Part shown: positions 1 through 49,104 of the stretch, piece after piece
Position numbering within the stretch: the first letter of the stretch is position 1
How the letters are laid out: every line of letters starts with the position of its first letter
Origin: Armatimonadota bacterium
GTDB taxonomy: Bacteria; Armatimonadota; UBA5829
Reading direction: 5' to 3'
Length of the DNA stretch: 49,104 nt
Assembly: GCA_039679645.1 (NCBI GenBank)
Contig: JBDKUO010000045.1
Coordinates: forward strand, 1-49,104
Program-made: the position numbers and the translations under genes
Notes under the pieces: model-generated
What the model saw: the letters and a program-made list of their open reading frames with translations, nothing else
The model's database searches: none
What the model was told of the DNA's origin: nothing

Positions 1-125
1 GTCATTGCTCGTAAGGTAAGTGGTGGCAGCAGATCCGCGAGAGGATCGAAAACACGCATGACTTTATCGAGTTTATTCGGAACCTGGAACCTGCAGGAAA
101 AGGATACTCTACTTACCTGCAATAA
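1..125 (+). pseudogene. C-terminal remnant of an unidentified gene, apparently frameshifted
   Basis: From base 15 to the TAA at 123-125 one frame reads as a plausible protein end (GKWWQQIRERIE, then NTHDFIEFIRNLEP and GKGYSTYLQ), but a TAA at 12-14 closes that frame and no start codon follows. Bases 11-20 contain GTAAG twice in tandem. Removing one copy joins bases 1-15 (VIARK) to WWQQIRERIE in one open frame, so a 5-base duplication could have broken a gene that enters from the left. I do not recognise the family, and only about 40 codons are visible. A sequencing error, or a chance open frame, is also possible. Confidence 0.35.
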
Positions 126-245
126 GAGCTTGCTGGAGCATTCTAATTTGTACTCATTGATTCTGAGCTGATACGTCTACACGTCTACACTCTCAAGCTT
201 GACTGACGGCAGGCAGGGTAGGATAATTAGTGCTGAGGTGGCCAA

Positions 246-2390
246 TTGGGAGAATCAAGGGCTCACAAAAGACAAGTCAAGAAGGCTCTGAAGGATTCGC
301 AGCTTCAGACTGCGCTAATGCGCGCGGCTACGACATACGACAAGGCGCGCGTCGAGGTGATGAAAGATTTCGATGCCGCCGGGTCGCGAGATGAGGTCCG
401 GGCGCTCAAAGAGCGGTGCGTCGGCAATATGGACACGCTCTTCGCCAGGTTCAAAGAGAGCGCAGAAGGTATATCGGCTGTTGTTCATGAGGCGACTGAT
501 GGCGCGGAGGCCGTACGGATCGTGCTGGAACTGGCGCGGGAGCGTGGGGTCAAAAAGATCGTCAAGTCCAAGTCGATGCTCACCGAAGAAATCGAGCTTA
601 ACCCAAGGCTCGAAGAGGCCGGGATTGATGTCACCGAAACAGACCTGGGCGAGTGGATCATCCAGCTCGCTAAAGAGAAGCCATCGCACTTCACCCAGCC
701 CGCGGTCCACAAGACCAGAGAACAGATTGCGGAGCTTTTCTCGAAGGTGACGGGTGAGCATCAGGAAGCTGATGTGCGCAAGCTCGTAGATGTGGCGAGA
801 GTGCAGCTTCGCAAGGCCTTTATTGAAGCTGATATGGGTATTACCGGCGCAAATATCGCCATTGCCGAGACCGGCGGGATAGTGCTGGTCACAAATGAAG
901 GAAACGGTCGGCTGGTCTCCACGCTGCCGCCGATACACATCGCGATTGTCGGCTACGAGAAGCTCGTAGAGACGATGGATGATGCCAACGCCATCCTCAA
1001 GACCCTCTCAAAAAACGGCACGGCGCAGAAGCAGACGGCTTATGTATCGTTCATAACCGGACCCAGCCGCACCACTGACATTGAAAAAACTCTCGCCCTT
1101 GGCGTCCACGGCCCGAGGGAGCTTCATATAATATTTGTGGACAATGGTCGAAAGGCTATGGCTGCCGATAATGCCTGCAAAGAGGCGCTCTATTGTATCA
1201 AGTGCGGCGCGTGCCTGAATATGTGCCCTGCGTATAATTCTATCGGCGGGCACGCTTATGGCAACGCTTACATGGGTGGGATCGGATCGATACTCACTGC
1301 ATTTCACCGTGATATGGATGCGACCCTGGACACTATAGGCCTTTGCACCGGGTGCGGTTACTGTACGAGTATATGCCCGTCGAAGATCGACACCCCATCT
1401 ATGGTATTAGAATTGAGAAAGCGGCTGGTCGAAAAAAATTGCCTGAATGCCACTAGTCAGATCCCGATGAATATGCTCAAGAACCCTGAGAAGTTCAGGA
1501 ATGCCTTGGCATTGGCGCGCAGTCTACAAGGGCCATTTGTGGACGGCGATGGGATGCTCAAGGATTTCCCAATCGGCCTTGCGATGGGAACTTCGAGAAA
1601 GATGCCCGGGCTTGCGAAACAGTTTTTGAGAGAGATATTGCCGGAAGAATCGTCCAAGTCGGGGAAGATGAGCGTCGGGTTATATGCCGGGTGCATGCTC
1701 GACTTTATCTACCCTGAGATTGGTCAAGCCATCTGGAATGTGCTGGGTAAGAGCAATGTGCGGGCTTTGTTCCCATACGCCCAAAGCTGCTGCGGAGCAC
1801 CGGCGTTTTATATAGGCGACCGGGAGAGTGCGAAGGAGCTTGCCATGAGCAATATTGCGGCGATGGAAACCGGGTCGCCTGAATATATCGTGACAGGCTG
1901 CCCGACGTGCGCGGTTATGCTCAAGGAAAAGTATCCGGCTCTGCTGGCGGGGACAGAATGGGAAGAGCGTGCGAAAGCTTTATCGGATAAGGTATATGAT
2001 TTTTCGGCTTTCGCGGTCGATATACTTGGAATCAAGATTGAAAAGAAGCTCGACGGCAAATTTACATATCACGACCCGTGTCACCAAGTGAGAGGCTTGG
2101 GCACATCCGATTGCTCAAGAGAGTTGATAAAGTGCGCGGGTATGGAGATTGTCGAGATGGAGAAGCCTGACCAGTGCTGCGGGTTTGCGGGCAGCTATGC
2201 GGTCAAGCAATCGGGAATATCATCAGCGATACTGGATCGAAAAATTAAATGTATAGAGGAGACCGGCGCAAAGACTCTTGTCACGGACTGCCCGGGATGC
2301 ATTATGCAGATCAGAGGCGGACTTGCCACGCGCGGAAGCTCAGTGCGGGTGTGTCACAGTGCGCAGATAATCGAGGGGATAATCGACTAG
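246..2390 (+). CDS. LUD-domain / 4Fe-4S / double-CCG fusion protein (LutB-LutA-like redox subunit)
   Basis: This 714-residue protein joins what are normally two subunits of the lactate-utilisation type (LutB and LutA, or LldF and LldE). The N-terminal 300 residues look like a LUD domain, with the ETGGIVLVTNEGNGR segment. Two ferredoxin-like cysteine clusters follow: CIKCGACLNMCP near 318-329 and CTGCGYCTSICP near 367-378. The C-terminal half has two cysteine-rich CCG motifs, SCCGAPAF near 515 and QCCGFAGSY near 644, which in this family bind Fe-S clusters in electron-transfer subunits. The start is TTG at 246, placed by GAGGTGG just upstream and by alignment with the usual LutB N-terminus. 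The gene is one base from ubiD and heads the menaquinone operon, so a quinone-linked dehydrogenase role is plausible. The substrate cannot be read from the sequence, and lactate is only the family precedent. Confidence 0.85.
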   Translation: MGESRAHKRQVKKALKDSQLQTALMRAATTYDKARVEVMKDFDAAGSRDEVRALKERCVGNMDTLFARFKESAEGISAVVHEATDGAEAVRIVLELARERGVKKIVKSKSMLTEEIELNPRLEEAGIDVTETDLGEWIIQLAKEKPSHFTQPAVHKTREQIAELFSKVTGEHQEADVRKLVDVARVQLRKAFIEADMGITGANIAIAETGGIVLVTNEGNGRLVSTLPPIHIAIVGYEKLVETMDDANAILKTLSKNGTAQKQTAYVSFITGPSRTTDIEKTLALGVHGPRELHIIFVDNGRKAMAADNACKEALYCIKCGACLNMCPAYNSIGGHAYGNAYMGGIGSILTAFHRDMDATLDTIGLCTGCGYCTSICPSKIDTPSMVLELRKRLVEKNCLNATSQIPMNMLKNPEKFRNALALARSLQGPFVDGDGMLKDFPIGLAMGTSRKMPGLAKQFLREILPEESSKSGKMSVGLYAGCMLDFIYPEIGQAIWNVLGKSNVRALFPYAQSCCGAPAFYIGDRESAKELAMSNIAAMETGSPEYIVTGCPTCAVMLKEKYPALLAGTEWEERAKALSDKVYDFSAFAVDILGIKIEKKLDGKFTYHDPCHQVRGLGTSDCSRELIKCAGMEIVEMEKPDQCCGFAGSYAVKQSGISSAILDRKIKCIEETGAKTLVTDCPGCIMQIRGGLATRGSSVRVCHSAQIIEGIID

Positions 2391-2391
2391 T

Positions 2392-3840
2392 ATGGCTTAT
2401 ACCGACCTGAGAGATTATATAAAGCATCTGGAAAAGTGCGGCGAACTCATACGGATAAAGTATAAAGTAAGCCCGAAGCTTGAGATCACTGAGATTGCGG
2501 ACAGGACAGTGAAGTCGGGCGGTCCGGCGCTGCTTTTTGAGAATGTCGATGGCCCCGACCTGCCGGTGCTCATCAATCATTATGGCAGCATGCGCAGGAT
2601 GGCTATGGCTCTGGGTGTCGAGAATCTGGATGATATTGGTGCTGAGATTGTAAATTTGATGCAGACTGAAGCGCCTGGTGGGCTTATTGAGAAGATGCTG
2701 CTGCTGCCCAAACTCGCCAAGCTGGCATCGGCTTTCCCAAAAACAGTGAACAAAGCGCCGTGCCAGGAAGTGGTGCGCACGGGTGAAGACGCAAGCCTTG
2801 CGTTTATGCCGATCCTCACGTGCTGGCCGGGGGACGGCGGGCCGTTTATTACTCTGCCAATGGTATTTACAAAGGACCCGGAAACCGGTAAGCGCAATGT
2901 CGGGATGTATCGTATGCACGTATACGATGACAAGACGACGGGCATGCACTGGCACATTCATAAGGTAGGGGCGAGGCATTTTGCAGAATATGAGAAGCGG
3001 GGTGAGCGGATGCCGGTGGCTGTCGCGCTTGGAGGCGACCCGGCGATCACATATGCCGCCACCGCACCCGTGCCTGAGGATTTTGATGAGATGATCTTTG
3101 CCGGTTTTCTGCGTAAGACGCCGGTGGAGATGGTGCAGTGCAAAACAATCGATATGCAGGTCCCGGCGAACTCGGAGATTGTGCTCGAAGGTTATGTGGA
3201 GCCGGACGAGCGAAGGATTGAGGGGCCATTTGGGGATCACACCGGATATTACTCACCCGCTGAGGAATATCCGGTATTTCACCTGACATGCGTCACTCAC
3301 CGAAAGGACCCCATATATCCGGCGACGATTGTGGGCAAGCCGCCCATGGAGGACTGCTTTATCGGCAAGGCGACCGAAAGGATTTTTCTGCCGCTGATAA
3401 AGACGCAGATACCCGAGATTGTGGATATGAACCTGCCGGTGGAGGGGATATTCCACAACATAGCGCTGGTATCTATCAGGAAGCGATATCCCATGCAGGC
3501 GAGGAAAGTGGTAAATGCCTTGTGGGGGCTTGGGCAGATGGCACTGACTAAGATTGTTATAGTTTTTGATGAAAATATAGACGTGCAGGATATGAGTGAG
3601 GTCATATGGAGGCTCGGGAGCAATATAGACCCACAGAGGGATGTATTCTTTACTGAGGGTCCGGTGGATGTGCTCGACCATGCTGCACCGCAGGCTCTGT
3701 TCGGCTCCAAGATGGGTATAGACGCCACTAAAAAGCTGGAGGGCGAGAAGCACTGCAGGCCGTGGCCGGACGATATCGTGATGAGCCGCGAGGTCACTAA
3801 GAAGATAAATAGTATATGGGGAGAGTTGGGGATTGGATAG
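2392..3840 (+). CDS. ubiD: UbiD-family prenylated-FMN decarboxylase (probable menaquinone decarboxylase, MqnL-like)
   Basis: The 482-residue product has the length and layout of UbiD decarboxylases, which use prenylated FMN to remove aromatic or alpha,beta-unsaturated carboxylates. Visible family motifs are NVGMYRMHVYDD near 171, GGDPA near 223 and EGPFGDHTGYY near 277-287; the last contributes active-site acidic and arginine-neighbour residues. It starts with ATG at 2392, one base after the previous stop, and its last 8 bases overlap the TTG start of ubiX, whose product makes the prenyl-FMN cofactor. With mqnE, mqnA, mqnC and ubiA following, the likely role is decarboxylation of 1,4-dihydroxy-6-naphthoate-derived prenylated intermediate late in the futalosine pathway. 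The family is clear; the exact substrate is inferred from neighbours. Confidence 0.93.
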   Translation: MAYTDLRDYIKHLEKCGELIRIKYKVSPKLEITEIADRTVKSGGPALLFENVDGPDLPVLINHYGSMRRMAMALGVENLDDIGAEIVNLMQTEAPGGLIEKMLLLPKLAKLASAFPKTVNKAPCQEVVRTGEDASLAFMPILTCWPGDGGPFITLPMVFTKDPETGKRNVGMYRMHVYDDKTTGMHWHIHKVGARHFAEYEKRGERMPVAVALGGDPAITYAATAPVPEDFDEMIFAGFLRKTPVEMVQCKTIDMQVPANSEIVLEGYVEPDERRIEGPFGDHTGYYSPAEEYPVFHLTCVTHRKDPIYPATIVGKPPMEDCFIGKATERIFLPLIKTQIPEIVDMNLPVEGIFHNIALVSIRKRYPMQARKVVNALWGLGQMALTKIVIVFDENIDVQDMSEVIWRLGSNIDPQRDVFFTEGPVDVLDHAAPQALFGSKMGIDATKKLEGEKHCRPWPDDIVMSREVTKKINSIWGELGIG

Positions 3841-4420
3841 AGCTAAGCGCATTATGGTAGCTGTCTCGGGCGCAAGCGGGGCTGTTTATGCCCGGCGGCT
3901 GCTTGAAGTTCTGCCCTCGCTTTACGACACTATATACCTCACGGCCTCCGACAACGCTCTGGGTATTATAAAAGACGAACTGTATGTAGATGGCCTCACT
4001 GAAATAATCCCGCAGGCAAATGTGCATAAGTTTTCGATATTAAGTTGCGCAGACTTATCCTCGCCTACTGCAAGCGGATCACATGACTATGACGGGCTCA
4101 TCGTGATTCCGTGCTCCATGGGTGTGGTCGGGAGGATTGCGTCGGGTGTCTCCAATGACCTGGTGACACGCGCGGCGGATGTCTGCCTGAAGGAAAGAAG
4201 AAAGCTGGTATTGGTTGTGAGGGAGACCCCACTTAGTCTCATTCATCTGAGAAATATGACCGCTCTGACAGAGGCCGGGGCAATAATACTGCCCGCAGCT
4301 CCTGCGTTTTACAATAAGCCGCAGAGTGTGGACGATCTTGTGGATTTTATTGTCGATCGGATTTTGAGGACCATCGGGGCGGACATGCACCTGATTGACG
4401 GATGGGGCGAGAGTAAGTGA
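3833..4420 (+). CDS. ubiX: UbiX flavin prenyltransferase (MqnM-like)
   Basis: UbiX transfers a dimethylallyl group to FMN, making the prenylated flavin needed by UbiD. The 195-residue product has the flavoprotein start motif VSGASGAVYARRLLE near residue 10, the central IVIPCSMGVVGRIASG segment, RETPLSLIHLRNM, and the C-terminal LPAAPAFYNKPQ motif typical of the family. The start chosen is TTG at 3833, overlapping ubiD by 8 bases and preceded by GGGGA; this gives MDRAKRIMVAVSG, a normal N-terminus. ATG at 3854 would cut into the first strand. The stop overlaps the GTG start of ubiA as GTGA, so ubiD, ubiX and ubiA are probably translationally coupled. Confidence 0.93.
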   Translation: MDRAKRIMVAVSGASGAVYARRLLEVLPSLYDTIYLTASDNALGIIKDELYVDGLTEIIPQANVHKFSILSCADLSSPTASGSHDYDGLIVIPCSMGVVGRIASGVSNDLVTRAADVCLKERRKLVLVVRETPLSLIHLRNMTALTEAGAIILPAAPAFYNKPQSVDDLVDFIVDRILRTIGADMHLIDGWGESK

Positions 4421-5289
4421 AATCAGTAATTGCACTGCCGTTCCGTAAGCTTGCGGTCATACTAGACATGATCAAGTTCGAGCATACTATTTTTGCCCTG
4501 CCATTTGCGTTGTCGTCAGCACTTATTGCAGCTCGTGGAATCCCTGAGTGGCGCACGCTGGGTTGGATACTGGTCGCAATGGTTGGGGCGAGAAACGCGG
4601 CTATGACGTTTAACCGCATTGCCGACGCAAAGATAGACGCCGCTAACCCCAGGACTGCAACCCGCGCTATACCAAGCGGCCTGGTGTCTATCGGGTCGGC
4701 ATGGGTGTTTACTATTGTATCTGCGGCTCTGCTTGTGTTTGCAGCTTACATGCTCAACCCACTTGCATTTGCTCTATCGCCTCTGGCTATTGTAGCTGTG
4801 ATTATATACTCTTTCACAAAGCGGTTCACCAGCCTCTCACACTTGTGGCTGGGGCTGTGTTTGGGGATAGCGCCTGTGGGTGCTTGGATCGCAGTAACAG
4901 GAAGGTTGGAGTTTGCGCCTATGGTGCTCAGCGCGGGTGTGATTGCGTGGACAGCCGGGTTCGACATCATCTACTCACTGCAGGATATCGAGTTCGACAA
5001 AAAGATGGGGCTCTTCTCGCTGCCATCTCGACTTGGCGCGGGTAGAGCGCTGTTTGTGTCGAGGCTGCTGCATACTGCGATGGTCATAATGCTGGTATGG
5101 TTCGGTATGCTGACCGGCAGAGGATGGGTCTATTTTGCGGGCGCAGGGTTGGTCGCGCTCTTTTTGATATATGAGCAGAGTATGGTATCGCCGAAGGATA
5201 TCAGCCGGGTCAACGCAGCGTTCTTTACTATGAACGGCTGCGTGAGCATGGCTCTGCTCGCGTTTGTAATGGTGGATGTGCTTACGTGA
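4417..5289 (+). CDS. ubiA: UbiA-family polyprenyltransferase (MqnP-like)
   Basis: This integral membrane enzyme of 290 residues attaches a polyprenyl chain to an aromatic acceptor. The two metal-diphosphate-binding aspartate motifs are visible: NRIADAKID at 66-74 and QDIEFDKK near 190. About eight hydrophobic segments surround them. It starts at GTG 4417 in a GTGA overlap with ubiX and ends in a second GTGA at 5286-5289. In the futalosine pathway the homologous MqnP prenylates 1,4-dihydroxy-6-naphthoate before decarboxylation by the UbiD partner; that role is inferred here from operon context. The last 17 codons are repeated in diverged form immediately downstream (5307-5360). Confidence 0.92.
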   Translation: MKSVIALPFRKLAVILDMIKFEHTIFALPFALSSALIAARGIPEWRTLGWILVAMVGARNAAMTFNRIADAKIDAANPRTATRAIPSGLVSIGSAWVFTIVSAALLVFAAYMLNPLAFALSPLAIVAVIIYSFTKRFTSLSHLWLGLCLGIAPVGAWIAVTGRLEFAPMVLSAGVIAWTAGFDIIYSLQDIEFDKKMGLFSLPSRLGAGRALFVSRLLHTAMVIMLVWFGMLTGRGWVYFAGAGLVALFLIYEQSMVSPKDISRVNAAFFTMNGCVSMALLAFVMVDVLT

Positions 5290-5383
5290 TCGACAAGATA
5301 ATAGGCAGCTGCGTAAGCAAAGCCATGCTCACATTTATTTTGATGGATGTGCATATATGATTGATGAAATTATCGGCGGCAGC
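5236..5383 (+). repeat. Diverged 71-base tandem duplication across the ubiA-mqnE junction
   Basis: Bases 5236-5289 (end of ubiA) and 5307-5360 align without gaps over 54 positions with about 39 identities by eye. The following start regions also align: GTG ATC GAC at 5286 with ATG ATT GAT at 5357. Translated, the first copy ends GCVSMALLAFVMVDVLT-stop and the second SCVSKAMLTFILMDVHI-stop; the starts read VIDKIIGS and MIDEIIGG. The unit length is 71 bases, so the copies lie in different frames of the chromosome but keep the same stop/start overlap design. The segment 5286-5360 is also a 24-codon open frame of its own. Confidence 0.7.
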
Positions 5384-6484
5384 GATGTCGCGGACGTGCT
5401 GCAAAAAGCACTTGATGGTAAAAGGCTGGATGTGGATGACGGCGTGCGGCTCTTTGGCTCGAACGACGTGCATGCCATAGGCGCCGCTGCAAATGAGATC
5501 AGGCGGCGGATAAATGGTGACCGGACTTATTACATTGTAAACCGCCACATAAACTACACTGATATCTGCAAGAACAGGTGCAAGTTTTGCGCATACTCGC
5601 GCAGTGAGGGCGATGACGGCGCGTATGCGATGAGCGTATCGGAAGTGCTCGAACGCGCCCAGGAATATTACGAGCAGATCAGGTTTACCGAACTGCATAT
5701 AGTCGGTGGGCTGCACCCCAGTCTGCCGTTTTCATACTATACAGATATGCTGGGCACCCTCAAATCGCACTTCCCGGAGGTTCACATCCAAGCTTTTACA
5801 GCTGTGGAAATTGCGCATATGGCCGAGATTTCGGAGTTGAGTGTGCGTGACGTTCTCATTGCACTAAAGGAGGCAGGGTTGGGATCGATCCCCGGAGGAG
5901 GAGCTGAGATCTTCAGCCCCAGGGTGCGGGGGATCGTCTGCCCGGAGAAGATGCCCGCTGAAAAATGGCTGTCTGTTATGCGGCAGGCGCACAGCCTCGG
6001 GATCAAGAGCAACTCGACTATGCTCTACGGGCATGTGGAGACGGACCGCGAAAGGGTCGAGCATATGCTCACTCTTCGTGATCTGCAGGATGAGACGGGC
6101 GGGTTTATGACATTCATCCCGCTCAGGTATCACACTGCCAACACGCGGCTGGGAGAGGTAGCAAAACCGATGAGCGCACAGGACCACCTCAAGCTCTATG
6201 CGGTCTCGCGGCTTATGATAGACAATATAGCGCATATTAAAGTCTTCTGGATAATGCTCGGGCTCAAATTGGCGCAGGTTGCTCTGAGCTATGGGTCGGA
6301 CGATATAGACGGCACTGTGATCGAAGAGAAGATAACACACCGCGCGGGAGCGACTACTCCGCAGGCCATGACTGTGGCAAAACTTAAAGCAATGATCGAG
6401 GAGACAGGAACGACGCCTGTAGAGCGGGACACGGTATATAACGAGGTAGTAAGGGATGAAACTGGGATGTTTGCCATATCTTAA
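5357..6484 (+). CDS. mqnE: Aminodeoxyfutalosine synthase MqnE (radical SAM)
   Basis: MqnE adds the 5-prime-deoxyadenosyl radical to 3-[(1-carboxyvinyl)oxy]benzoate to form 6-amino-6-deoxyfutalosine. The 375-residue product has the radical-SAM cysteine triad C71-x3-C75-x2-C78 (CKNRCKFC), preceded by NRHINYTDI. Then come HIVGGLHP, SIPGGGAEIFSPRVR and MLYGHVE, features that separate MqnE from MqnC (which has QGGLHP and FGMGET). The start is ATG at 5357, giving MIDEIIGGSD; upstream codons of the longer frame belong to the duplicated ubiA end. Shine-Dalgarno pairing is weak, and coupling to the short open frame ending at 5360 (ATGA) may help initiation. The 3-prime end overlaps mqnA by 29 bases. 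Confidence 0.93.
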   Translation: MIDEIIGGSDVADVLQKALDGKRLDVDDGVRLFGSNDVHAIGAAANEIRRRINGDRTYYIVNRHINYTDICKNRCKFCAYSRSEGDDGAYAMSVSEVLERAQEYYEQIRFTELHIVGGLHPSLPFSYYTDMLGTLKSHFPEVHIQAFTAVEIAHMAEISELSVRDVLIALKEAGLGSIPGGGAEIFSPRVRGIVCPEKMPAEKWLSVMRQAHSLGIKSNSTMLYGHVETDRERVEHMLTLRDLQDETGGFMTFIPLRYHTANTRLGEVAKPMSAQDHLKLYAVSRLMIDNIAHIKVFWIMLGLKLAQVALSYGSDDIDGTVIEEKITHRAGATTPQAMTVAKLKAMIEETGTTPVERDTVYNEVVRDETGMFAIS

Positions 6485-7214
6485 TGTAAGGCCGTTGGTG
6501 CATTCGCTGGAAAACGGCGAGCTGCCCGACGGTTGGGAACTGGCATACGCCCCACCCTCGCAGCTCGCTAAAATGCTGGCAGCAGGAGAAATCGCTGCAG
6601 CGCCGGTGTCTATCTTTGCCACGTTTCTTTATACAGACTTTAGCATATGCCCCGGTATATGCATCGCTGCTGATGGGCCAGTGATAAGCGTGCTGCTCAT
6701 CTCAAAGAAAGAGCCGAAAGACATAGAAACAGTTGCGCTGGACACGAGCAGCCTGTCCGGGGCGAATATGCTTAAAATTTTACTAAAGGAGAGCTATGGC
6801 ATGGAGCCTGCATTCATACGGATGCCGCCGGACCCGGTGTCGCATATGCTGGATGTATGCGACGCAGCGATGGTTATCGGGGACCCGGCTATGCTCTACC
6901 CGAAGGACGGGCTGTTTGTAATGGACCTGGCGGCTGAATGGAAGAAACTGACCGGACTGCCTGCAGTATTTGCAGTCTGGGCGGGCAAGGGAATAACACC
7001 TGAGCTTGTAGACATATTGCACGATGCCAAGGCAAAGGGGATGGCGAAGGTCCATCAGATAGCGCTCGAAGAGTCCAAAAGGCTGGAACTGCCTTTTGAA
7101 GTGTGTGATGAGTATCTATCGAAGATCATACACTACGATATGGGCGAGAAAGAGGTCGAGAGTATCAGGACATTTCACAAAAAGGCTGTAGAGCACGGGT
7201 TGGTGAGAGCATGA
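6456..7214 (+). CDS. mqnA: Chorismate dehydratase MqnA
   Basis: MqnA dehydrates chorismate to 3-[(1-carboxyvinyl)oxy]benzoate, the first step of the futalosine route to menaquinone. The 252-residue product begins MKLGCLPYLNVRPLVHSLE, the typical opening of this periplasmic-binding-protein-like fold. It also has VSIFA near 51, SLSGANMLKILL (ligand-side serines and threonines) near 92, and MVIGDPAM near 132, all common in the family. ATG at 6456 is preceded by AAGGG and lies inside the end of mqnE; the stop overlaps mqnC as ATGA. Here mqnA follows rather than precedes its downstream enzyme mqnE in the gene order. Confidence 0.93.
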   Translation: MKLGCLPYLNVRPLVHSLENGELPDGWELAYAPPSQLAKMLAAGEIAAAPVSIFATFLYTDFSICPGICIAADGPVISVLLISKKEPKDIETVALDTSSLSGANMLKILLKESYGMEPAFIRMPPDPVSHMLDVCDAAMVIGDPAMLYPKDGLFVMDLAAEWKKLTGLPAVFAVWAGKGITPELVDILHDAKAKGMAKVHQIALEESKRLELPFEVCDEYLSKIIHYDMGEKEVESIRTFHKKAVEHGLVRA

Positions 7215-8251
7215 TGAATATGCATGAAGGTCTGCAGCTATTTTATATGCCTCTGCCTGAACTGCTCGGAGAAGCCGGGCGCGCATGCGATAAAATGCAC
7301 CCTGGCGGCATAAGGACATATGCAATCGACCGAAACATCAACTACACAAATATATGCGTCTCAGGCTGCAAGTTCTGCGCGTTCTACAAAAAGCCGGGGG
7401 ACCCCGAAGGGTATGTGCTGACGGACGATCAGATATTTGAGAAGATACACGAAGCAGTCGAGCTGGGAGCGACTCAAATTCTGATGCAGGGCGGTCTACA
7501 CCCCGACCTTAAAATAGACTACTTTGAATCGCTGTTTAAGAATATCAAGGATCGGTTTGATGTGCAGCTTCACAGTCTTTCTGCGCCTGAAATCGTGCAC
7601 ATAGCCAATATCTCAGGATTGAGTATTGAGAAGACACTGGGAAAGCTGCATGACGCCGGTCTCGACTCGCTGCCGGGCGGCGGGGCTGAGATGCTGGTGG
7701 ACGAAGTGAGGACAGACGTCAGCCCAAGAAAGTGTTCGTCCGACCAATGGCTGGAAGTGATGCGGGCTGCAGCAAAGATAGGTATGCGCGCGACTGCGAC
7801 TATGGTGTTCGGCATGGGCGAAACCCTGGCGGACAGGGTCTATCATATGGACAAGATCAGAGCTTTACAGGAAGAGACGGGAGTCTTTACTGCATTTATC
7901 CCATGGCCGTTTCAGCCGGGTAACTCGGAACTGGATATGCCTGCTGTAGGCGCTCACGATTATCTGAGGACTCTGGCCGTTGCTCGGCTGTATCTGGATA
8001 ATGTGGAGAATGTGCAGGCGTCATGGGTCACGCAGGGCAGTGAGATTGCTCAGATGGCGATGAGTTCCGGTGCGAACGACATCGGCAGCACGATGATAGA
8101 GGAAAATGTTGTGGCGGCGGCAGGGTGCCGTCATAGAATGAATGAAGCTGAGATCATTGAACTGATCCATCTGGCGGGGTATGATGCGGCGCAGAGGACA
8201 ACCGGGTATGAGTTGCTGAGAGTTTATCCGGTAGGTAGTGTTGGGATATGA
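7211..8251 (+). CDS. mqnC: Cyclic dehypoxanthinylfutalosine synthase MqnC (radical SAM)
   Basis: MqnC cyclises dehypoxanthinylfutalosine, forming the second ring of the naphthoate nucleus. The 346-residue product has C49-x3-C53-x2-C56 (CVSGCKFC) after DRNINYTNI. It then has ILMQGGLHPDL, SLSAPEIVHIA, SLPGGGAEMLVDEVR and MVFGMGET, the set expected of MqnC rather than its paralogue MqnE. It starts in an ATGA overlap with mqnA; further ATGs lie at 7214 and 7220. It is the last gene of the operon. No MqnB (nucleosidase giving its substrate) or MqnD (next enzyme) is seen in the window, so those steps must be encoded elsewhere or filled by another protein. Confidence 0.93.
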   Translation: MMNMHEGLQLFYMPLPELLGEAGRACDKMHPGGIRTYAIDRNINYTNICVSGCKFCAFYKKPGDPEGYVLTDDQIFEKIHEAVELGATQILMQGGLHPDLKIDYFESLFKNIKDRFDVQLHSLSAPEIVHIANISGLSIEKTLGKLHDAGLDSLPGGGAEMLVDEVRTDVSPRKCSSDQWLEVMRAAAKIGMRATATMVFGMGETLADRVYHMDKIRALQEETGVFTAFIPWPFQPGNSELDMPAVGAHDYLRTLAVARLYLDNVENVQASWVTQGSEIAQMAMSSGANDIGSTMIEENVVAAAGCRHRMNEAEIIELIHLAGYDAAQRTTGYELLRVYPVGSVGI

Positions 8252-8269
8252 TATCCGGTTTTTCTGTTT

Positions 8270-8294
8270 CGGTCGCGATCGGATATCGCGACCG
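8270..8294. repeat. 10-bp perfect hairpin after mqnC
   Basis: Arms CGGTCGCGAT (8270-8279) and ATCGCGACCG (8285-8294) flank a 5-base loop. No T-run follows, so it is not a clear intrinsic terminator, though it could act as one with Rho or protect the 3-prime end. Its core GAT-loop-ATC resembles the other intergenic hairpins at 9824, 9856, 13001, 13120 and 20197. Confidence 0.7.
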
Positions 8295-8339
8295 AGCTTA
8301 GACTTCGCTCGGAATGACTATGATTGAAACGCTTGAAAT

Positions 8340-8369
8340 AATCAATATAAAATATCAAATACAAAATAA
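8340..8369. repeat. AT-rich dispersed element
   Basis: The stretch AATCAATATAAAAT with flanking TATCAAAT and ACAAAATA is one of a loose family of roughly 30-base AT-rich stretches. In the other orientation it reads like TTTAGTATTTTATATTGATT. Relatives lie at 9771, 9915, 22331, 42892 and 44417. All are at gene ends or between genes. Confidence 0.45.
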
Positions 8370-8390
8370 AAAAGCCCCTCTGCCGGGGCT
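8364..8390 (-). terminator. Rho-independent terminator of the PEP-CTERM gene
   Basis: Read on the minus strand, AGCCCC, a 6-base loop (GGCAGA) and GGGGCT are followed at once by TTTTTTATTTTG. It lies 20 bases past the stop at 8410 and is well placed to end the minus-strand transcript. Read on the plus strand it would give only a poor T-tract, so its effect on the mqn operon is uncertain. Confidence 0.85.
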
Positions 8391-8409
8391 AATTTGTCTG
8401 GCGATTCGT

Positions 8410-8862
8410 TTATTTTCTGCGCTTCCAGGGTCGAAGGACGATCCCACCAATGCCTGTCATCAGAGCGAGTATAGAACTCGGCTCTGGAACATCCGGCGGA
8501 GGAATCGCACCTACAACACCACTGCAGCTTGGCTTGAACCCGAATTCCGGTGAACTGCTCTGTGTCCTGTAAACAACACATGTAGCAGGCGCCTCGGGCC
8601 GAAAGCTTTCCGCGGATGCCAGCGGTGTGGCCTGCGCAGGCTGAGTCTCATAAGCCTGAACCGTATAAGCTACCGGTGCAGACTCTATAGGCTCAGATGC
8701 AATCTCAAACGATTGACTGCTCGCCAGCTCAAGAGGCTCTTGCAGGACTTGCTCGGCAACAACCGGCTCTACAGTCGGCAAATTGCTTTCAATGTCAGCA
8801 AAAGCAGGAGCAATGCAGGTAACCATCAAAGTAACTATTGTTATCGGGACTGCAACGCGCAT
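8410..8862 (-). CDS. Small PEP-CTERM-sorted secreted protein
   Basis: A 150-residue product with an N-terminal signal peptide (MRVAVPITIVTLMVTCIAPAFA), a Glu/Pro/Ala/Ser-rich low-complexity middle, and a C-terminal sorting signal. That signal is VPEPSS, then a hydrophobic stretch ILALMTGIGGIVL, then basic RPWKRRK. The arrangement is the PEP-CTERM signal recognised by exosortase/EpsH systems, which anchor or release surface and matrix proteins. The start at 8862 is set by GGAGG 7 bases upstream; a longer frame to 8952 would place unrelated sequence before the signal peptide. The body has no recognisable domain, so its function is unknown. The exosortase is not in this window. Confidence 0.82.
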   Translation of the reverse strand: MRVAVPITIVTLMVTCIAPAFADIESNLPTVEPVVAEQVLQEPLELASSQSFEIASEPIESAPVAYTVQAYETQPAQATPLASAESFRPEAPATCVVYRTQSSSPEFGFKPSCSGVVGAIPPPDVPEPSSILALMTGIGGIVLRPWKRRK

Positions 8863-8902
8863 ATTTTTGTTCCTCCAGACACAGTGAAAGGCTGCAAGAA
8901 TC

Positions 8903-9775
8903 GTGCCAAAAAACAGACTTAGCAAAAACTCTGCAATAATAGCAGGTAGCAAGGGCTATAAACTGGTAAAATTGCTGGGTGAGAGCCGGATTATCGATCC
9001 GATCAAGACACCATTCGGTGACTCCGCGCCAATACACGAAGTAACCAGGGACGACGCGCGAGTGTTCGTTATGTCGCGACATGGCGAGTCCGGCTATCAG
9101 ATCTCAGCTCCCTTCGTAAACTACAGAGCCAATATATGGGCGCTCAAAGAACTCGGCGTAGAACAGATAATTGCGTGGTCCGGCCCCGGCGCAATTGATC
9201 CGTCAATACCCATCGGAGATTTATTGGTCCCCGGTGATATTATCGATGAAACCAGGGGACGAGCCTATACATTTTTTGAAGGGCTCGGCATCGGATTCAT
9301 AAGGCAAAACCCTGTGTTCTGTCCACGGTTGTCTGCAAGCCTTACGCAGGTCATTAAAGCGCGCCAGGGGCACTGCCGCACACGAGACGTATATGTCTGC
9401 ACGCAGGGGCCAAGACTCGAAACACGCGCCGAGATCAAAAAATTCTCATCATACGGCACAACCCTGGTCGGAATGACACTTGTGCCGGAAGCGTTCCTGG
9501 CCAAAGAACTCGAAATTTGTTACTGCCCGGTCTGTTACATTACAAACTACGCTGAAGGGGTTGTCGAGCGTTCCTATGAACCCGGCAAGCTCTTCGAAGG
9601 ACTGCTCTCCGACCAGGAGAAAGCGAGAGTAGATGCGGCTGTCGATGCGCTGCCGGGTATAGTAATCGAGGCGCTGACATCCGCGCAAGATACACCTGAA
9701 TGCCGGTGCGGACAAGCCATGGAGCGCTACAGGCGCCAGGGTATTATCAGCTCAAACTGGCACAAATGGATTTAG
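8903..9775 (+). CDS. MTAP/PNP-family nucleoside phosphorylase
   Basis: The 290-residue product belongs to the trimeric purine-nucleoside / methylthioadenosine phosphorylase family. Signs are the phosphate-side loop AIIAGSKGYKL (a changed GGSG loop), MSRHGESGYQ with NYRANIWALKELG, the strand IIAWSGPGAID, CTQGPRLETRAEI near 173, and GMTLVPEAFLAKELEICY near 191. Family enzymes cleave purine nucleosides with phosphate. The base-selecting segment reads ITNYAEGV, so MTA, inosine/guanosine or another nucleoside cannot be chosen with certainty. The start is GTG 8903 with AAAGG upstream; it runs divergently from the PEP-CTERM gene, only 40 bases away. The extra C-terminal 35 residues contain a CRC motif (PECRCGQAMERYR). 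Its closeness to a mqn cluster lacking mqnB is worth noting. Confidence 0.82.
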   Translation: MPKNRLSKNSAIIAGSKGYKLVKLLGESRIIDPIKTPFGDSAPIHEVTRDDARVFVMSRHGESGYQISAPFVNYRANIWALKELGVEQIIAWSGPGAIDPSIPIGDLLVPGDIIDETRGRAYTFFEGLGIGFIRQNPVFCPRLSASLTQVIKARQGHCRTRDVYVCTQGPRLETRAEIKKFSSYGTTLVGMTLVPEAFLAKELEICYCPVCYITNYAEGVVERSYEPGKLFEGLLSDQEKARVDAAVDALPGIVIEALTSAQDTPECRCGQAMERYRRQGIISSNWHKWI

Positions 9776-9793
9776 TAATTTAGATTTTATATT
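9771..9793 (+). repeat. 23-base direct repeat, copy 1 (AT-rich element)
   Basis: TTTAGTAATTTAGATTTTAT followed by ATT begins inside the last codon of the phosphorylase gene, which ends with its TAG. The identical 23 bases occur at 9915-9937. Only hairpin sequences lie between them, so the whole 144-base unit may have arrived as one insertion or arisen by slippage. Confidence 0.8.
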
Positions 9794-9823
9794 GATTATT
9801 TTGGTGGGTTATTACAACCTCGG

Positions 9824-9843
9824 TGGTGATTTCCGAATCACCA
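9824..9843. repeat. Hairpin, GATT/AATC core
   Basis: Arms TGGTGATT and AATCACCA flank the 4-base loop TCCG. It is one of several intergenic hairpins with the same GATT-loop-AATC centre but different outer arms. Confidence 0.7.
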
Positions 9844-9855
9844 TCGCACGGTATA

Positions 9856-9881
9856 GGGTCAGGATTCGGAAATCCTGACCC
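9856..9881. repeat. 11-bp hairpin, GATT/AATC core
   Basis: Arms GGGTCAGGATT and AATCCTGACCC flank a 4-base loop (CGGA). It is followed by a partial restatement, TTCTGACCCAGACGG, at 9894-9909. It lies between the two 23-base direct repeats upstream of surE. Confidence 0.75.
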
Positions 9882-9914
9882 AGATGGAAAGAAATTCTGA
9901 CCCAGACGGAATGA

Positions 9915-9937
9915 TTTAGTAATTTAGATTTTATATT
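9915..9937 (+). repeat. 23-base direct repeat, copy 2 (AT-rich element)
   Basis: Identical to 9771-9793. It sits just before the surE ribosome-binding site and may contribute an AT-rich leader. Confidence 0.8.
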
Positions 9938-9958
9938 TTATATTTGGTGGATACTTAT

Positions 9959-10735
9959 ATGAATGTGCTTATTACAAATGATGATGGGATACATGCCGAA
10001 GGGCTTTTTGCCCTAAAGACGGCTTTTGATAAGATAGCAAAAGTGCATATCGTAGCGCCGGACAGGCCAAGGAGCGCATGCGGCCACTCCATAACGCTTC
10101 ACAAACCACTGCGGGCTGATAAGGTAAAACTCCGCGATGGAAGCACGGCATTTGCCAGCAATGGAACGCCATCAGACTGCGTGAGCCTCGGGCTGCTGGG
10201 AGTGATAGAAGAGAAAGTCGACCTTGTTATCTCAGGGATCAATCGAGGTCCGAACCTGGGCTGGGACCTGACATACTCCGGGACAGTCTCGGCTGCCATG
10301 GAAGGTGCCATTTCCGGTGTGCCGTCCCTTGCCATATCCGTCGCTACATATCAGTCCGATGTAAACTACTCGACTGCCGCGCGATTATCAGTCCAGATCG
10401 CAAAAATTCTGCAAGAACATAAGCTGCCGGAGAGCACACTGCTCAATATCAACGTTCCACCCGTGGACTCGGACATCAAAGGGATCAGGATCACAAAAGC
10501 AGGCAAACGCAGATATATGGGAAGCCTGGAAAAGAGGTCCGATCCCACCGGTAGAGACTACTACTGGCTCGGCGGCGACCAGCCTGTCGACAGCCTGGAT
10601 GAGGGCACCGACGTGAAGGCAATTGCCGACGACTACATCTCCATTACACCTATCCATCTCGACCTTACGGACTACGCCGCACTTGAATCTATCCGTTCAT
10701 GGGGCTTGGAAGAGATCGATGTCGGTAAAATTTAA
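9959..10735 (+). CDS. surE: 5-prime-nucleotidase SurE
   Basis: SurE is a divalent-metal-dependent phosphatase of nucleoside monophosphates, often linked to stationary-phase survival. The 258-residue product opens MNVLITNDDGIHAEGL with the metal-binding D8-D9 pair. It continues with VAPDRPRSACGHSIT (the metal-binding serine loop), NGTPSDCVSLGL and SGINRGPNLGWDLTYSGTV, all hallmark SurE motifs. The start is ATG 9959, with GGTGG 8 bases upstream; the TTG at 9944 lies inside that ribosome-binding region and would add five unrelated residues. The neighbouring nucleoside phosphorylase on the same strand would act on SurE's product, suggesting linked nucleotide salvage. Confidence 0.95.
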   Translation: MNVLITNDDGIHAEGLFALKTAFDKIAKVHIVAPDRPRSACGHSITLHKPLRADKVKLRDGSTAFASNGTPSDCVSLGLLGVIEEKVDLVISGINRGPNLGWDLTYSGTVSAAMEGAISGVPSLAISVATYQSDVNYSTAARLSVQIAKILQEHKLPESTLLNINVPPVDSDIKGIRITKAGKRRYMGSLEKRSDPTGRDYYWLGGDQPVDSLDEGTDVKAIADDYISITPIHLDLTDYAALESIRSWGLEEIDVGKI

Positions 10736-10833
10736 ACCCAAAAACATGCAATAATACCACCCGTAGCAATAGTCTATATAATTGATGGATCGTTCCGGCA
10801 GGAAACATTTATTCCACGGCGAATCATTTGTTA

Positions 10834-10861
10834 TTGGCAAGTACTGCAAATTTCGTATACA
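10834..10861 (+). promoter_or_regulatory. Putative sigma-70 promoter for the 10982 gene
   Basis: TTGGCA (10834-10839) and TATACA (10856-10861) are 16 bases apart, the same spacing as the two stronger promoters in the window. The predicted transcript would carry about a 110-base leader containing the palindromic element at 10921. Matching of the -10 box is only moderate. Confidence 0.4.
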
Positions 10862-10920
10862 ATTGGAACAAGCAGGCATATTCAGCAGTATACATTAATA
10901 AAAAACGAATAACCATGCCA

Positions 10921-10943
10921 CTCCAGGTAGGATACCTGGAGGG
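10921..10943. repeat. Palindromic element, intergenic copy (centre GGA)
   Basis: CTCCAGGTA, GGA, TACCTGGAG followed by GG. The arms match the in-gene copies at 17910, 24613, 25024, 26614 and 27142. Here it lies in the leader between the putative promoter and the ATG at 10982. As RNA it would form a compact 9-bp hairpin about 40 bases before the ribosome-binding site. Confidence 0.85.
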
Positions 10944-10981
10944 ATACAAAAAAACAAATTACATACAATATGGGGTGAAAA

Positions 10982-12946
10982 ATGTCAGTCCTTTTACGCA
11001 TCGGACGCTGTGCAATACTCCCCGCTCTACTTCTTGTGGCCGCCCTCCCCTGTATGGCCATTTCAATGAATGTAACCGCAGGTTTCAGTGATACCGCAAA
11101 GGCCTCCAAATGGATGCCGATCACTGTGAGTATGGTCAACAACTCATCAGAGGATGTGGCAGGCACTCTCATCGCGGCACAGGTGGAACCTGAAAAGAAC
11201 ACACCTGTCTGCGCAGCCCCCGTGATCCTGCCAGCGAACTCTAAAAAGCTCTATCACGTTTACACCAAGATCGCAGGCTATGGAGCTAGCATGCAGGTGT
11301 CGTTTGTACACACAAATGGCGCGACGGACACAAAAAAAGTCAATGTCAATGCCGCTACTGAAGATGATAAGCTGATCGTGTCGGTAGGCAATCGAGCTTC
11401 AAGGCTGAGTTTCTTATCGGGTGAAAAACTGCCTGTTAAGACAAAGCCCGTACCAAACACATATGGCGGCCCACAACCGCCGCCCAGCCCTACTGAGGCG
11501 ACTATATTTCCAACATCAATCGAACCCAATGCTCTGCCGGACAGACCGGCGGCATACGAAAGCGTCGATATGCTGGTCCTCTCGGATTTCGATTCATCAT
11601 CCGTAAGGCCCGACGCGCTCAAAGCCATCGGAATGTGGGTGGCATCCGGCGGGACGCTTGTCATATCGACCGGAGCCGACTATAAGCGATTCACCAACGA
11701 TTTTTATGGCGACCTGCTGCCGGTAAAGATCACCGGCGCGGCAAGTGTGCCCGGACTCCCGACGCTCGGCAGTTTCGGCAAGACGGCTTTTCCGTCCGGC
11801 GCGACGACTGTCGCAATGAGCACGGTTAAGCCCGGAATCGGGAAAGTAATCGTGAGCGAGTCGGGGACTCCGATATTGGTCGAGAGGAACTACGGCTCAG
11901 GCAAAGTCGTCTTCATCGCGCTGGATATTTCGTCTCAGCCATTCAACTCTTGGAACGGGCAGACCCAGTTTTGGAAGAACCTGCTCAAGTCCGAACCGGC
12001 CGGGCCGCTGGTGGAAACGGCCAAGGGATTTATCGAAGACAACGGACCTGGATATATGTCTCAGAATGAAGGAGCAAGGCCGGCAATGTCCGGGGTTGTG
12101 ACTCAGAGCGTAAACGTTAAGACCCCCACTATCAGCACAATCGGGTTGTTTCTGATTGCGTATCTGATAGTGCTGGTGCCGGTCAACTATTTTGTGCTCA
12201 AGCAAAGGCGCAAGCTCGAACTCGCCTGGATCACAACACCGGTGATTGTATTGGTATTTACTCTCGGCGCTTATGCAATCGGATATACTATGAAAGGCGG
12301 CAGGCTGCAGCTTCGTGAAGCAACCCTGATTGAGGGATCGGCGAATGCCAGATATGCAAGAGTCGTAAGCGACGCATCGCTCTTCTCCCCGGCGCGGCGG
12401 CGATATAATATCGAGATTGATGACAAATACGCAATAAGCCAGGCTATACCTGACGACAGCACAGATGCCATAGCCCCGGCGCTGCTGGCGGACACGACTA
12501 TTATCAACGACGTGCCGATGGCAATGTGGTCGAACAAGTTGTTTGAGTCTGTAAGCGGAGTCGACCTGGGCGGTGAGATCAAAACCAATTTGACGCTCAC
12601 AGGAGGACATGTGCGAGGCACGATCACTAATGAGACCGGCATCACCTTTACGGAATGCGCGGTTGTCTGTGGATCGGCGTCCAGCCCAGTAGGTAACATT
12701 GGACCAGGAGCAACCGTCAAGATCGATATCGCTCAGGCTCCGGCACCTAATAATCAATCCCGGTATCCTTACCAAAATCCATCAAATGACCTTGGATACT
12801 CACTTAACACTTTTGCAAAAGATCAGGCAGGTTATGCCGGATGCCCGATACTTGTTGCGCGTGGAAGTGGAGATGGAGAGTATAGCATCAAAGGATTGTC
12901 TCACGACAGGCAGGCAGGCAAAGTGTATGTTTTCAGGCTATTATAG
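10982..12946 (+). CDS. Exported membrane protein with glutamine-amidotransferase-like domain
   Basis: A 654-residue protein. It has a signal peptide (residues 1-25, ending PCMAIS), a beta-sandwich-like ectodomain, and a flavodoxin/class-I-amidotransferase-like segment near 185-235 (SVDMLVLSDF, then IGMWVASGGTLVISTGADY) with no obvious catalytic Cys-His pair. Two membrane segments lie near 383-402 and 415-435 (IGLFLIAYLIVLVPVNYF and VIVLVFTLGAYAIGY), followed by a soluble tail. Proteins of this layout are common beside MoxR/VWA operons, where they are thought to act at the envelope; no enzymatic role is established. ATG 10982 has GGGGTG 5 bases upstream. The gene precedes the ABC exporter genes by about 300 bases of repeats and probably has its own promoter. 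Confidence 0.75.
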   Translation: MSVLLRIGRCAILPALLLVAALPCMAISMNVTAGFSDTAKASKWMPITVSMVNNSSEDVAGTLIAAQVEPEKNTPVCAAPVILPANSKKLYHVYTKIAGYGASMQVSFVHTNGATDTKKVNVNAATEDDKLIVSVGNRASRLSFLSGEKLPVKTKPVPNTYGGPQPPPSPTEATIFPTSIEPNALPDRPAAYESVDMLVLSDFDSSSVRPDALKAIGMWVASGGTLVISTGADYKRFTNDFYGDLLPVKITGAASVPGLPTLGSFGKTAFPSGATTVAMSTVKPGIGKVIVSESGTPILVERNYGSGKVVFIALDISSQPFNSWNGQTQFWKNLLKSEPAGPLVETAKGFIEDNGPGYMSQNEGARPAMSGVVTQSVNVKTPTISTIGLFLIAYLIVLVPVNYFVLKQRRKLELAWITTPVIVLVFTLGAYAIGYTMKGGRLQLREATLIEGSANARYARVVSDASLFSPARRRYNIEIDDKYAISQAIPDDSTDAIAPALLADTTIINDVPMAMWSNKLFESVSGVDLGGEIKTNLTLTGGHVRGTITNETGITFTECAVVCGSASSPVGNIGPGATVKIDIAQAPAPNNQSRYPYQNPSNDLGYSLNTFAKDQAGYAGCPILVARGSGDGEYSIKGLSHDRQAGKVYVFRLL

Positions 12947-13000
12947 CCCTCACCCTTGCCCACAAGGCGAACGCATCTTAAGAAATATGTCTCCGCTTTG

Positions 13001-13028
13001 TTCGGGCAGATTTAAAATCTGCGCCGAA
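13001..13028. repeat. Hairpin with GCAGATTT core
   Basis: Arms TTCGG-GCAGATTT and AAATCTGC-CCGAA pair around a single A, with one bulged G at 13023. It sits in the 292-base gap 12947-13253, which carries only repeats and no gene. Its core matches the GATT/AATC hairpin family. Confidence 0.7.
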
Positions 13029-13042
13029 AAGGGCCAAACGGC

Positions 13043-13168
13043 ATCTCTGATGCCACTACCTAACACTTATATGCAGGCTTAGCGGTTAACGGGATCTCAT
13101 ATCCCGAGATTGCCGCAAAGGGGCCAGATTACAAATCTGCCCCAACAGAGATTAGATGTGTCAGCCCT
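13043..13168 (+). repeat. 126-base dispersed repeat, copy 1
   Basis: About 117 of 126 bases match the reverse complement of 48979-49104 without gaps. It contains a hairpin at 13120-13143 (GGGG-C-CAGATT, loop ACA, AATCTG-CCCC, one bulge) and GGGAT/ATCCC arms at 13091-13105. No open frame is conserved between the copies. It is probably a non-coding, REP-like intergenic element; whether it is transcribed is not visible. Confidence 0.85.
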
Positions 13169-13175
13169 ACCTTTG

Positions 13176-13204
13176 CCCTCTCACCCAGGGAGAGGGAGTT
13201 GGCT
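13176..13204. repeat. CCCTCTC / GAGAGGG intergenic repeat
   Basis: CCCTCTC, a short loop and GAGAGGG are followed by AGTTGGCT. The same GAGGGAGTTGGCT end recurs at 20287-20299. This CCCTCACC...CCCTCTCCC style of intergenic repeat occurs in many bacterial genomes. Confidence 0.6.
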
Positions 13205-13253
13205 CGGGTGAACATTCTCTTATTACACACTTCTGTTTATGAAGGAGAAATAT

Positions 13254-14180
13254 ATGCTCAGAACGCAAAATCTGACTAAAATATACGGCGGGCTCACTGC
13301 GGTAAACAATCTTAATCTGGAACTCGGCTCCGGAGACATAATGGGGTTTATCGGGCCAAATGGTGCAGGAAAGACAACGACCATAAAAATGGTCGCTACT
13401 CTCCTGCGTCCGACATCGGGGACAGTTTTTGTAGATGGAATAGACGTAAATGCGGAGCCTGAAGCCGTGCGGCCCTTGATCGGGTATATGCCGGACTTCT
13501 TTGGGCTATATGACGATGTGAAGGTGTGGGAATATCTGGATTTCTTTGCAGCGGCATACAGGACACCCGTCAATAAGCGCAAGGGCACAATAGACGACGT
13601 GCTGGAGCTTACGGACCTCACTATAAAACGCGATTCGTTCGTATCCGAGCTATCACGCGGAATGCAGCAGAGGCTCTGCCTGGCAAAGACCTTGATCCAC
13701 GACCCCAAGCTGCTGCTGCTGGATGAACCGGCGTCCGGCCTGGACCCCCGCGCGCGAATCGAGATCAAAGAACTGCTCAAAGAGCTGCGCTCCATGGGCA
13801 AGACAATACTCATCTCATCGCATATACTGCCTGAGCTTGCCGATTTCTGCAACAAAATAGCTATTATCGAGCAGGGCAAGCTGGTAGTGAGTGGTGACGT
13901 CTCGGAAATTGTGGAGCAGTGCCGGGGCGGAATATGTCTGCGCATCGGGATTATTGAACGATGCGAGGAGGCTCTGGCATTTTTGCAGAGTCTGGATGTG
14001 ATTGGCGAGGCTCATATAGAGGACGGTGTGATATCTGCGACTTACACCGGTGAACCTGACTGCCAGCATGAGGTACTCCAAAAGCTTGCTGAAAACGGGT
14101 TCAAGGTGAAGGCATTCGCTGAGGCCCAAATGGACCTGGAAGACGTATTCTTAAAAGTGACCAGGGGTGCGGTCAGTTGA
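13254..14180 (+). CDS. ABC exporter ATP-binding protein (ABC-2 type)
   Basis: A 308-residue ATPase of the CcmA/NatA type. It has Walker A GPNGAGKTT near 36-44, the Q-loop region GYMPDFFGLYDDV, the signature ELSRGMQQRL near 134, Walker B LLLLDEPASGLDPRAR near 152-167 and the switch histidine in ISSHILPEL. A C-terminal 85-residue extension is typical of drug and lipid exporters. The start used is ATG 13254, with AAGGAG 6 bases upstream; ATG 13239 would place this ribosome site inside the gene. The stop overlaps the next permease as TTGA. It presumably powers transport through the four permeases that follow. The substrate is unknown. Confidence 0.92.
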   Translation: MLRTQNLTKIYGGLTAVNNLNLELGSGDIMGFIGPNGAGKTTTIKMVATLLRPTSGTVFVDGIDVNAEPEAVRPLIGYMPDFFGLYDDVKVWEYLDFFAAAYRTPVNKRKGTIDDVLELTDLTIKRDSFVSELSRGMQQRLCLAKTLIHDPKLLLLDEPASGLDPRARIEIKELLKELRSMGKTILISSHILPELADFCNKIAIIEQGKLVVSGDVSEIVEQCRGGICLRIGIIERCEEALAFLQSLDVIGEAHIEDGVISATYTGEPDCQHEVLQKLAENGFKVKAFAEAQMDLEDVFLKVTRGAVS

Positions 14181-14986
14181 GTTTGGCGGCTTGGGTCGAA
14201 AACTATATAGCGAGATTTGACCTGCCCATTGTCACGCTTGAAACTAGACGGATTTTGAGAGGAAAGTGGAGCTTTAAGAGCGCGCTGATAGTTGTAGGCC
14301 TGTTTTCTGGTGTCTCAGTATTTTTATCCTTTCTCTGCCTGGTAGACGGACAGACTAATACGCTGACGAGTCTTGATACACAAACCTGCGTGATGTTGAT
14401 GGGTTTCGTGCTCAGCGTGATCAAACTGGGCATTCTCTTCATTGTATTGCCGGTATATGCTTCAAGAGTGCTGGTGGAGATGAGGGAAACAGGCTCTTTT
14501 ACAATGCTCGCTATGATTCCGCTCAAATCAAGCTCGATAATTATGCAATACGCCTGCATAGCATTTGCGGTGGCGGTTCTGGTGATGCTTATAACGCTGC
14601 CCGCAACAATTTTGTTCGTGATGGCATCCGCTCAATTCGGCGAACCGCCTTTCTCAATGCCGTTGCTCTCGATATGGGATATATTGATCTATCCCACAGC
14701 GGCGGCATTATATGTTTCTATAGGAGTCCTGTGCTCGTGCCTTTGTTCAAAAGCGCAATCGGCTACAACAGCAACGTACATCATGATAGGTGTTTTGACC
14801 TGGCTAATATCAAAAGCGCCTATGTCACTCTTTTCAGACGCGTTCTTGACCTGTAGCCAGCTCGTTCAAATCAGTGTGGCAAGGGCTGTGCCTATACTAT
14901 TGACTGCGATGCTTAGCGCGGGACTGACAGCAATTGCAATGATGTTTTCGACACGCGCATTCGAATCATTGAGGAGAGCCGAGTGA
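14177..14986 (+). CDS. ABC-2 permease, first of four related proteins
   Basis: A 269-residue membrane protein with about six hydrophobic segments and the N-terminal amphipathic motif PIVTLETRRILRGKW. The motif recurs in changed form in the next three proteins. The start is TTG 14177, overlapping the ATPase stop as TTGA with AGGGG upstream, so initiation is likely coupled. A short cytosolic loop (RVLVEMRETGSFTMLAMIPL) matches the coupling-helix region seen in ABC-2 permeases. It probably forms the exporter channel with one of its neighbours. Confidence 0.8.
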   Translation: MSLAAWVENYIARFDLPIVTLETRRILRGKWSFKSALIVVGLFSGVSVFLSFLCLVDGQTNTLTSLDTQTCVMLMGFVLSVIKLGILFIVLPVYASRVLVEMRETGSFTMLAMIPLKSSSIIMQYACIAFAVAVLVMLITLPATILFVMASAQFGEPPFSMPLLSIWDILIYPTAAALYVSIGVLCSCLCSKAQSATTATYIMIGVLTWLISKAPMSLFSDAFLTCSQLVQISVARAVPILLTAMLSAGLTAIAMMFSTRAFESLRRAE

Positions 14987-15777
14987 TGAGTGCCGCCGAA
15001 ACAGCTCGCAAAATGGGATGGCTCGATCTGCCTATTGTCACGCTTGAATCGAGACGAATGCTGCGCAGGCCAAAAATCTTTACCTGGACACTTGTATATG
15101 CGGCAGTGTTATCCATCATTACACTGGCTGGAATTGCCATCTTTGGGATGAACAACTCGTTCAGTAGGTCAATCGGACAGCCAAGTATGGCCGTGGTCGG
15201 CAGGGGTATCTTCATAACGCTGTGCTGTATACAGATGGCTATGGTCAAATTCGTTGTGCCTGCATATGTGGGCAGAGCGATAAGTTCAGAACGAGAAATG
15301 CATACGTTTGAAACGTTGGCGATTACTCTGATCAGGTCGCGCAGCATTGTAACTCAAAAAATGGTTGCGAGCGTAATCCCGGTAGTCGGGCTCATTATAT
15401 CGGCTATGCCTGTTATGTTCATCACAGTGGTTATCGGAGGCGTATCGCCGGGCGAAGCCTTGATCGCTAACTTCCTGCTCATATTCTCGGTGGCGTATTA
15501 CAGCTCAGCATGTGTGCTGCTGTCAGCACTCTTTGATAATTCAAGAAATGCAGTCCTAGTTGCATATCTTATAGTCATATTTGCTCTGCCTGATATTCAA
15601 CCGGCAGGCATGTACGTAATGCGGCGATTACTAGGTATGCTTGCCTTCCTGGGAGCAAGATATGGTTACTCGTGGTGGAACCCCATGGCGCTCACCGGAA
15701 TATGCGTATTGGCAACACTTCTTTTCTGGTTCCTGGCTGTAAAAAAGGTGAACTCTCTCAGGAGGGCAAAGCATTGA
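14986..15777 (+). CDS. ABC-2 permease, second
   Basis: A 263-residue membrane protein with the start motif LPIVTLESRRMLRRPK, close to the previous gene product. It has the coupling loop SSEREMHTFETLAITLIRS and GGVSPGEALIANFLL, which returns almost unchanged in the next two permeases. ATG 14986 overlaps the previous stop as TGATG, with GAGGAG upstream. The pattern points to tandem gene duplication. Confidence 0.8.
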   Translation: MSAAETARKMGWLDLPIVTLESRRMLRRPKIFTWTLVYAAVLSIITLAGIAIFGMNNSFSRSIGQPSMAVVGRGIFITLCCIQMAMVKFVVPAYVGRAISSEREMHTFETLAITLIRSRSIVTQKMVASVIPVVGLIISAMPVMFITVVIGGVSPGEALIANFLLIFSVAYYSSACVLLSALFDNSRNAVLVAYLIVIFALPDIQPAGMYVMRRLLGMLAFLGARYGYSWWNPMALTGICVLATLLFWFLAVKKVNSLRRAKH

Positions 15778-16841
15778 TCGGCGGTATTGCCAAAAAGATT
15801 GAGAGTATAGATGCGCCTGTACTTCGTCAGGAGATGCGTATCCGGCAAAGAGGCGGAAGGGCATTCGGAGTTATGTTCGGATATATCGCGATGCTCTCGA
15901 TTATAGCGATATTAATGATGTATATAAGCGACCCGCCAAGCTCGATCAATCCGCAAATCGGCACTTCAGCACTGGAACGAGCCGGAAGGTATATGTTCAG
16001 GGGACTGACTTATGCACAGCTTGTGATGGTGATACTGGTCGTGCCGGCATACAGCGCGGGGGTAATATCCATGGAGCGCGAGAAAGGCTCATTTGATCTG
16101 CTTGCCATAACAACGCTGCGTTCTGCGAGCATTGTTACTCAGAAACTGTGGGCGGCTCTTGCGCAGGTAGTTTTGCTGTTGATCGCATCTGTGCCGGTGC
16201 TATCGATAGTATTCCTGCTGGGCGGAGTGTCGCCGGGCGAGGTAGCGGTGGCCTATGCTTTGATCGCGATGAGCGCGGCTGCTGTAGGGGCGCTCGGGGT
16301 TATGTGTTCATGCTACTTTGCTAACACACGCGCGGCTACATTCATGACTTATCTGGTCACGGTGCTATTTCTTGCCGGGCTGCCGATTGCCGGAGCTATA
16401 CTCGAAAGCTATAGGGGTTATAGCGGCAACTCTTCCGGTATCGGCTATGCGCTCGGGATAACCCTAGCGGTGGCATTCGCTGCAGGGATCATTGCTGTGT
16501 TTATGTTCGGAATGGTCGCGCTGATACTGAGAAAAACGACCGGGCACTGGAACTCGCGCACGTTCAGGATGTGGATATTCGGAGCAACATATGCGGCTGT
16601 GCTGCTGGTCTTTAACATACCCTCCATCTGCTACGCGATAATGGATACGGCAAATATAGGCGGATTGTTCATGCCGCTTTTTGTAAATGCATTTGTGGCG
16701 ATGGCTGCTGTTGTTAATCCTGAGACATTTGTTGCAAGCACTTCACTGGTGATCGTCCTGACTCTGCTATTTTCGGCAGGGTGCGCTTATCTGTTTCGTA
16801 ATCTCTCGGTCATTCGATTCAACGCCATAAGGAGAGTTTAA
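15774..16841 (+). CDS. ABC-2 permease, third
   Basis: A 355-residue membrane protein. The start is TTG 15774 in a TTGA overlap with the previous gene, with GGAGG 8 bases upstream. An ATG at 15672 would force a 106-base overlap and lacks a ribosome site. The N-terminus carries DAPVLRQEMRIRQRGGRAFG; the coupling loop SMEREKGSFDLLAITTLRS and the GGVSPGEVAVAYALI segment match the other permeases. Extra hydrophobic segments at the C-terminus make it longer than the first two. Confidence 0.82.
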   Translation: MIGGIAKKIESIDAPVLRQEMRIRQRGGRAFGVMFGYIAMLSIIAILMMYISDPPSSINPQIGTSALERAGRYMFRGLTYAQLVMVILVVPAYSAGVISMEREKGSFDLLAITTLRSASIVTQKLWAALAQVVLLLIASVPVLSIVFLLGGVSPGEVAVAYALIAMSAAAVGALGVMCSCYFANTRAATFMTYLVTVLFLAGLPIAGAILESYRGYSGNSSGIGYALGITLAVAFAAGIIAVFMFGMVALILRKTTGHWNSRTFRMWIFGATYAAVLLVFNIPSICYAIMDTANIGGLFMPLFVNAFVAMAAVVNPETFVASTSLVIVLTLLFSAGCAYLFRNLSVIRFNAIRRV

Positions 16842-18517
16842 TGAATGTCGCATCAATAGCAATAAATAGAGTGACAAACACGGTTGTGGAGTCTGTATAT
16901 GATAACCCCGTGATGACTCGCGAGTTTCGCACCCGGATGCGCGGATGGAAGGCATTCGGCGTGATGGGCGGTTATGTGCTTCTGCTGGCTACGTTTCTGT
17001 TTATACATTATTTGACGATTGCCAGTGAAAGCCCTCACAACTACGGCTATTACAATCCGCTCGGAAACCTCCAGATAGGCCAGAGGCTGTTCGGCACGCT
17101 TGCCTGGACACAGGCGATTATGCTGATGTTTATAGTGCCCTCTCTTACGGCAGGAACACTGACGCAGGAGCTTGAGAAAAAAACTATAGAAATGCTGGTG
17201 CTCACACGCCTGAGCGCGGGAAAGATTGTGCTGGGAAAGCATCTCTCGGGGTTCTTCTATGCGTTGATGCTGCTAGTGTGCTCAGCGCCACTTGCGGGTA
17301 TCTGTCTTATGCTGGGCGGAATCTCTCCGGCAGAAGTATTTATAACCTATGCGCTCCTGGCCGGCACTTCATTTCTGTTTGCGGCCCTGAGTATCGCGTG
17401 CTCGTCTTTAATGAACAAAAGCGCCGGGTCCGCGCTGCTTTCATATATGATCAGCATTGGCTATATGGCTCTCACGGCTCCTCTGGGAACAACAGCGCTG
17501 ATGGGACGCTACAGTCACAATATATACGCACTGAGTATGCTCAACCCGATATTCGCAGCCTACGGCTCGGCGCTTGCCAAGACTCGGGTGTGTGGAATCG
17601 AAATTTCTGCGGCGCTCGCGGCGTTTGCAATCGAGGTGATGGTCGGACTGCTTGCACTGTTGATCGCATCCACTCATGTGCGACACCGCAAGGTAGAGCG
17701 CGCTTTATCGGTCCGGCTTATGCTGATATTCACCATGGCTCTGATTATATGGCTGGGTGTAGGAAGCCTGACAAGCTTGATATCGTTTGCATGGAGGCCA
17801 TCTACAGCAGAAGATATGAAAGGCATTCTATACGTAGCATCCATAATCATAGCTTCAATTTTATGTTTGACTGCGGCTGCGATTGCAACAGGTGAGATTA
17901 CGTCCAGATCTCCAGGTAAGATACCTGGAGAGATATCGAAAGGCTCGCTGCTGATGGGCGTGCTGTCTCTCAAGAAAATGTTTAAGAGTGATGCGCGAGG
18001 GGCCGTTGTATTCATGACAGCCATGAGTGTGATTACTTACGCGATATTCACCGGTACTCTATACTGGGTAGCTAAAGTGGAATCGGTGCCGGTATACAAA
18101 TGGTTCTGGGCGGCATGCGTTAAAAATGGGATCGCAATGACCGCAGTAGTTGCCGGAATATCGGCCATTGGAATCCTTTTCTCCTCGATAATAACCAAGC
18201 GCAAAAATGCTGCTGCGCTTGTAGTATTTATAGCTCTGATAGCATTCATTGCATACGGTTTTGTGCTCTCATATTATCAGATCAGATATGACCACACTGC
18301 CAGTCTGATGGGGCAGACCGCAGCATTTTGGCCTGTAGCGCCGGTAATCGGGCTTGCAAACGACTGGGGAAGATCAATGCCGACACTTATTTGGAACCCA
18401 CACAATACGTGGATTGTGACGAGCGCAGCATATCTGATAATTGGATTGATAGCGCTGGCTATTGCCGGGCCTGCACTCCGAAAAACAGGCGGAGTGAAGG
18501 AAGACATGGATGAATGA
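16841..18517 (+). CDS. ABC-2 permease, fourth, double length
   Basis: A 558-residue membrane protein with about twelve hydrophobic segments. The first half repeats the permease plan: NPVMTREFRTRMRGWKAFG, then TQELEKKTIEMLVLTRLS and GGISPAEVFITYALL. The second half is a further membrane domain after a cytosolic linker near residues 350-375. That linker holds a palindromic element encoding SPGKIPGE (17910-17931). The start overlaps the previous stop as TAATG with GGAGAG upstream, and the end overlaps the next gene by 8 bases. Confidence 0.82.
   Translation: MNVASIAINRVTNTVVESVYDNPVMTREFRTRMRGWKAFGVMGGYVLLLATFLFIHYLTIASESPHNYGYYNPLGNLQIGQRLFGTLAWTQAIMLMFIVPSLTAGTLTQELEKKTIEMLVLTRLSAGKIVLGKHLSGFFYALMLLVCSAPLAGICLMLGGISPAEVFITYALLAGTSFLFAALSIACSSLMNKSAGSALLSYMISIGYMALTAPLGTTALMGRYSHNIYALSMLNPIFAAYGSALAKTRVCGIEISAALAAFAIEVMVGLLALLIASTHVRHRKVERALSVRLMLIFTMALIIWLGVGSLTSLISFAWRPSTAEDMKGILYVASIIIASILCLTAAAIATGEITSRSPGKIPGEISKGSLLMGVLSLKKMFKSDARGAVVFMTAMSVITYAIFTGTLYWVAKVESVPVYKWFWAACVKNGIAMTAVVAGISAIGILFSSIITKRKNAAALVVFIALIAFIAYGFVLSYYQIRYDHTASLMGQTAAFWPVAPVIGLANDWGRSMPTLIWNPHNTWIVTSAAYLIIGLIALAIAGPALRKTGGVKEDMDE
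17910..17931. repeat. Palindromic element inside a permease gene
   Basis: CTCCAGGTA, AGA, TACCTGGAG with slightly decayed ends (TCTCC / GGAGA). It is read in the same frame as the four copies in the VWA gene and encodes SPGKIPGE within the hydrophilic linker of the permease. Confidence 0.85.
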
Positions 18518-19805
18518 TCCGGAGCTTAAAAACTTCATAAAGCGGCTGAGGCATCGTGTGCGGCTGCTGCTTGCAGAACGCTACGCTCTGTTTGGAGCAG
18601 GCGGGGGCGCAATTGTATCTGCCATACTTGCACTCTTATCTCTAAGATATGACGCGCTGATCAGTTATGCACTTTGGATTGGAGTTGTCGCGTTGGGCGC
18701 GGCGCTTGGAGCCTTGTGGGGTCTGGTGCACAGGCTCGATGATTTGTCGGTCGCAGCGGCCGTTGACAAACGAGCCGGGCTCAAAGAACGCATATCGACG
18801 GCAGTAATGCTGCCCCATTCGGACTCTCGACCTGCCGAATCGGCGGTCATCACAGACGCGATTTCACATACATCCGGCCTTAGACCCAAGGATGTCTTCC
18901 CGCACAGGTTCGGGCTGCCGCACGGCGCGTTCGGGATCACGCTGATACTGTTAGCCGCCGCGATTCTTTTACCACAAATGCCTGCGATGCAGTCAGGCAC
19001 TCGCAGGCAGGAAGTGCAGGTGATGAAGCGGGAGGGCGTTAAGCTCGAAAAAATCGCGAAGGATATCCACAAGCAAACATCATCCAAGCACGAAGAACTG
19101 CGCAATCTCGCAAATAAGCTCAATACGCTCGGCAAAAAGATGCAGACAGGCCGCATGACTCGCAAGCAGGCCATGCTCAAAACGCGCAAGCTTTCCAAGC
19201 AGATCAAAGAGCAGCAGGACCTGCTGGCAAAGCAAAACTCCGCAGCCAAACCGATGGACCAGGCGCAGCTTGAAATGCAAAAAGCCAGCGAGCAGCTCGC
19301 GCAGAAGATGGCTGAGGAGCTTGCAAAAAAAGAAAATATACCATTGAGCGAGGCGATGAAAAAGCTGCCGACCGACCAGCGAATGGCCGAGCTTGCACGA
19401 AAAGAGGGCCCACTGAGTGAGTCTGAGCGCAAAGAACTCGAGAAATTGGTCTCAAAATATGCCAACCCAAACAGCGGCTTGCCGGTCCCATCTGAGCTTG
19501 CAGAAGCCATGGCCAAGCTCGCCCAGAACAAAGATTATCAGAAAGCAGCCGAGCTTATGCGTAAGCTCGCGCAAAGGCTCAACTCGTCCAACATGAGCAA
19601 GCAGGACAAAGAAGCGCTCAAAAAACAGATGGAGGCCCTTGCAAAGGCTCTCAAAAACACCGACCTCGATAAGCTCGCAAAAGCGATGCGCGAAAATGCT
19701 GAAAAGTTAGCGAATATGAGCGATGAAGAACTCAAAAAGCTGATGAAGCAGATCAAGGAGATGCAAAAGCTCCAGAAAATGTGCGCCAAAGCAGGCGGCG
19801 GGTGA
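18510..19805 (+). CDS. Coiled-coil membrane protein, first part of an interrupted gene
   Basis: The 431-residue open part has hydrophobic segments near 28-45, 50-72 and 143-163, then about 260 residues rich in Lys, Glu, Gln and Ala with strong heptad character (long coiled coil). It ends CAKAGGG at a TGA (19803-19805). The same reading frame continues past this TGA, open to 20156, with a Gly-rich segment and then a further conserved-looking domain. So the gene probably once ran 18510-20156, about 548 codons. Large coiled-coil membrane proteins of this plan are often found just before MoxR and DUF58 genes, but their function is not defined. ATG 18510 overlaps the permease end by 8 bases, with AAGG upstream. 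Confidence 0.72.
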   Translation: MNDPELKNFIKRLRHRVRLLLAERYALFGAGGGAIVSAILALLSLRYDALISYALWIGVVALGAALGALWGLVHRLDDLSVAAAVDKRAGLKERISTAVMLPHSDSRPAESAVITDAISHTSGLRPKDVFPHRFGLPHGAFGITLILLAAAILLPQMPAMQSGTRRQEVQVMKREGVKLEKIAKDIHKQTSSKHEELRNLANKLNTLGKKMQTGRMTRKQAMLKTRKLSKQIKEQQDLLAKQNSAAKPMDQAQLEMQKASEQLAQKMAEELAKKENIPLSEAMKKLPTDQRMAELARKEGPLSESERKELEKLVSKYANPNSGLPVPSELAEAMAKLAQNKDYQKAAELMRKLAQRLNSSNMSKQDKEALKKQMEALAKALKNTDLDKLAKAMRENAEKLANMSDEELKKLMKQIKEMQKLQKMCAKAGGG

Positions 19806-20156
19806 CTGAGCGCAGGGCTCGCACTCGGGCAGTGCGGATTAGGACTGGGATCAGGAATGAGCGGCAATTCTCCAGGCGGAGGTATGGGCGGAAATAATGC
19901 CAATACCGGGCCGCGCGGAAAGATCAAGGATGTAAAGGATGTTGAGAAAGTGCCGTCGGCTGTCGGAGCGAGCGGCATGATCTTCTCCGCAGGCGAAACA
20001 AAAGGCGCGCCGGATACTGCTGCGCCCGCGTCTGTGCCATATACCGACGTGCTTCCAAACTATAAGAAGGCTGCCGAGAAGGCGATGGACAAGGAGAAAG
20101 TCCCGCCTGCGTATCGGACCAGGGTAAAGGACTATTTCAGCAGTCTTTCGGAATAA
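19806..20156 (+). pseudogene. Continuation of the coiled-coil gene after an in-frame TGA
   Basis: Directly after the TGA the frame reads LSAGLALGQCGLGLGSG, then MSGNSPGGGMGGN and a 70-residue domain ending AYRTRVKDYFSSLSE. A YRxxVxDYFxxL ending is common at the C-terminus of envelope proteins of this operon type. An internal ATG at 19857 could start a separate 99-residue protein, but no good ribosome site precedes it. TGA is the normal stop of many genes here, so general recoding is unlikely. A nonsense mutation, a sequencing error or a split gene are the options. Confidence 0.6.
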
Positions 20157-20173
20157 TTGTGAATTCTGAGTTG

Positions 20174-20220
20174 GGGACTCAAGTCCCTCATACGTGCGTC
20201 GGGGATTCAAATCCCCGACG
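20174..20220. repeat. Two adjacent hairpins before the MoxR gene
   Basis: GGGACT, CA, AGTCCC (20174-20187) is followed by CGTCGGGGATT, CA, AATCCCCGACG (20197-20220). The second has 11 perfect pairs and the GATT/AATC core of the intergenic hairpin family. No T-run follows either. Confidence 0.75.
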
Positions 20221-20269
20221 ATCTCAACATAAAACATAGATAATAGTTGAGAGGTAGCGCCCTCACCCC

Positions 20270-20299
20270 AGCCAACTCCCCCAGGAGAGGGAGTTGGCT
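20270..20299. repeat. 11-bp inverted repeat before the MoxR gene
   Basis: AGCCAACTCCC and GGGAGTTGGCT flank an 8-base loop and are preceded by GCCCTCACCCC. The right arm repeats 13191-13204. It lies about 40 bases before the MoxR ribosome-binding site. Confidence 0.75.
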
Positions 20300-20340
20300 A
20301 AGATTTACTACCTCTTACTTATCTTTTTGGAGGGAATATT

Positions 20341-21339
20341 ATGCAGGCACAGGAAAAACTTGAACAGTTCAATGCATACTTCAAGCGGCTTCGCGAGGAG
20401 GTCGGGAAGGTTATTGTCGGACAGGACGAACTTGTCGAGGACGTGATCACCGCTATGATCTCAAACGGCAACGTCCTGCTGGAAGGCGTGCCGGGTCTTG
20501 GCAAGACACTGCTGGTGCGCACACTTGCTGAGGCCATGGACCTGAAGTTCTCACGAATACAGTTTACGCCCGACCTGATGCCAGCCGATATAGTCGGCAC
20601 AAACATACTGATTGAGGATGAGCAGGGTCGGCGGTGCTTCCAGTTTCAGCACGGGCCGGTATTCGCCAACATAGTGCTGGCGGACGAGATAAACCGCGCC
20701 ACACCCAAGACTCAATCGGCCATGCTTGAAGCTATGCAGGAGAAATCGGTGACAGTGGCAGGCGAGATAAGAAAACTCGACGAGCCGTTCCTTGTCCTGG
20801 CGACCCAAAACCCGCTTGAAATGGAGGGTACCTACCCGCTGCCGGAGGCTCAGCTCGACAGATTTTTGTTCAAGCTGATGGTGCGATTCCCCACCCTGAC
20901 CGAACTTGCCGGAATTATCGATCGGACGACTGGCTCGTCCGACGCGCACGCCGAAAACGTCCTTAATGGCCCGGATGTTCTCGAGATGCGTGATCTTGCA
21001 CGCGAGGTAATCATCGCCGACCATGTTAAAGAATTTGCGCTGAAGTGCATCCTGGCTACACATCCGGAAAGTGAGTGCGCTACAGATATGACCCGGCAAT
21101 ATGTGCGCTACGGCTCAAGCCCGCGCGGTGCTCAGGCGATAGTGATCGCCGCAAAAGTCCGCGCTCTGCTTGACGGCAGACTCAACGTCTCATTTGATGA
21201 TATCAAGCGAGTGGCTAAGCAGTCGCTTCGGCACAGACTCATATTAAACTTTGAGGGCGAGGCTGAGAGGATCGAACCGGACTCGATTATAGAAGATGTG
21301 ATGGAGAAGGCGGGGAAGGTGGAGGAACTGCCGGTTTAG
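20341..21339 (+). CDS. MoxR-family AAA+ ATPase
   Basis: The 332-residue product is a MoxR AAA+ ATPase. It has Walker A EGVPGLGKTLL near 48-57, FTPDLMPADIVG, Walker B VLADEINRATPKTQSAMLEAM near 107, sensor VLATQNPLEMEGTYPLPEAQ and RYGSSPRGAQA in the lid domain. Family members act as chaperones that help load metal or assemble complexes with VWA-domain partners. The genes for a DUF58 protein and two VWA membrane proteins follow directly. ATG 20341 has GGAGGG 7 bases upstream. Confidence 0.95.
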   Translation: MQAQEKLEQFNAYFKRLREEVGKVIVGQDELVEDVITAMISNGNVLLEGVPGLGKTLLVRTLAEAMDLKFSRIQFTPDLMPADIVGTNILIEDEQGRRCFQFQHGPVFANIVLADEINRATPKTQSAMLEAMQEKSVTVAGEIRKLDEPFLVLATQNPLEMEGTYPLPEAQLDRFLFKLMVRFPTLTELAGIIDRTTGSSDAHAENVLNGPDVLEMRDLAREVIIADHVKEFALKCILATHPESECATDMTRQYVRYGSSPRGAQAIVIAAKVRALLDGRLNVSFDDIKRVAKQSLRHRLILNFEGEAERIEPDSIIEDVMEKAGKVEELPV

Positions 21340-21430
21340 GTTTCTCGAATCGCGGAGTGCACGGAGGAAATGGAAAACACGGAAATGGGCGCGATAGATA
21401 GTATTCCAACTAAACGCGAGTTGACCAACG

Positions 21431-22330
21431 ATGGATGACCAACTAACAACCGAACAAGAACCGCTTCTGACTCCGGACTTTCTTCGCAAGCTGGAGCAGC
21501 TTTCGCTCGTCTCGCGGCGAGTATTTGCAGGTAAGATGCGAGGAGAGAGGCGTTCGACCAAACGCGGGGCGTCAGTAGAGTTCGCAGACTATCGCAACTA
21601 CACTCACGGCGATGACTTCAGGCGTGTGGACTGGAATGTCTACGCCCGGCTGGAAAAGCTATTCCTGAAACTTTTCGTTGAAGAAGAAGATTTACATATA
21701 TACATATTAATAGATGCATCGAAGTCGATGGAGTTCGGCAGCCCGTCGAAGCTGCTGCATGCAAAACGTATTGCGGCGGCTTTGTCATATATCGGTCTGG
21801 CAAACCTGGACAGAGTCGGTCTGGCAGCATTATCCGGCTCAGATGCGCATATTCTGCAGCCGAAACGCGGCAAGCAGTCAGCGCATGAAGTGTTCAGATG
21901 GCTGGAATGTATAAGTCCTTCAGGCCAAACTGACCTCGCTGCAAGCATACGTGATTTCAGCCTGCGCACGGCTCAGTCGGGGGTTGTTATAGTTCTGTCT
22001 GATTTCTTGTGCACAAGTTATCCACAGGGGTTGATAACTTTGCTCGCGCGCAAGTTTGAGCCTGTAATCTTGCACATTCTCGATCAAGACGAGCTTCAGC
22101 CGCCTCTTGTCGGTGACCTTTTGCTCATAGATTCTGAAACAGGGGAAAGGCGGGAGGTCACGATTACGCAGACTCTGCTGCGAAAGTATCAGCAGCGGCT
22201 GTCGGCATTCAAAACAGACTTGGAATCGTTCTGCGTCCGCTATGGATGCACGCATGCCTGCATATCTAACCGGACACCGTTTGAAGACCTGGTGCTGAAC
22301 TATCTCCGCCAAAAAGGCACAATCAGTTGA
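21431..22330 (+). CDS. DUF58 domain protein (VWA-like, MoxR partner)
   Basis: The 299-residue product has the DUF58 core ADYRNYTHGDDFRRVDWNVY followed by ARLEKLFLKLFVEEED, then a VWA-like fold with IDASKSMEFG near 94 as metal-site motif. DUF58 proteins are the usual cytosolic partner of MoxR ATPases. The gene begins 91 bases after moxR, with ATG 21431 and no strong ribosome site (weak GAG). The C-terminal CVRYGCTHACISNRTPFEDLVLNYLR is a common end for the family. Confidence 0.9.
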   Translation: MDDQLTTEQEPLLTPDFLRKLEQLSLVSRRVFAGKMRGERRSTKRGASVEFADYRNYTHGDDFRRVDWNVYARLEKLFLKLFVEEEDLHIYILIDASKSMEFGSPSKLLHAKRIAAALSYIGLANLDRVGLAALSGSDAHILQPKRGKQSAHEVFRWLECISPSGQTDLAASIRDFSLRTAQSGVVIVLSDFLCTSYPQGLITLLARKFEPVILHILDQDELQPPLVGDLLLIDSETGERREVTITQTLLRKYQQRLSAFKTDLESFCVRYGCTHACISNRTPFEDLVLNYLRQKGTIS

Positions 22331-22360
22331 TTTAGTATTTTGGATTTTGTGTTGAGTATT

Positions 22361-24244
22361 ATGAGTCTATTGTCACCGCTCAGTTTAATACTGATCATTC
22401 CGCTCGGCGGGATTATTGTATTTCTTTACCTGCTGAAACTCAGGCGCAAGGAACAAATGGTTTCGAGCACGCTGCTGTGGCAGGACGCCGTCGCGGACCT
22501 GCAGGCAGATGCTCCATTTCAAAAGCTCAAAAAGAACCTGCTTCTCTTTCTGCAACTGCTTGCGGTCATACTTCTGACAATGGCCATCGCAAGGCCCATA
22601 GTGCGGGCGAAGGGAATATCGGAAAATAAAATAGTGGTAATCCTGGACTCATCGGCTAGCATGCAATCGACTGACGTGAAGCCGTCACGCTTCGAATCTG
22701 CAAAGGTGCACGCTATGGAAATAGCAAACAAAATGGGTCCGCGCGATACAATGCTCGTTATCACCGCATCTACCAAAACGCAGGTGGTGCAGTCTTTTAC
22801 ATCCGACAAGAAGTCTCTTGATTCTGCTGTATCAGCCTTGAAGCCGTGTGACACGTCGTGCAATATGCGTCAGGCGCTTGTGCTGGCGCTGTCACTTGTC
22901 GCGGGGACAGGCTCAGCCCCACCCCGGATCGTTATATTCTCTGATGGCCGTTTTGGCAGCTTACATGATCTGCCCGTAGGCAAAGCGCGGCTCGATTTCA
23001 TAAAGATAGGCACGGGCAGTGACAACGTGGCTATAACCGGAATCGACTCGCGCAAGAACCTTTCTGGCGGGCAGCAGGTCTTTATCGGCATTAGGAACTT
23101 CTCCAGGCAAACGCGGACATTTAACCTTGAGATATATATTGATAATGAAAAAGGCAAGCAAGGTAATCTTTTCGATATACTCGAGGAGACTCTCGGCCCG
23201 GGCGAGATGAAGCAGGAGATTATCGGCAATACATCACACCTTTCGGGCAGGATCACTGCTAAGCTGGATATACCGGACGACCTGGGTGCGGATAACTCCG
23301 GATCGGTATATCTCGCCAAGCCGCGCAATATGAACGTTTTGCTGGTCTCTAGGGGCAACATATTCCTGCAAAACGCACTTAACCTAGACCCGAGGACAAG
23401 CCTGACCCGGGCGCAGTCGGTCCCGGCTGATTTCGGCAGGCAATCATATGACATGGTGGTCTTCGATGGCATAAAGCCACCGTCAAAACTCCCCCCGGGA
23501 GGATATCTGCTCATCAACACCATTGCAGATCAGGGTCCTGCTGGGGCGCGATTCGGAGATCATGCCCCATCATCAAAAGGAAACTCACCACGCCCAACAA
23601 TTATAGATGCGGATCAGCATCACCCGATCACGCGATATGTCGATTTCACGAGTATACGGCTGGCTGAGGCGAATTACCTATCAGCAAAACCATGGGCAAG
23701 ATCGATAGTCGAAGGTGAATCCGGGCCGCTGGCTGTAGTGGGAACAAATAATGGACGAAGGTTCGTTCAGCTCGGTTTTGACCTGTTGAAGAGTGACTTT
23801 CCGCTGCACGTCGGGTTCCCTATCTTCATATCAAACTGCCTGGAGTGGCTGGCACCTTCTCAAATTGGCGGCAGCGCGGGTTCACGAACAGGGCAGCCGG
23901 TATATATAGACGTCCCGCCGGGCATTGATAGAATCGCCATTACAGGCCCGGATGGCAGTAAGCACTATGTTGATGTGAGCCAGACGCCGGTCGTCTTCAA
24001 TGACACGGATCGAGCCGGAATATATCGGGTCACTGGCAAGAACTTCAGCCGCGAGTTTGCATGTAACCTCGCGTCCCCTGCCGAATCGGACACTTACCCG
24101 CGCGAGGCAGTCGACATTGGCGGCAGGCAGTTGGCGTCATCGAGCAAGCCTGTCGAGACGAACCGTGAATATTACTGGCCGCTGGCGCTTATCGCGCTTG
24201 CGGTGATGGCGTTCGAGTGGTACGCCTATCACAGGAGGCTGTAG
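22361..24244 (+). CDS. BatA/VWA membrane protein
   Basis: A 627-residue protein of the Bat type. Two N-terminal hydrophobic segments (LILIIPLGGIIVFLYLLKL and LLLFLQLLAVILLTMAIARP) are followed by a VWA domain with a complete metal site DSSAS at 96-100. A long beta-rich region and a C-terminal membrane segment (YYWPLALIALAVMAFEWYAY) complete it. The ATG at 22361 is chosen because MSLLSPLSLILII is the usual opening of BatA-N domains; a TTG at 22340 lies in an AT-rich repeat-like stretch. Family members are linked to envelope stability and metal-dependent interactions. It sits directly before a second VWA membrane protein, with 3 bases between the genes. Confidence 0.85.
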   Translation: MSLLSPLSLILIIPLGGIIVFLYLLKLRRKEQMVSSTLLWQDAVADLQADAPFQKLKKNLLLFLQLLAVILLTMAIARPIVRAKGISENKIVVILDSSASMQSTDVKPSRFESAKVHAMEIANKMGPRDTMLVITASTKTQVVQSFTSDKKSLDSAVSALKPCDTSCNMRQALVLALSLVAGTGSAPPRIVIFSDGRFGSLHDLPVGKARLDFIKIGTGSDNVAITGIDSRKNLSGGQQVFIGIRNFSRQTRTFNLEIYIDNEKGKQGNLFDILEETLGPGEMKQEIIGNTSHLSGRITAKLDIPDDLGADNSGSVYLAKPRNMNVLLVSRGNIFLQNALNLDPRTSLTRAQSVPADFGRQSYDMVVFDGIKPPSKLPPGGYLLINTIADQGPAGARFGDHAPSSKGNSPRPTIIDADQHHPITRYVDFTSIRLAEANYLSAKPWARSIVEGESGPLAVVGTNNGRRFVQLGFDLLKSDFPLHVGFPIFISNCLEWLAPSQIGGSAGSRTGQPVYIDVPPGIDRIAITGPDGSKHYVDVSQTPVVFNDTDRAGIYRVTGKNFSREFACNLASPAESDTYPREAVDIGGRQLASSSKPVETNREYYWPLALIALAVMAFEWYAYHRRL

Positions 24245-24247
24245 GCA

Positions 24248-27200
24248 ATGATCACGTTTACAAAACCTGCATACCTGCTCCTCTTGCCGCTGCTGGGATA
24301 CTTCACATGGCGCCTGACGCGGGGGAGCCTGGCGGACCTGTCGAAATTCCGCTCGCGCATGGCTCTCGGGCTGCGACTGATAATCATTGCACTGCTGATA
24401 TGTGCCCTAGCAGGGGCAAGGGTCGTAAAGAATGCCTCGCAGGAGAGCGTTGTGTTTGTGCTCGACGTATCTGACTCGATCCCCAAAGCTAAACAGGACG
24501 CCGCTCTTGCATTTGTCAACAATGCTCTCAAACACAAGAAAAACGAGCAGAAGATCGGTCTTATCGCGTTCGGAGCAGATGCATCAGTGGAGCTTGCTCC
24601 TTCTGACGCTATCCCTCCAGGTATGATACCTGGAGGGATAAACAGGTTCGATAAGATCTACTCGGTGCCTAACCCGTCGAATACCGATATCTCCCAGGCT
24701 CTCGGGCTTGCGCTGGCGACTTTCCCTGAGCAGAGCGCGAAGAAGATAGTGCTCCTCTCGGACGGCAATGAGACTATCGGCAAAGCCATCGAGCAGGCCG
24801 CTCTGATCGGCGCGAATGGTGTCTCTATCGACACAGTTCCAATCGCAAGCCAGCTCCCGCGTGAGGCACTGCTGGACAAGATGATCTCGCCGGGAAGTGT
24901 GAAGGTGGGCGAACCGTTCGATCTCAAAATAATCGCGGTCTCCAAACAGCCGACTCTTGCCACCATCCGCTTGCTGCGAAATAATACGCCGGTCGGCATC
25001 AAAACTGTTGAACTGGTGGGCAGCCCTCCAGGTAAGATACCTGGAGGGACATCAAAGAATGTGCTCACTTTCCGCCAATCGATACCCAAACCGGGAAACT
25101 ATGAGTATCGCGCAATACTCGATTGCCCGAACGACACCAGGCCGGAGAATAACACAGCGCTCTCGTATACTATTGTCCGTGGCAAGCCTAAGGTGCTCTA
25201 TATCGAGGGGCAACTGGGTCAAGCAAGTTACCTTGCCTCAGCGCTCAGATCCAGCGATATAGACGTTGATACGCGTGATCCATCAGGCGTGCCGACATCG
25301 CTCGCGCAGATGCAGGGCTATGATATTGTGGTCTTTTCCGATCTGCCCGCATGGAAGCTCTCGCCCGATCAGATGCGGATGATCCAATCGGGTGTAAAAG
25401 ACCTCGGAATCGGTTTCACCATGATCGGTGGAGAGAACAGTTTCGGCGCCGGTGGGTATTTTGACACCCCCATTGAGCAGGCTCTGCCGGTGGACATGTC
25501 GATACGCAAAACTAAGATTCTACCGTCGCTGTCGGTTGTGATTGTGATGGACAAGTCCGGCTCCATGGGCGCTATAGAGGGCGGCAGGGAAAAGATCCAG
25601 CTTGCCAATGACGCCGCAGCGGCTGTAGTGAAGCTCCTGCAGCCTATTGACAAGGTCGGGATCATTGTATGCCACAGTTACCCGGTTGCCGCGGTTCCAC
25701 TTAAGTCCGCAGTCAATAAAGGTCCAATCTATGGTGAAATATCGACTATCAGAGCCGAGGGAGGCGGGATAGCGGTCTATCCGTCTATGGTGATGGCTCA
25801 CAACATGATCAAGAACAGCGGCACTCGTCAGAAGCATATTATACTGCTTGCGGACGGCTCGGACTGTGACGACCAGGAGGGCGTGATCCCGCTGGTCCAA
25901 CAAATGCAGAAGCAGAAGATAACCGTGACGGCTGTGGCAATTGGCGACGGGCCGCACGTGCCTTTTCTGAAGGGTGTGGCTTATTACGGCAAGGGCGGCT
26001 ATTATCTGGCTCAGAGGGCTGCCGACCTTAAGGCTATCTTCACAAAAGACGTCATGACGATATCAAAGTCACTCGTAATTGAGGAGCCGTTCACTCCCAG
26101 AGCAGACCCTTCAAGCCCCGAACTCGGGGGAATTGACTTGGCGAGCATGCCGCCACTGCTGGGTTATGTGGCGACAAGCGCTAAGCCTGCCGCGCGTGTA
26201 GCGATAGCCTCGCAAAAGAATGACCCCATATTTGTAACCTGGCAATACGGGCTTGGTCGGTCGGCTGCGTTTACATCAGACTGCAAGGCCAGATGGGCTG
26301 CAAGGTGGCTCACCTGGCCGAATTACAACAAGTTCTGGGCACAAGCGGTCCGCTCGACTATGCGTAAGAGCGCATCGAAGGACTTCCAGAGCAGTGTCGA
26401 GATCGATAGTGGCGTCGGGAGAGTAAATATCGATGCAGTAGACGAGAAGGGCAACTTTATCAATTTGCTCAAGTTCGCAGGATCGGTCGTAGGACCGGAT
26501 ATGACCTCGCATGCGCTAAATATAGAGCAGACAGGACCTGGGCGATATGAGGCGAGTTTTGATGCGCGAGAGGTCGGGACGTATGTAGTAAACGTAGCTC
26601 GCAGAGATTCGACCCCTCCAGGTAAGATACCTGGAGGTATTGGAGACAGGATTCAGGATTCGACTGCGCCTGATGTGTCGGTGGTCTCTATCCCCTACCC
26701 AGCCGAATATAAGCAGATAAGCTCAAATGAGGCGTTACTCAGGCAGCTTGCGTCAGAGACGTCCGGCAGGTTTGACCCAAAGGCTAACAATATCTTCAGC
26801 TCGCACTTCCGCAAGTTCAAGACATATACGGACCTTTGGCGTCTGCTGATAATATTGGCGGCTGTGCTCTTCCCGCTGGATGTGGCTGTGCGGCGAGTGG
26901 CTCTCAGCTCTGAACTGGCGGCTGAAATCCGCGAGAGAGTTGTCAATCGCATTCGCAGGCGCAGGGCTTTGAAAAGAGTTCACGGTGCCGAGCGCGTGGA
27001 GAGTGTAGGATCGCTGCTGCAATCTAAGAAACAGCGAAAAGAGTCGGATGAAGATGTTGCTATAAATGCTCCGGCCCCTTTGGAACCGAAGCAACAAACA
27101 CCTTTTACTCCATCCGTCCAGGATCAGCACATAGCTTCAAACCCTCCAGGTAAGATACCTGGAGGGATAGGTGATATGAGACATCGGGGGAAAGACTCTC

Positions 27201-27370
27201 CTGACAATCAAAACGATCAAGATCAACAACAAAGTTACGTCCGGGGCAAGAATACCCCGGATGATCATGGCTCCGCCAAGCCGCAGGAACCGCGAAAAGA
27301 TGATAATACTGCTGATACGACCTCTCGGCTACTTGCTGCAAAGAGAAGGGCGAAGGACAAGCGCGAATAG
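24248..27370 (+). CDS. Large VWA / amidotransferase-like membrane protein with four palindromic inserts
   Basis: A 1040-residue protein. Membrane segments lie near 6-20 and 38-58. A first VWA-like domain has DVSDS at 73-77. A beta-sandwich comes next, then a class-I-amidotransferase-like domain near 313-420 (KPKVLYIEGQLG; FTMIGGENSFGAGGY). A second VWA domain has DKSGS at 434-438. After another beta-rich region come a membrane segment near 862-882 (LWRLLIILAAVLFPLDVAV) and a charged tail. Four copies of an 8-residue insert, PPGKIPGG or PPGMIPGG, lie near residues 123, 260, 790 and 966, each made by the palindromic DNA element. All sit where loops or linkers would be expected. The gene has a good start (GGAGG before ATG 24248) and ends the MoxR/VWA block. 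Confidence 0.85.
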   Translation: MITFTKPAYLLLLPLLGYFTWRLTRGSLADLSKFRSRMALGLRLIIIALLICALAGARVVKNASQESVVFVLDVSDSIPKAKQDAALAFVNNALKHKKNEQKIGLIAFGADASVELAPSDAIPPGMIPGGINRFDKIYSVPNPSNTDISQALGLALATFPEQSAKKIVLLSDGNETIGKAIEQAALIGANGVSIDTVPIASQLPREALLDKMISPGSVKVGEPFDLKIIAVSKQPTLATIRLLRNNTPVGIKTVELVGSPPGKIPGGTSKNVLTFRQSIPKPGNYEYRAILDCPNDTRPENNTALSYTIVRGKPKVLYIEGQLGQASYLASALRSSDIDVDTRDPSGVPTSLAQMQGYDIVVFSDLPAWKLSPDQMRMIQSGVKDLGIGFTMIGGENSFGAGGYFDTPIEQALPVDMSIRKTKILPSLSVVIVMDKSGSMGAIEGGREKIQLANDAAAAVVKLLQPIDKVGIIVCHSYPVAAVPLKSAVNKGPIYGEISTIRAEGGGIAVYPSMVMAHNMIKNSGTRQKHIILLADGSDCDDQEGVIPLVQQMQKQKITVTAVAIGDGPHVPFLKGVAYYGKGGYYLAQRAADLKAIFTKDVMTISKSLVIEEPFTPRADPSSPELGGIDLASMPPLLGYVATSAKPAARVAIASQKNDPIFVTWQYGLGRSAAFTSDCKARWAARWLTWPNYNKFWAQAVRSTMRKSASKDFQSSVEIDSGVGRVNIDAVDEKGNFINLLKFAGSVVGPDMTSHALNIEQTGPGRYEASFDAREVGTYVVNVARRDSTPPGKIPGGIGDRIQDSTAPDVSVVSIPYPAEYKQISSNEALLRQLASETSGRFDPKANNIFSSHFRKFKTYTDLWRLLIILAAVLFPLDVAVRRVALSSELAAEIRERVVNRIRRRRALKRVHGAERVESVGSLLQSKKQRKESDEDVAINAPAPLEPKQQTPFTPSVQDQHIASNPPGKIPGGIGDMRHRGKDSPDNQNDQDQQQSYVRGKNTPDDHGSAKPQEPRKDDNTADTTSRLLAAKRRAKDKRE
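24613..24637. repeat. Palindromic element in VWA gene, copy 1 (centre TGA)
   Basis: Perfect 11-bp arms CCCTCCAGGTA and TACCTGGAGGG around TGA. Encodes PPGMIPGG between SVELAPSDA and FDKIYSV of the first VWA domain. Confidence 0.95.
25024..25048. repeat. Palindromic element in VWA gene, copy 2 (centre AGA)
   Basis: Perfect 11-bp arms around AGA. Encodes PPGKIPGG between KTVELVGS and SKNVLTF, where a beta-strand turn is likely. Confidence 0.95.
26614..26637. repeat. Palindromic element in VWA gene, copy 3 (centre AGA)
   Basis: Arms CCCTCCAGGTA and TACCTGGAGG; the last G of the right arm is T. Encodes PPGKIPGG in the segment between VNVARRDS and APDVSVVSIPYP. Confidence 0.95.
27050..27098 (+). 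repeat. 49-base direct repeat, copy 1 (inside VWA gene)
   Basis: Encodes EDVAINAPAPLEPKQQ in the hydrophilic tail. It matches 27405-27453 at 46 of 49 bases. Confidence 0.9.
27142..27166. repeat. Palindromic element in VWA gene, copy 4 (centre AGA)
   Basis: Perfect 11-bp arms around AGA. Encodes PPGKIPGG in the charged C-terminal tail, between the two copies of the 49-base direct repeat. Confidence 0.95.
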
Positions 27371-27404
27371 TTTGTCTTAAAACTATCATTTCGAGTTGTA
27401 TACT

Positions 27405-27453
27405 GAAGATGTAACTATAAATGCTCCGGCCCCTTCGGAACCGAAGCAACAAA
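27405..27453 (+). repeat. 49-base direct repeat, copy 2 (after the VWA stop)
   Basis: Read in its own frame it gives EDVTINAPAPSEPKQQ and then KR and a TAA at 27459-27461, so it looks like a second protein end. It starts 35 bases after the stop of the VWA gene. The remainder of the gap (27462-27603) shows no gene or clear terminator. Confidence 0.9.
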
Positions 27454-27603
27454 AGCGATAATCAACGGCCAGTTTCGCCAAGCCGATATCCTGCAGACTG
27501 TAGAGCCATTGATTTCAAGCCATCGAACCCGTCCATTCATCAAACCAACCCCATAAAAGAATTGTCCTGCACTACATATATTTCGCCATTCAATATAAGA
27601 ATC

Positions 27604-28275
27604 CTACATGCCATACTGCATCAGAAGATCGTCCAGAGCCTCGCGCAGGAGCACGGCCTCGCCGACCTTTTCACGCTTAGCAAGATGCGCTAGCCGCGCG
27701 AGCTGAGCCTGCGTATAGTGGCTGGTCTTAGTGACCATTCTCTCTTCTTTTGCCAGGCAGACTTTGTTACGCCCGGTGGTTTTCGCTCGATACAATGCAT
27801 CATTGGCCTTGCGCAGAACGTCTTGCGGGCGCAAACCGTCCTCAGGAAACGTCGCGACTGCCGCACTGAATGTGATTGGCACAGCCAACTTCTGTCCATC
27901 ATGCTCGATCTCATGCTCACCGGCAAAGGCTGCGCGTTCACGCTCCAGCAATAGAAATGCGTCTTCTTTCTCTACAGAGGGCATTACAATAACGAACTCA
28001 TCTCCGCCTGCACGGAAGCTGTGTCTGAACACTCTCTTTTCGGCAGGTGTAAGCTCTATAAGCCGTCCGGCGACCAGCTCAAGCGCTTTATCGCCTACTT
28101 CGTGCCCATAGTTGTCATTGATCTGGCCGAAATTGTCGATATCGATTAGAGCAATCGATACGCTGCCATCCGACTCGGCTGCATTTGTAATCTCGGCAGA
28201 AAGAGCTTCAAAGAGCTCCTCGCTATTACCAAGATTCGATAAATGATCCCTACCCGTGACCGTTGTCTCAGACAT
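27604..28275 (-). CDS. GGDEF diguanylate cyclase fused to a C-terminal ribbon-helix-helix-like segment
   Basis: The 223-residue product has a complete GGDEF domain, with ALIDIDNFGQINDNYGHEVGD near 42 and RAGGDEF ending at F94, so it should make c-di-GMP from two GTP. The product-inhibition I-site (RxxD) is not intact: R81-V-F-R84 stands in its place. The last 44 residues (180-223) have the pattern of a CopG/Arc-type ribbon-helix-helix: TKTSHYTQAQLARLAHLA, then EAVLLREALDDLL. No sensor domain and no membrane segment are present, so it should be cytosolic. ATG 28275 has GGAGG 11 bases upstream. An internal ATG at the start of the RHH part has a purine-rich lead and might give a separate small protein. 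It is a single gene between two + strand operons. Confidence 0.85.
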   Translation of the reverse strand: MSETTVTGRDHLSNLGNSEELFEALSAEITNAAESDGSVSIALIDIDNFGQINDNYGHEVGDKALELVAGRLIELTPAEKRVFRHSFRAGGDEFVIVMPSVEKEDAFLLLERERAAFAGEHEIEHDGQKLAVPITFSAAVATFPEDGLRPQDVLRKANDALYRAKTTGRNKVCLAKEERMVTKTSHYTQAQLARLAHLAKREKVGEAVLLREALDDLLMQYGM

Positions 28276-28661
28276 ACCTATTGTCCTCCTTATACATATA
28301 ATAGCCTATGTATTCATGTCATACCATGCTATTAAGCATATTGCAATAGCATTTATTCGTATTTCCAGTTTTTTTGTATTGAGCGCTTGCGAGTGAGGTT
28401 GCGCCCTCACTCCAAGGTATCTAGCCTCATACTTCTATCTTCAATTGCTGATAGTGCGAATGCCTATTGGAGGCAATTGCGATAAACGTCAAACCCAGCG
28501 ATTTTCTTGCTCGACCGCTTCTCAATTAAACTGGGAGGGCAGTAAAATCGCGACCATATTTCCTCTATCACAACAGCCTCTATTGACATATTTTGATTGC
28601 ATGCTATACTTCAAATACTGGTAATGCTGTAGCATATAATATAAGTCGGGAGGGTAGCATT
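28276..28661. other. 386-base intergenic region
   Basis: It holds the ribosome site of the GGDEF gene at its left end and the promoter of the pilin/sialidase operon at its right end (28583-28610). In between, GAGTGAGG and CCCTCACTCC (28390-28414) form an imperfect inverted repeat, and GCCTATTGGAGGCAATTGC (28460-28478) contains GCCT/AGGC arms. I see no open frame, RNA gene or riboswitch I can support. Confidence 0.6.
28583..28610 (+). promoter_or_regulatory. Strong sigma-70 promoter for the pilin/sialidase operon
   Basis: TTGACA (28583-28588) and TATACT (28605-28610) are 16 bases apart: a perfect -35 and a near-perfect -10 box. The start codon of the first gene lies 52 bases downstream. No clear operator is visible. 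Confidence 0.75.
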
Positions 28662-29384
28662 ATGAGATATGCTAAGGGTTTTACACTAATAGAACTACTT
28701 GTTGTCATCGCCATTATTGCAATCCTTGCGGCGATACTTTTTCCGGTATATACAAGCGCAAAAGCGAAAGGAAAACAGGCTGCTTGCCTGAATAATGTGA
28801 AACAATTGGCCACTGCATACACCAGTTACTGTGACGACAATAATGGACGTCTGTGCCCTTACGCAATAAGCGGCAAAGGCCGTTGGAGACCGGACTGGCG
28901 TTACTGGATGGAAAACATAATGCCTTATGTCAGAAACTATAAAGTGTTCGCTTGTGCGGCACGGCCAATGGGCAAATATGCAGATTACGACAACACAGCT
29001 CTCCCATGGTATAAATTTATCGGCTATGGTATTAACTATTACTATCTTGCAAGCAATGTCCCAGGCCAGCCGGGTTATGTCCCGAAGGGGTTCTCTGCAA
29101 GCAATATCAAGACTCCGTCGAAAACCGTTTTCCTGGTAGATTCGATTGGCCGCGTAGCTGGAAGTGTAGCCGGCGATGAAATGGATGGACCTTACACATA
29201 TCAAGGACAACCCTGCATTTATAGTGACATTGCTTCGCCAATGAAAATGCCGGATGGAAGCGCAGAATATGTGGTTTCGGATTGCCACAACGGAGGCGCC
29301 ATTGTAGCATGGTGTGATGGGCATGCCTCTTGGATGAAGAAAAGCAAGCTTTGCCAGGATACTACGCTATGGGATTGGAACTAA
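28662..29384 (+). CDS. Pilin-like secreted protein with H-X9-DG C-terminus
   Basis: The 240-residue product starts with a type IV prepilin leader: MRYAKG, then FTLIELLVVIAIIAILAAIL with the Glu at mature position 5, for prepilin-peptidase cleavage after Gly6. The body is a globular domain ending in HNGGAIVAWCDG, the H-X9-DG motif of the DUF1559-type pilin-like family that is abundant in Planctomycetes and Armatimonadota. The ATG at 28662 is fixed by GGAGGG 8 bases upstream; earlier in-frame codons lie over the promoter. Its TAA is immediately followed by the ATG of the sialidase gene, so it belongs to the same operon. A role in surface display or in binding substrate is possible but not shown. 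Confidence 0.88.
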   Translation: MRYAKGFTLIELLVVIAIIAILAAILFPVYTSAKAKGKQAACLNNVKQLATAYTSYCDDNNGRLCPYAISGKGRWRPDWRYWMENIMPYVRNYKVFACAARPMGKYADYDNTALPWYKFIGYGINYYYLASNVPGQPGYVPKGFSASNIKTPSKTVFLVDSIGRVAGSVAGDEMDGPYTYQGQPCIYSDIASPMKMPDGSAEYVVSDCHNGGAIVAWCDGHASWMKKSKLCQDTTLWDWN

Positions 29385-30563
29385 ATGGAGTTATCGTTAA
29401 GTCTAAAAATAGTTAAAGAAACACCAAGTAAACTGTCGGCGGCCCAGTGCCGCCGAATGCTTGTGGGACCCGGTGTAAACCAACCTGACCCATTCCCCGG
29501 ATACAATGGATTTGTGGGATGGGAAGCGGCAGCCAGGCTTAAAAACGGAACATGGTTGGTAACGTTCAATGCAGGCTACTGGCATGCTTCTCCTCGCGTG
29601 CAGCCGATATTCAATAACCCTATGCCTTGGACTGTCGCAGCGCCTACAGGCGGGCGAGCAATGATCATCAGGTCCAATGATGAGGGGCTCACATGGAGCA
29701 AGCCCGAAACCCTTGTTGACACCCCTGATGATGACCGGCACCCATTCATTGTCGAACTACCGAGCGGCACGCTTATTTGCACTTTTTTTGCCTATGGTGA
29801 AGATAGGGATGATGAAGGCGAAGTGGCTAAGAGCAGCGCAAGAACATATACCATTCGCTCGTTTGATGGAGGTCTGACCTGGACCCAGCCGGAGCGCATG
29901 GACACCGGTTTCAACAGAGACGCAACTGACGGACCGATCATTATTCTCAACGACGGCTCGCTATTGCTTGCAATATACGGCAAAAATGAAGGCGAAGACG
30001 AATATTATAAACTAGCAATAATGCGTTCGACTGATGAGGGCGTGTCCTGGAAGCGGCTCTCTGTTATAGAAGCGGACCATACACTCGAAGAGCCGGGTAT
30101 TGCGCAATTGCCGAACGGACGGCTGGTAATGATCGCCCGTCCACTTGCCGACATATGCTTCTCTGATGACGGTGGAAACACGTGGACCACGCCTTCCCCA
30201 CTGTGCAAGGGCAAGCTGGGCATATTCGCATGCAATCTGTTATGCCTGGATAATGGCGTTCTTGTGTGCACGCACGGCAACTATGGGACCTATGGCGGAG
30301 TGTATGCAATTCTCAGCGCCGATGGAGGGCAGACCTGGCTTTCGCCGTCACGTAAATACGGCTTTAGTGTGGACCCGGATGTTTATGGCTATGCGCAGCC
30401 CATGCTGCTGCCCGACGGATCGATCTTTGCGGTGTATCTGGATAACCAGGGTGTCAGGATGGACCAGATCAGGCGCGAGGCGGTCTGGGGAGTGCGGATG
30501 CGTATGCGTGAAGACCTTACAGGAATTGAAATGCTCCCAGCACCCGGTGTCACAATAAAATGA
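29385..30563 (+). CDS. Sialidase-like (BNR/Asp-box) protein
   Basis: The 392-residue product shows the six-bladed beta-propeller signature of sialidases. Asp boxes of the form S-x-D-x-G-x-T-W recur at RSNDEGLTWSKP, RSFDGGLTWTQP, RSTDEGVSWKRL, FSDDGGNTWTTP and LSADGGQTWLSP. No signal peptide is apparent, so it may act inside the cell or rely on another route. Family enzymes remove sialic-acid-type sugars, but many bacterial relatives have other or unknown substrates. Arginine-triad and catalytic tyrosine residues cannot be assigned with confidence. The start directly follows the pilin-like gene stop and the end overlaps the next gene as ATGA. Confidence 0.8.
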   Translation: MELSLSLKIVKETPSKLSAAQCRRMLVGPGVNQPDPFPGYNGFVGWEAAARLKNGTWLVTFNAGYWHASPRVQPIFNNPMPWTVAAPTGGRAMIIRSNDEGLTWSKPETLVDTPDDDRHPFIVELPSGTLICTFFAYGEDRDDEGEVAKSSARTYTIRSFDGGLTWTQPERMDTGFNRDATDGPIIILNDGSLLLAIYGKNEGEDEYYKLAIMRSTDEGVSWKRLSVIEADHTLEEPGIAQLPNGRLVMIARPLADICFSDDGGNTWTTPSPLCKGKLGIFACNLLCLDNGVLVCTHGNYGTYGGVYAILSADGGQTWLSPSRKYGFSVDPDVYGYAQPMLLPDGSIFAVYLDNQGVRMDQIRREAVWGVRMRMREDLTGIEMLPAPGVTIK

Positions 30564-32818
30564 TAGAAGACAGCATTGAAACTGATGTTGTAGTGGTTGG
30601 AGGAGGTTTGGCAGGCACATTCGCGGCGATCGCTTCCGCTCGAATGGGCTGCGAGACTGTCCTCATACAAGACAGGCCGGTGCTGGGCGGAAATGCGTCC
30701 AGTGAGATATTAGTCGGTATCGGCGGCGCGGATTTCTCCGGCAGCGGTCTTATTCGCTATGCTCGTGAAACAGGGCTGATGGGCGAATATGCGCTGGAGA
30801 TGCTGCATCGCTCGACAAGCGCTCTCGGCAGTATACCTCTGCGCAGTGTGATCCTCTGGGAGATGGCAAAACGCGAAAAAAAACTTACCCTGCTGCTGAA
30901 CACGTCTGTTCGTAACGTCTATATAGATGAGGATGGCTCGATTTCCGCCATTAAGGCATCACAACTGACGAACGAAAAAGAGCTTGTGATCTCGGGCAGG
31001 CTCTTTGTAGACTGCACGGGTCATGGCAGTCTGGGAGCGCTGGCGGGAGCCCGGTTCCGAATGGGGCGAGAGGCACGCGATGAATTCGACGAATCGCTTG
31101 CCCCTGAATCCGCCGACAAGTGCACGATGGGAGACTCCCTTTACTTCAGAGCGCGCGACCTTGGCAGGCCGGTCCCGTTTACAGCCCCGAGTTGGGCAAA
31201 AAAGTTTCCGACGGATGATAGCCTGCCGTTTCGTCACCCTGAGCTGGAGATATATGACCCTGAGACAGGTGAGCTGTTCGGGTTCTGGTGGATTGAATAC
31301 GGCGGTATGCTCGATGTGATCGATGATGCCGAGGATATCTATGATGAATTGATGGCTGTTGTATACGGCATCTGGGACCACATGAAAAATGCGGGAGACC
31401 ACGGCGTCGCAAATTACGAGCTTACCTGGATAAGCCCGGTTATCGCTCCAAGGGAGAGCAGGCGGCTGGTCGGCGATTATATAATAAAGGAAAACGATAT
31501 CAGGAGCGGAACTCTATTTGATGACAGGGTCGCTTATGGCGGCTGGCCGATAGATATTCATCCGCCCGAAGGCATGTATTCCAAGGAACCGCCGTGCATT
31601 CATGACTTTATTGCCGAGCCATGCAGTGTACCGTTCAGGGCGCTTTACTCAAAAGATGTGCCTAACTTGCTATTTGCAGGACGTGACATAAGTGTCACAC
31701 ATGTAGCTCTGGGAACGCTTCGAGTGATGGCAACATGCGCGGTGATCGGTCAGGCGGCTGGAACTGCTGCCGCGCTGTGCTCACGACATAACACCACACC
31801 GAGAGAGCTTGCAAAGGATCATATACACGAGCTTCAGCAGCAGTTGCTCGATGATGACTGCTACATTGTGGAAATGCGCAAGGATAACTCCGGCGATTTG
31901 ATTGCGAATGCATCAATTAGGACATCGAGCGAGGCTGTTCTTGAGGTTACCGATGCCGATGAATGGCACGAGCTATCTACCGATATCGCTCAGATGTTTC
32001 CTGTGAGCGGGTCCAGACTGGATAAAGTCGGTTTCTACATGCTCTCGGGCCTGGAGCATCCTGTAACGATCGAAGCAGGTTTGAGGGAAGCAAATACAAT
32101 AAACGATTTCAAAAGCAAGTCGGATGTCGCAACTGCATCAGCAACGGTTCATGCTGCAAATGAAGCACTTTGGGTTGAATTCGATTTTAATGTTGATGTC
32201 GAGCCTGAAAAGTTCTACTGTGTGCATTTGTCCGCACAGCCCGGCGTATATTGCGCCGCGCAGACATCAAGAGTGTTCGCAACCAATCGAGCAGTTTTTG
32301 ACTCCAACGGCAAGGTAAAATGGAGGTCGATGTCGAAGGGAACATTTAGGTTCAGGAATACGCCGCTGTCTCGGCCTTATGGCGGGTCGAATGTACAATC
32401 AGGCGTAAACAGACCTGAGAAATGGACAAACTGCTGGATATCCGACCCGCATCAGGCCCTGCCGCAATCGATAGAGATTGAGTTTGATGAAACTAAAGTT
32501 GTCAGCAGAGTCGATCTAATCTTTGACCCTGATCTTGACCGGAACATATACTGGCCGCCGCCGTACGGTCGGCTTGGGTCGGGAATGGTTGAGACAATCG
32601 TGCGGGATTATGTTATATCGCTTCACGATGGGTCGGGTTGGAAGGAAGCAGCCGTTGTCGTCGGCAACTACCAACGCTGCAGATCACACACGTTTGCCGA
32701 TATTGCCGCGAAAGGAATCAGAGTTGATTGCCTGGCAACTCACGGCTCCCAATCGGCTAGAATTTACGAAATACGGGCTTTTGGTCCAAAGAAACAAGGA
32801 GAATTGTATGAAAAGTAG
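30560..32818 (+). CDS. FAD-dependent oxidoreductase with discoidin-like C-terminus
   Basis: The 752-residue product opens with a Rossmann FAD site (TDVVVVGGGLAGTFAAIAS near 8-26) and RPVLGGNASSEI, as in the FAD_oxidored group found in Planctomycetes and related phyla. DCTGHGSLGALAG near 151 and LFAGRDISVTHVALGTLRVM near 373 are further FAD-binding parts. Residues about 620-745 look like a beta-sandwich of the discoidin/F5-8C type (ending IRVDCLATHGSQSARIYEIR). No signal peptide is seen. The reaction is unknown; the neighbours suggest oxidation of a sugar or sugar acid. It starts in an ATGA overlap with the sialidase-like gene. Confidence 0.83.
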   Translation: MIEDSIETDVVVVGGGLAGTFAAIASARMGCETVLIQDRPVLGGNASSEILVGIGGADFSGSGLIRYARETGLMGEYALEMLHRSTSALGSIPLRSVILWEMAKREKKLTLLLNTSVRNVYIDEDGSISAIKASQLTNEKELVISGRLFVDCTGHGSLGALAGARFRMGREARDEFDESLAPESADKCTMGDSLYFRARDLGRPVPFTAPSWAKKFPTDDSLPFRHPELEIYDPETGELFGFWWIEYGGMLDVIDDAEDIYDELMAVVYGIWDHMKNAGDHGVANYELTWISPVIAPRESRRLVGDYIIKENDIRSGTLFDDRVAYGGWPIDIHPPEGMYSKEPPCIHDFIAEPCSVPFRALYSKDVPNLLFAGRDISVTHVALGTLRVMATCAVIGQAAGTAAALCSRHNTTPRELAKDHIHELQQQLLDDDCYIVEMRKDNSGDLIANASIRTSSEAVLEVTDADEWHELSTDIAQMFPVSGSRLDKVGFYMLSGLEHPVTIEAGLREANTINDFKSKSDVATASATVHAANEALWVEFDFNVDVEPEKFYCVHLSAQPGVYCAAQTSRVFATNRAVFDSNGKVKWRSMSKGTFRFRNTPLSRPYGGSNVQSGVNRPEKWTNCWISDPHQALPQSIEIEFDETKVVSRVDLIFDPDLDRNIYWPPPYGRLGSGMVETIVRDYVISLHDGSGWKEAAVVVGNYQRCRSHTFADIAAKGIRVDCLATHGSQSARIYEIRAFGPKKQGELYEK

Positions 32819-33590
32819 TCGAGTCCTGCGGAAATTGAGAGCAGGTGAGATAGTAAGCTCTTTGAAGCTGAATCTGGACAGTTCCAGGGCCGCTGAAATG
32901 GCGGCAATGGCTGGGATTGACTGCCTGTGGCTTTGCATGGAGCATGTGCCTAATGATCTTGCCTTGATCGAGAGGCAAATATTGGCGGCAAAGGCTTATG
33001 ATACGGACACGATGGTAAGGATCCCAAGAGGCTGCTACAGCGATTACATTAGGCCGCTTGAACTGGACGCGACCGGTATTATGGTCCCGCATATAATGAG
33101 CCTGGAAGATGCGAAAAATGTTGTTAGGATGACTCGTTTTCACCCACTCGGCAGACGGCCGATAGACGGCGGCAACTCGGACGGCGATTTCTGCGCGGCC
33201 GAAATGATCGAGTATATGGAATTTGCCAACCGCGAGAGGTTCATTACTGTTCAAATAGAAGACCCTGAACCCCTGGACGAATTGGAAGAGATTGCAGCCC
33301 TGGACGGCATAGACATGCTCTTCTTCGGACCCGCCGACTTCAGCCAGGGAATCGGAGCGCCGGGTCAATGGGACGCCCCCAGAATTACCGAGACTCGCAA
33401 GCGAGTGGCGGAAGTGGCCATAAAGCACGGCAAGTTTGCGGGAACTCCGGGCAGCCCTGAGAAGATTGAAGAGCTTGTTGACCTGGGCTACAGGTTCCTT
33501 CCGATGGGATCGGACGTGAGGACGCTTTCCGTTTTCTTCAACGATGTCGTATGCAAATTTAATGAGAAAGCCAGGGAATATAACAAGTAA
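32808..33590 (+). CDS. HpcH/HpaI-family aldolase
   Basis: The 260-residue product is a class II, metal-dependent pyruvate or 2-keto-acid aldolase by its motifs. These are a start of MKSSRVLRKLRAGEI, DCLWLCMEHVPND near 41, MVRIPRG near 67, the substrate region TGIMVPHI near 87, TVQIEDPEPLDELEEI and FFGPADFSQGIG (metal and phosphate loop) near 167. Family enzymes cleave or form 4-hydroxy-2-oxo acids. ATG 32808, with AAGGAGA upstream, overlaps the FAD gene end by 11 bases; the longer in-frame extension to 32523 is only a shadow of that gene. It ends directly at the start of the next gene. Confidence 0.88.
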   Translation: MKSSRVLRKLRAGEIVSSLKLNLDSSRAAEMAAMAGIDCLWLCMEHVPNDLALIERQILAAKAYDTDTMVRIPRGCYSDYIRPLELDATGIMVPHIMSLEDAKNVVRMTRFHPLGRRPIDGGNSDGDFCAAEMIEYMEFANRERFITVQIEDPEPLDELEEIAALDGIDMLFFGPADFSQGIGAPGQWDAPRITETRKRVAEVAIKHGKFAGTPGSPEKIEELVDLGYRFLPMGSDVRTLSVFFNDVVCKFNEKAREYNK

Positions 33591-35909
33591 ATGAGGGTAA
33601 ACTCCAACTGGACGTTTGTCGAAGTAGATCAAAAAATTGCCGAAGAAATGCGCTCTCTTATGCCTGAGCGCATCTTCGATACGCATGCGCATATCTATCG
33701 AATTCGTGATCTTCAGCTATCCGGCTCAAATATAATTACCCAAGGCCCGGATGTGGCAGACATTGAGCTCTGGAAGAAACACATAGGCATGCAGGTCGGC
33801 AAAAGTAAGCTGGTCGGCGGACTGTTCATGGGTTATCCCTGCATCAAAGACCTGAACGAAGCAAATCAGTTCACAATCTCGCAGGCAAGCAGCGCTAAAG
33901 ATAACAGCAAGGCGCTGCTTGTCGTCTCACCGGATTCGAGCCAGGATGAGATCGCCAAGTTATGCGAACTGCCTGTTGTACGCGGGTTCAAACCATATCA
34001 CACAATGAGCAAGCACACTCCGACTTATAATGCTCAAGTGGGCGAGTATCTGCCTGAGTGGATCTGGCGTGTCGCAAATGACAGGGGCATGGTCATCATG
34101 CTTCACCTCGTCCGATACGCTGCACTCTCAGACAAAGGAAATCTGGACTGCATCCGGCGGATGTGCGAGAAGTATCCTGATGCCAGGCTTGTGCTGGCGC
34201 ACTGCGGCCGAGGCTTTTGTGCATGCAACACAATCAACGGCATTTCGACACTTAAGGGTTTGGAAAACGTCTGGTTCGATACATCGGGTATCTGTGAAGC
34301 TGAAGCCATCATGGCTGTCCTCGAAGAGTTTGGTCCGAGAAGGCTCCTGTGGGGAAGCGATTTTCCCATATCCGAGCAGCGAGGCAAGTTTGTAACGGTC
34401 GGCGACGGTTTTGCATTTATCACGCCGGAAAGCGCAGACGAGTCTGATTCTTCATTCTGCCGCCCGGCTTTGACGGGTCTTGAATCACTGAGAGCGCTGG
34501 TGAATGCCGCGCACTCTTTCGGCTTGAACAAGACCGACTTGCAAGACATCTTCTGTGACAATGCACTGGCTCTGCTTTCGATAAATGAAAGTGATACTAC
34601 TCTCAGCCAGCAACTCTATACTCACGCAAAGAAGCGAATTCCCGGCGGTGTGCAACTGCTGAGCAAACGTCCTGAGATGATGGCTCCGGACCAGTGGCCG
34701 CCGTACTCCGGACAGGCGCGAGGCTGTGAAGTGTGGGACATAGACGGCAGGCATTATTATGACATGTCCACCAACGGAATCGGATCATGCCTGCTGGGCT
34801 TTCGCGACCCGGACGTTACCCAGGCAGTGCGGCGCAGGATCAATCTTGGTAGTATGAGCAGCCTCAATCCTCCCGAGGAAGTGGAGTTGGCTGACACGCT
34901 CTGCAAGATCCACCCCTGGGCCGAACAAGTCAGATTCGGCAGAAGCGGAGGAGAAGCCGCGGCTATAGCGGTGCGGATCGCACGCGCAACTACTGACCGC
35001 TCAGTTGTGACTATCTGTGGATATCATGGCTGGCACGACTGGTATCTTGCGGCAAACCTGGCCGAGAATGATTCACTGCGCGGTCACCTGCTTGCCGGTC
35101 TCGACCCGCTGGGCGTGCCAAGAGAGCTTAGAGGAACGGCTTTCACTTTCAAATACAATGACAGAGCGGCACTTCAGGCAATTTTGGATCAACACGGCGA
35201 AAAACTGGCCGCCATCATAATGGAGCCGTGCCGCTACAACAACCCTGAGCCTGGATTTTTGGAGTTTGTGAGGGACTCTGCGCACAAGTGCGGGGCATTG
35301 TTGATATTCGATGAAATAACTATCGGCTGGAGGCTTCACTTCGGAGGAGCGCACCTCAAACTGGGAGTAAACCCCGACATTGCCGTTTTCGCGAAGGCCT
35401 TGGGTAATGGACATCCGGTTGCAGCGATTATTGGTTCGGCAGAAGCGATGAGCGGCGCACAGTCGTCGTTTATCAGCAGCACATACTGGACAGAATCCGT
35501 CGGGCCTGCGGCAGCTCTCGCCACAATAGGCAAGATGAAAAGCGCAAATGTGGTGGAAAATGTTGCGCGCGTAGGATCGCTGATATCTGATAGTTGGAAC
35601 AGACATGCTGCAACAACCGGGCTGCCGGTAGTCGCCGGAGACGGTTACCCCTGCCTTGCCCACTTCAGGTTTGAACATAAACAGAGCGCCGAACTGCGCA
35701 CTCTCTACACTCAGCTTATGCTCGATAGAAGCTTTCTGGCAGGCTGCAGTATCTACCCCACCCTTGCGCACACTGACGATGTGATTGAGCTTTATGATAA
35801 AGCGGTTGGAGAGGTCTTCGAAGAGATTAGCCAGGCGCTTGACTCAAACACGGTACGCGAGAAGCTGCGAGGGCAACCAGCTCACAGCGGATTTCAACGT
35901 CTGCTTTGA
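33591..35909 (+). CDS. Amidohydrolase::class III aminotransferase fusion
   Basis: A 772-residue protein with two enzyme halves. Residues about 1-335 are an amidohydrolase-2 type TIM barrel: DTHAHIY with H32 and H34, VVRGFKPYH, VIMLHLVRY, VLAHCGRGF and LLWGSDFP supply the expected metal and acid residues. Residues about 340-760 are a PLP class III aminotransferase close to glutamate-1-semialdehyde aminomutase (KKRIPGGVQLLSKRPE, GRSGGEAAAIAVRIAR, YHGWHDWYLAAN, IFDEITIGWR). The PLP lysine is probably K602 in FAKALGNGHP. Each half looks complete. ATG 33591 is immediately after the aldolase stop; the operon ends here. The fusion implies the two activities act in sequence or on one metabolite, perhaps an amino sugar acid, but no reaction can be named. 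Confidence 0.85.
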   Translation: MRVNSNWTFVEVDQKIAEEMRSLMPERIFDTHAHIYRIRDLQLSGSNIITQGPDVADIELWKKHIGMQVGKSKLVGGLFMGYPCIKDLNEANQFTISQASSAKDNSKALLVVSPDSSQDEIAKLCELPVVRGFKPYHTMSKHTPTYNAQVGEYLPEWIWRVANDRGMVIMLHLVRYAALSDKGNLDCIRRMCEKYPDARLVLAHCGRGFCACNTINGISTLKGLENVWFDTSGICEAEAIMAVLEEFGPRRLLWGSDFPISEQRGKFVTVGDGFAFITPESADESDSSFCRPALTGLESLRALVNAAHSFGLNKTDLQDIFCDNALALLSINESDTTLSQQLYTHAKKRIPGGVQLLSKRPEMMAPDQWPPYSGQARGCEVWDIDGRHYYDMSTNGIGSCLLGFRDPDVTQAVRRRINLGSMSSLNPPEEVELADTLCKIHPWAEQVRFGRSGGEAAAIAVRIARATTDRSVVTICGYHGWHDWYLAANLAENDSLRGHLLAGLDPLGVPRELRGTAFTFKYNDRAALQAILDQHGEKLAAIIMEPCRYNNPEPGFLEFVRDSAHKCGALLIFDEITIGWRLHFGGAHLKLGVNPDIAVFAKALGNGHPVAAIIGSAEAMSGAQSSFISSTYWTESVGPAAALATIGKMKSANVVENVARVGSLISDSWNRHAATTGLPVVAGDGYPCLAHFRFEHKQSAELRTLYTQLMLDRSFLAGCSIYPTLAHTDDVIELYDKAVGEVFEEISQALDSNTVREKLRGQPAHSGFQRLL

Positions 35910-35945
35910 TCGATATTACGCACTGAATAGGGACAGAATTCTTAC

Positions 35946-35988
35946 ATCTGCTCAAGACAACCGCTTTACTTACTAGTCTTGAGCAGAT
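35946..35988. repeat. 13-bp inverted repeat across the FecCD gene end
   Basis: ATCTGCTCAAGAC (35946-35958) and GTCTTGAGCAGAT (35976-35988) are perfect inverted copies 17 bases apart. The right arm is inside the last codons of the minus-strand permease gene and the left arm lies past its stop. The + strand fusion gene ends 36 bases to the left, so the hairpin could serve both convergent transcripts. A T-run is lacking, so termination is not certain. Confidence 0.75.
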
Positions 35989-37021
35989 ATAAGAAGAACG
36001 GCGCGCCCAGCATAGCTGTAACGATACCGACAGGCAGCCCACTCGGAGGCAGGACCACTCGCGAGATCAAATCAGCTAGCACTGTAAGCACGGCTCCGCC
36101 TATCGCGGCAGTCGGAATGAGGATCCTGTGATCAGGCCCGAAAATCTTTCTACAGATATGCGGCACAACCAGCCCTACAAACCCGATTATCCCGCTAACA
36201 GCCACCGCAGCAGACGTGATGAGCGACGCTACAGCGATAATCACGATCTTGAGATTCTCAGTCTCGATGCCTAAATGACGCGCTGTCTCCTCACCCATGG
36301 AAAAGACATTGAGGTCTCGCGCAAATGCAAACAGCGCGATCAGCCCGAATGCGGCAAACGGAGCGGCTATACGCGTGTAGCCCCATGGATCGGCAGCGTC
36401 GAAGCTGCCTAAGAGCCAGAAAATAATACTCGACTGCACACCATCCGGGCCATGAGGCGCAAGAGCAATTACAAAACTCAGCATTGCCCACAGAAACGAC
36501 CCTACCACTATCCCCGCCAGCAAAAATGAATGAATCGATACTCTTCCGGCGGACCTGGCAAGCGCATATACGATAAACATTGCGCCCATGGCAAAAACGA
36601 ATGCGACCACAGGCACGCCATATCCGCCCGCAACCGTGCTCAGACCGAGAATAGTCGCGAGCCCCGCTCCTAAGGCTGCGCCGGACGAGACTCCCACCGT
36701 ATATGGGTCAGCAAGAGGGTTCAAAAGCAGACCCTGCAAGGCCGCGCCAGCCATCGCAAGCAAGGCTCCAACAATAAGCGCAAGGAGTGCGCGAGGGACA
36801 CGGATATCCCAGACAATGGTCCGGTCCATCTCGCTGACACCGAGGGCGCTGCCCGCCAGACCGGGCAGATGCGATCCGACAACCCGAACTACTGCGCCGA
36901 CCGGCACACTGCTCTCACCGTAGGAAACATCGAATGCAAAAGCAAGCGCAAGTAATATAAGAAGCGAAACGCATCCGATCATTATGCGTCTGAATATATG
37001 AGACTCGCCTGTGGGTTTCAT
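35966..37021 (-). CDS. FecCD-family iron/cobalamin-type ABC permease
   Basis: The 351-residue product has about nine to ten membrane helices and the family motifs IVWDIRVPRALLALIVGALLAM, LQGLLLNPLADPYTVGVSSG and FVGLVVPHICRKIFG. Proteins of this family form the pore for iron-siderophore, haem or vitamin B12 uptake. Neither the ATPase nor the binding protein is next to it, which is unusual because these are normally one operon. The start used is the ATG at 37021 (MKPTGESH). A longer TTG start at 37075 would reach the -35 region of the divergent gene. No riboswitch or Fur box could be recognised in the 98-base gap to the divergent gene. Confidence 0.9.
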   Translation of the reverse strand: MKPTGESHIFRRIMIGCVSLLILLALAFAFDVSYGESSVPVGAVVRVVGSHLPGLAGSALGVSEMDRTIVWDIRVPRALLALIVGALLAMAGAALQGLLLNPLADPYTVGVSSGAALGAGLATILGLSTVAGGYGVPVVAFVFAMGAMFIVYALARSAGRVSIHSFLLAGIVVGSFLWAMLSFVIALAPHGPDGVQSSIIFWLLGSFDAADPWGYTRIAAPFAAFGLIALFAFARDLNVFSMGEETARHLGIETENLKIVIIAVASLITSAAVAVSGIIGFVGLVVPHICRKIFGPDHRILIPTAAIGGAVLTVLADLISRVVLPPSGLPVGIVTAMLGAPFFLYLLKTSK

Positions 37022-37062
37022 GATATGCCAAGTATACGCGAGCACACGATAAAGATCAACAT

Positions 37063-37090
37063 TTGACACCACCAACCAGTCAGTTATAAT
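37063..37090 (+). promoter_or_regulatory. Strong sigma-70 promoter for the LysM-G5 gene
   Basis: TTGACA (37063-37068) and TATAAT (37085-37090) match both consensus boxes perfectly with a 16-base spacer. The ATG at 37120 lies 30 bases downstream, with AGGAG at 37108-37112. Confidence 0.85.
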
Positions 37091-37119
37091 AAGAATGGGA
37101 ATAAGTCAGGAGTAAATAT

Positions 37120-38115
37120 ATGGACAACGAGCAGATCATCCGTAACTTGCGAGGGCAGTTGCTGATTGAAAGAATCTTTTTTGCCCTCATCGCAATTATC
37201 CTCATCACCATCTGGGGCATCGGACGCCTCCATGGCGATAAATCTATAATAGTAGTTGACGGTAAACCCGTGGTATGCGTGCCGTCAGAGCAGGAAGCAA
37301 GAGGTGTAATTCAGGAAGTTAAACGCAAGACCGGCTGCGACCCCGCCGAGATCGAGTTCAAACAGGAAGTGCGCGTGGCGCGAGCGCCGGGAAATGCGCG
37401 TCCGGTGAGCCGTCACATGGCCGTAAGAGTCGTTCAGCACGTTGTCTCGCCCGTTGCGCCGAGGTGGTCGGTTATTGTGGACGGCAAGCCTATAGTTGCT
37501 GTGCCGAATCGCAAGACCGCCGGAGAAGTGCTGGAACTCGCTAAGATGAGATTCGGGCAGATGGCCAAAAACCTGGTCGAGGAGCCGCAGTTTAAGGAAA
37601 ATGTGACTGTCGATGTAGCCGCTATAGACCCTTCGCTCTACTGCAAAACAGCCGAGCAGGCCGTGAAGCTCATATTTGATTCCAAAGAACCCGTCAGAAG
37701 AGACGCAATATATATCGTAGAAAACGGGGATGTCGCATCCTCGATTGCATCAAGAAATCATCTGAGTCTGGACGAACTGTCCACACTTAACCCCGGTGTA
37801 AATCTTGCCCGCCTACAAATTGGCGATAAGATAAGGATCAAGCAGACGCAGGCGCGCAAGGCCGGACTGACGGTTATCGTCCGCGATCAGAGCGAGCGTA
37901 TTGAAAAGACTCCTGCACCCGTTCAGAGGGTATCCAGCGCAACACTTTTTGCCGGCAAGAGCGTAGAGCTGTCGCCTGGCGCATCAGGCAAACGCCAGGT
38001 GAAGGTCGCCACGATCTATGAAAATGGTTGCAAAGTCGGCAGTGAGACTATTGAAGAAGTAATTCTACACGAACCTTCACCCAGAAGGATCGCGGTAGGC
38101 ATCAAAGCCAGGTGA
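37120..38115 (+). CDS. Membrane-anchored LysM-G5 protein
   Basis: The 331-residue protein has one N-terminal membrane anchor (about 18-36, IFFALIAIILITIWGIG). Two related segments follow (IIVVDGKPVVCVPSEQEARG near 48; SVIVDGKPIVAVPNRKTAGE near 120), each like the repeats preceding peptidases in sporulation or M23 proteins. A LysM domain lies near 200-246 (YIVENGDVASSIASRNHLS) and a G5 domain near 265-331. LysM and G5 modules bind cell-wall glycans. In many relatives a C-terminal M23 peptidase or SpoIID-like domain follows, but here the protein stops after G5. It is a single gene with its own strong promoter and a strong terminator. Confidence 0.85.
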   Translation: MDNEQIIRNLRGQLLIERIFFALIAIILITIWGIGRLHGDKSIIVVDGKPVVCVPSEQEARGVIQEVKRKTGCDPAEIEFKQEVRVARAPGNARPVSRHMAVRVVQHVVSPVAPRWSVIVDGKPIVAVPNRKTAGEVLELAKMRFGQMAKNLVEEPQFKENVTVDVAAIDPSLYCKTAEQAVKLIFDSKEPVRRDAIYIVENGDVASSIASRNHLSLDELSTLNPGVNLARLQIGDKIRIKQTQARKAGLTVIVRDQSERIEKTPAPVQRVSSATLFAGKSVELSPGASGKRQVKVATIYENGCKVGSETIEEVILHEPSPRRIAVGIKAR

Positions 38116-38127
38116 TGGTTGAGGGAT

Positions 38128-38162
38128 AAACGGGGGAGCGATATAGAATCGCTCCCCCGTTT
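38128..38162. terminator. Bidirectional terminator, 15-bp perfect stem
   Basis: AAACGGGGGAGCGAT and ATCGCTCCCCCGTTT pair perfectly around a 5-base loop. The flanks give short T-rich tails in both directions (TTTCAATGTTTTC on +; TTTATCCC on -). It separates the convergent LysM-G5 gene (stop at 38115) and the C39-like gene (stop at 38173). Confidence 0.9.
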
Positions 38163-38172
38163 CAATGTTTTC

Positions 38173-39261
38173 TTACTTATAGAAACCGCACAACACGCCA
38201 TTGCCTTTGTCTGCCATTGCCTTTGTCATATCACTAATAGTATAGTATCTACTATTTCCTGATGAAGACCCCGGGTCATTACAGATAATGTAGTTCGGGT
38301 CATATCCAATAGCGGCAATATAATGACCTCCACTATATCCATACGGTCGATCCGTCAGATAGCCGGCCGTAACATGAACAAGCACCGGTCTGCCTGCTGC
38401 AATCTCGGCCTTGAGACCATCAACGGTCAACGTCGAACTATAGACATGGCTAAGGCTAAATGGCCAGCCATTGGCGGCACTGGCCAACTCAGTGAGACTC
38501 GTTCCATTCATGTCATTACCACAAGTATCGCGGCCCAGAAATGACCAGACATTTACAATGTCCTGTGTAGACGGTCCCCTTCCAAGGGCATATGCTGAGC
38601 ACATGGATAAAGACGCAGGACCGCAACTGCCCGATCCACAGCTATTACCATTGAGCGTGTAAAACTGCGACACAAACGGAACACTCAAAAATGCGGAATC
38701 AGGAGGATCCAAAGCTGAAAGTTGAATTCCATATACTTCTATCTCACCAACAAACATCCATGCCGTATTTGACGCCGTATTCTTTTTTGTCAATGTGACG
38801 GTCACAGTCTTTGCCTGGGTTGAGCCATAGTGCGTTGTCCAAGCATTTGGAAGACCTGTATTCACTTTGGTTGTGCCGAAGTCTGTTGTAATTGAATCGG
38901 GGCTGTACGTTATGGTTGGCACATTCCCTGTATTGATGCGAATGGCCCTAATATCGCAAATCGCACGCAGATTAATCACCAAGGTAACAGTCATCGTTTT
39001 ACCCCGAACACTATTCCGCCATCCGACGCAACCGTCTTCCACCCCTTGATTTGACGAGAATGTAAGTAAACCGTCCGTTATATCGGATAACGACACGCCT
39101 ACAGATGAAGCATTCTCGTCACCGTTCACAACTGTAGCAGTCACAGGCTTGCCTAAGGCAAGATTTGTTTCGGTCTCACAAATTGAGGCTGATTCGGCAG
39201 ATGAAATCGTTATCATAAGCAGCATGCAAACAATAATCCCGCAATACATCTTACACGTCAT
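38173..39261 (-). CDS. Secreted C39-like cysteine peptidase with N-terminal discoidin-like domain, copy A
   Basis: The 362-residue product has a signal peptide (residues 1-25, ending SSAESA) and a discoidin/F5-8C-like beta domain near 30-178 (LALGKPVTATVVNGDENAS; CVGWRNSVRGKTMTV). A papain-like C39-type domain follows: C213 in GSCGPASLSM, H313 in YSGGHYIAAIGYD and D329 in CNDP form the expected catalytic triad. C39-like secreted peptidases cleave extracellular or cell-wall proteins; the target is unknown. ATG 39261 has GGAG 8 bases upstream. The upstream gene encodes a clear paralogue with the same order of domains. Confidence 0.85.
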   Translation of the reverse strand: MTCKMYCGIIVCMLLMITISSAESASICETETNLALGKPVTATVVNGDENASSVGVSLSDITDGLLTFSSNQGVEDGCVGWRNSVRGKTMTVTLVINLRAICDIRAIRINTGNVPTITYSPDSITTDFGTTKVNTGLPNAWTTHYGSTQAKTVTVTLTKKNTASNTAWMFVGEIEVYGIQLSALDPPDSAFLSVPFVSQFYTLNGNSCGSGSCGPASLSMCSAYALGRGPSTQDIVNVWSFLGRDTCGNDMNGTSLTELASAANGWPFSLSHVYSSTLTVDGLKAEIAAGRPVLVHVTAGYLTDRPYGYSGGHYIAAIGYDPNYIICNDPGSSSGNSRYYTISDMTKAMADKGNGVLCGFYK

Positions 39262-39328
39262 TCATTTCTCCTTGATCCGCTTGCCACTCTCGCTCAAACA
39301 ATTGATTTAGCAATTTGTGTTATTATGC

Positions 39329-40477
39329 CTATTGATAGAAGTAACGCAGCCCGCCGGTATTGCAGCTACCATTACAATCGTCCAGTATAGCAGCCAGCAT
39401 ATCGGAATTGCTGTAGTATATCTGCGCGCCGGAAGAATTTATAGGATCGTTGCAAATTATGTGATTATCATCATAGCCTATGACAGCCACATAATGGCCG
39501 CCTCTCCAATCATATGGGCGGTTTGACAGATGCGAACAAACCACATGAACTACCATCGGCCTGCCTGCATCCAGCTCATCTTTTATCGTCTGCAGTGAAG
39601 TGATAGATACGGTTGAGACATGGCTGAGACTAAAAGGCCAACCGCGAGCAGCATTTCTGAGCTGAGTCAAGCTCGTCCCATTCAAGTCATTTCCGCATTC
39701 GTAACTGTAATCGTATGAGCTTGAATGGCCGTGGACAAACGACCACACTTTTTTGATATCGCTGACTTGAGGCGCTCTTCCAAGCGCATAGGCAGCACAC
39801 ATAGAAAGCGATGCAGGGCCGCAGCTGCCGCTTCCACCATCGGAGCAGTAAGCATCACTGAAGTGCTGTGGCAAAAATGTCACCGGCAATAACACGCCGG
39901 TGGGCGGCGGCGGTGTCTCTATAACCTTTCCATACACTTCAATCTCTCCAATAAACATCCAGTTTCTGTTTGCCGCCGTATTCGTCTTTTTCAATGTAAT
40001 AGTAACCGTTGAGGCATCTATCGTGGTAGTGGCATAGTGCGCAGTCCAGGCGTTAGGCACTCCGTTAACACTCGTGGTCCCAAATGGTGTTGTCATTGTA
40101 TCAGCCGCCAGGGTTGCCAAAGGCAGGTTCCCCGGGTTGTAGCGTATAGCGCTTATAGTGCAGCTAGCGCCCAGGTTAATCTGAACGGTGACAGTCATTG
40201 TTCGACCGCGGACGCTGTTTCGCCAACCCACACAACCGTCATTCTGCCTTTGCTCCGGTGAGATAAAAGCAAGGGACCCATCGGTTATATCAGATGAAGA
40301 TTCACCCTCATATGCCAGATTGGCGTCATTGTTCACCACCGTGACGGTAGCGGTCTTGTTTACAGCGAGATTTGCCGCAGTGGCACACCCGCTGCCAAGC
40401 GCGTCAGCGGATATACTAATGGCGAGAAATGCGCAAATAATCAGAAGTCTCAGCCATATTATTCTATTCCTGCACAT
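39329..40477 (-). CDS. Secreted C39-like cysteine peptidase, copy B
   Basis: A 382-residue paralogue of the downstream gene. It has a signal peptide (ending ISISADALG), a discoidin-like domain (NLAVNKTATVTVVNNDANLA; CVGWRNSVRGRTMTV) and a C39-like domain with GSCGPASLSMCAAYALGR, GGHYVAVIGYD and NDP. Insertions such as VHGHSSSYDYSYECGN distinguish it from copy A. The start is ATG 40477, preceded by GAGGAAT; the first ATG of the open frame (40516) lies inside the previous gene and lacks a ribosome site. It follows the secreted repeat-protein gene after 16 bases and is probably cotranscribed. Confidence 0.85.
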   Translation of the reverse strand: MCRNRIIWLRLLIICAFLAISISADALGSGCATAANLAVNKTATVTVVNNDANLAYEGESSSDITDGSLAFISPEQRQNDGCVGWRNSVRGRTMTVTVQINLGASCTISAIRYNPGNLPLATLAADTMTTPFGTTSVNGVPNAWTAHYATTTIDASTVTITLKKTNTAANRNWMFIGEIEVYGKVIETPPPPTGVLLPVTFLPQHFSDAYCSDGGSGSCGPASLSMCAAYALGRAPQVSDIKKVWSFVHGHSSSYDYSYECGNDLNGTSLTQLRNAARGWPFSLSHVSTVSITSLQTIKDELDAGRPMVVHVVCSHLSNRPYDWRGGHYVAVIGYDDNHIICNDPINSSGAQIYYSNSDMLAAILDDCNGSCNTGGLRYFYQ

Positions 40478-40493
40478 ATTCCTCAAAATTGTT

Positions 40494-41741
40494 CTATTCC
40501 TCCGTGTCCGAACCATTCAGCATATAGCCCAGGCCGGTCGAGGTATACGGCGAAAACCCACCATAGCCCCTGACACTCGTAGCGGAATATTGAGTAAACT
40601 GGCAGCACAATCCTGCTAAATCAGTCTGATTGACTATCTTAAACATCAGGCTGTTAAGCCCACTGTGAAGAGTGATCGCAAATGGTCCATCATCGCCATA
40701 AACGACACCGCGACCCGCTGAACACACATTCTGATCTACACGTAAAATTTCTGGCGTTGCGTTACTTGTGTCATCACCATTGAGCCAGACCCGGCACCAG
40801 TCATTGCACCCTGTGTTGAGGTATACGCTCGGACTATCCGTTTGTGACCATATATAAAGGTGGACGTATATCACGCTGTGCTCTACATCTGCAGGAGCAA
40901 GCACGCTGTCCAGAGCCAGTATGTCGAACTGACTCTGCACGCGCTTCCAAGTGCAACTGCCCACCACATCACCGATCCTTGGCATAGCGGCAAACTCATC
41001 TACACCGGTATACGCTTTTATAAAATCAACGTCCAGCAGTTCGTAATCGTTGGTATGGCTCGAATCCTTGAACGGGCCGAGCACAAGCCATTCTCTGGGA
41101 TATTTATATTTGCCGGGGAAAGGAAGCGCATGAAATGCGCTGCCTGCATATGTCCAATCGGCGTATTCTCTTCTCATATACAGATTTGTGCCGTCTGCAA
41201 TACCTCGTACTCTCACTGCTTGGCCGGTGGTAGGCTTGGTCATAGATCCACAATAGACCTTTATTTGCGTTGCGCTTCCATCGCTGATCATAAAGTAGTT
41301 ACTGCCGGCGCTTTTTACCTTGCCCCATGTCAGAACAAAAAGCCCGCGGGCGTTGTCCTTGGCAAGCGCGGTGTTGTTCATCCCGTATGCTTCCAGAGGC
41401 ACGTAGGCGCCGGTCTTTTGAATAGTGCTGACATTTATATACTTGCCGGTAGTGTCTGAGGCGATGGCGCCGGTAATTGTCACGTCATCACCGATACCGA
41501 CTCCCTTTGCCGCAAGCGAGGATACATAAAACCGTGCGCCTTCCATACGATTGGTATCTTCGATGTGACCGTAATCAGTTGTTATTCCGCCTGTGCCGCC
41601 CACGGCAGTAATTCGAACATTTGCGAGATTGACAGAATCTCCAACATTTAAGTTACGAAGCCCAAGTTGAGCATATGACATGCTCGACACGGCAAGAATT
41701 CCAATAACGACCAACATTACAATTGACTTGAAATGGCTCAT
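40494..41741 (-). CDS. Secreted protein with tandem OB-fold-like region
   Basis: The 415-residue product has a signal peptide (MSHFKSIVMLVVIGILAVSS, then MSYAQ). The first 190 residues have two beta-rich segments like OB folds (VGDSVNLANVRITAVGG, VGIGDDVTITGAIASD; ARGLFVLTWGKVKS, TTGQAVRVRGIADGT). The C-terminal half has carbohydrate-binding-like character (WLVLGPFKDSSHTNDYE; VYLNTGCNDWCRVWLNGDD; HSGLNSLMFKIVNQ), which resembles modules of large secreted glycan-active proteins. No catalytic motif is recognised, so I assign no function. The start is ATG 41741, with GGAG 8 bases upstream; the GTG at 41750 overlaps that site. Confidence 0.65.
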   Translation of the reverse strand: MSHFKSIVMLVVIGILAVSSMSYAQLGLRNLNVGDSVNLANVRITAVGGTGGITTDYGHIEDTNRMEGARFYVSSLAAKGVGIGDDVTITGAIASDTTGKYINVSTIQKTGAYVPLEAYGMNNTALAKDNARGLFVLTWGKVKSAGSNYFMISDGSATQIKVYCGSMTKPTTGQAVRVRGIADGTNLYMRREYADWTYAGSAFHALPFPGKYKYPREWLVLGPFKDSSHTNDYELLDVDFIKAYTGVDEFAAMPRIGDVVGSCTWKRVQSQFDILALDSVLAPADVEHSVIYVHLYIWSQTDSPSVYLNTGCNDWCRVWLNGDDTSNATPEILRVDQNVCSAGRGVVYGDDGPFAITLHSGLNSLMFKIVNQTDLAGLCCQFTQYSATSVRGYGGFSPYTSTGLGYMLNGSDTEE

Positions 41742-41874
41742 ATCATGCACTCCGCCTTTCGCGCAGCCTACCCCACTCTGTAATCATTCCATTTTTATCA
41801 TGCAAGCACGCTAAAGTCAAGACAAATGCCACATTCCTTTAATCATATTTAGATCACTTTTAATCACATCAAAA

Positions 41875-42765
41875 TCAACGAACAAGGTCTGCGGCTGTAA
41901 GAACTGCCATACCAAGCACGCCCTGCCTGTGCGTTCTTTTGAGACTTGCCGCCATCTCCTGTGTAGTGCGGTTCATCTCGCGACTGGTCTCGTTCATTTC
42001 CTGGAGCGACGCGGTAAACTTAGGGATTTCACGGCTTACAGGTTCCATTGCCGTAAATGCCGCAGTAAGCTGATAGCCGGTCGCATCCAGACTTTTTTTC
42101 ATCTCGGGTAGAATTGAAAACTGGGTGTTCATTGTTTTAAGAAGTCCTTGCATTTCATCGAGGCCGCTACCTACATGATCGATCCCACTTGTAACGTTCT
42201 GAATATTTGCTGCAGTCTTGTCCAGACCGGCATTCGTCCGCTCTAATGCTTTTTGCAAACCGCCAAAACCGGGCAAGCCTGATGCCATACGCTCGACTGA
42301 ACTTCGCATTTGACGCACCTCGCCTCCCACGCCGGTCAAGCCGCTTGAAACATCCATGAGCCTGCCGGCTGTACTGGTCATGCAAGTGTTTGTGGCGATA
42401 AGTCTAGAATTGGTCATATCCATCTTGAGATTCATCGCCCTGGACTGATCAAGCGCTTTCTTGCCTGTGTCGGCCATTATCGGCATATAACTCATGTATT
42501 TCTCCATTCTCTTGACACCGGCATTTGTTTTGTCGATGGCTGAGAGCCTGGTCGAAAGCTCACTCATATCGGCAGCCATGGTTTCAACTTTGTCCAGCTT
42601 TGCAGATATAATCTTAAACTCGGCTACCAGGCTGCTTAGTAAATACAGAGCATATATCACCGCCACAAATTTGGCAATAAAAATGGCCCGGGATGTTATT
42701 CTGGAACCAATAGCCGTCATTGTTTTAGGCTTATGTGCGCGCTTTTCTCTGCTTGCAATACTCAT
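41875..42765 (-). CDS. Membrane-anchored coiled-coil protein, function unknown
   Basis: The 296-residue protein has a basic N-terminus, one membrane segment near 28-48 (AIFIAKFVAVIYALYLLSSL) and then about 230 residues of heptad-type coiled coil with many Met, Ser and Thr residues. The repeated plan (SSGLTGVGGEVRQMR, TSGIDHVGSGLDEMQ) recalls the linker of chemoreceptors or MlaD/MCE-type proteins. Signalling motifs of chemoreceptors are not seen. ATG 42765 has GGAGG 9 bases upstream. It lies after the anti-sigma factor gene but beyond a terminator, so it may have its own transcript. Confidence 0.7.
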   Translation of the reverse strand: MSIASREKRAHKPKTMTAIGSRITSRAIFIAKFVAVIYALYLLSSLVAEFKIISAKLDKVETMAADMSELSTRLSAIDKTNAGVKRMEKYMSYMPIMADTGKKALDQSRAMNLKMDMTNSRLIATNTCMTSTAGRLMDVSSGLTGVGGEVRQMRSSVERMASGLPGFGGLQKALERTNAGLDKTAANIQNVTSGIDHVGSGLDEMQGLLKTMNTQFSILPEMKKSLDATGYQLTAAFTAMEPVSREIPKFTASLQEMNETSREMNRTTQEMAASLKRTHRQGVLGMAVLTAADLVR

Positions 42766-42866
42766 ATTGCGTTTCCTCCCAGTCAGTAATAGCGTACACT
42801 TTTACCCTTCGATCAATATGTGGAAAACAATTAAGCATAGGAGGTTGCATTTGGGAGGATGGCAAT

Positions 42867-42888
42867 ACAAAAGGGGCTCGGAGGCCCC
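42867..42888 (-). terminator. Rho-independent terminator after the anti-sigma gene
   Basis: On the minus strand GGGGC, loop CTCCGA and GCCCC are followed by TTTTGTATTG. It lies about 33 bases after the stop of the anti-sigma gene, which is itself followed by an AT-rich repeat of TAGTATT units (42892-42930). Confidence 0.75.
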
Positions 42889-42891
42889 CTT

Positions 42892-42934
42892 AGTATTTAG
42901 TATTTAGTATTTGATATTTATTATTTGATATTTC
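42892..42934. repeat. AT-rich TAGTATT tandem repeat
   Basis: TAGTATT is repeated three times and followed by two TTGATATTTATTA-like units, overlapping the end of the anti-sigma gene. It belongs to the same loose AT-rich family as 8340, 9771, 9915, 22331 and 44417. Confidence 0.55.
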
Positions 42935-44249
42935 CTGTTTTGTAGAGCAGGTCTTTGGCCAGAGGGGAGTTTCTGTTTGAGCGTCTCAATTCTCTATACT
43001 CCTGTCGGGCTTCATCATAGAGACCAACCGATTCATATGCCGCTCCAAGCGCAATATGCGAGCCGGGAAGCGTCCTCTTAACTTTTTGGATCGAAGAACA
43101 ACCATCCGAAGAGAGCACAAAGAACTTAACCGGCTTAGACTCCGCCCATGAATCGCTCTCGCTGAACCTTACTCCGACACGCCATATATACCCTGCGCCC
43201 CTTGCAAGCGACTTCGGCAGAGTAATGGAATTCTTATCTGTTGTGATCTCGCTTACAAGCTGGAATTGCGAATCATATACGCGAACTCTATAAGAATCAG
43301 CCAGATTTACCTTGGACCAGGTAAGTGTCGGCCTGTCGGCCATTACTACCTTGCCAATCGGCGCGGCCGGCTTTGGCGCATTGGGAGAAGGAGTATACCC
43401 TGCCCCATTGTCTCTCAAATGAACCTCTGCCATAGCATACTGAGCCGTTTTTGCATGTGTGACCTTACCGGTTCGGAGTTTCTCTTCTATAGAGGCTGCA
43501 ATCTTAGCCTCAAGCGCAGTCCTGGGTGCGCCGCTTGCATCAGCAAAGACCATCCGCCCATTGCGCTTGATTACACTATAGTTTCCGTCCTTGAGGATAA
43601 CCCTGGACTTAGGCTCAGGCTTGGCAGAAACTTTATCCGGCTCTGCAGCAGGTGTGCCAACATTCGGTTTCACACCAGCCGCACTTTTGCCCGGCTTGGG
43701 CTGCAGATTAGATACATTAGGTTTGATCTGATCGACCACAGGCGGTTTCGCAGCCACCATAGTCGGCAACTTGGGCGCTGAAGTGAAAGAACCGATCACT
43801 ATAGCCGCTCCTGCGATAACAGCCGCTCCTGCAAAGCCCGCAAATACGCGCTTCCAAATGCCGAAGCCATGGCTTGCAGCACGGCGTGTTGCCATCGGAT
43901 GGACCGTAATCTTCTCACGAAGCGCGGCATGCGAGCGCATTTCACGAATTTGCTCGACGTCGGCAAAGCACGCCTCACATAAGTGTATATGCGATTGTAT
44001 TGAAACCATCCGGTCCGAAGGCAGAGCGCCGTCGACAAATGCCGATATATCTTCGTACTCAGGGCAGTCGTCCATACCCAGCAGTGACGCGCCCAACTCT
44101 GCCGCGGCCTTTTTCAGCGGTGCTATATCACCGAGCGCCGCCCGGCAGTTGGAGCATGAGCTTATGTGCTCGTCAATCTCGATCATCCTCTCGGGATCGA
44201 GCCTGGCCTCTACGTAAGTCTTAAGTTCTTTCTTATCTATACACTTCAT
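42921..44249 (-). CDS. Transmembrane anti-sigma factor with two zinc fingers
   Basis: The 442-residue product has two anti-sigma zinc-finger modules: H28-x3-C32-x2-C35 with C3, and H87-x3-C91-x2-C94. A single membrane segment follows near 135-155 (VFAGFAGAAVIAGAAIVIGS). Beyond it lie a Pro/Lys-rich, presumably extracytoplasmic, spacer of about 60 residues, a small KDGNYSVIKRNGRMVFADASG segment, a fibronectin-like domain near 300-400 (YRVRVYDSQFQLVSEITT) and a TPR-like end. The zinc-finger part should hold a sigma factor in the cytoplasm. It lies immediately downstream of a sigma-70-like gene on the same strand, so these two are probably partners. Length and tail are larger than in simple anti-sigma proteins. 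Confidence 0.85.
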   Translation of the reverse strand: MKCIDKKELKTYVEARLDPERMIEIDEHISSCSNCRAALGDIAPLKKAAAELGASLLGMDDCPEYEDISAFVDGALPSDRMVSIQSHIHLCEACFADVEQIREMRSHAALREKITVHPMATRRAASHGFGIWKRVFAGFAGAAVIAGAAIVIGSFTSAPKLPTMVAAKPPVVDQIKPNVSNLQPKPGKSAAGVKPNVGTPAAEPDKVSAKPEPKSRVILKDGNYSVIKRNGRMVFADASGAPRTALEAKIAASIEEKLRTGKVTHAKTAQYAMAEVHLRDNGAGYTPSPNAPKPAAPIGKVVMADRPTLTWSKVNLADSYRVRVYDSQFQLVSEITTDKNSITLPKSLARGAGYIWRVGVRFSESDSWAESKPVKFFVLSSDGCSSIQKVKRTLPGSHIALGAAYESVGLYDEARQEYRELRRSNRNSPLAKDLLYKTGNIK

Positions 44250-44416
44250 CGCATTGTACCTACGATTTGTTAAGACGCGTCATACAGGCAAATGTTGCCA
44301 GAAAATATATCGGCTTAAGAAACTGTTATATTTACCAGGAGAAGTAATTGCAAAAGTCCTAAAACCCAGTCATTTGGTGCGCAGTGAGAGACCAGCTTTT
44401 CACAACGTCAAATTCA

Positions 44417-44447
44417 AAATAATCAATATAAAATACTAGATAATCAA
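44417..44447. repeat. AT-rich dispersed element between sigma and anti-sigma genes
   Basis: AAAATAATCAATATAAAATA followed by CTAGATAATCA is an AT-rich relative of the element at 8340. It is in the 198-base gap after the sigma gene stop; the gap has no other obvious element. Confidence 0.45.
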
Positions 44448-45506
44448 TCAGATCAGGGCTTGTTCTTCGTCGAGAGAAAGAGCGGATTTCTTAGTACGCC
44501 TGCGAATTCTACCCCAGGCCTTGAACCGGACACTCGGCACGGCTCTTGCCTGAATGCCAAGCTCATCAGCTGTGGCGGCATCCGGCACAGGCAGCTTATT
44601 TATCAAAGACGCAAGCTCCCGCATGTTTATCTCCAGCGATTTTGCCACTTCTTTCAGACCGACTGCCGAACCGAGTGCCATAACCTGGTCACCGGCCATC
44701 CCATAGAGCAGAGCCTTGCGCTGTTTGATTGAGAGCTGGACGAATTCCTTCCAGAACCAGTCGATCACATGAGCGAACCAGCCGGAGTCGACAACCTGTT
44801 TCTCAACATCCGAGTCGGGCGAGACGAGCCACTCCAGAGGCGCACCACTCTCATCATCACCATCAGGCTGTGAATCGATGGAGAGTGGTTCGGTCGTACG
44901 TGTCTGCCTGAGATCGGTAATGCAGCTTGTAAGCACGTCAATCTCGACAGGACCACTGCAGCAATCAAATATGGCGGAAGCCAGTTCATAGGTAGCCAGC
45001 TCCTGCGGGTCACGATTGTTCAGATACTTGCTGCGGAAGGATGCCTGGTTGTCGATAATCTCGCGGCACTTTGCGCTCGCATGCTTTGATGAACCGAGCC
45101 AATCGGCAAAACCGCATATGCGCGCGCCGCTATCAGGGTGCTGCCAGAGCGCAAAGCCCTCGATATTTGCCTTGCCTGAGAAAATTTCAAGCAGCTCGAG
45201 CTTAAGGTTATACCATGTCGGACGCTTGCGGCGAATGGCGTCGCAGTAGCGATTGTGAACCGCGCGCCTGATGAAAGCCTCGAAGTTATCGATGCCGGTC
45301 TCGGACTGCCCAAGCTTGAGCATGTTTATCTTGGTCCAGATTGCAAGGATGCAGTCTTCCTCAAAATCTTCGAGATCGGCGATCTCACGCTTGCCGATCG
45401 ACCTGTGTACAAGGTCTCTGACGCTATCCGAAAGATCATCCCAATATTCGTCACCGGAGTTGCCCGGCGAGTTTATATATGCCTCAAGCAGGCCTTGTGC
45501 GTCCAT
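44448..45506 (-). CDS. Sigma-70-like (ECF-type) RNA polymerase sigma factor, atypical
   Basis: The 352-residue product has a region 2 near 45-105: DFEEDCILAIWTKINMLKLG, then NFEAFIRRAVHNRYCDAIRR and KRPTWYNLKLE. It also has a helix-turn-helix-like region 4 near 258-300 (LSIKQRKALLYGMAG, then LKEVAKSLEINMRELASLINK), separated by about 150 residues, which is far longer than the usual linker of short ECF factors. Region 3 is absent. It should direct RNA polymerase to a small set of promoters under control of the membrane anti-sigma factor 198 bases downstream. The start ATG 45506 has GAGG 5 bases upstream. Region 4 is diverged, so DNA-binding details are uncertain. Confidence 0.78.
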   Translation of the reverse strand: MDAQGLLEAYINSPGNSGDEYWDDLSDSVRDLVHRSIGKREIADLEDFEEDCILAIWTKINMLKLGQSETGIDNFEAFIRRAVHNRYCDAIRRKRPTWYNLKLELLEIFSGKANIEGFALWQHPDSGARICGFADWLGSSKHASAKCREIIDNQASFRSKYLNNRDPQELATYELASAIFDCCSGPVEIDVLTSCITDLRQTRTTEPLSIDSQPDGDDESGAPLEWLVSPDSDVEKQVVDSGWFAHVIDWFWKEFVQLSIKQRKALLYGMAGDQVMALGSAVGLKEVAKSLEINMRELASLINKLPVPDAATADELGIQARAVPSVRFKAWGRIRRRTKKSALSLDEEQALI

Positions 45507-45621
45507 ATAACCTCAAGCTTATAATTCACAATGAAACCGACTGAAAGCGGAATGTGGAAAGTGGAAAGCCCAAAACAGGCTGCTTCATGCTTTCAGCTTT
45601 CCACTGTCCTCTGTAAGATAT
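45507..45621. other. 115-base gap between CHAT and sigma genes
   Basis: It holds GTGGAAAG and CTTTCCAC arms (45561-45568 and 45596-45603) around a 27-base loop. On the minus strand this would be a hairpin between the two genes. No promoter matching the two strong ones was seen. Confidence 0.5.
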
Positions 45622-48600
45622 TTACCACGGACATCCGTAAAGAGCAAAACAAGCCCAATAAAACGGGTGAGCATATTGTTTGCCGTCTATGGCGGCAAGT
45701 TGGGCGGACCGCAGAGACTCGATTCTGGATTTGCCGCCCGTCAGGCCGCGATAAAACCCGCCCATTATATTAGACGCAGATTTATCCGATACCTTCCACA
45801 AACCACCTAATATAGATTTCGCTCCTACCATGGAAAATACCTCCGCAGCGCACGACGGACCTGAGGATATCGGGTCGGAAGAGGAAATAGAATCACATGC
45901 GGAGAGTACGACGAGATTCAGATGCGAATTATTGACCGATGAGAGCTCGTCTATTGTGACGCTGCCATCGGAACCGCCCTGCGCAGCAAGCGACAGTTCA
46001 AACTTATTGGGGTCAATCTTGTGATGGGCGGCAATGTGCAGCACATTTGCCCTGCTCGCTTCTTTGATGAAATTTGCGCTGGTTGCATTTTGGCCGACAT
46101 ACCACCCGCTGTTCAAATACAACGCCTTTATTGCTCTAGCCTCATCCTGAGCACCGGGCAAATTGTTGTCAGGGTCGACAAAGATCGCGAGCCTGTCGGA
46201 CTTTGAATCGATCTTGCTGCTTTCATCAATCAGATTGTCGAGCATGCCATGATCATGATCAAGATAACTGATCCCGTATTCCCTTATGAGAAACCTTGGG
46301 ACATGCTCAGCGTTCGGGTCCGAGGGTTCGAGCAGGGCATGCATCGGGATGCCCACAAGCTCATCGGGCAGAGCGAAGTGAAGAGTCTGGGCGCTCTCGA
46401 TATCCTGCTTTATGGGTGCAATCAATATATTATACAGCCCCTCCAAGGGCTTGCGGATCTCGGTAAAGGACTGAGACTGCCAGTCGTTGACCGGCGGCGT
46501 AGGTATGCCCGCCCTCTGACTATCTTCGCAGTCCTTAAGAGCAGTCCGGAGATCGGATATCTGCTTTTCCAGGTCTCCTCTCGATATGCGGATCTGCCTG
46601 CATATGGACTTTTCATATTTGCAGACAAACACATATGCAGACGTATCCGTAAGCATATACTCAACTACAGTGCCGAACCTGGGCAGCACATTGCGCTTAC
46701 TGTACAGGTCAAGAGGGTCAACGGGAAGAGAGTTAAACACTGACGGGTTTTGCGTTCTGAGCATCAGGCATACCTGCCAGTAATCCGCCCAATTATCAGC
46801 CAGAAGCCTGTCACCGCCGGAAATGCCGTTATCATCCGTCCGCCCACTCCCGGCGACAATATCCAACGACTGCGCAAACTTCGCGATCTTGGGATTTGCA
46901 TCCTTTTTCATTTGGCTGATGCGTTCCGGAAGCCATGAGAACCGTGCGACTTTCTGAAGCAGGGCCTTTGCATCGTCTGCTCTATCTTCAAGGACATAAG
47001 CAGCCGCCAGATTGCAGTAGATGTTCATAATGATCTCGCTATGAGATGAATTGAGCGAAGGATCAATCTTATCACCAGCTGCTTTGGATTCCATGTCGTT
47101 CAGGCTGGTTTCAAGCGTATCACGCGCATCATCCCTTCGGCCTGCAGACATTTGGGCGTCGGCAAGCTTGAGAGAGACTTCATATGCTGCCCATGAATCA
47201 CCCACTTGAGAAGTATATCTGATACGCGCATCCTGCAGGTTGCGGATCGCTTCTTCATACTGCCCGTATTTGGCATAAAGAGTTCCACGCGCCTCCAGGA
47301 CACTGGCAAACCCGCGCAGATTGCCTGAGTTCTCAAGAATTGGGACAAGCTCGGTAAAGCTTTCGAACGCATTTTGCGGGTCACCCATCTCTATGAACGC
47401 AGGCACCATATCATACTGGACTATATCTGCGGCCAGTGACTTTTTGTTCGCTTTCATGGCAGTCATGGCAGCATCGCGCCTCACTACCAGCGACTGCTTC
47501 GACTTGCCCTGTGCATCAAGCGCATCCGCATATTTACGAAGTGCGGTTATTTTCTGATCCGCCATTGCCATGATCGGATATAGATCGGCAATCCTCTTCC
47601 ACGCGGAAGCGGATTTGTCGAACTTGCCCAACTCCATATATGCCGATGCGCCTATTTCGGCCTTGACCTGACGCGCTTGACGGGTATTCTCGTTGGCCAT
47701 AGGGTTGTTTTCGAGATTGGCGATAGCGGCATCGCCGGCTGCGGCAGCAGAGCTTAGTATCTTTTCCCGATTGCGTCTGGCCGCGGCTGATTTTGCATCC
47801 TGGCGCGCAGCGGCATATACCTCAGAAAGCATCTCATATGTCTTTGCAATGAGTATCGCATTACCCGACGAATTGCAATCGCGCCCGGCTTCATTGAGCA
47901 GGTCCAGCGCTTGCGGAATGTTGCCTCGTTCTTTGCATAGATCCGCGACGGAGAGCAGATTGGTTACCAGTTCGGAATAGGACCGCTTGGCATACGCCCA
48001 GACGCGAAGCTGATCCAGACCCTCGGTCATCAGTTGCAGTGCCCTGGTGGTATCTCCGGCGGCCCTTGAGGCGTCCCCTGCCCTCATATACTCACGGCCT
48101 GCAAAACGGTATCCGCTGGGATCCAGACCGGCAAGAAACACCCACTGCCGAGCGGCCAGATTGTAGTTGTCTATAGCATCGGAATAGTTGCCGGTCTCAA
48201 AGTCGAGCCAGCCGCAATCGTCGTAGATGATCGCACTCGAACGTCTGCAGTTGTATAATGTGAATGTCAGAGATGCACTCTTATAACACCACTCTTCAGC
48301 ATCGCGATATCTGGCCATACCATATAGATAATGGTCTCCAAGCTCCTTCTGAGCTACTGCGCCTGAGATATCCAGGTGCAGCCTCTGACACATATCGATA
48401 ACGGCAGACAGTGAATTGACCGCCTGAGTCGGATACGATTCTTTGTAGTCCACAGCTCTTTTGTACTCAGTGCGCAAATTTATCAGCAGAGACGCTTCGT
48501 CGCTACGTTCCACAGTTGACTGAGTAGACTTGTCCGCCGACTGGAGAGTTGAAAAAATCTGCTGCGCTGAATTGACCAGGGGATCATTGAGCCTTTTTGT

Positions 48601-48885
48601 GAGGGCCGGTATAACCGTGGTAATATTCGCGATATCAAGTGGTATGTCCGATTGTCTGACCATCCACTTGTAGACAATTAAATCTATGGCTAGATGAACC
48701 GACTCCGTAGGGATGGCTTTTACCACGAAATCGACACGTTCGGAAAGCGGGATTTTTGACGCTTGGGTAAGCTGAGCCAGCATTCGGCCCTTCTTTGCGG
48801 CTGTCTGAGACCAGCAAGCGCCGGATGCAAATATTATAATCAGGACCAAAGCCCCGATGAATTGGGCTAATCTTCTAATAAACAA
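45622..48885 (-). CDS. Exported TPR-CHAT protein (caspase-like peptidase domain)
   Basis: The 1087-residue product has an N-terminal signal-like segment (FIGALVLIIIFASGACWSQ) that might be a lipoprotein or signal-peptide end. About 700 residues of helical tetratricopeptide-type repeats follow, for example EEAIRNLQDARIRYTSQVGD and the units around 290-480. The C-terminal 300 residues form a CHAT domain: H954 in NVLHIAAHHK and C997 in VVLSACDS, plus ILGGLWKVSD and a PFYWACFALYG end. CHAT domains belong to the caspase-like clan and many are proteases. The start is TTG 48885 with GGTGG just upstream; no ATG fits. It precedes the sigma and anti-sigma genes on the same strand by 115 bases. Confidence 0.85.
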   Translation of the reverse strand: MFIRRLAQFIGALVLIIIFASGACWSQTAAKKGRMLAQLTQASKIPLSERVDFVVKAIPTESVHLAIDLIVYKWMVRQSDIPLDIANITTVIPALTKRLNDPLVNSAQQIFSTLQSADKSTQSTVERSDEASLLINLRTEYKRAVDYKESYPTQAVNSLSAVIDMCQRLHLDISGAVAQKELGDHYLYGMARYRDAEEWCYKSASLTFTLYNCRRSSAIIYDDCGWLDFETGNYSDAIDNYNLAARQWVFLAGLDPSGYRFAGREYMRAGDASRAAGDTTRALQLMTEGLDQLRVWAYAKRSYSELVTNLLSVADLCKERGNIPQALDLLNEAGRDCNSSGNAILIAKTYEMLSEVYAAARQDAKSAAARRNREKILSSAAAAGDAAIANLENNPMANENTRQARQVKAEIGASAYMELGKFDKSASAWKRIADLYPIMAMADQKITALRKYADALDAQGKSKQSLVVRRDAAMTAMKANKKSLAADIVQYDMVPAFIEMGDPQNAFESFTELVPILENSGNLRGFASVLEARGTLYAKYGQYEEAIRNLQDARIRYTSQVGDSWAAYEVSLKLADAQMSAGRRDDARDTLETSLNDMESKAAGDKIDPSLNSSHSEIIMNIYCNLAAAYVLEDRADDAKALLQKVARFSWLPERISQMKKDANPKIAKFAQSLDIVAGSGRTDDNGISGGDRLLADNWADYWQVCLMLRTQNPSVFNSLPVDPLDLYSKRNVLPRFGTVVEYMLTDTSAYVFVCKYEKSICRQIRISRGDLEKQISDLRTALKDCEDSQRAGIPTPPVNDWQSQSFTEIRKPLEGLYNILIAPIKQDIESAQTLHFALPDELVGIPMHALLEPSDPNAEHVPRFLIREYGISYLDHDHGMLDNLIDESSKIDSKSDRLAIFVDPDNNLPGAQDEARAIKALYLNSGWYVGQNATSANFIKEASRANVLHIAAHHKIDPNKFELSLAAQGGSDGSVTIDELSSVNNSHLNLVVLSACDSISSSDPISSGPSCAAEVFSMVGAKSILGGLWKVSDKSASNIMGGFYRGLTGGKSRIESLRSAQLAAIDGKQYAHPFYWACFALYGCPW

Positions 48886-48978
48886 AATCCACCCGCGCAG
48901 TTATGTGATAGGTAGAGAGCCAGGTAACCCATGTAAGATTCTATCACATTGGACTGCCTCTTGGATATCACAAAACCC

Positions 48979-49104
48979 AGGGCTAACGCATCTAATTTCT
49001 GTTGGGGCAGATTTGCAATCTGGCCCCTTTGGGGCAATCTCGGGATCTGAGATTCCGTTAACCGCTAAGCCTGCATATAAGTGCCAGGTAGTGGCATCAG
49101 AGAT
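48979..49104 (-). repeat. 126-base dispersed repeat, copy 2 (cut by window edge)
   Basis: The reverse complement matches 13043-13168 at about 117 of 126 positions without gaps. It lies 93 bases upstream of the CHAT gene start, within its possible promoter region, and continues beyond the window. Two matching hairpins are conserved in position, which suggests the structure matters. Confidence 0.85.

Follow-up and report, generated by a model that had tools for sequence, protein, structure and literature searches.

The window analysed here is a stretch of 49,104 nucleotides from an Armatimonadota bacterium, and it carries on its minus strand three genes that are transcribed in the order CHAT, SIG and ASIG, as checked against the open reading frame coordinates. 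The initial annotation had described these genes as a one-strand cluster of a CHAT protein, a sigma factor and an anti-sigma factor, and this description is borne out by the open reading frames, by the domains that they encode and by the recurrence of the cluster elsewhere. The genes are closely spaced, with 4-115 bp between CHAT and SIG and 61-198 bp between SIG and ASIG in the six loci that were measured.

The first gene (45622..48885, minus strand, TTG start) encodes a TPR-CHAT protein of 1087 aa that is predicted to be exported, an assignment based on the open reading frame, Pfam matches to CHAT and TPRs, a signal-like N-terminus and homologues, which within the genus match it at 53-72%. 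The signal-like N-terminus, RRLAQFIGALVLIIIFASGACWSQ, spans residues 1-30 (48796..48885, minus strand) and consists of a hydrophobic segment that follows RR; there is no TM segment elsewhere in the protein. Several TPRs, recognized by Pfam, lie N-terminal to the CHAT peptidase domain, which occupies residues 812-1084 (45634..46452, minus strand; PF12770, E 3e-47, above the cut-off). The catalytic residues of this domain, His954 (46024-46026) and Cys997 (45895-45897), form a dyad that is invariant in 10 aligned homologues, and the profile match together with this pair places the protein, a putative protease, among the CHAT peptidases. The His/Cys pair, reported as intact from the outset, and the signal-like N-terminus are both present in 20/20 SIG-linked CHATs that were checked, and the predicted location of the CHAT protein is outside the cytosol. 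Export was also considered as a distinguishing mark of SIG-linked CHATs and rejected, since signals are frequent among 22 CHATs that are not linked to SIG; predicted export is therefore a precondition and not a signature.

The second gene, SIG (44448..45506, minus strand), encodes a divergent sigma-70-family factor of 352 aa with weak profile matches and a predicted fold that matches sigma regions 2 and 4. It scores above the cut-off in no Pfam or NCBIfam model: the Pfam model Sigma70_r2 gives E 0.1 and a score of 12.9 against a cut-off of 24, and the sigma70-ECF model gives 18.8 bits against a cut-off of 42.9. The predicted structure of region 2 (residues 1-101; 45204..45506, minus strand) matches E. 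coli sigmaE (4lup_A) with Z 8.8 over 90 aligned residues at an rmsd of 3.7 A, and that of region 4 (residues 240-343; 44478..44789, minus strand) matches M. tuberculosis SigL, taken from its complex with the anti-sigma factor RslA (3hug_E), with Z 7.8 over 71/73 residues at 2.5 A; a Z near 8 is by itself moderate, and the top rows are nearly all sigma factors. Sigma factors also head the Foldseek list for the whole model. These predicted structures support the notion that SIG is a sigma-70-like protein, in which both regions typical of ECF (group IV) sigma factors, regions 2 and 4, appear to be present. The two regions are separated by an insert of ~140 residues, so that SIG departs from the compact, short-linker form of the ECF class. 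Part of the insert bears a weak likeness (E 0.005) to the N-terminal domain of the RNA polymerase delta subunit. SIG would represent a sigma-factor family that has been overlooked by current profile libraries.

The third gene, ASIG (42921..44249, minus strand), encodes a membrane anti-sigma factor of 442 aa, identified by a zf-HC2 match (E 1.7e-10), invariant Cys and His residues, a TM helix and its predicted structure. Two zinc modules precede the membrane segment: module 1 (C3, H28, C32, C35; 44145..44243, minus strand) is defined by invariant columns, and module 2 (C62, H87, C91, C94; 43968..44066, minus strand) by the zf-HC2 match as well as by such columns, all eight ligands being invariant across 11 homologues. 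The single TM helix comprises residues 135-153 (43791..43847, minus strand; hydropathy 2.25). As this helix has K/R on its N side, ~290 residues are predicted to lie outside the membrane, in agreement with the double zinc-finger membrane anti-sigma factor and the long outer tail that had been noticed at first. HxxxCxxC modules ahead of one TM helix are the defining arrangement of ZAS membrane anti-sigma factors. The outer region is predicted to consist, in order, of a disordered linker, an FN3-like domain (residues 294-378) and a TPR-like end (residues 381-436), the two domains together covering 42942..43370 on the minus strand; the model has pLDDT 83-94 over most of this part, with Foldseek matches to FN3 and a weak TPR match. 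A cleavage site could be recognized nowhere in ASIG. Seeming ASIG matches beside CHATs not linked to SIG were discarded, as they mostly involved the outer-domain part of the profile and proteins without a zinc module.

The order CHAT-SIG-ASIG is found in the window genome and in G001, G002 and G004 of the same genus, in G006, G009 and G010 of the same family, and in G037 of a distant family. The conservation of gene order on which the early interpretation depended thus extends over the genus, two more genera of the family and one distant family, and because it is found again in independent genomes, the arrangement goes beyond chance. In G003, CHAT-SIG is followed by the end of the contig, and in G013, a genome that is 67% complete, SIG itself lies at a contig end. 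In G015 and G017, which belong to another family of the same order, there is a one-base overlap between CHAT and SIG, and the genes that come next encode a canonical ECF sigma factor and a zinc-finger anti-sigma factor other than ASIG. G007 and G011 have SIG-ASIG alone, with a full-length orthologous CHAT elsewhere in the genome that keeps both catalytic residues, and G008, G012 and G014 have neither SIG nor CHAT. G005 lacks SIG, ASIG and a porin-like gene discussed below, has an MlaE-like gene after CHAT, and carries a CHAT that is frameshifted near its C-terminus by a short duplication, possibly an assembly error given that it lies near a contig end. The trees of CHAT and SIG are congruent (patristic correlation 0.90, 12 genomes). 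The circuit has the look of an ordinary envelope response passed on by vertical inheritance. ASIG, the putative inhibitor of SIG, is adjacent to it and coinherited with it.

SIG homologues were found in 19 of the first 101 relatives and, by a profile search, in 51/291 genomes of the phylum; a genome-collection scan with SIG returned two close relatives only, and a plasmid search with ASIG returned no match. An ASIG-like gene directly follows SIG in most of the distant loci that were opened, including one on an Abditibacteriota plasmid, and some of the distant ASIG homologues are without the Cys ligands. In 8/11 families of the phylum, SIG has a CHAT gene no more than ~10 kb away, where well under 2% per family would be expected (binomial 4e-13 at 1.5%), this expectation being a rough estimate from overall CHAT density and the statistic ignoring phylogeny. 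The order is SIG-ASIG-CHAT in G241 and G143, a peptidase-M48-like gene is interposed in this order in G170, and CHAT is convergent in G114 and G116. C14 caspases adjoin SIG-ASIG in G069, G137, G143 and G170, in the last case immediately upstream of SIG; G069 also has a subtilase gene on the upstream side of SIG, and the Abditibacteriota plasmid has one two genes downstream from ASIG; and NACHT or NB-ARC proteins are encoded near SIG-ASIG in G162, G039 and G108. The feature common to the distant loci is a sigma/anti-sigma pair together with a caspase-clan peptidase.

Upstream of ASIG lies an ECF-type promoter (44272..44299, minus strand), with a -35 element GGCAAC (44299-44294), a spacer of 16 nt between this hexamer and CGTC, and a -10 element CGTCTT (44277-44272). 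Within the genus, the SIG-ASIG gap is poorly conserved apart from TGGCAACAT-N14-CGTCT, and an exact match to the pattern stands upstream of ASIG in all five genomes; the G003 site, which nothing but the motif had picked out, turned out to precede an ASIG gene carried on another contig. In the family, GGnAAc-N16-CGTCt is present between SIG and ASIG in 11/11 SIG-bearing genomes, SIG being its putative user. The motif is found in 21/21 regions upstream of ASIG and the porin-like gene, compared with 0.1/21 in shuffled sequence, its fourth position having been widened to A/G after inspection of one genus (G006, G010). The spacing is fixed at 16, and the spacer sequence varies while both boxes hold. 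The N16 site occurs in 12/162 upstream regions of the family loci, namely those of ASIG and of the porin-like gene, that of a single exported protein, and that of a locus fetched by the motif. Genome-wide, GGCAAC-N-CGTC shows no excess over a reversed-pattern control, so the regulon seems small and trust is limited to conserved intergenic sites. The initial annotation had proposed a look for the sigma factor's own promoter motif upstream of the secreted genes; an ECF-type site was indeed found, but upstream of ASIG, the porin-like gene and skp, and a site upstream of the window's secreted genes (C39 peptidases and others) was rejected, as the sole site in the window precedes ASIG. The regions upstream of CHAT that were scanned in the family loci showed no shared N16 site. 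With a site between SIG and ASIG and none upstream of CHAT, SIG would increase the supply of its inhibitor but not its own, amounting to negative feedback.

In the window genome, a search allowing one mismatch added a single site, which precedes the gene for an exported protein of 676 aa that is porin-like (Porin_4, above the cut-off) and whose orthologues in G001, G002, G003 and G004 are also preceded by the site. Within the family, 10/11 genomes with SIG and 0/4 without it have the porin-like gene (Fisher p 0.004, kinship ignored); the only SIG-bearing genome that lacks it is the incomplete G013, and GGnAAc-N16-CGTCt precedes the gene in 10/10 genomes that have it. A site precedes skp/ompH in 8/11 SIG genomes, the exceptions being G006, G009 and G011, and in 0/3 genomes without SIG (G005, G008, G012), again with kinship ignored. 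Downstream of its site, the skp gene of the window genome seemingly has another promoter, of the housekeeping type. Other intergenic matches precede genes for exported proteins that are Ig-like (G000, G004) or barrel-like (G001) and, in G006, a gene for a LolA-like protein. A near-exact site also occurs in G001 beside phage-tail-like genes (L197). As sites precede genes for the porin-like protein, Skp/OmpH and the LolA-like, Ig-like and barrel-like exported proteins, the candidate regulon therefore concerns outer-membrane biogenesis.

A mechanism can be proposed from these features. The zinc modules of ASIG, which would be cytoplasmic, may hold SIG at the inner membrane, and the exported CHAT protein would sense an envelope signal via its TPRs and cut the outer part of ASIG, so that the breakdown of ASIG begins. 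The rest of the degradation would then fall to a site-2 protease and to proteases of the cytosol; the window genome encodes an RseP-like M50 protein (E 6.6e-56, 441-aa open frame), which is of the site-2 type. Freed SIG would transcribe the porin-like gene, ASIG and, in most species, Skp/OmpH, and activation would thus yield more inhibitor and not more sigma factor, closing a negative feedback loop. The sequestration of SIG by the zinc modules and its release by an outer cut followed by site-2 cleavage are modelled on established biology; cleavage of ASIG by CHAT is the most likely input step, and is put forward with less certainty. That the trio forms one cell-envelope signalling module, in which CHAT cuts the outer part of ASIG and SIG uses GGnAAc-N16-CGTCt, is in our judgement a moderately probable reading. 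Given that the shared site precedes ASIG, the porin-like gene and mostly skp/ompH, the module resembles a stress system of the outer membrane in which ASIG provides negative feedback.

The place of CHAT in this scheme could be a different one. RseB shields RseA in E. coli, and CHAT may likewise act by binding, its TPRs shielding or exposing the FN3 and TPR domains of ASIG to a housekeeping site-1 protease, for instance a DegS-like one, while its active site serves another substrate. Protein-binding repeats are predicted on the outer side of both CHAT and ASIG, and binding accounts for the genetic linkage and the joint loss of the genes as well as cleavage does. The catalytic pair is nevertheless kept in every SIG-linked CHAT that was checked, and across the phylum SIG-ASIG pairs adjoin catalytic clan-CD peptidases of two types, making a purely binding role unlikely, though one to be taken seriously. 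Rather less likely is that CHAT is an output or a mere neighbour, an exported peptidase acting on envelope proteins that is only co-transcribed with the sigma/anti-sigma pair. Exported CHATs without a link to SIG are numerous in the phylum, and the tight spacing of CHAT and SIG makes their co-transcription likely, which agrees with such a role. Against this, CHAT is kept when it is unlinked and damaged where SIG-ASIG is absent, and the absence of an N16 site before CHAT in the scanned loci of the family makes it unlike a target.

Doubts of another kind concern the promoter and the nature of the signal. The promoter and the porin and skp genes might serve a different, canonical ECF sigma factor, with SIG-ASIG controlling something else or being itself a target. 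The motif is similar to the general consensus of ECF promoters, GGAAC/CGTC-type motifs being common to the class, and skp is without a site in three SIG genomes. However, the porin-like gene is confined to SIG genomes, no site lies upstream of skp in the three genomes examined that lack SIG, and autoregulation is the commonest ECF arrangement, so that another sigma factor seems an improbable user. Anti-phage signalling in the manner of Craspase, with CHAT reporting an infection, would share the logic of CHAT, sigma inhibitor and sigma factor; some distant SIG-ASIG pairs adjoin NACHT/NB-ARC genes, and a promoter site of G001 lies near phage-tail-like genes. This role is very improbable, as CHAT is predicted to be exported, CRISPR repeats are absent from the window and the candidate targets are envelope genes.

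As an envelope module, the trio can be compared with the sigmaE-RseA-DegS-RseP system, the envelope stress response of E. coli in which DegS is a PDZ serine protease. The two have in common a single-pass anti-sigma factor, a predicted outer protease input, an RseP-like protease, targets of the skp and porin type and an ECF-type promoter. They differ in the candidate site-1 protease, here a TPR-CHAT protein (a clan CD cysteine peptidase) and not a PDZ serine protease; in the anti-sigma factor, whose two zinc modules and outer FN3 and TPR domains set it apart from RseA; and in the sigma factor, which unlike sigmaE has an insert of ~140 residues and whose promoter in the SIG-ASIG gap feeds the anti-sigma gene only. 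ASIG shares HxxxCxxC modules with the ZAS/zf-HC2 anti-sigma factors (RsrA, ChrR, RslA, RsiW, DdvA) and has sub-threshold matches to the RsrA, RseA and ChrR models and to DdvA, but it differs from these families in its tandem modules and large two-domain outer region, and is thus an anti-sigma factor with an unusual outer part.

To our knowledge, CHAT proteases that act through sigma factors are known only within CRISPR systems, and the open literature, to which our search extended, yielded no description of a CRISPR-free CHAT/sigma/anti-sigma system. The trio would place CHAT-to-sigma logic outside CRISPR, in a conserved set of genes of environmental bacteria that apparently watches the cell envelope and turns on genes of the outer membrane, and because a candidate promoter and candidate targets are defined, this CRISPR-free circuit is directly testable. 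In the type III-E CRISPR Craspase, comprising the TPR-CHAT protein Csx29, Csx30 and CASP-sigma, the protease cuts a sigma inhibitor (PMC10028731). Both systems co-encode a TPR-CHAT protein, a sigma inhibitor and an ECF-like sigma factor, and the cutting of the inhibitor, which is established in Craspase, is predicted here. Unlike Csx29, the CHAT protein described here has no RNA guide and is predicted to leave the cytoplasm; the sigma inhibitor is a zinc-finger protein of the membrane, and envelope genes make up the candidate targets. CHAT scores 12.6 bits with the NCBIfam Csx29 model, whose cut-off is 300, and the window contains no CRISPR-like direct repeats and, among its annotated flanking genes, no cas gene (including Cas7-11). 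The low Csx29 score and the absence of repeats fit the original suggestion of a design independent of CRISPR. Related logic is found in CalpL-CalpT-CalpS, where a protease relieves the anti-sigma/sigma pair, and in SAVED-CHAT, where CHAT starts a proteolytic cascade, both being activated by cyclic oligoadenylates via SAVED domains (PMC11417357, PMC11229360); no SAVED domain was found in the present system, and its CHAT is predicted to be exported. A recurring link between a sigma/anti-sigma pair and a caspase-like peptidase could explain the origin of the CRISPR version. It may tentatively be suggested that clan-CD peptidases (CHAT and, in other families, C14) are general extracytoplasmic site-1 proteases for a new sigma/anti-sigma family of this phylum, with a caspase-like protease filling in envelope stress signalling the role of DegS in E. 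coli, and that Craspase would then be a captured version of an older CHAT-to-sigma circuit.

In the window, the trio of an exported TPR-CHAT protein, a divergent sigma factor (SIG) and a membrane zinc-finger anti-sigma factor (ASIG) is followed by genes for a coiled-coil protein and for three exported products, one of 418 aa and two C39-like peptidases (38173-42765). This run also follows the trio in G004, a genome of the same genus, but does not follow it in their congener G001. Within the window, no N16 promoter site (GGnAAc-N16-CGTCt, the ECF-type site upstream of ASIG) was found for the run. An exact copy of the ASIG-type site lies in G001 (L197, C55:17845-17872), upstream of a 253-aa gene that is adjoined by phage-tail-like genes. 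The CHAT-SIG gap of the window holds a palindromic repeat-like stretch (45525-45620, GTGGAAAGCTGAAAGC...GCTTTCCACTTTCCAC), which is common in part to G004 and absent from G002, also of the genus.

In two genomes of the same order (G015, L026:9434-13040; G017, L028:4781-7333), the genes downstream of CHAT-SIG encode a second, canonical ECF sigma factor and a single-zinc-finger anti-sigma factor in place of ASIG, an arrangement that may represent a sigma cascade or a partner swap. In the SIG-less relative G005 (L147, C18), a short duplication frameshifts the CHAT gene near its C-terminus, close to a contig end where an assembly error is possible, and a MlaE-like gene comes after it.

In L102 (G170), L110 (G143), L105 (G137) and L036 (G069), SIG-ASIG pairs also adjoin C14 caspases, of which two are WD40-caspase fusions, and CHATs in one cluster. 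The Abditibacteriota plasmid AP024153.1 carries a further pair, annotated as hypothetical (L100, 8851-11418 in the locus), with a subtilase gene two genes 3' of it. Within the insert between regions 2 and 4 of SIG, residues about 164-207 (window 44886-45017) weakly resemble the N-terminal domain of the RNA polymerase delta subunit (E 0.005).
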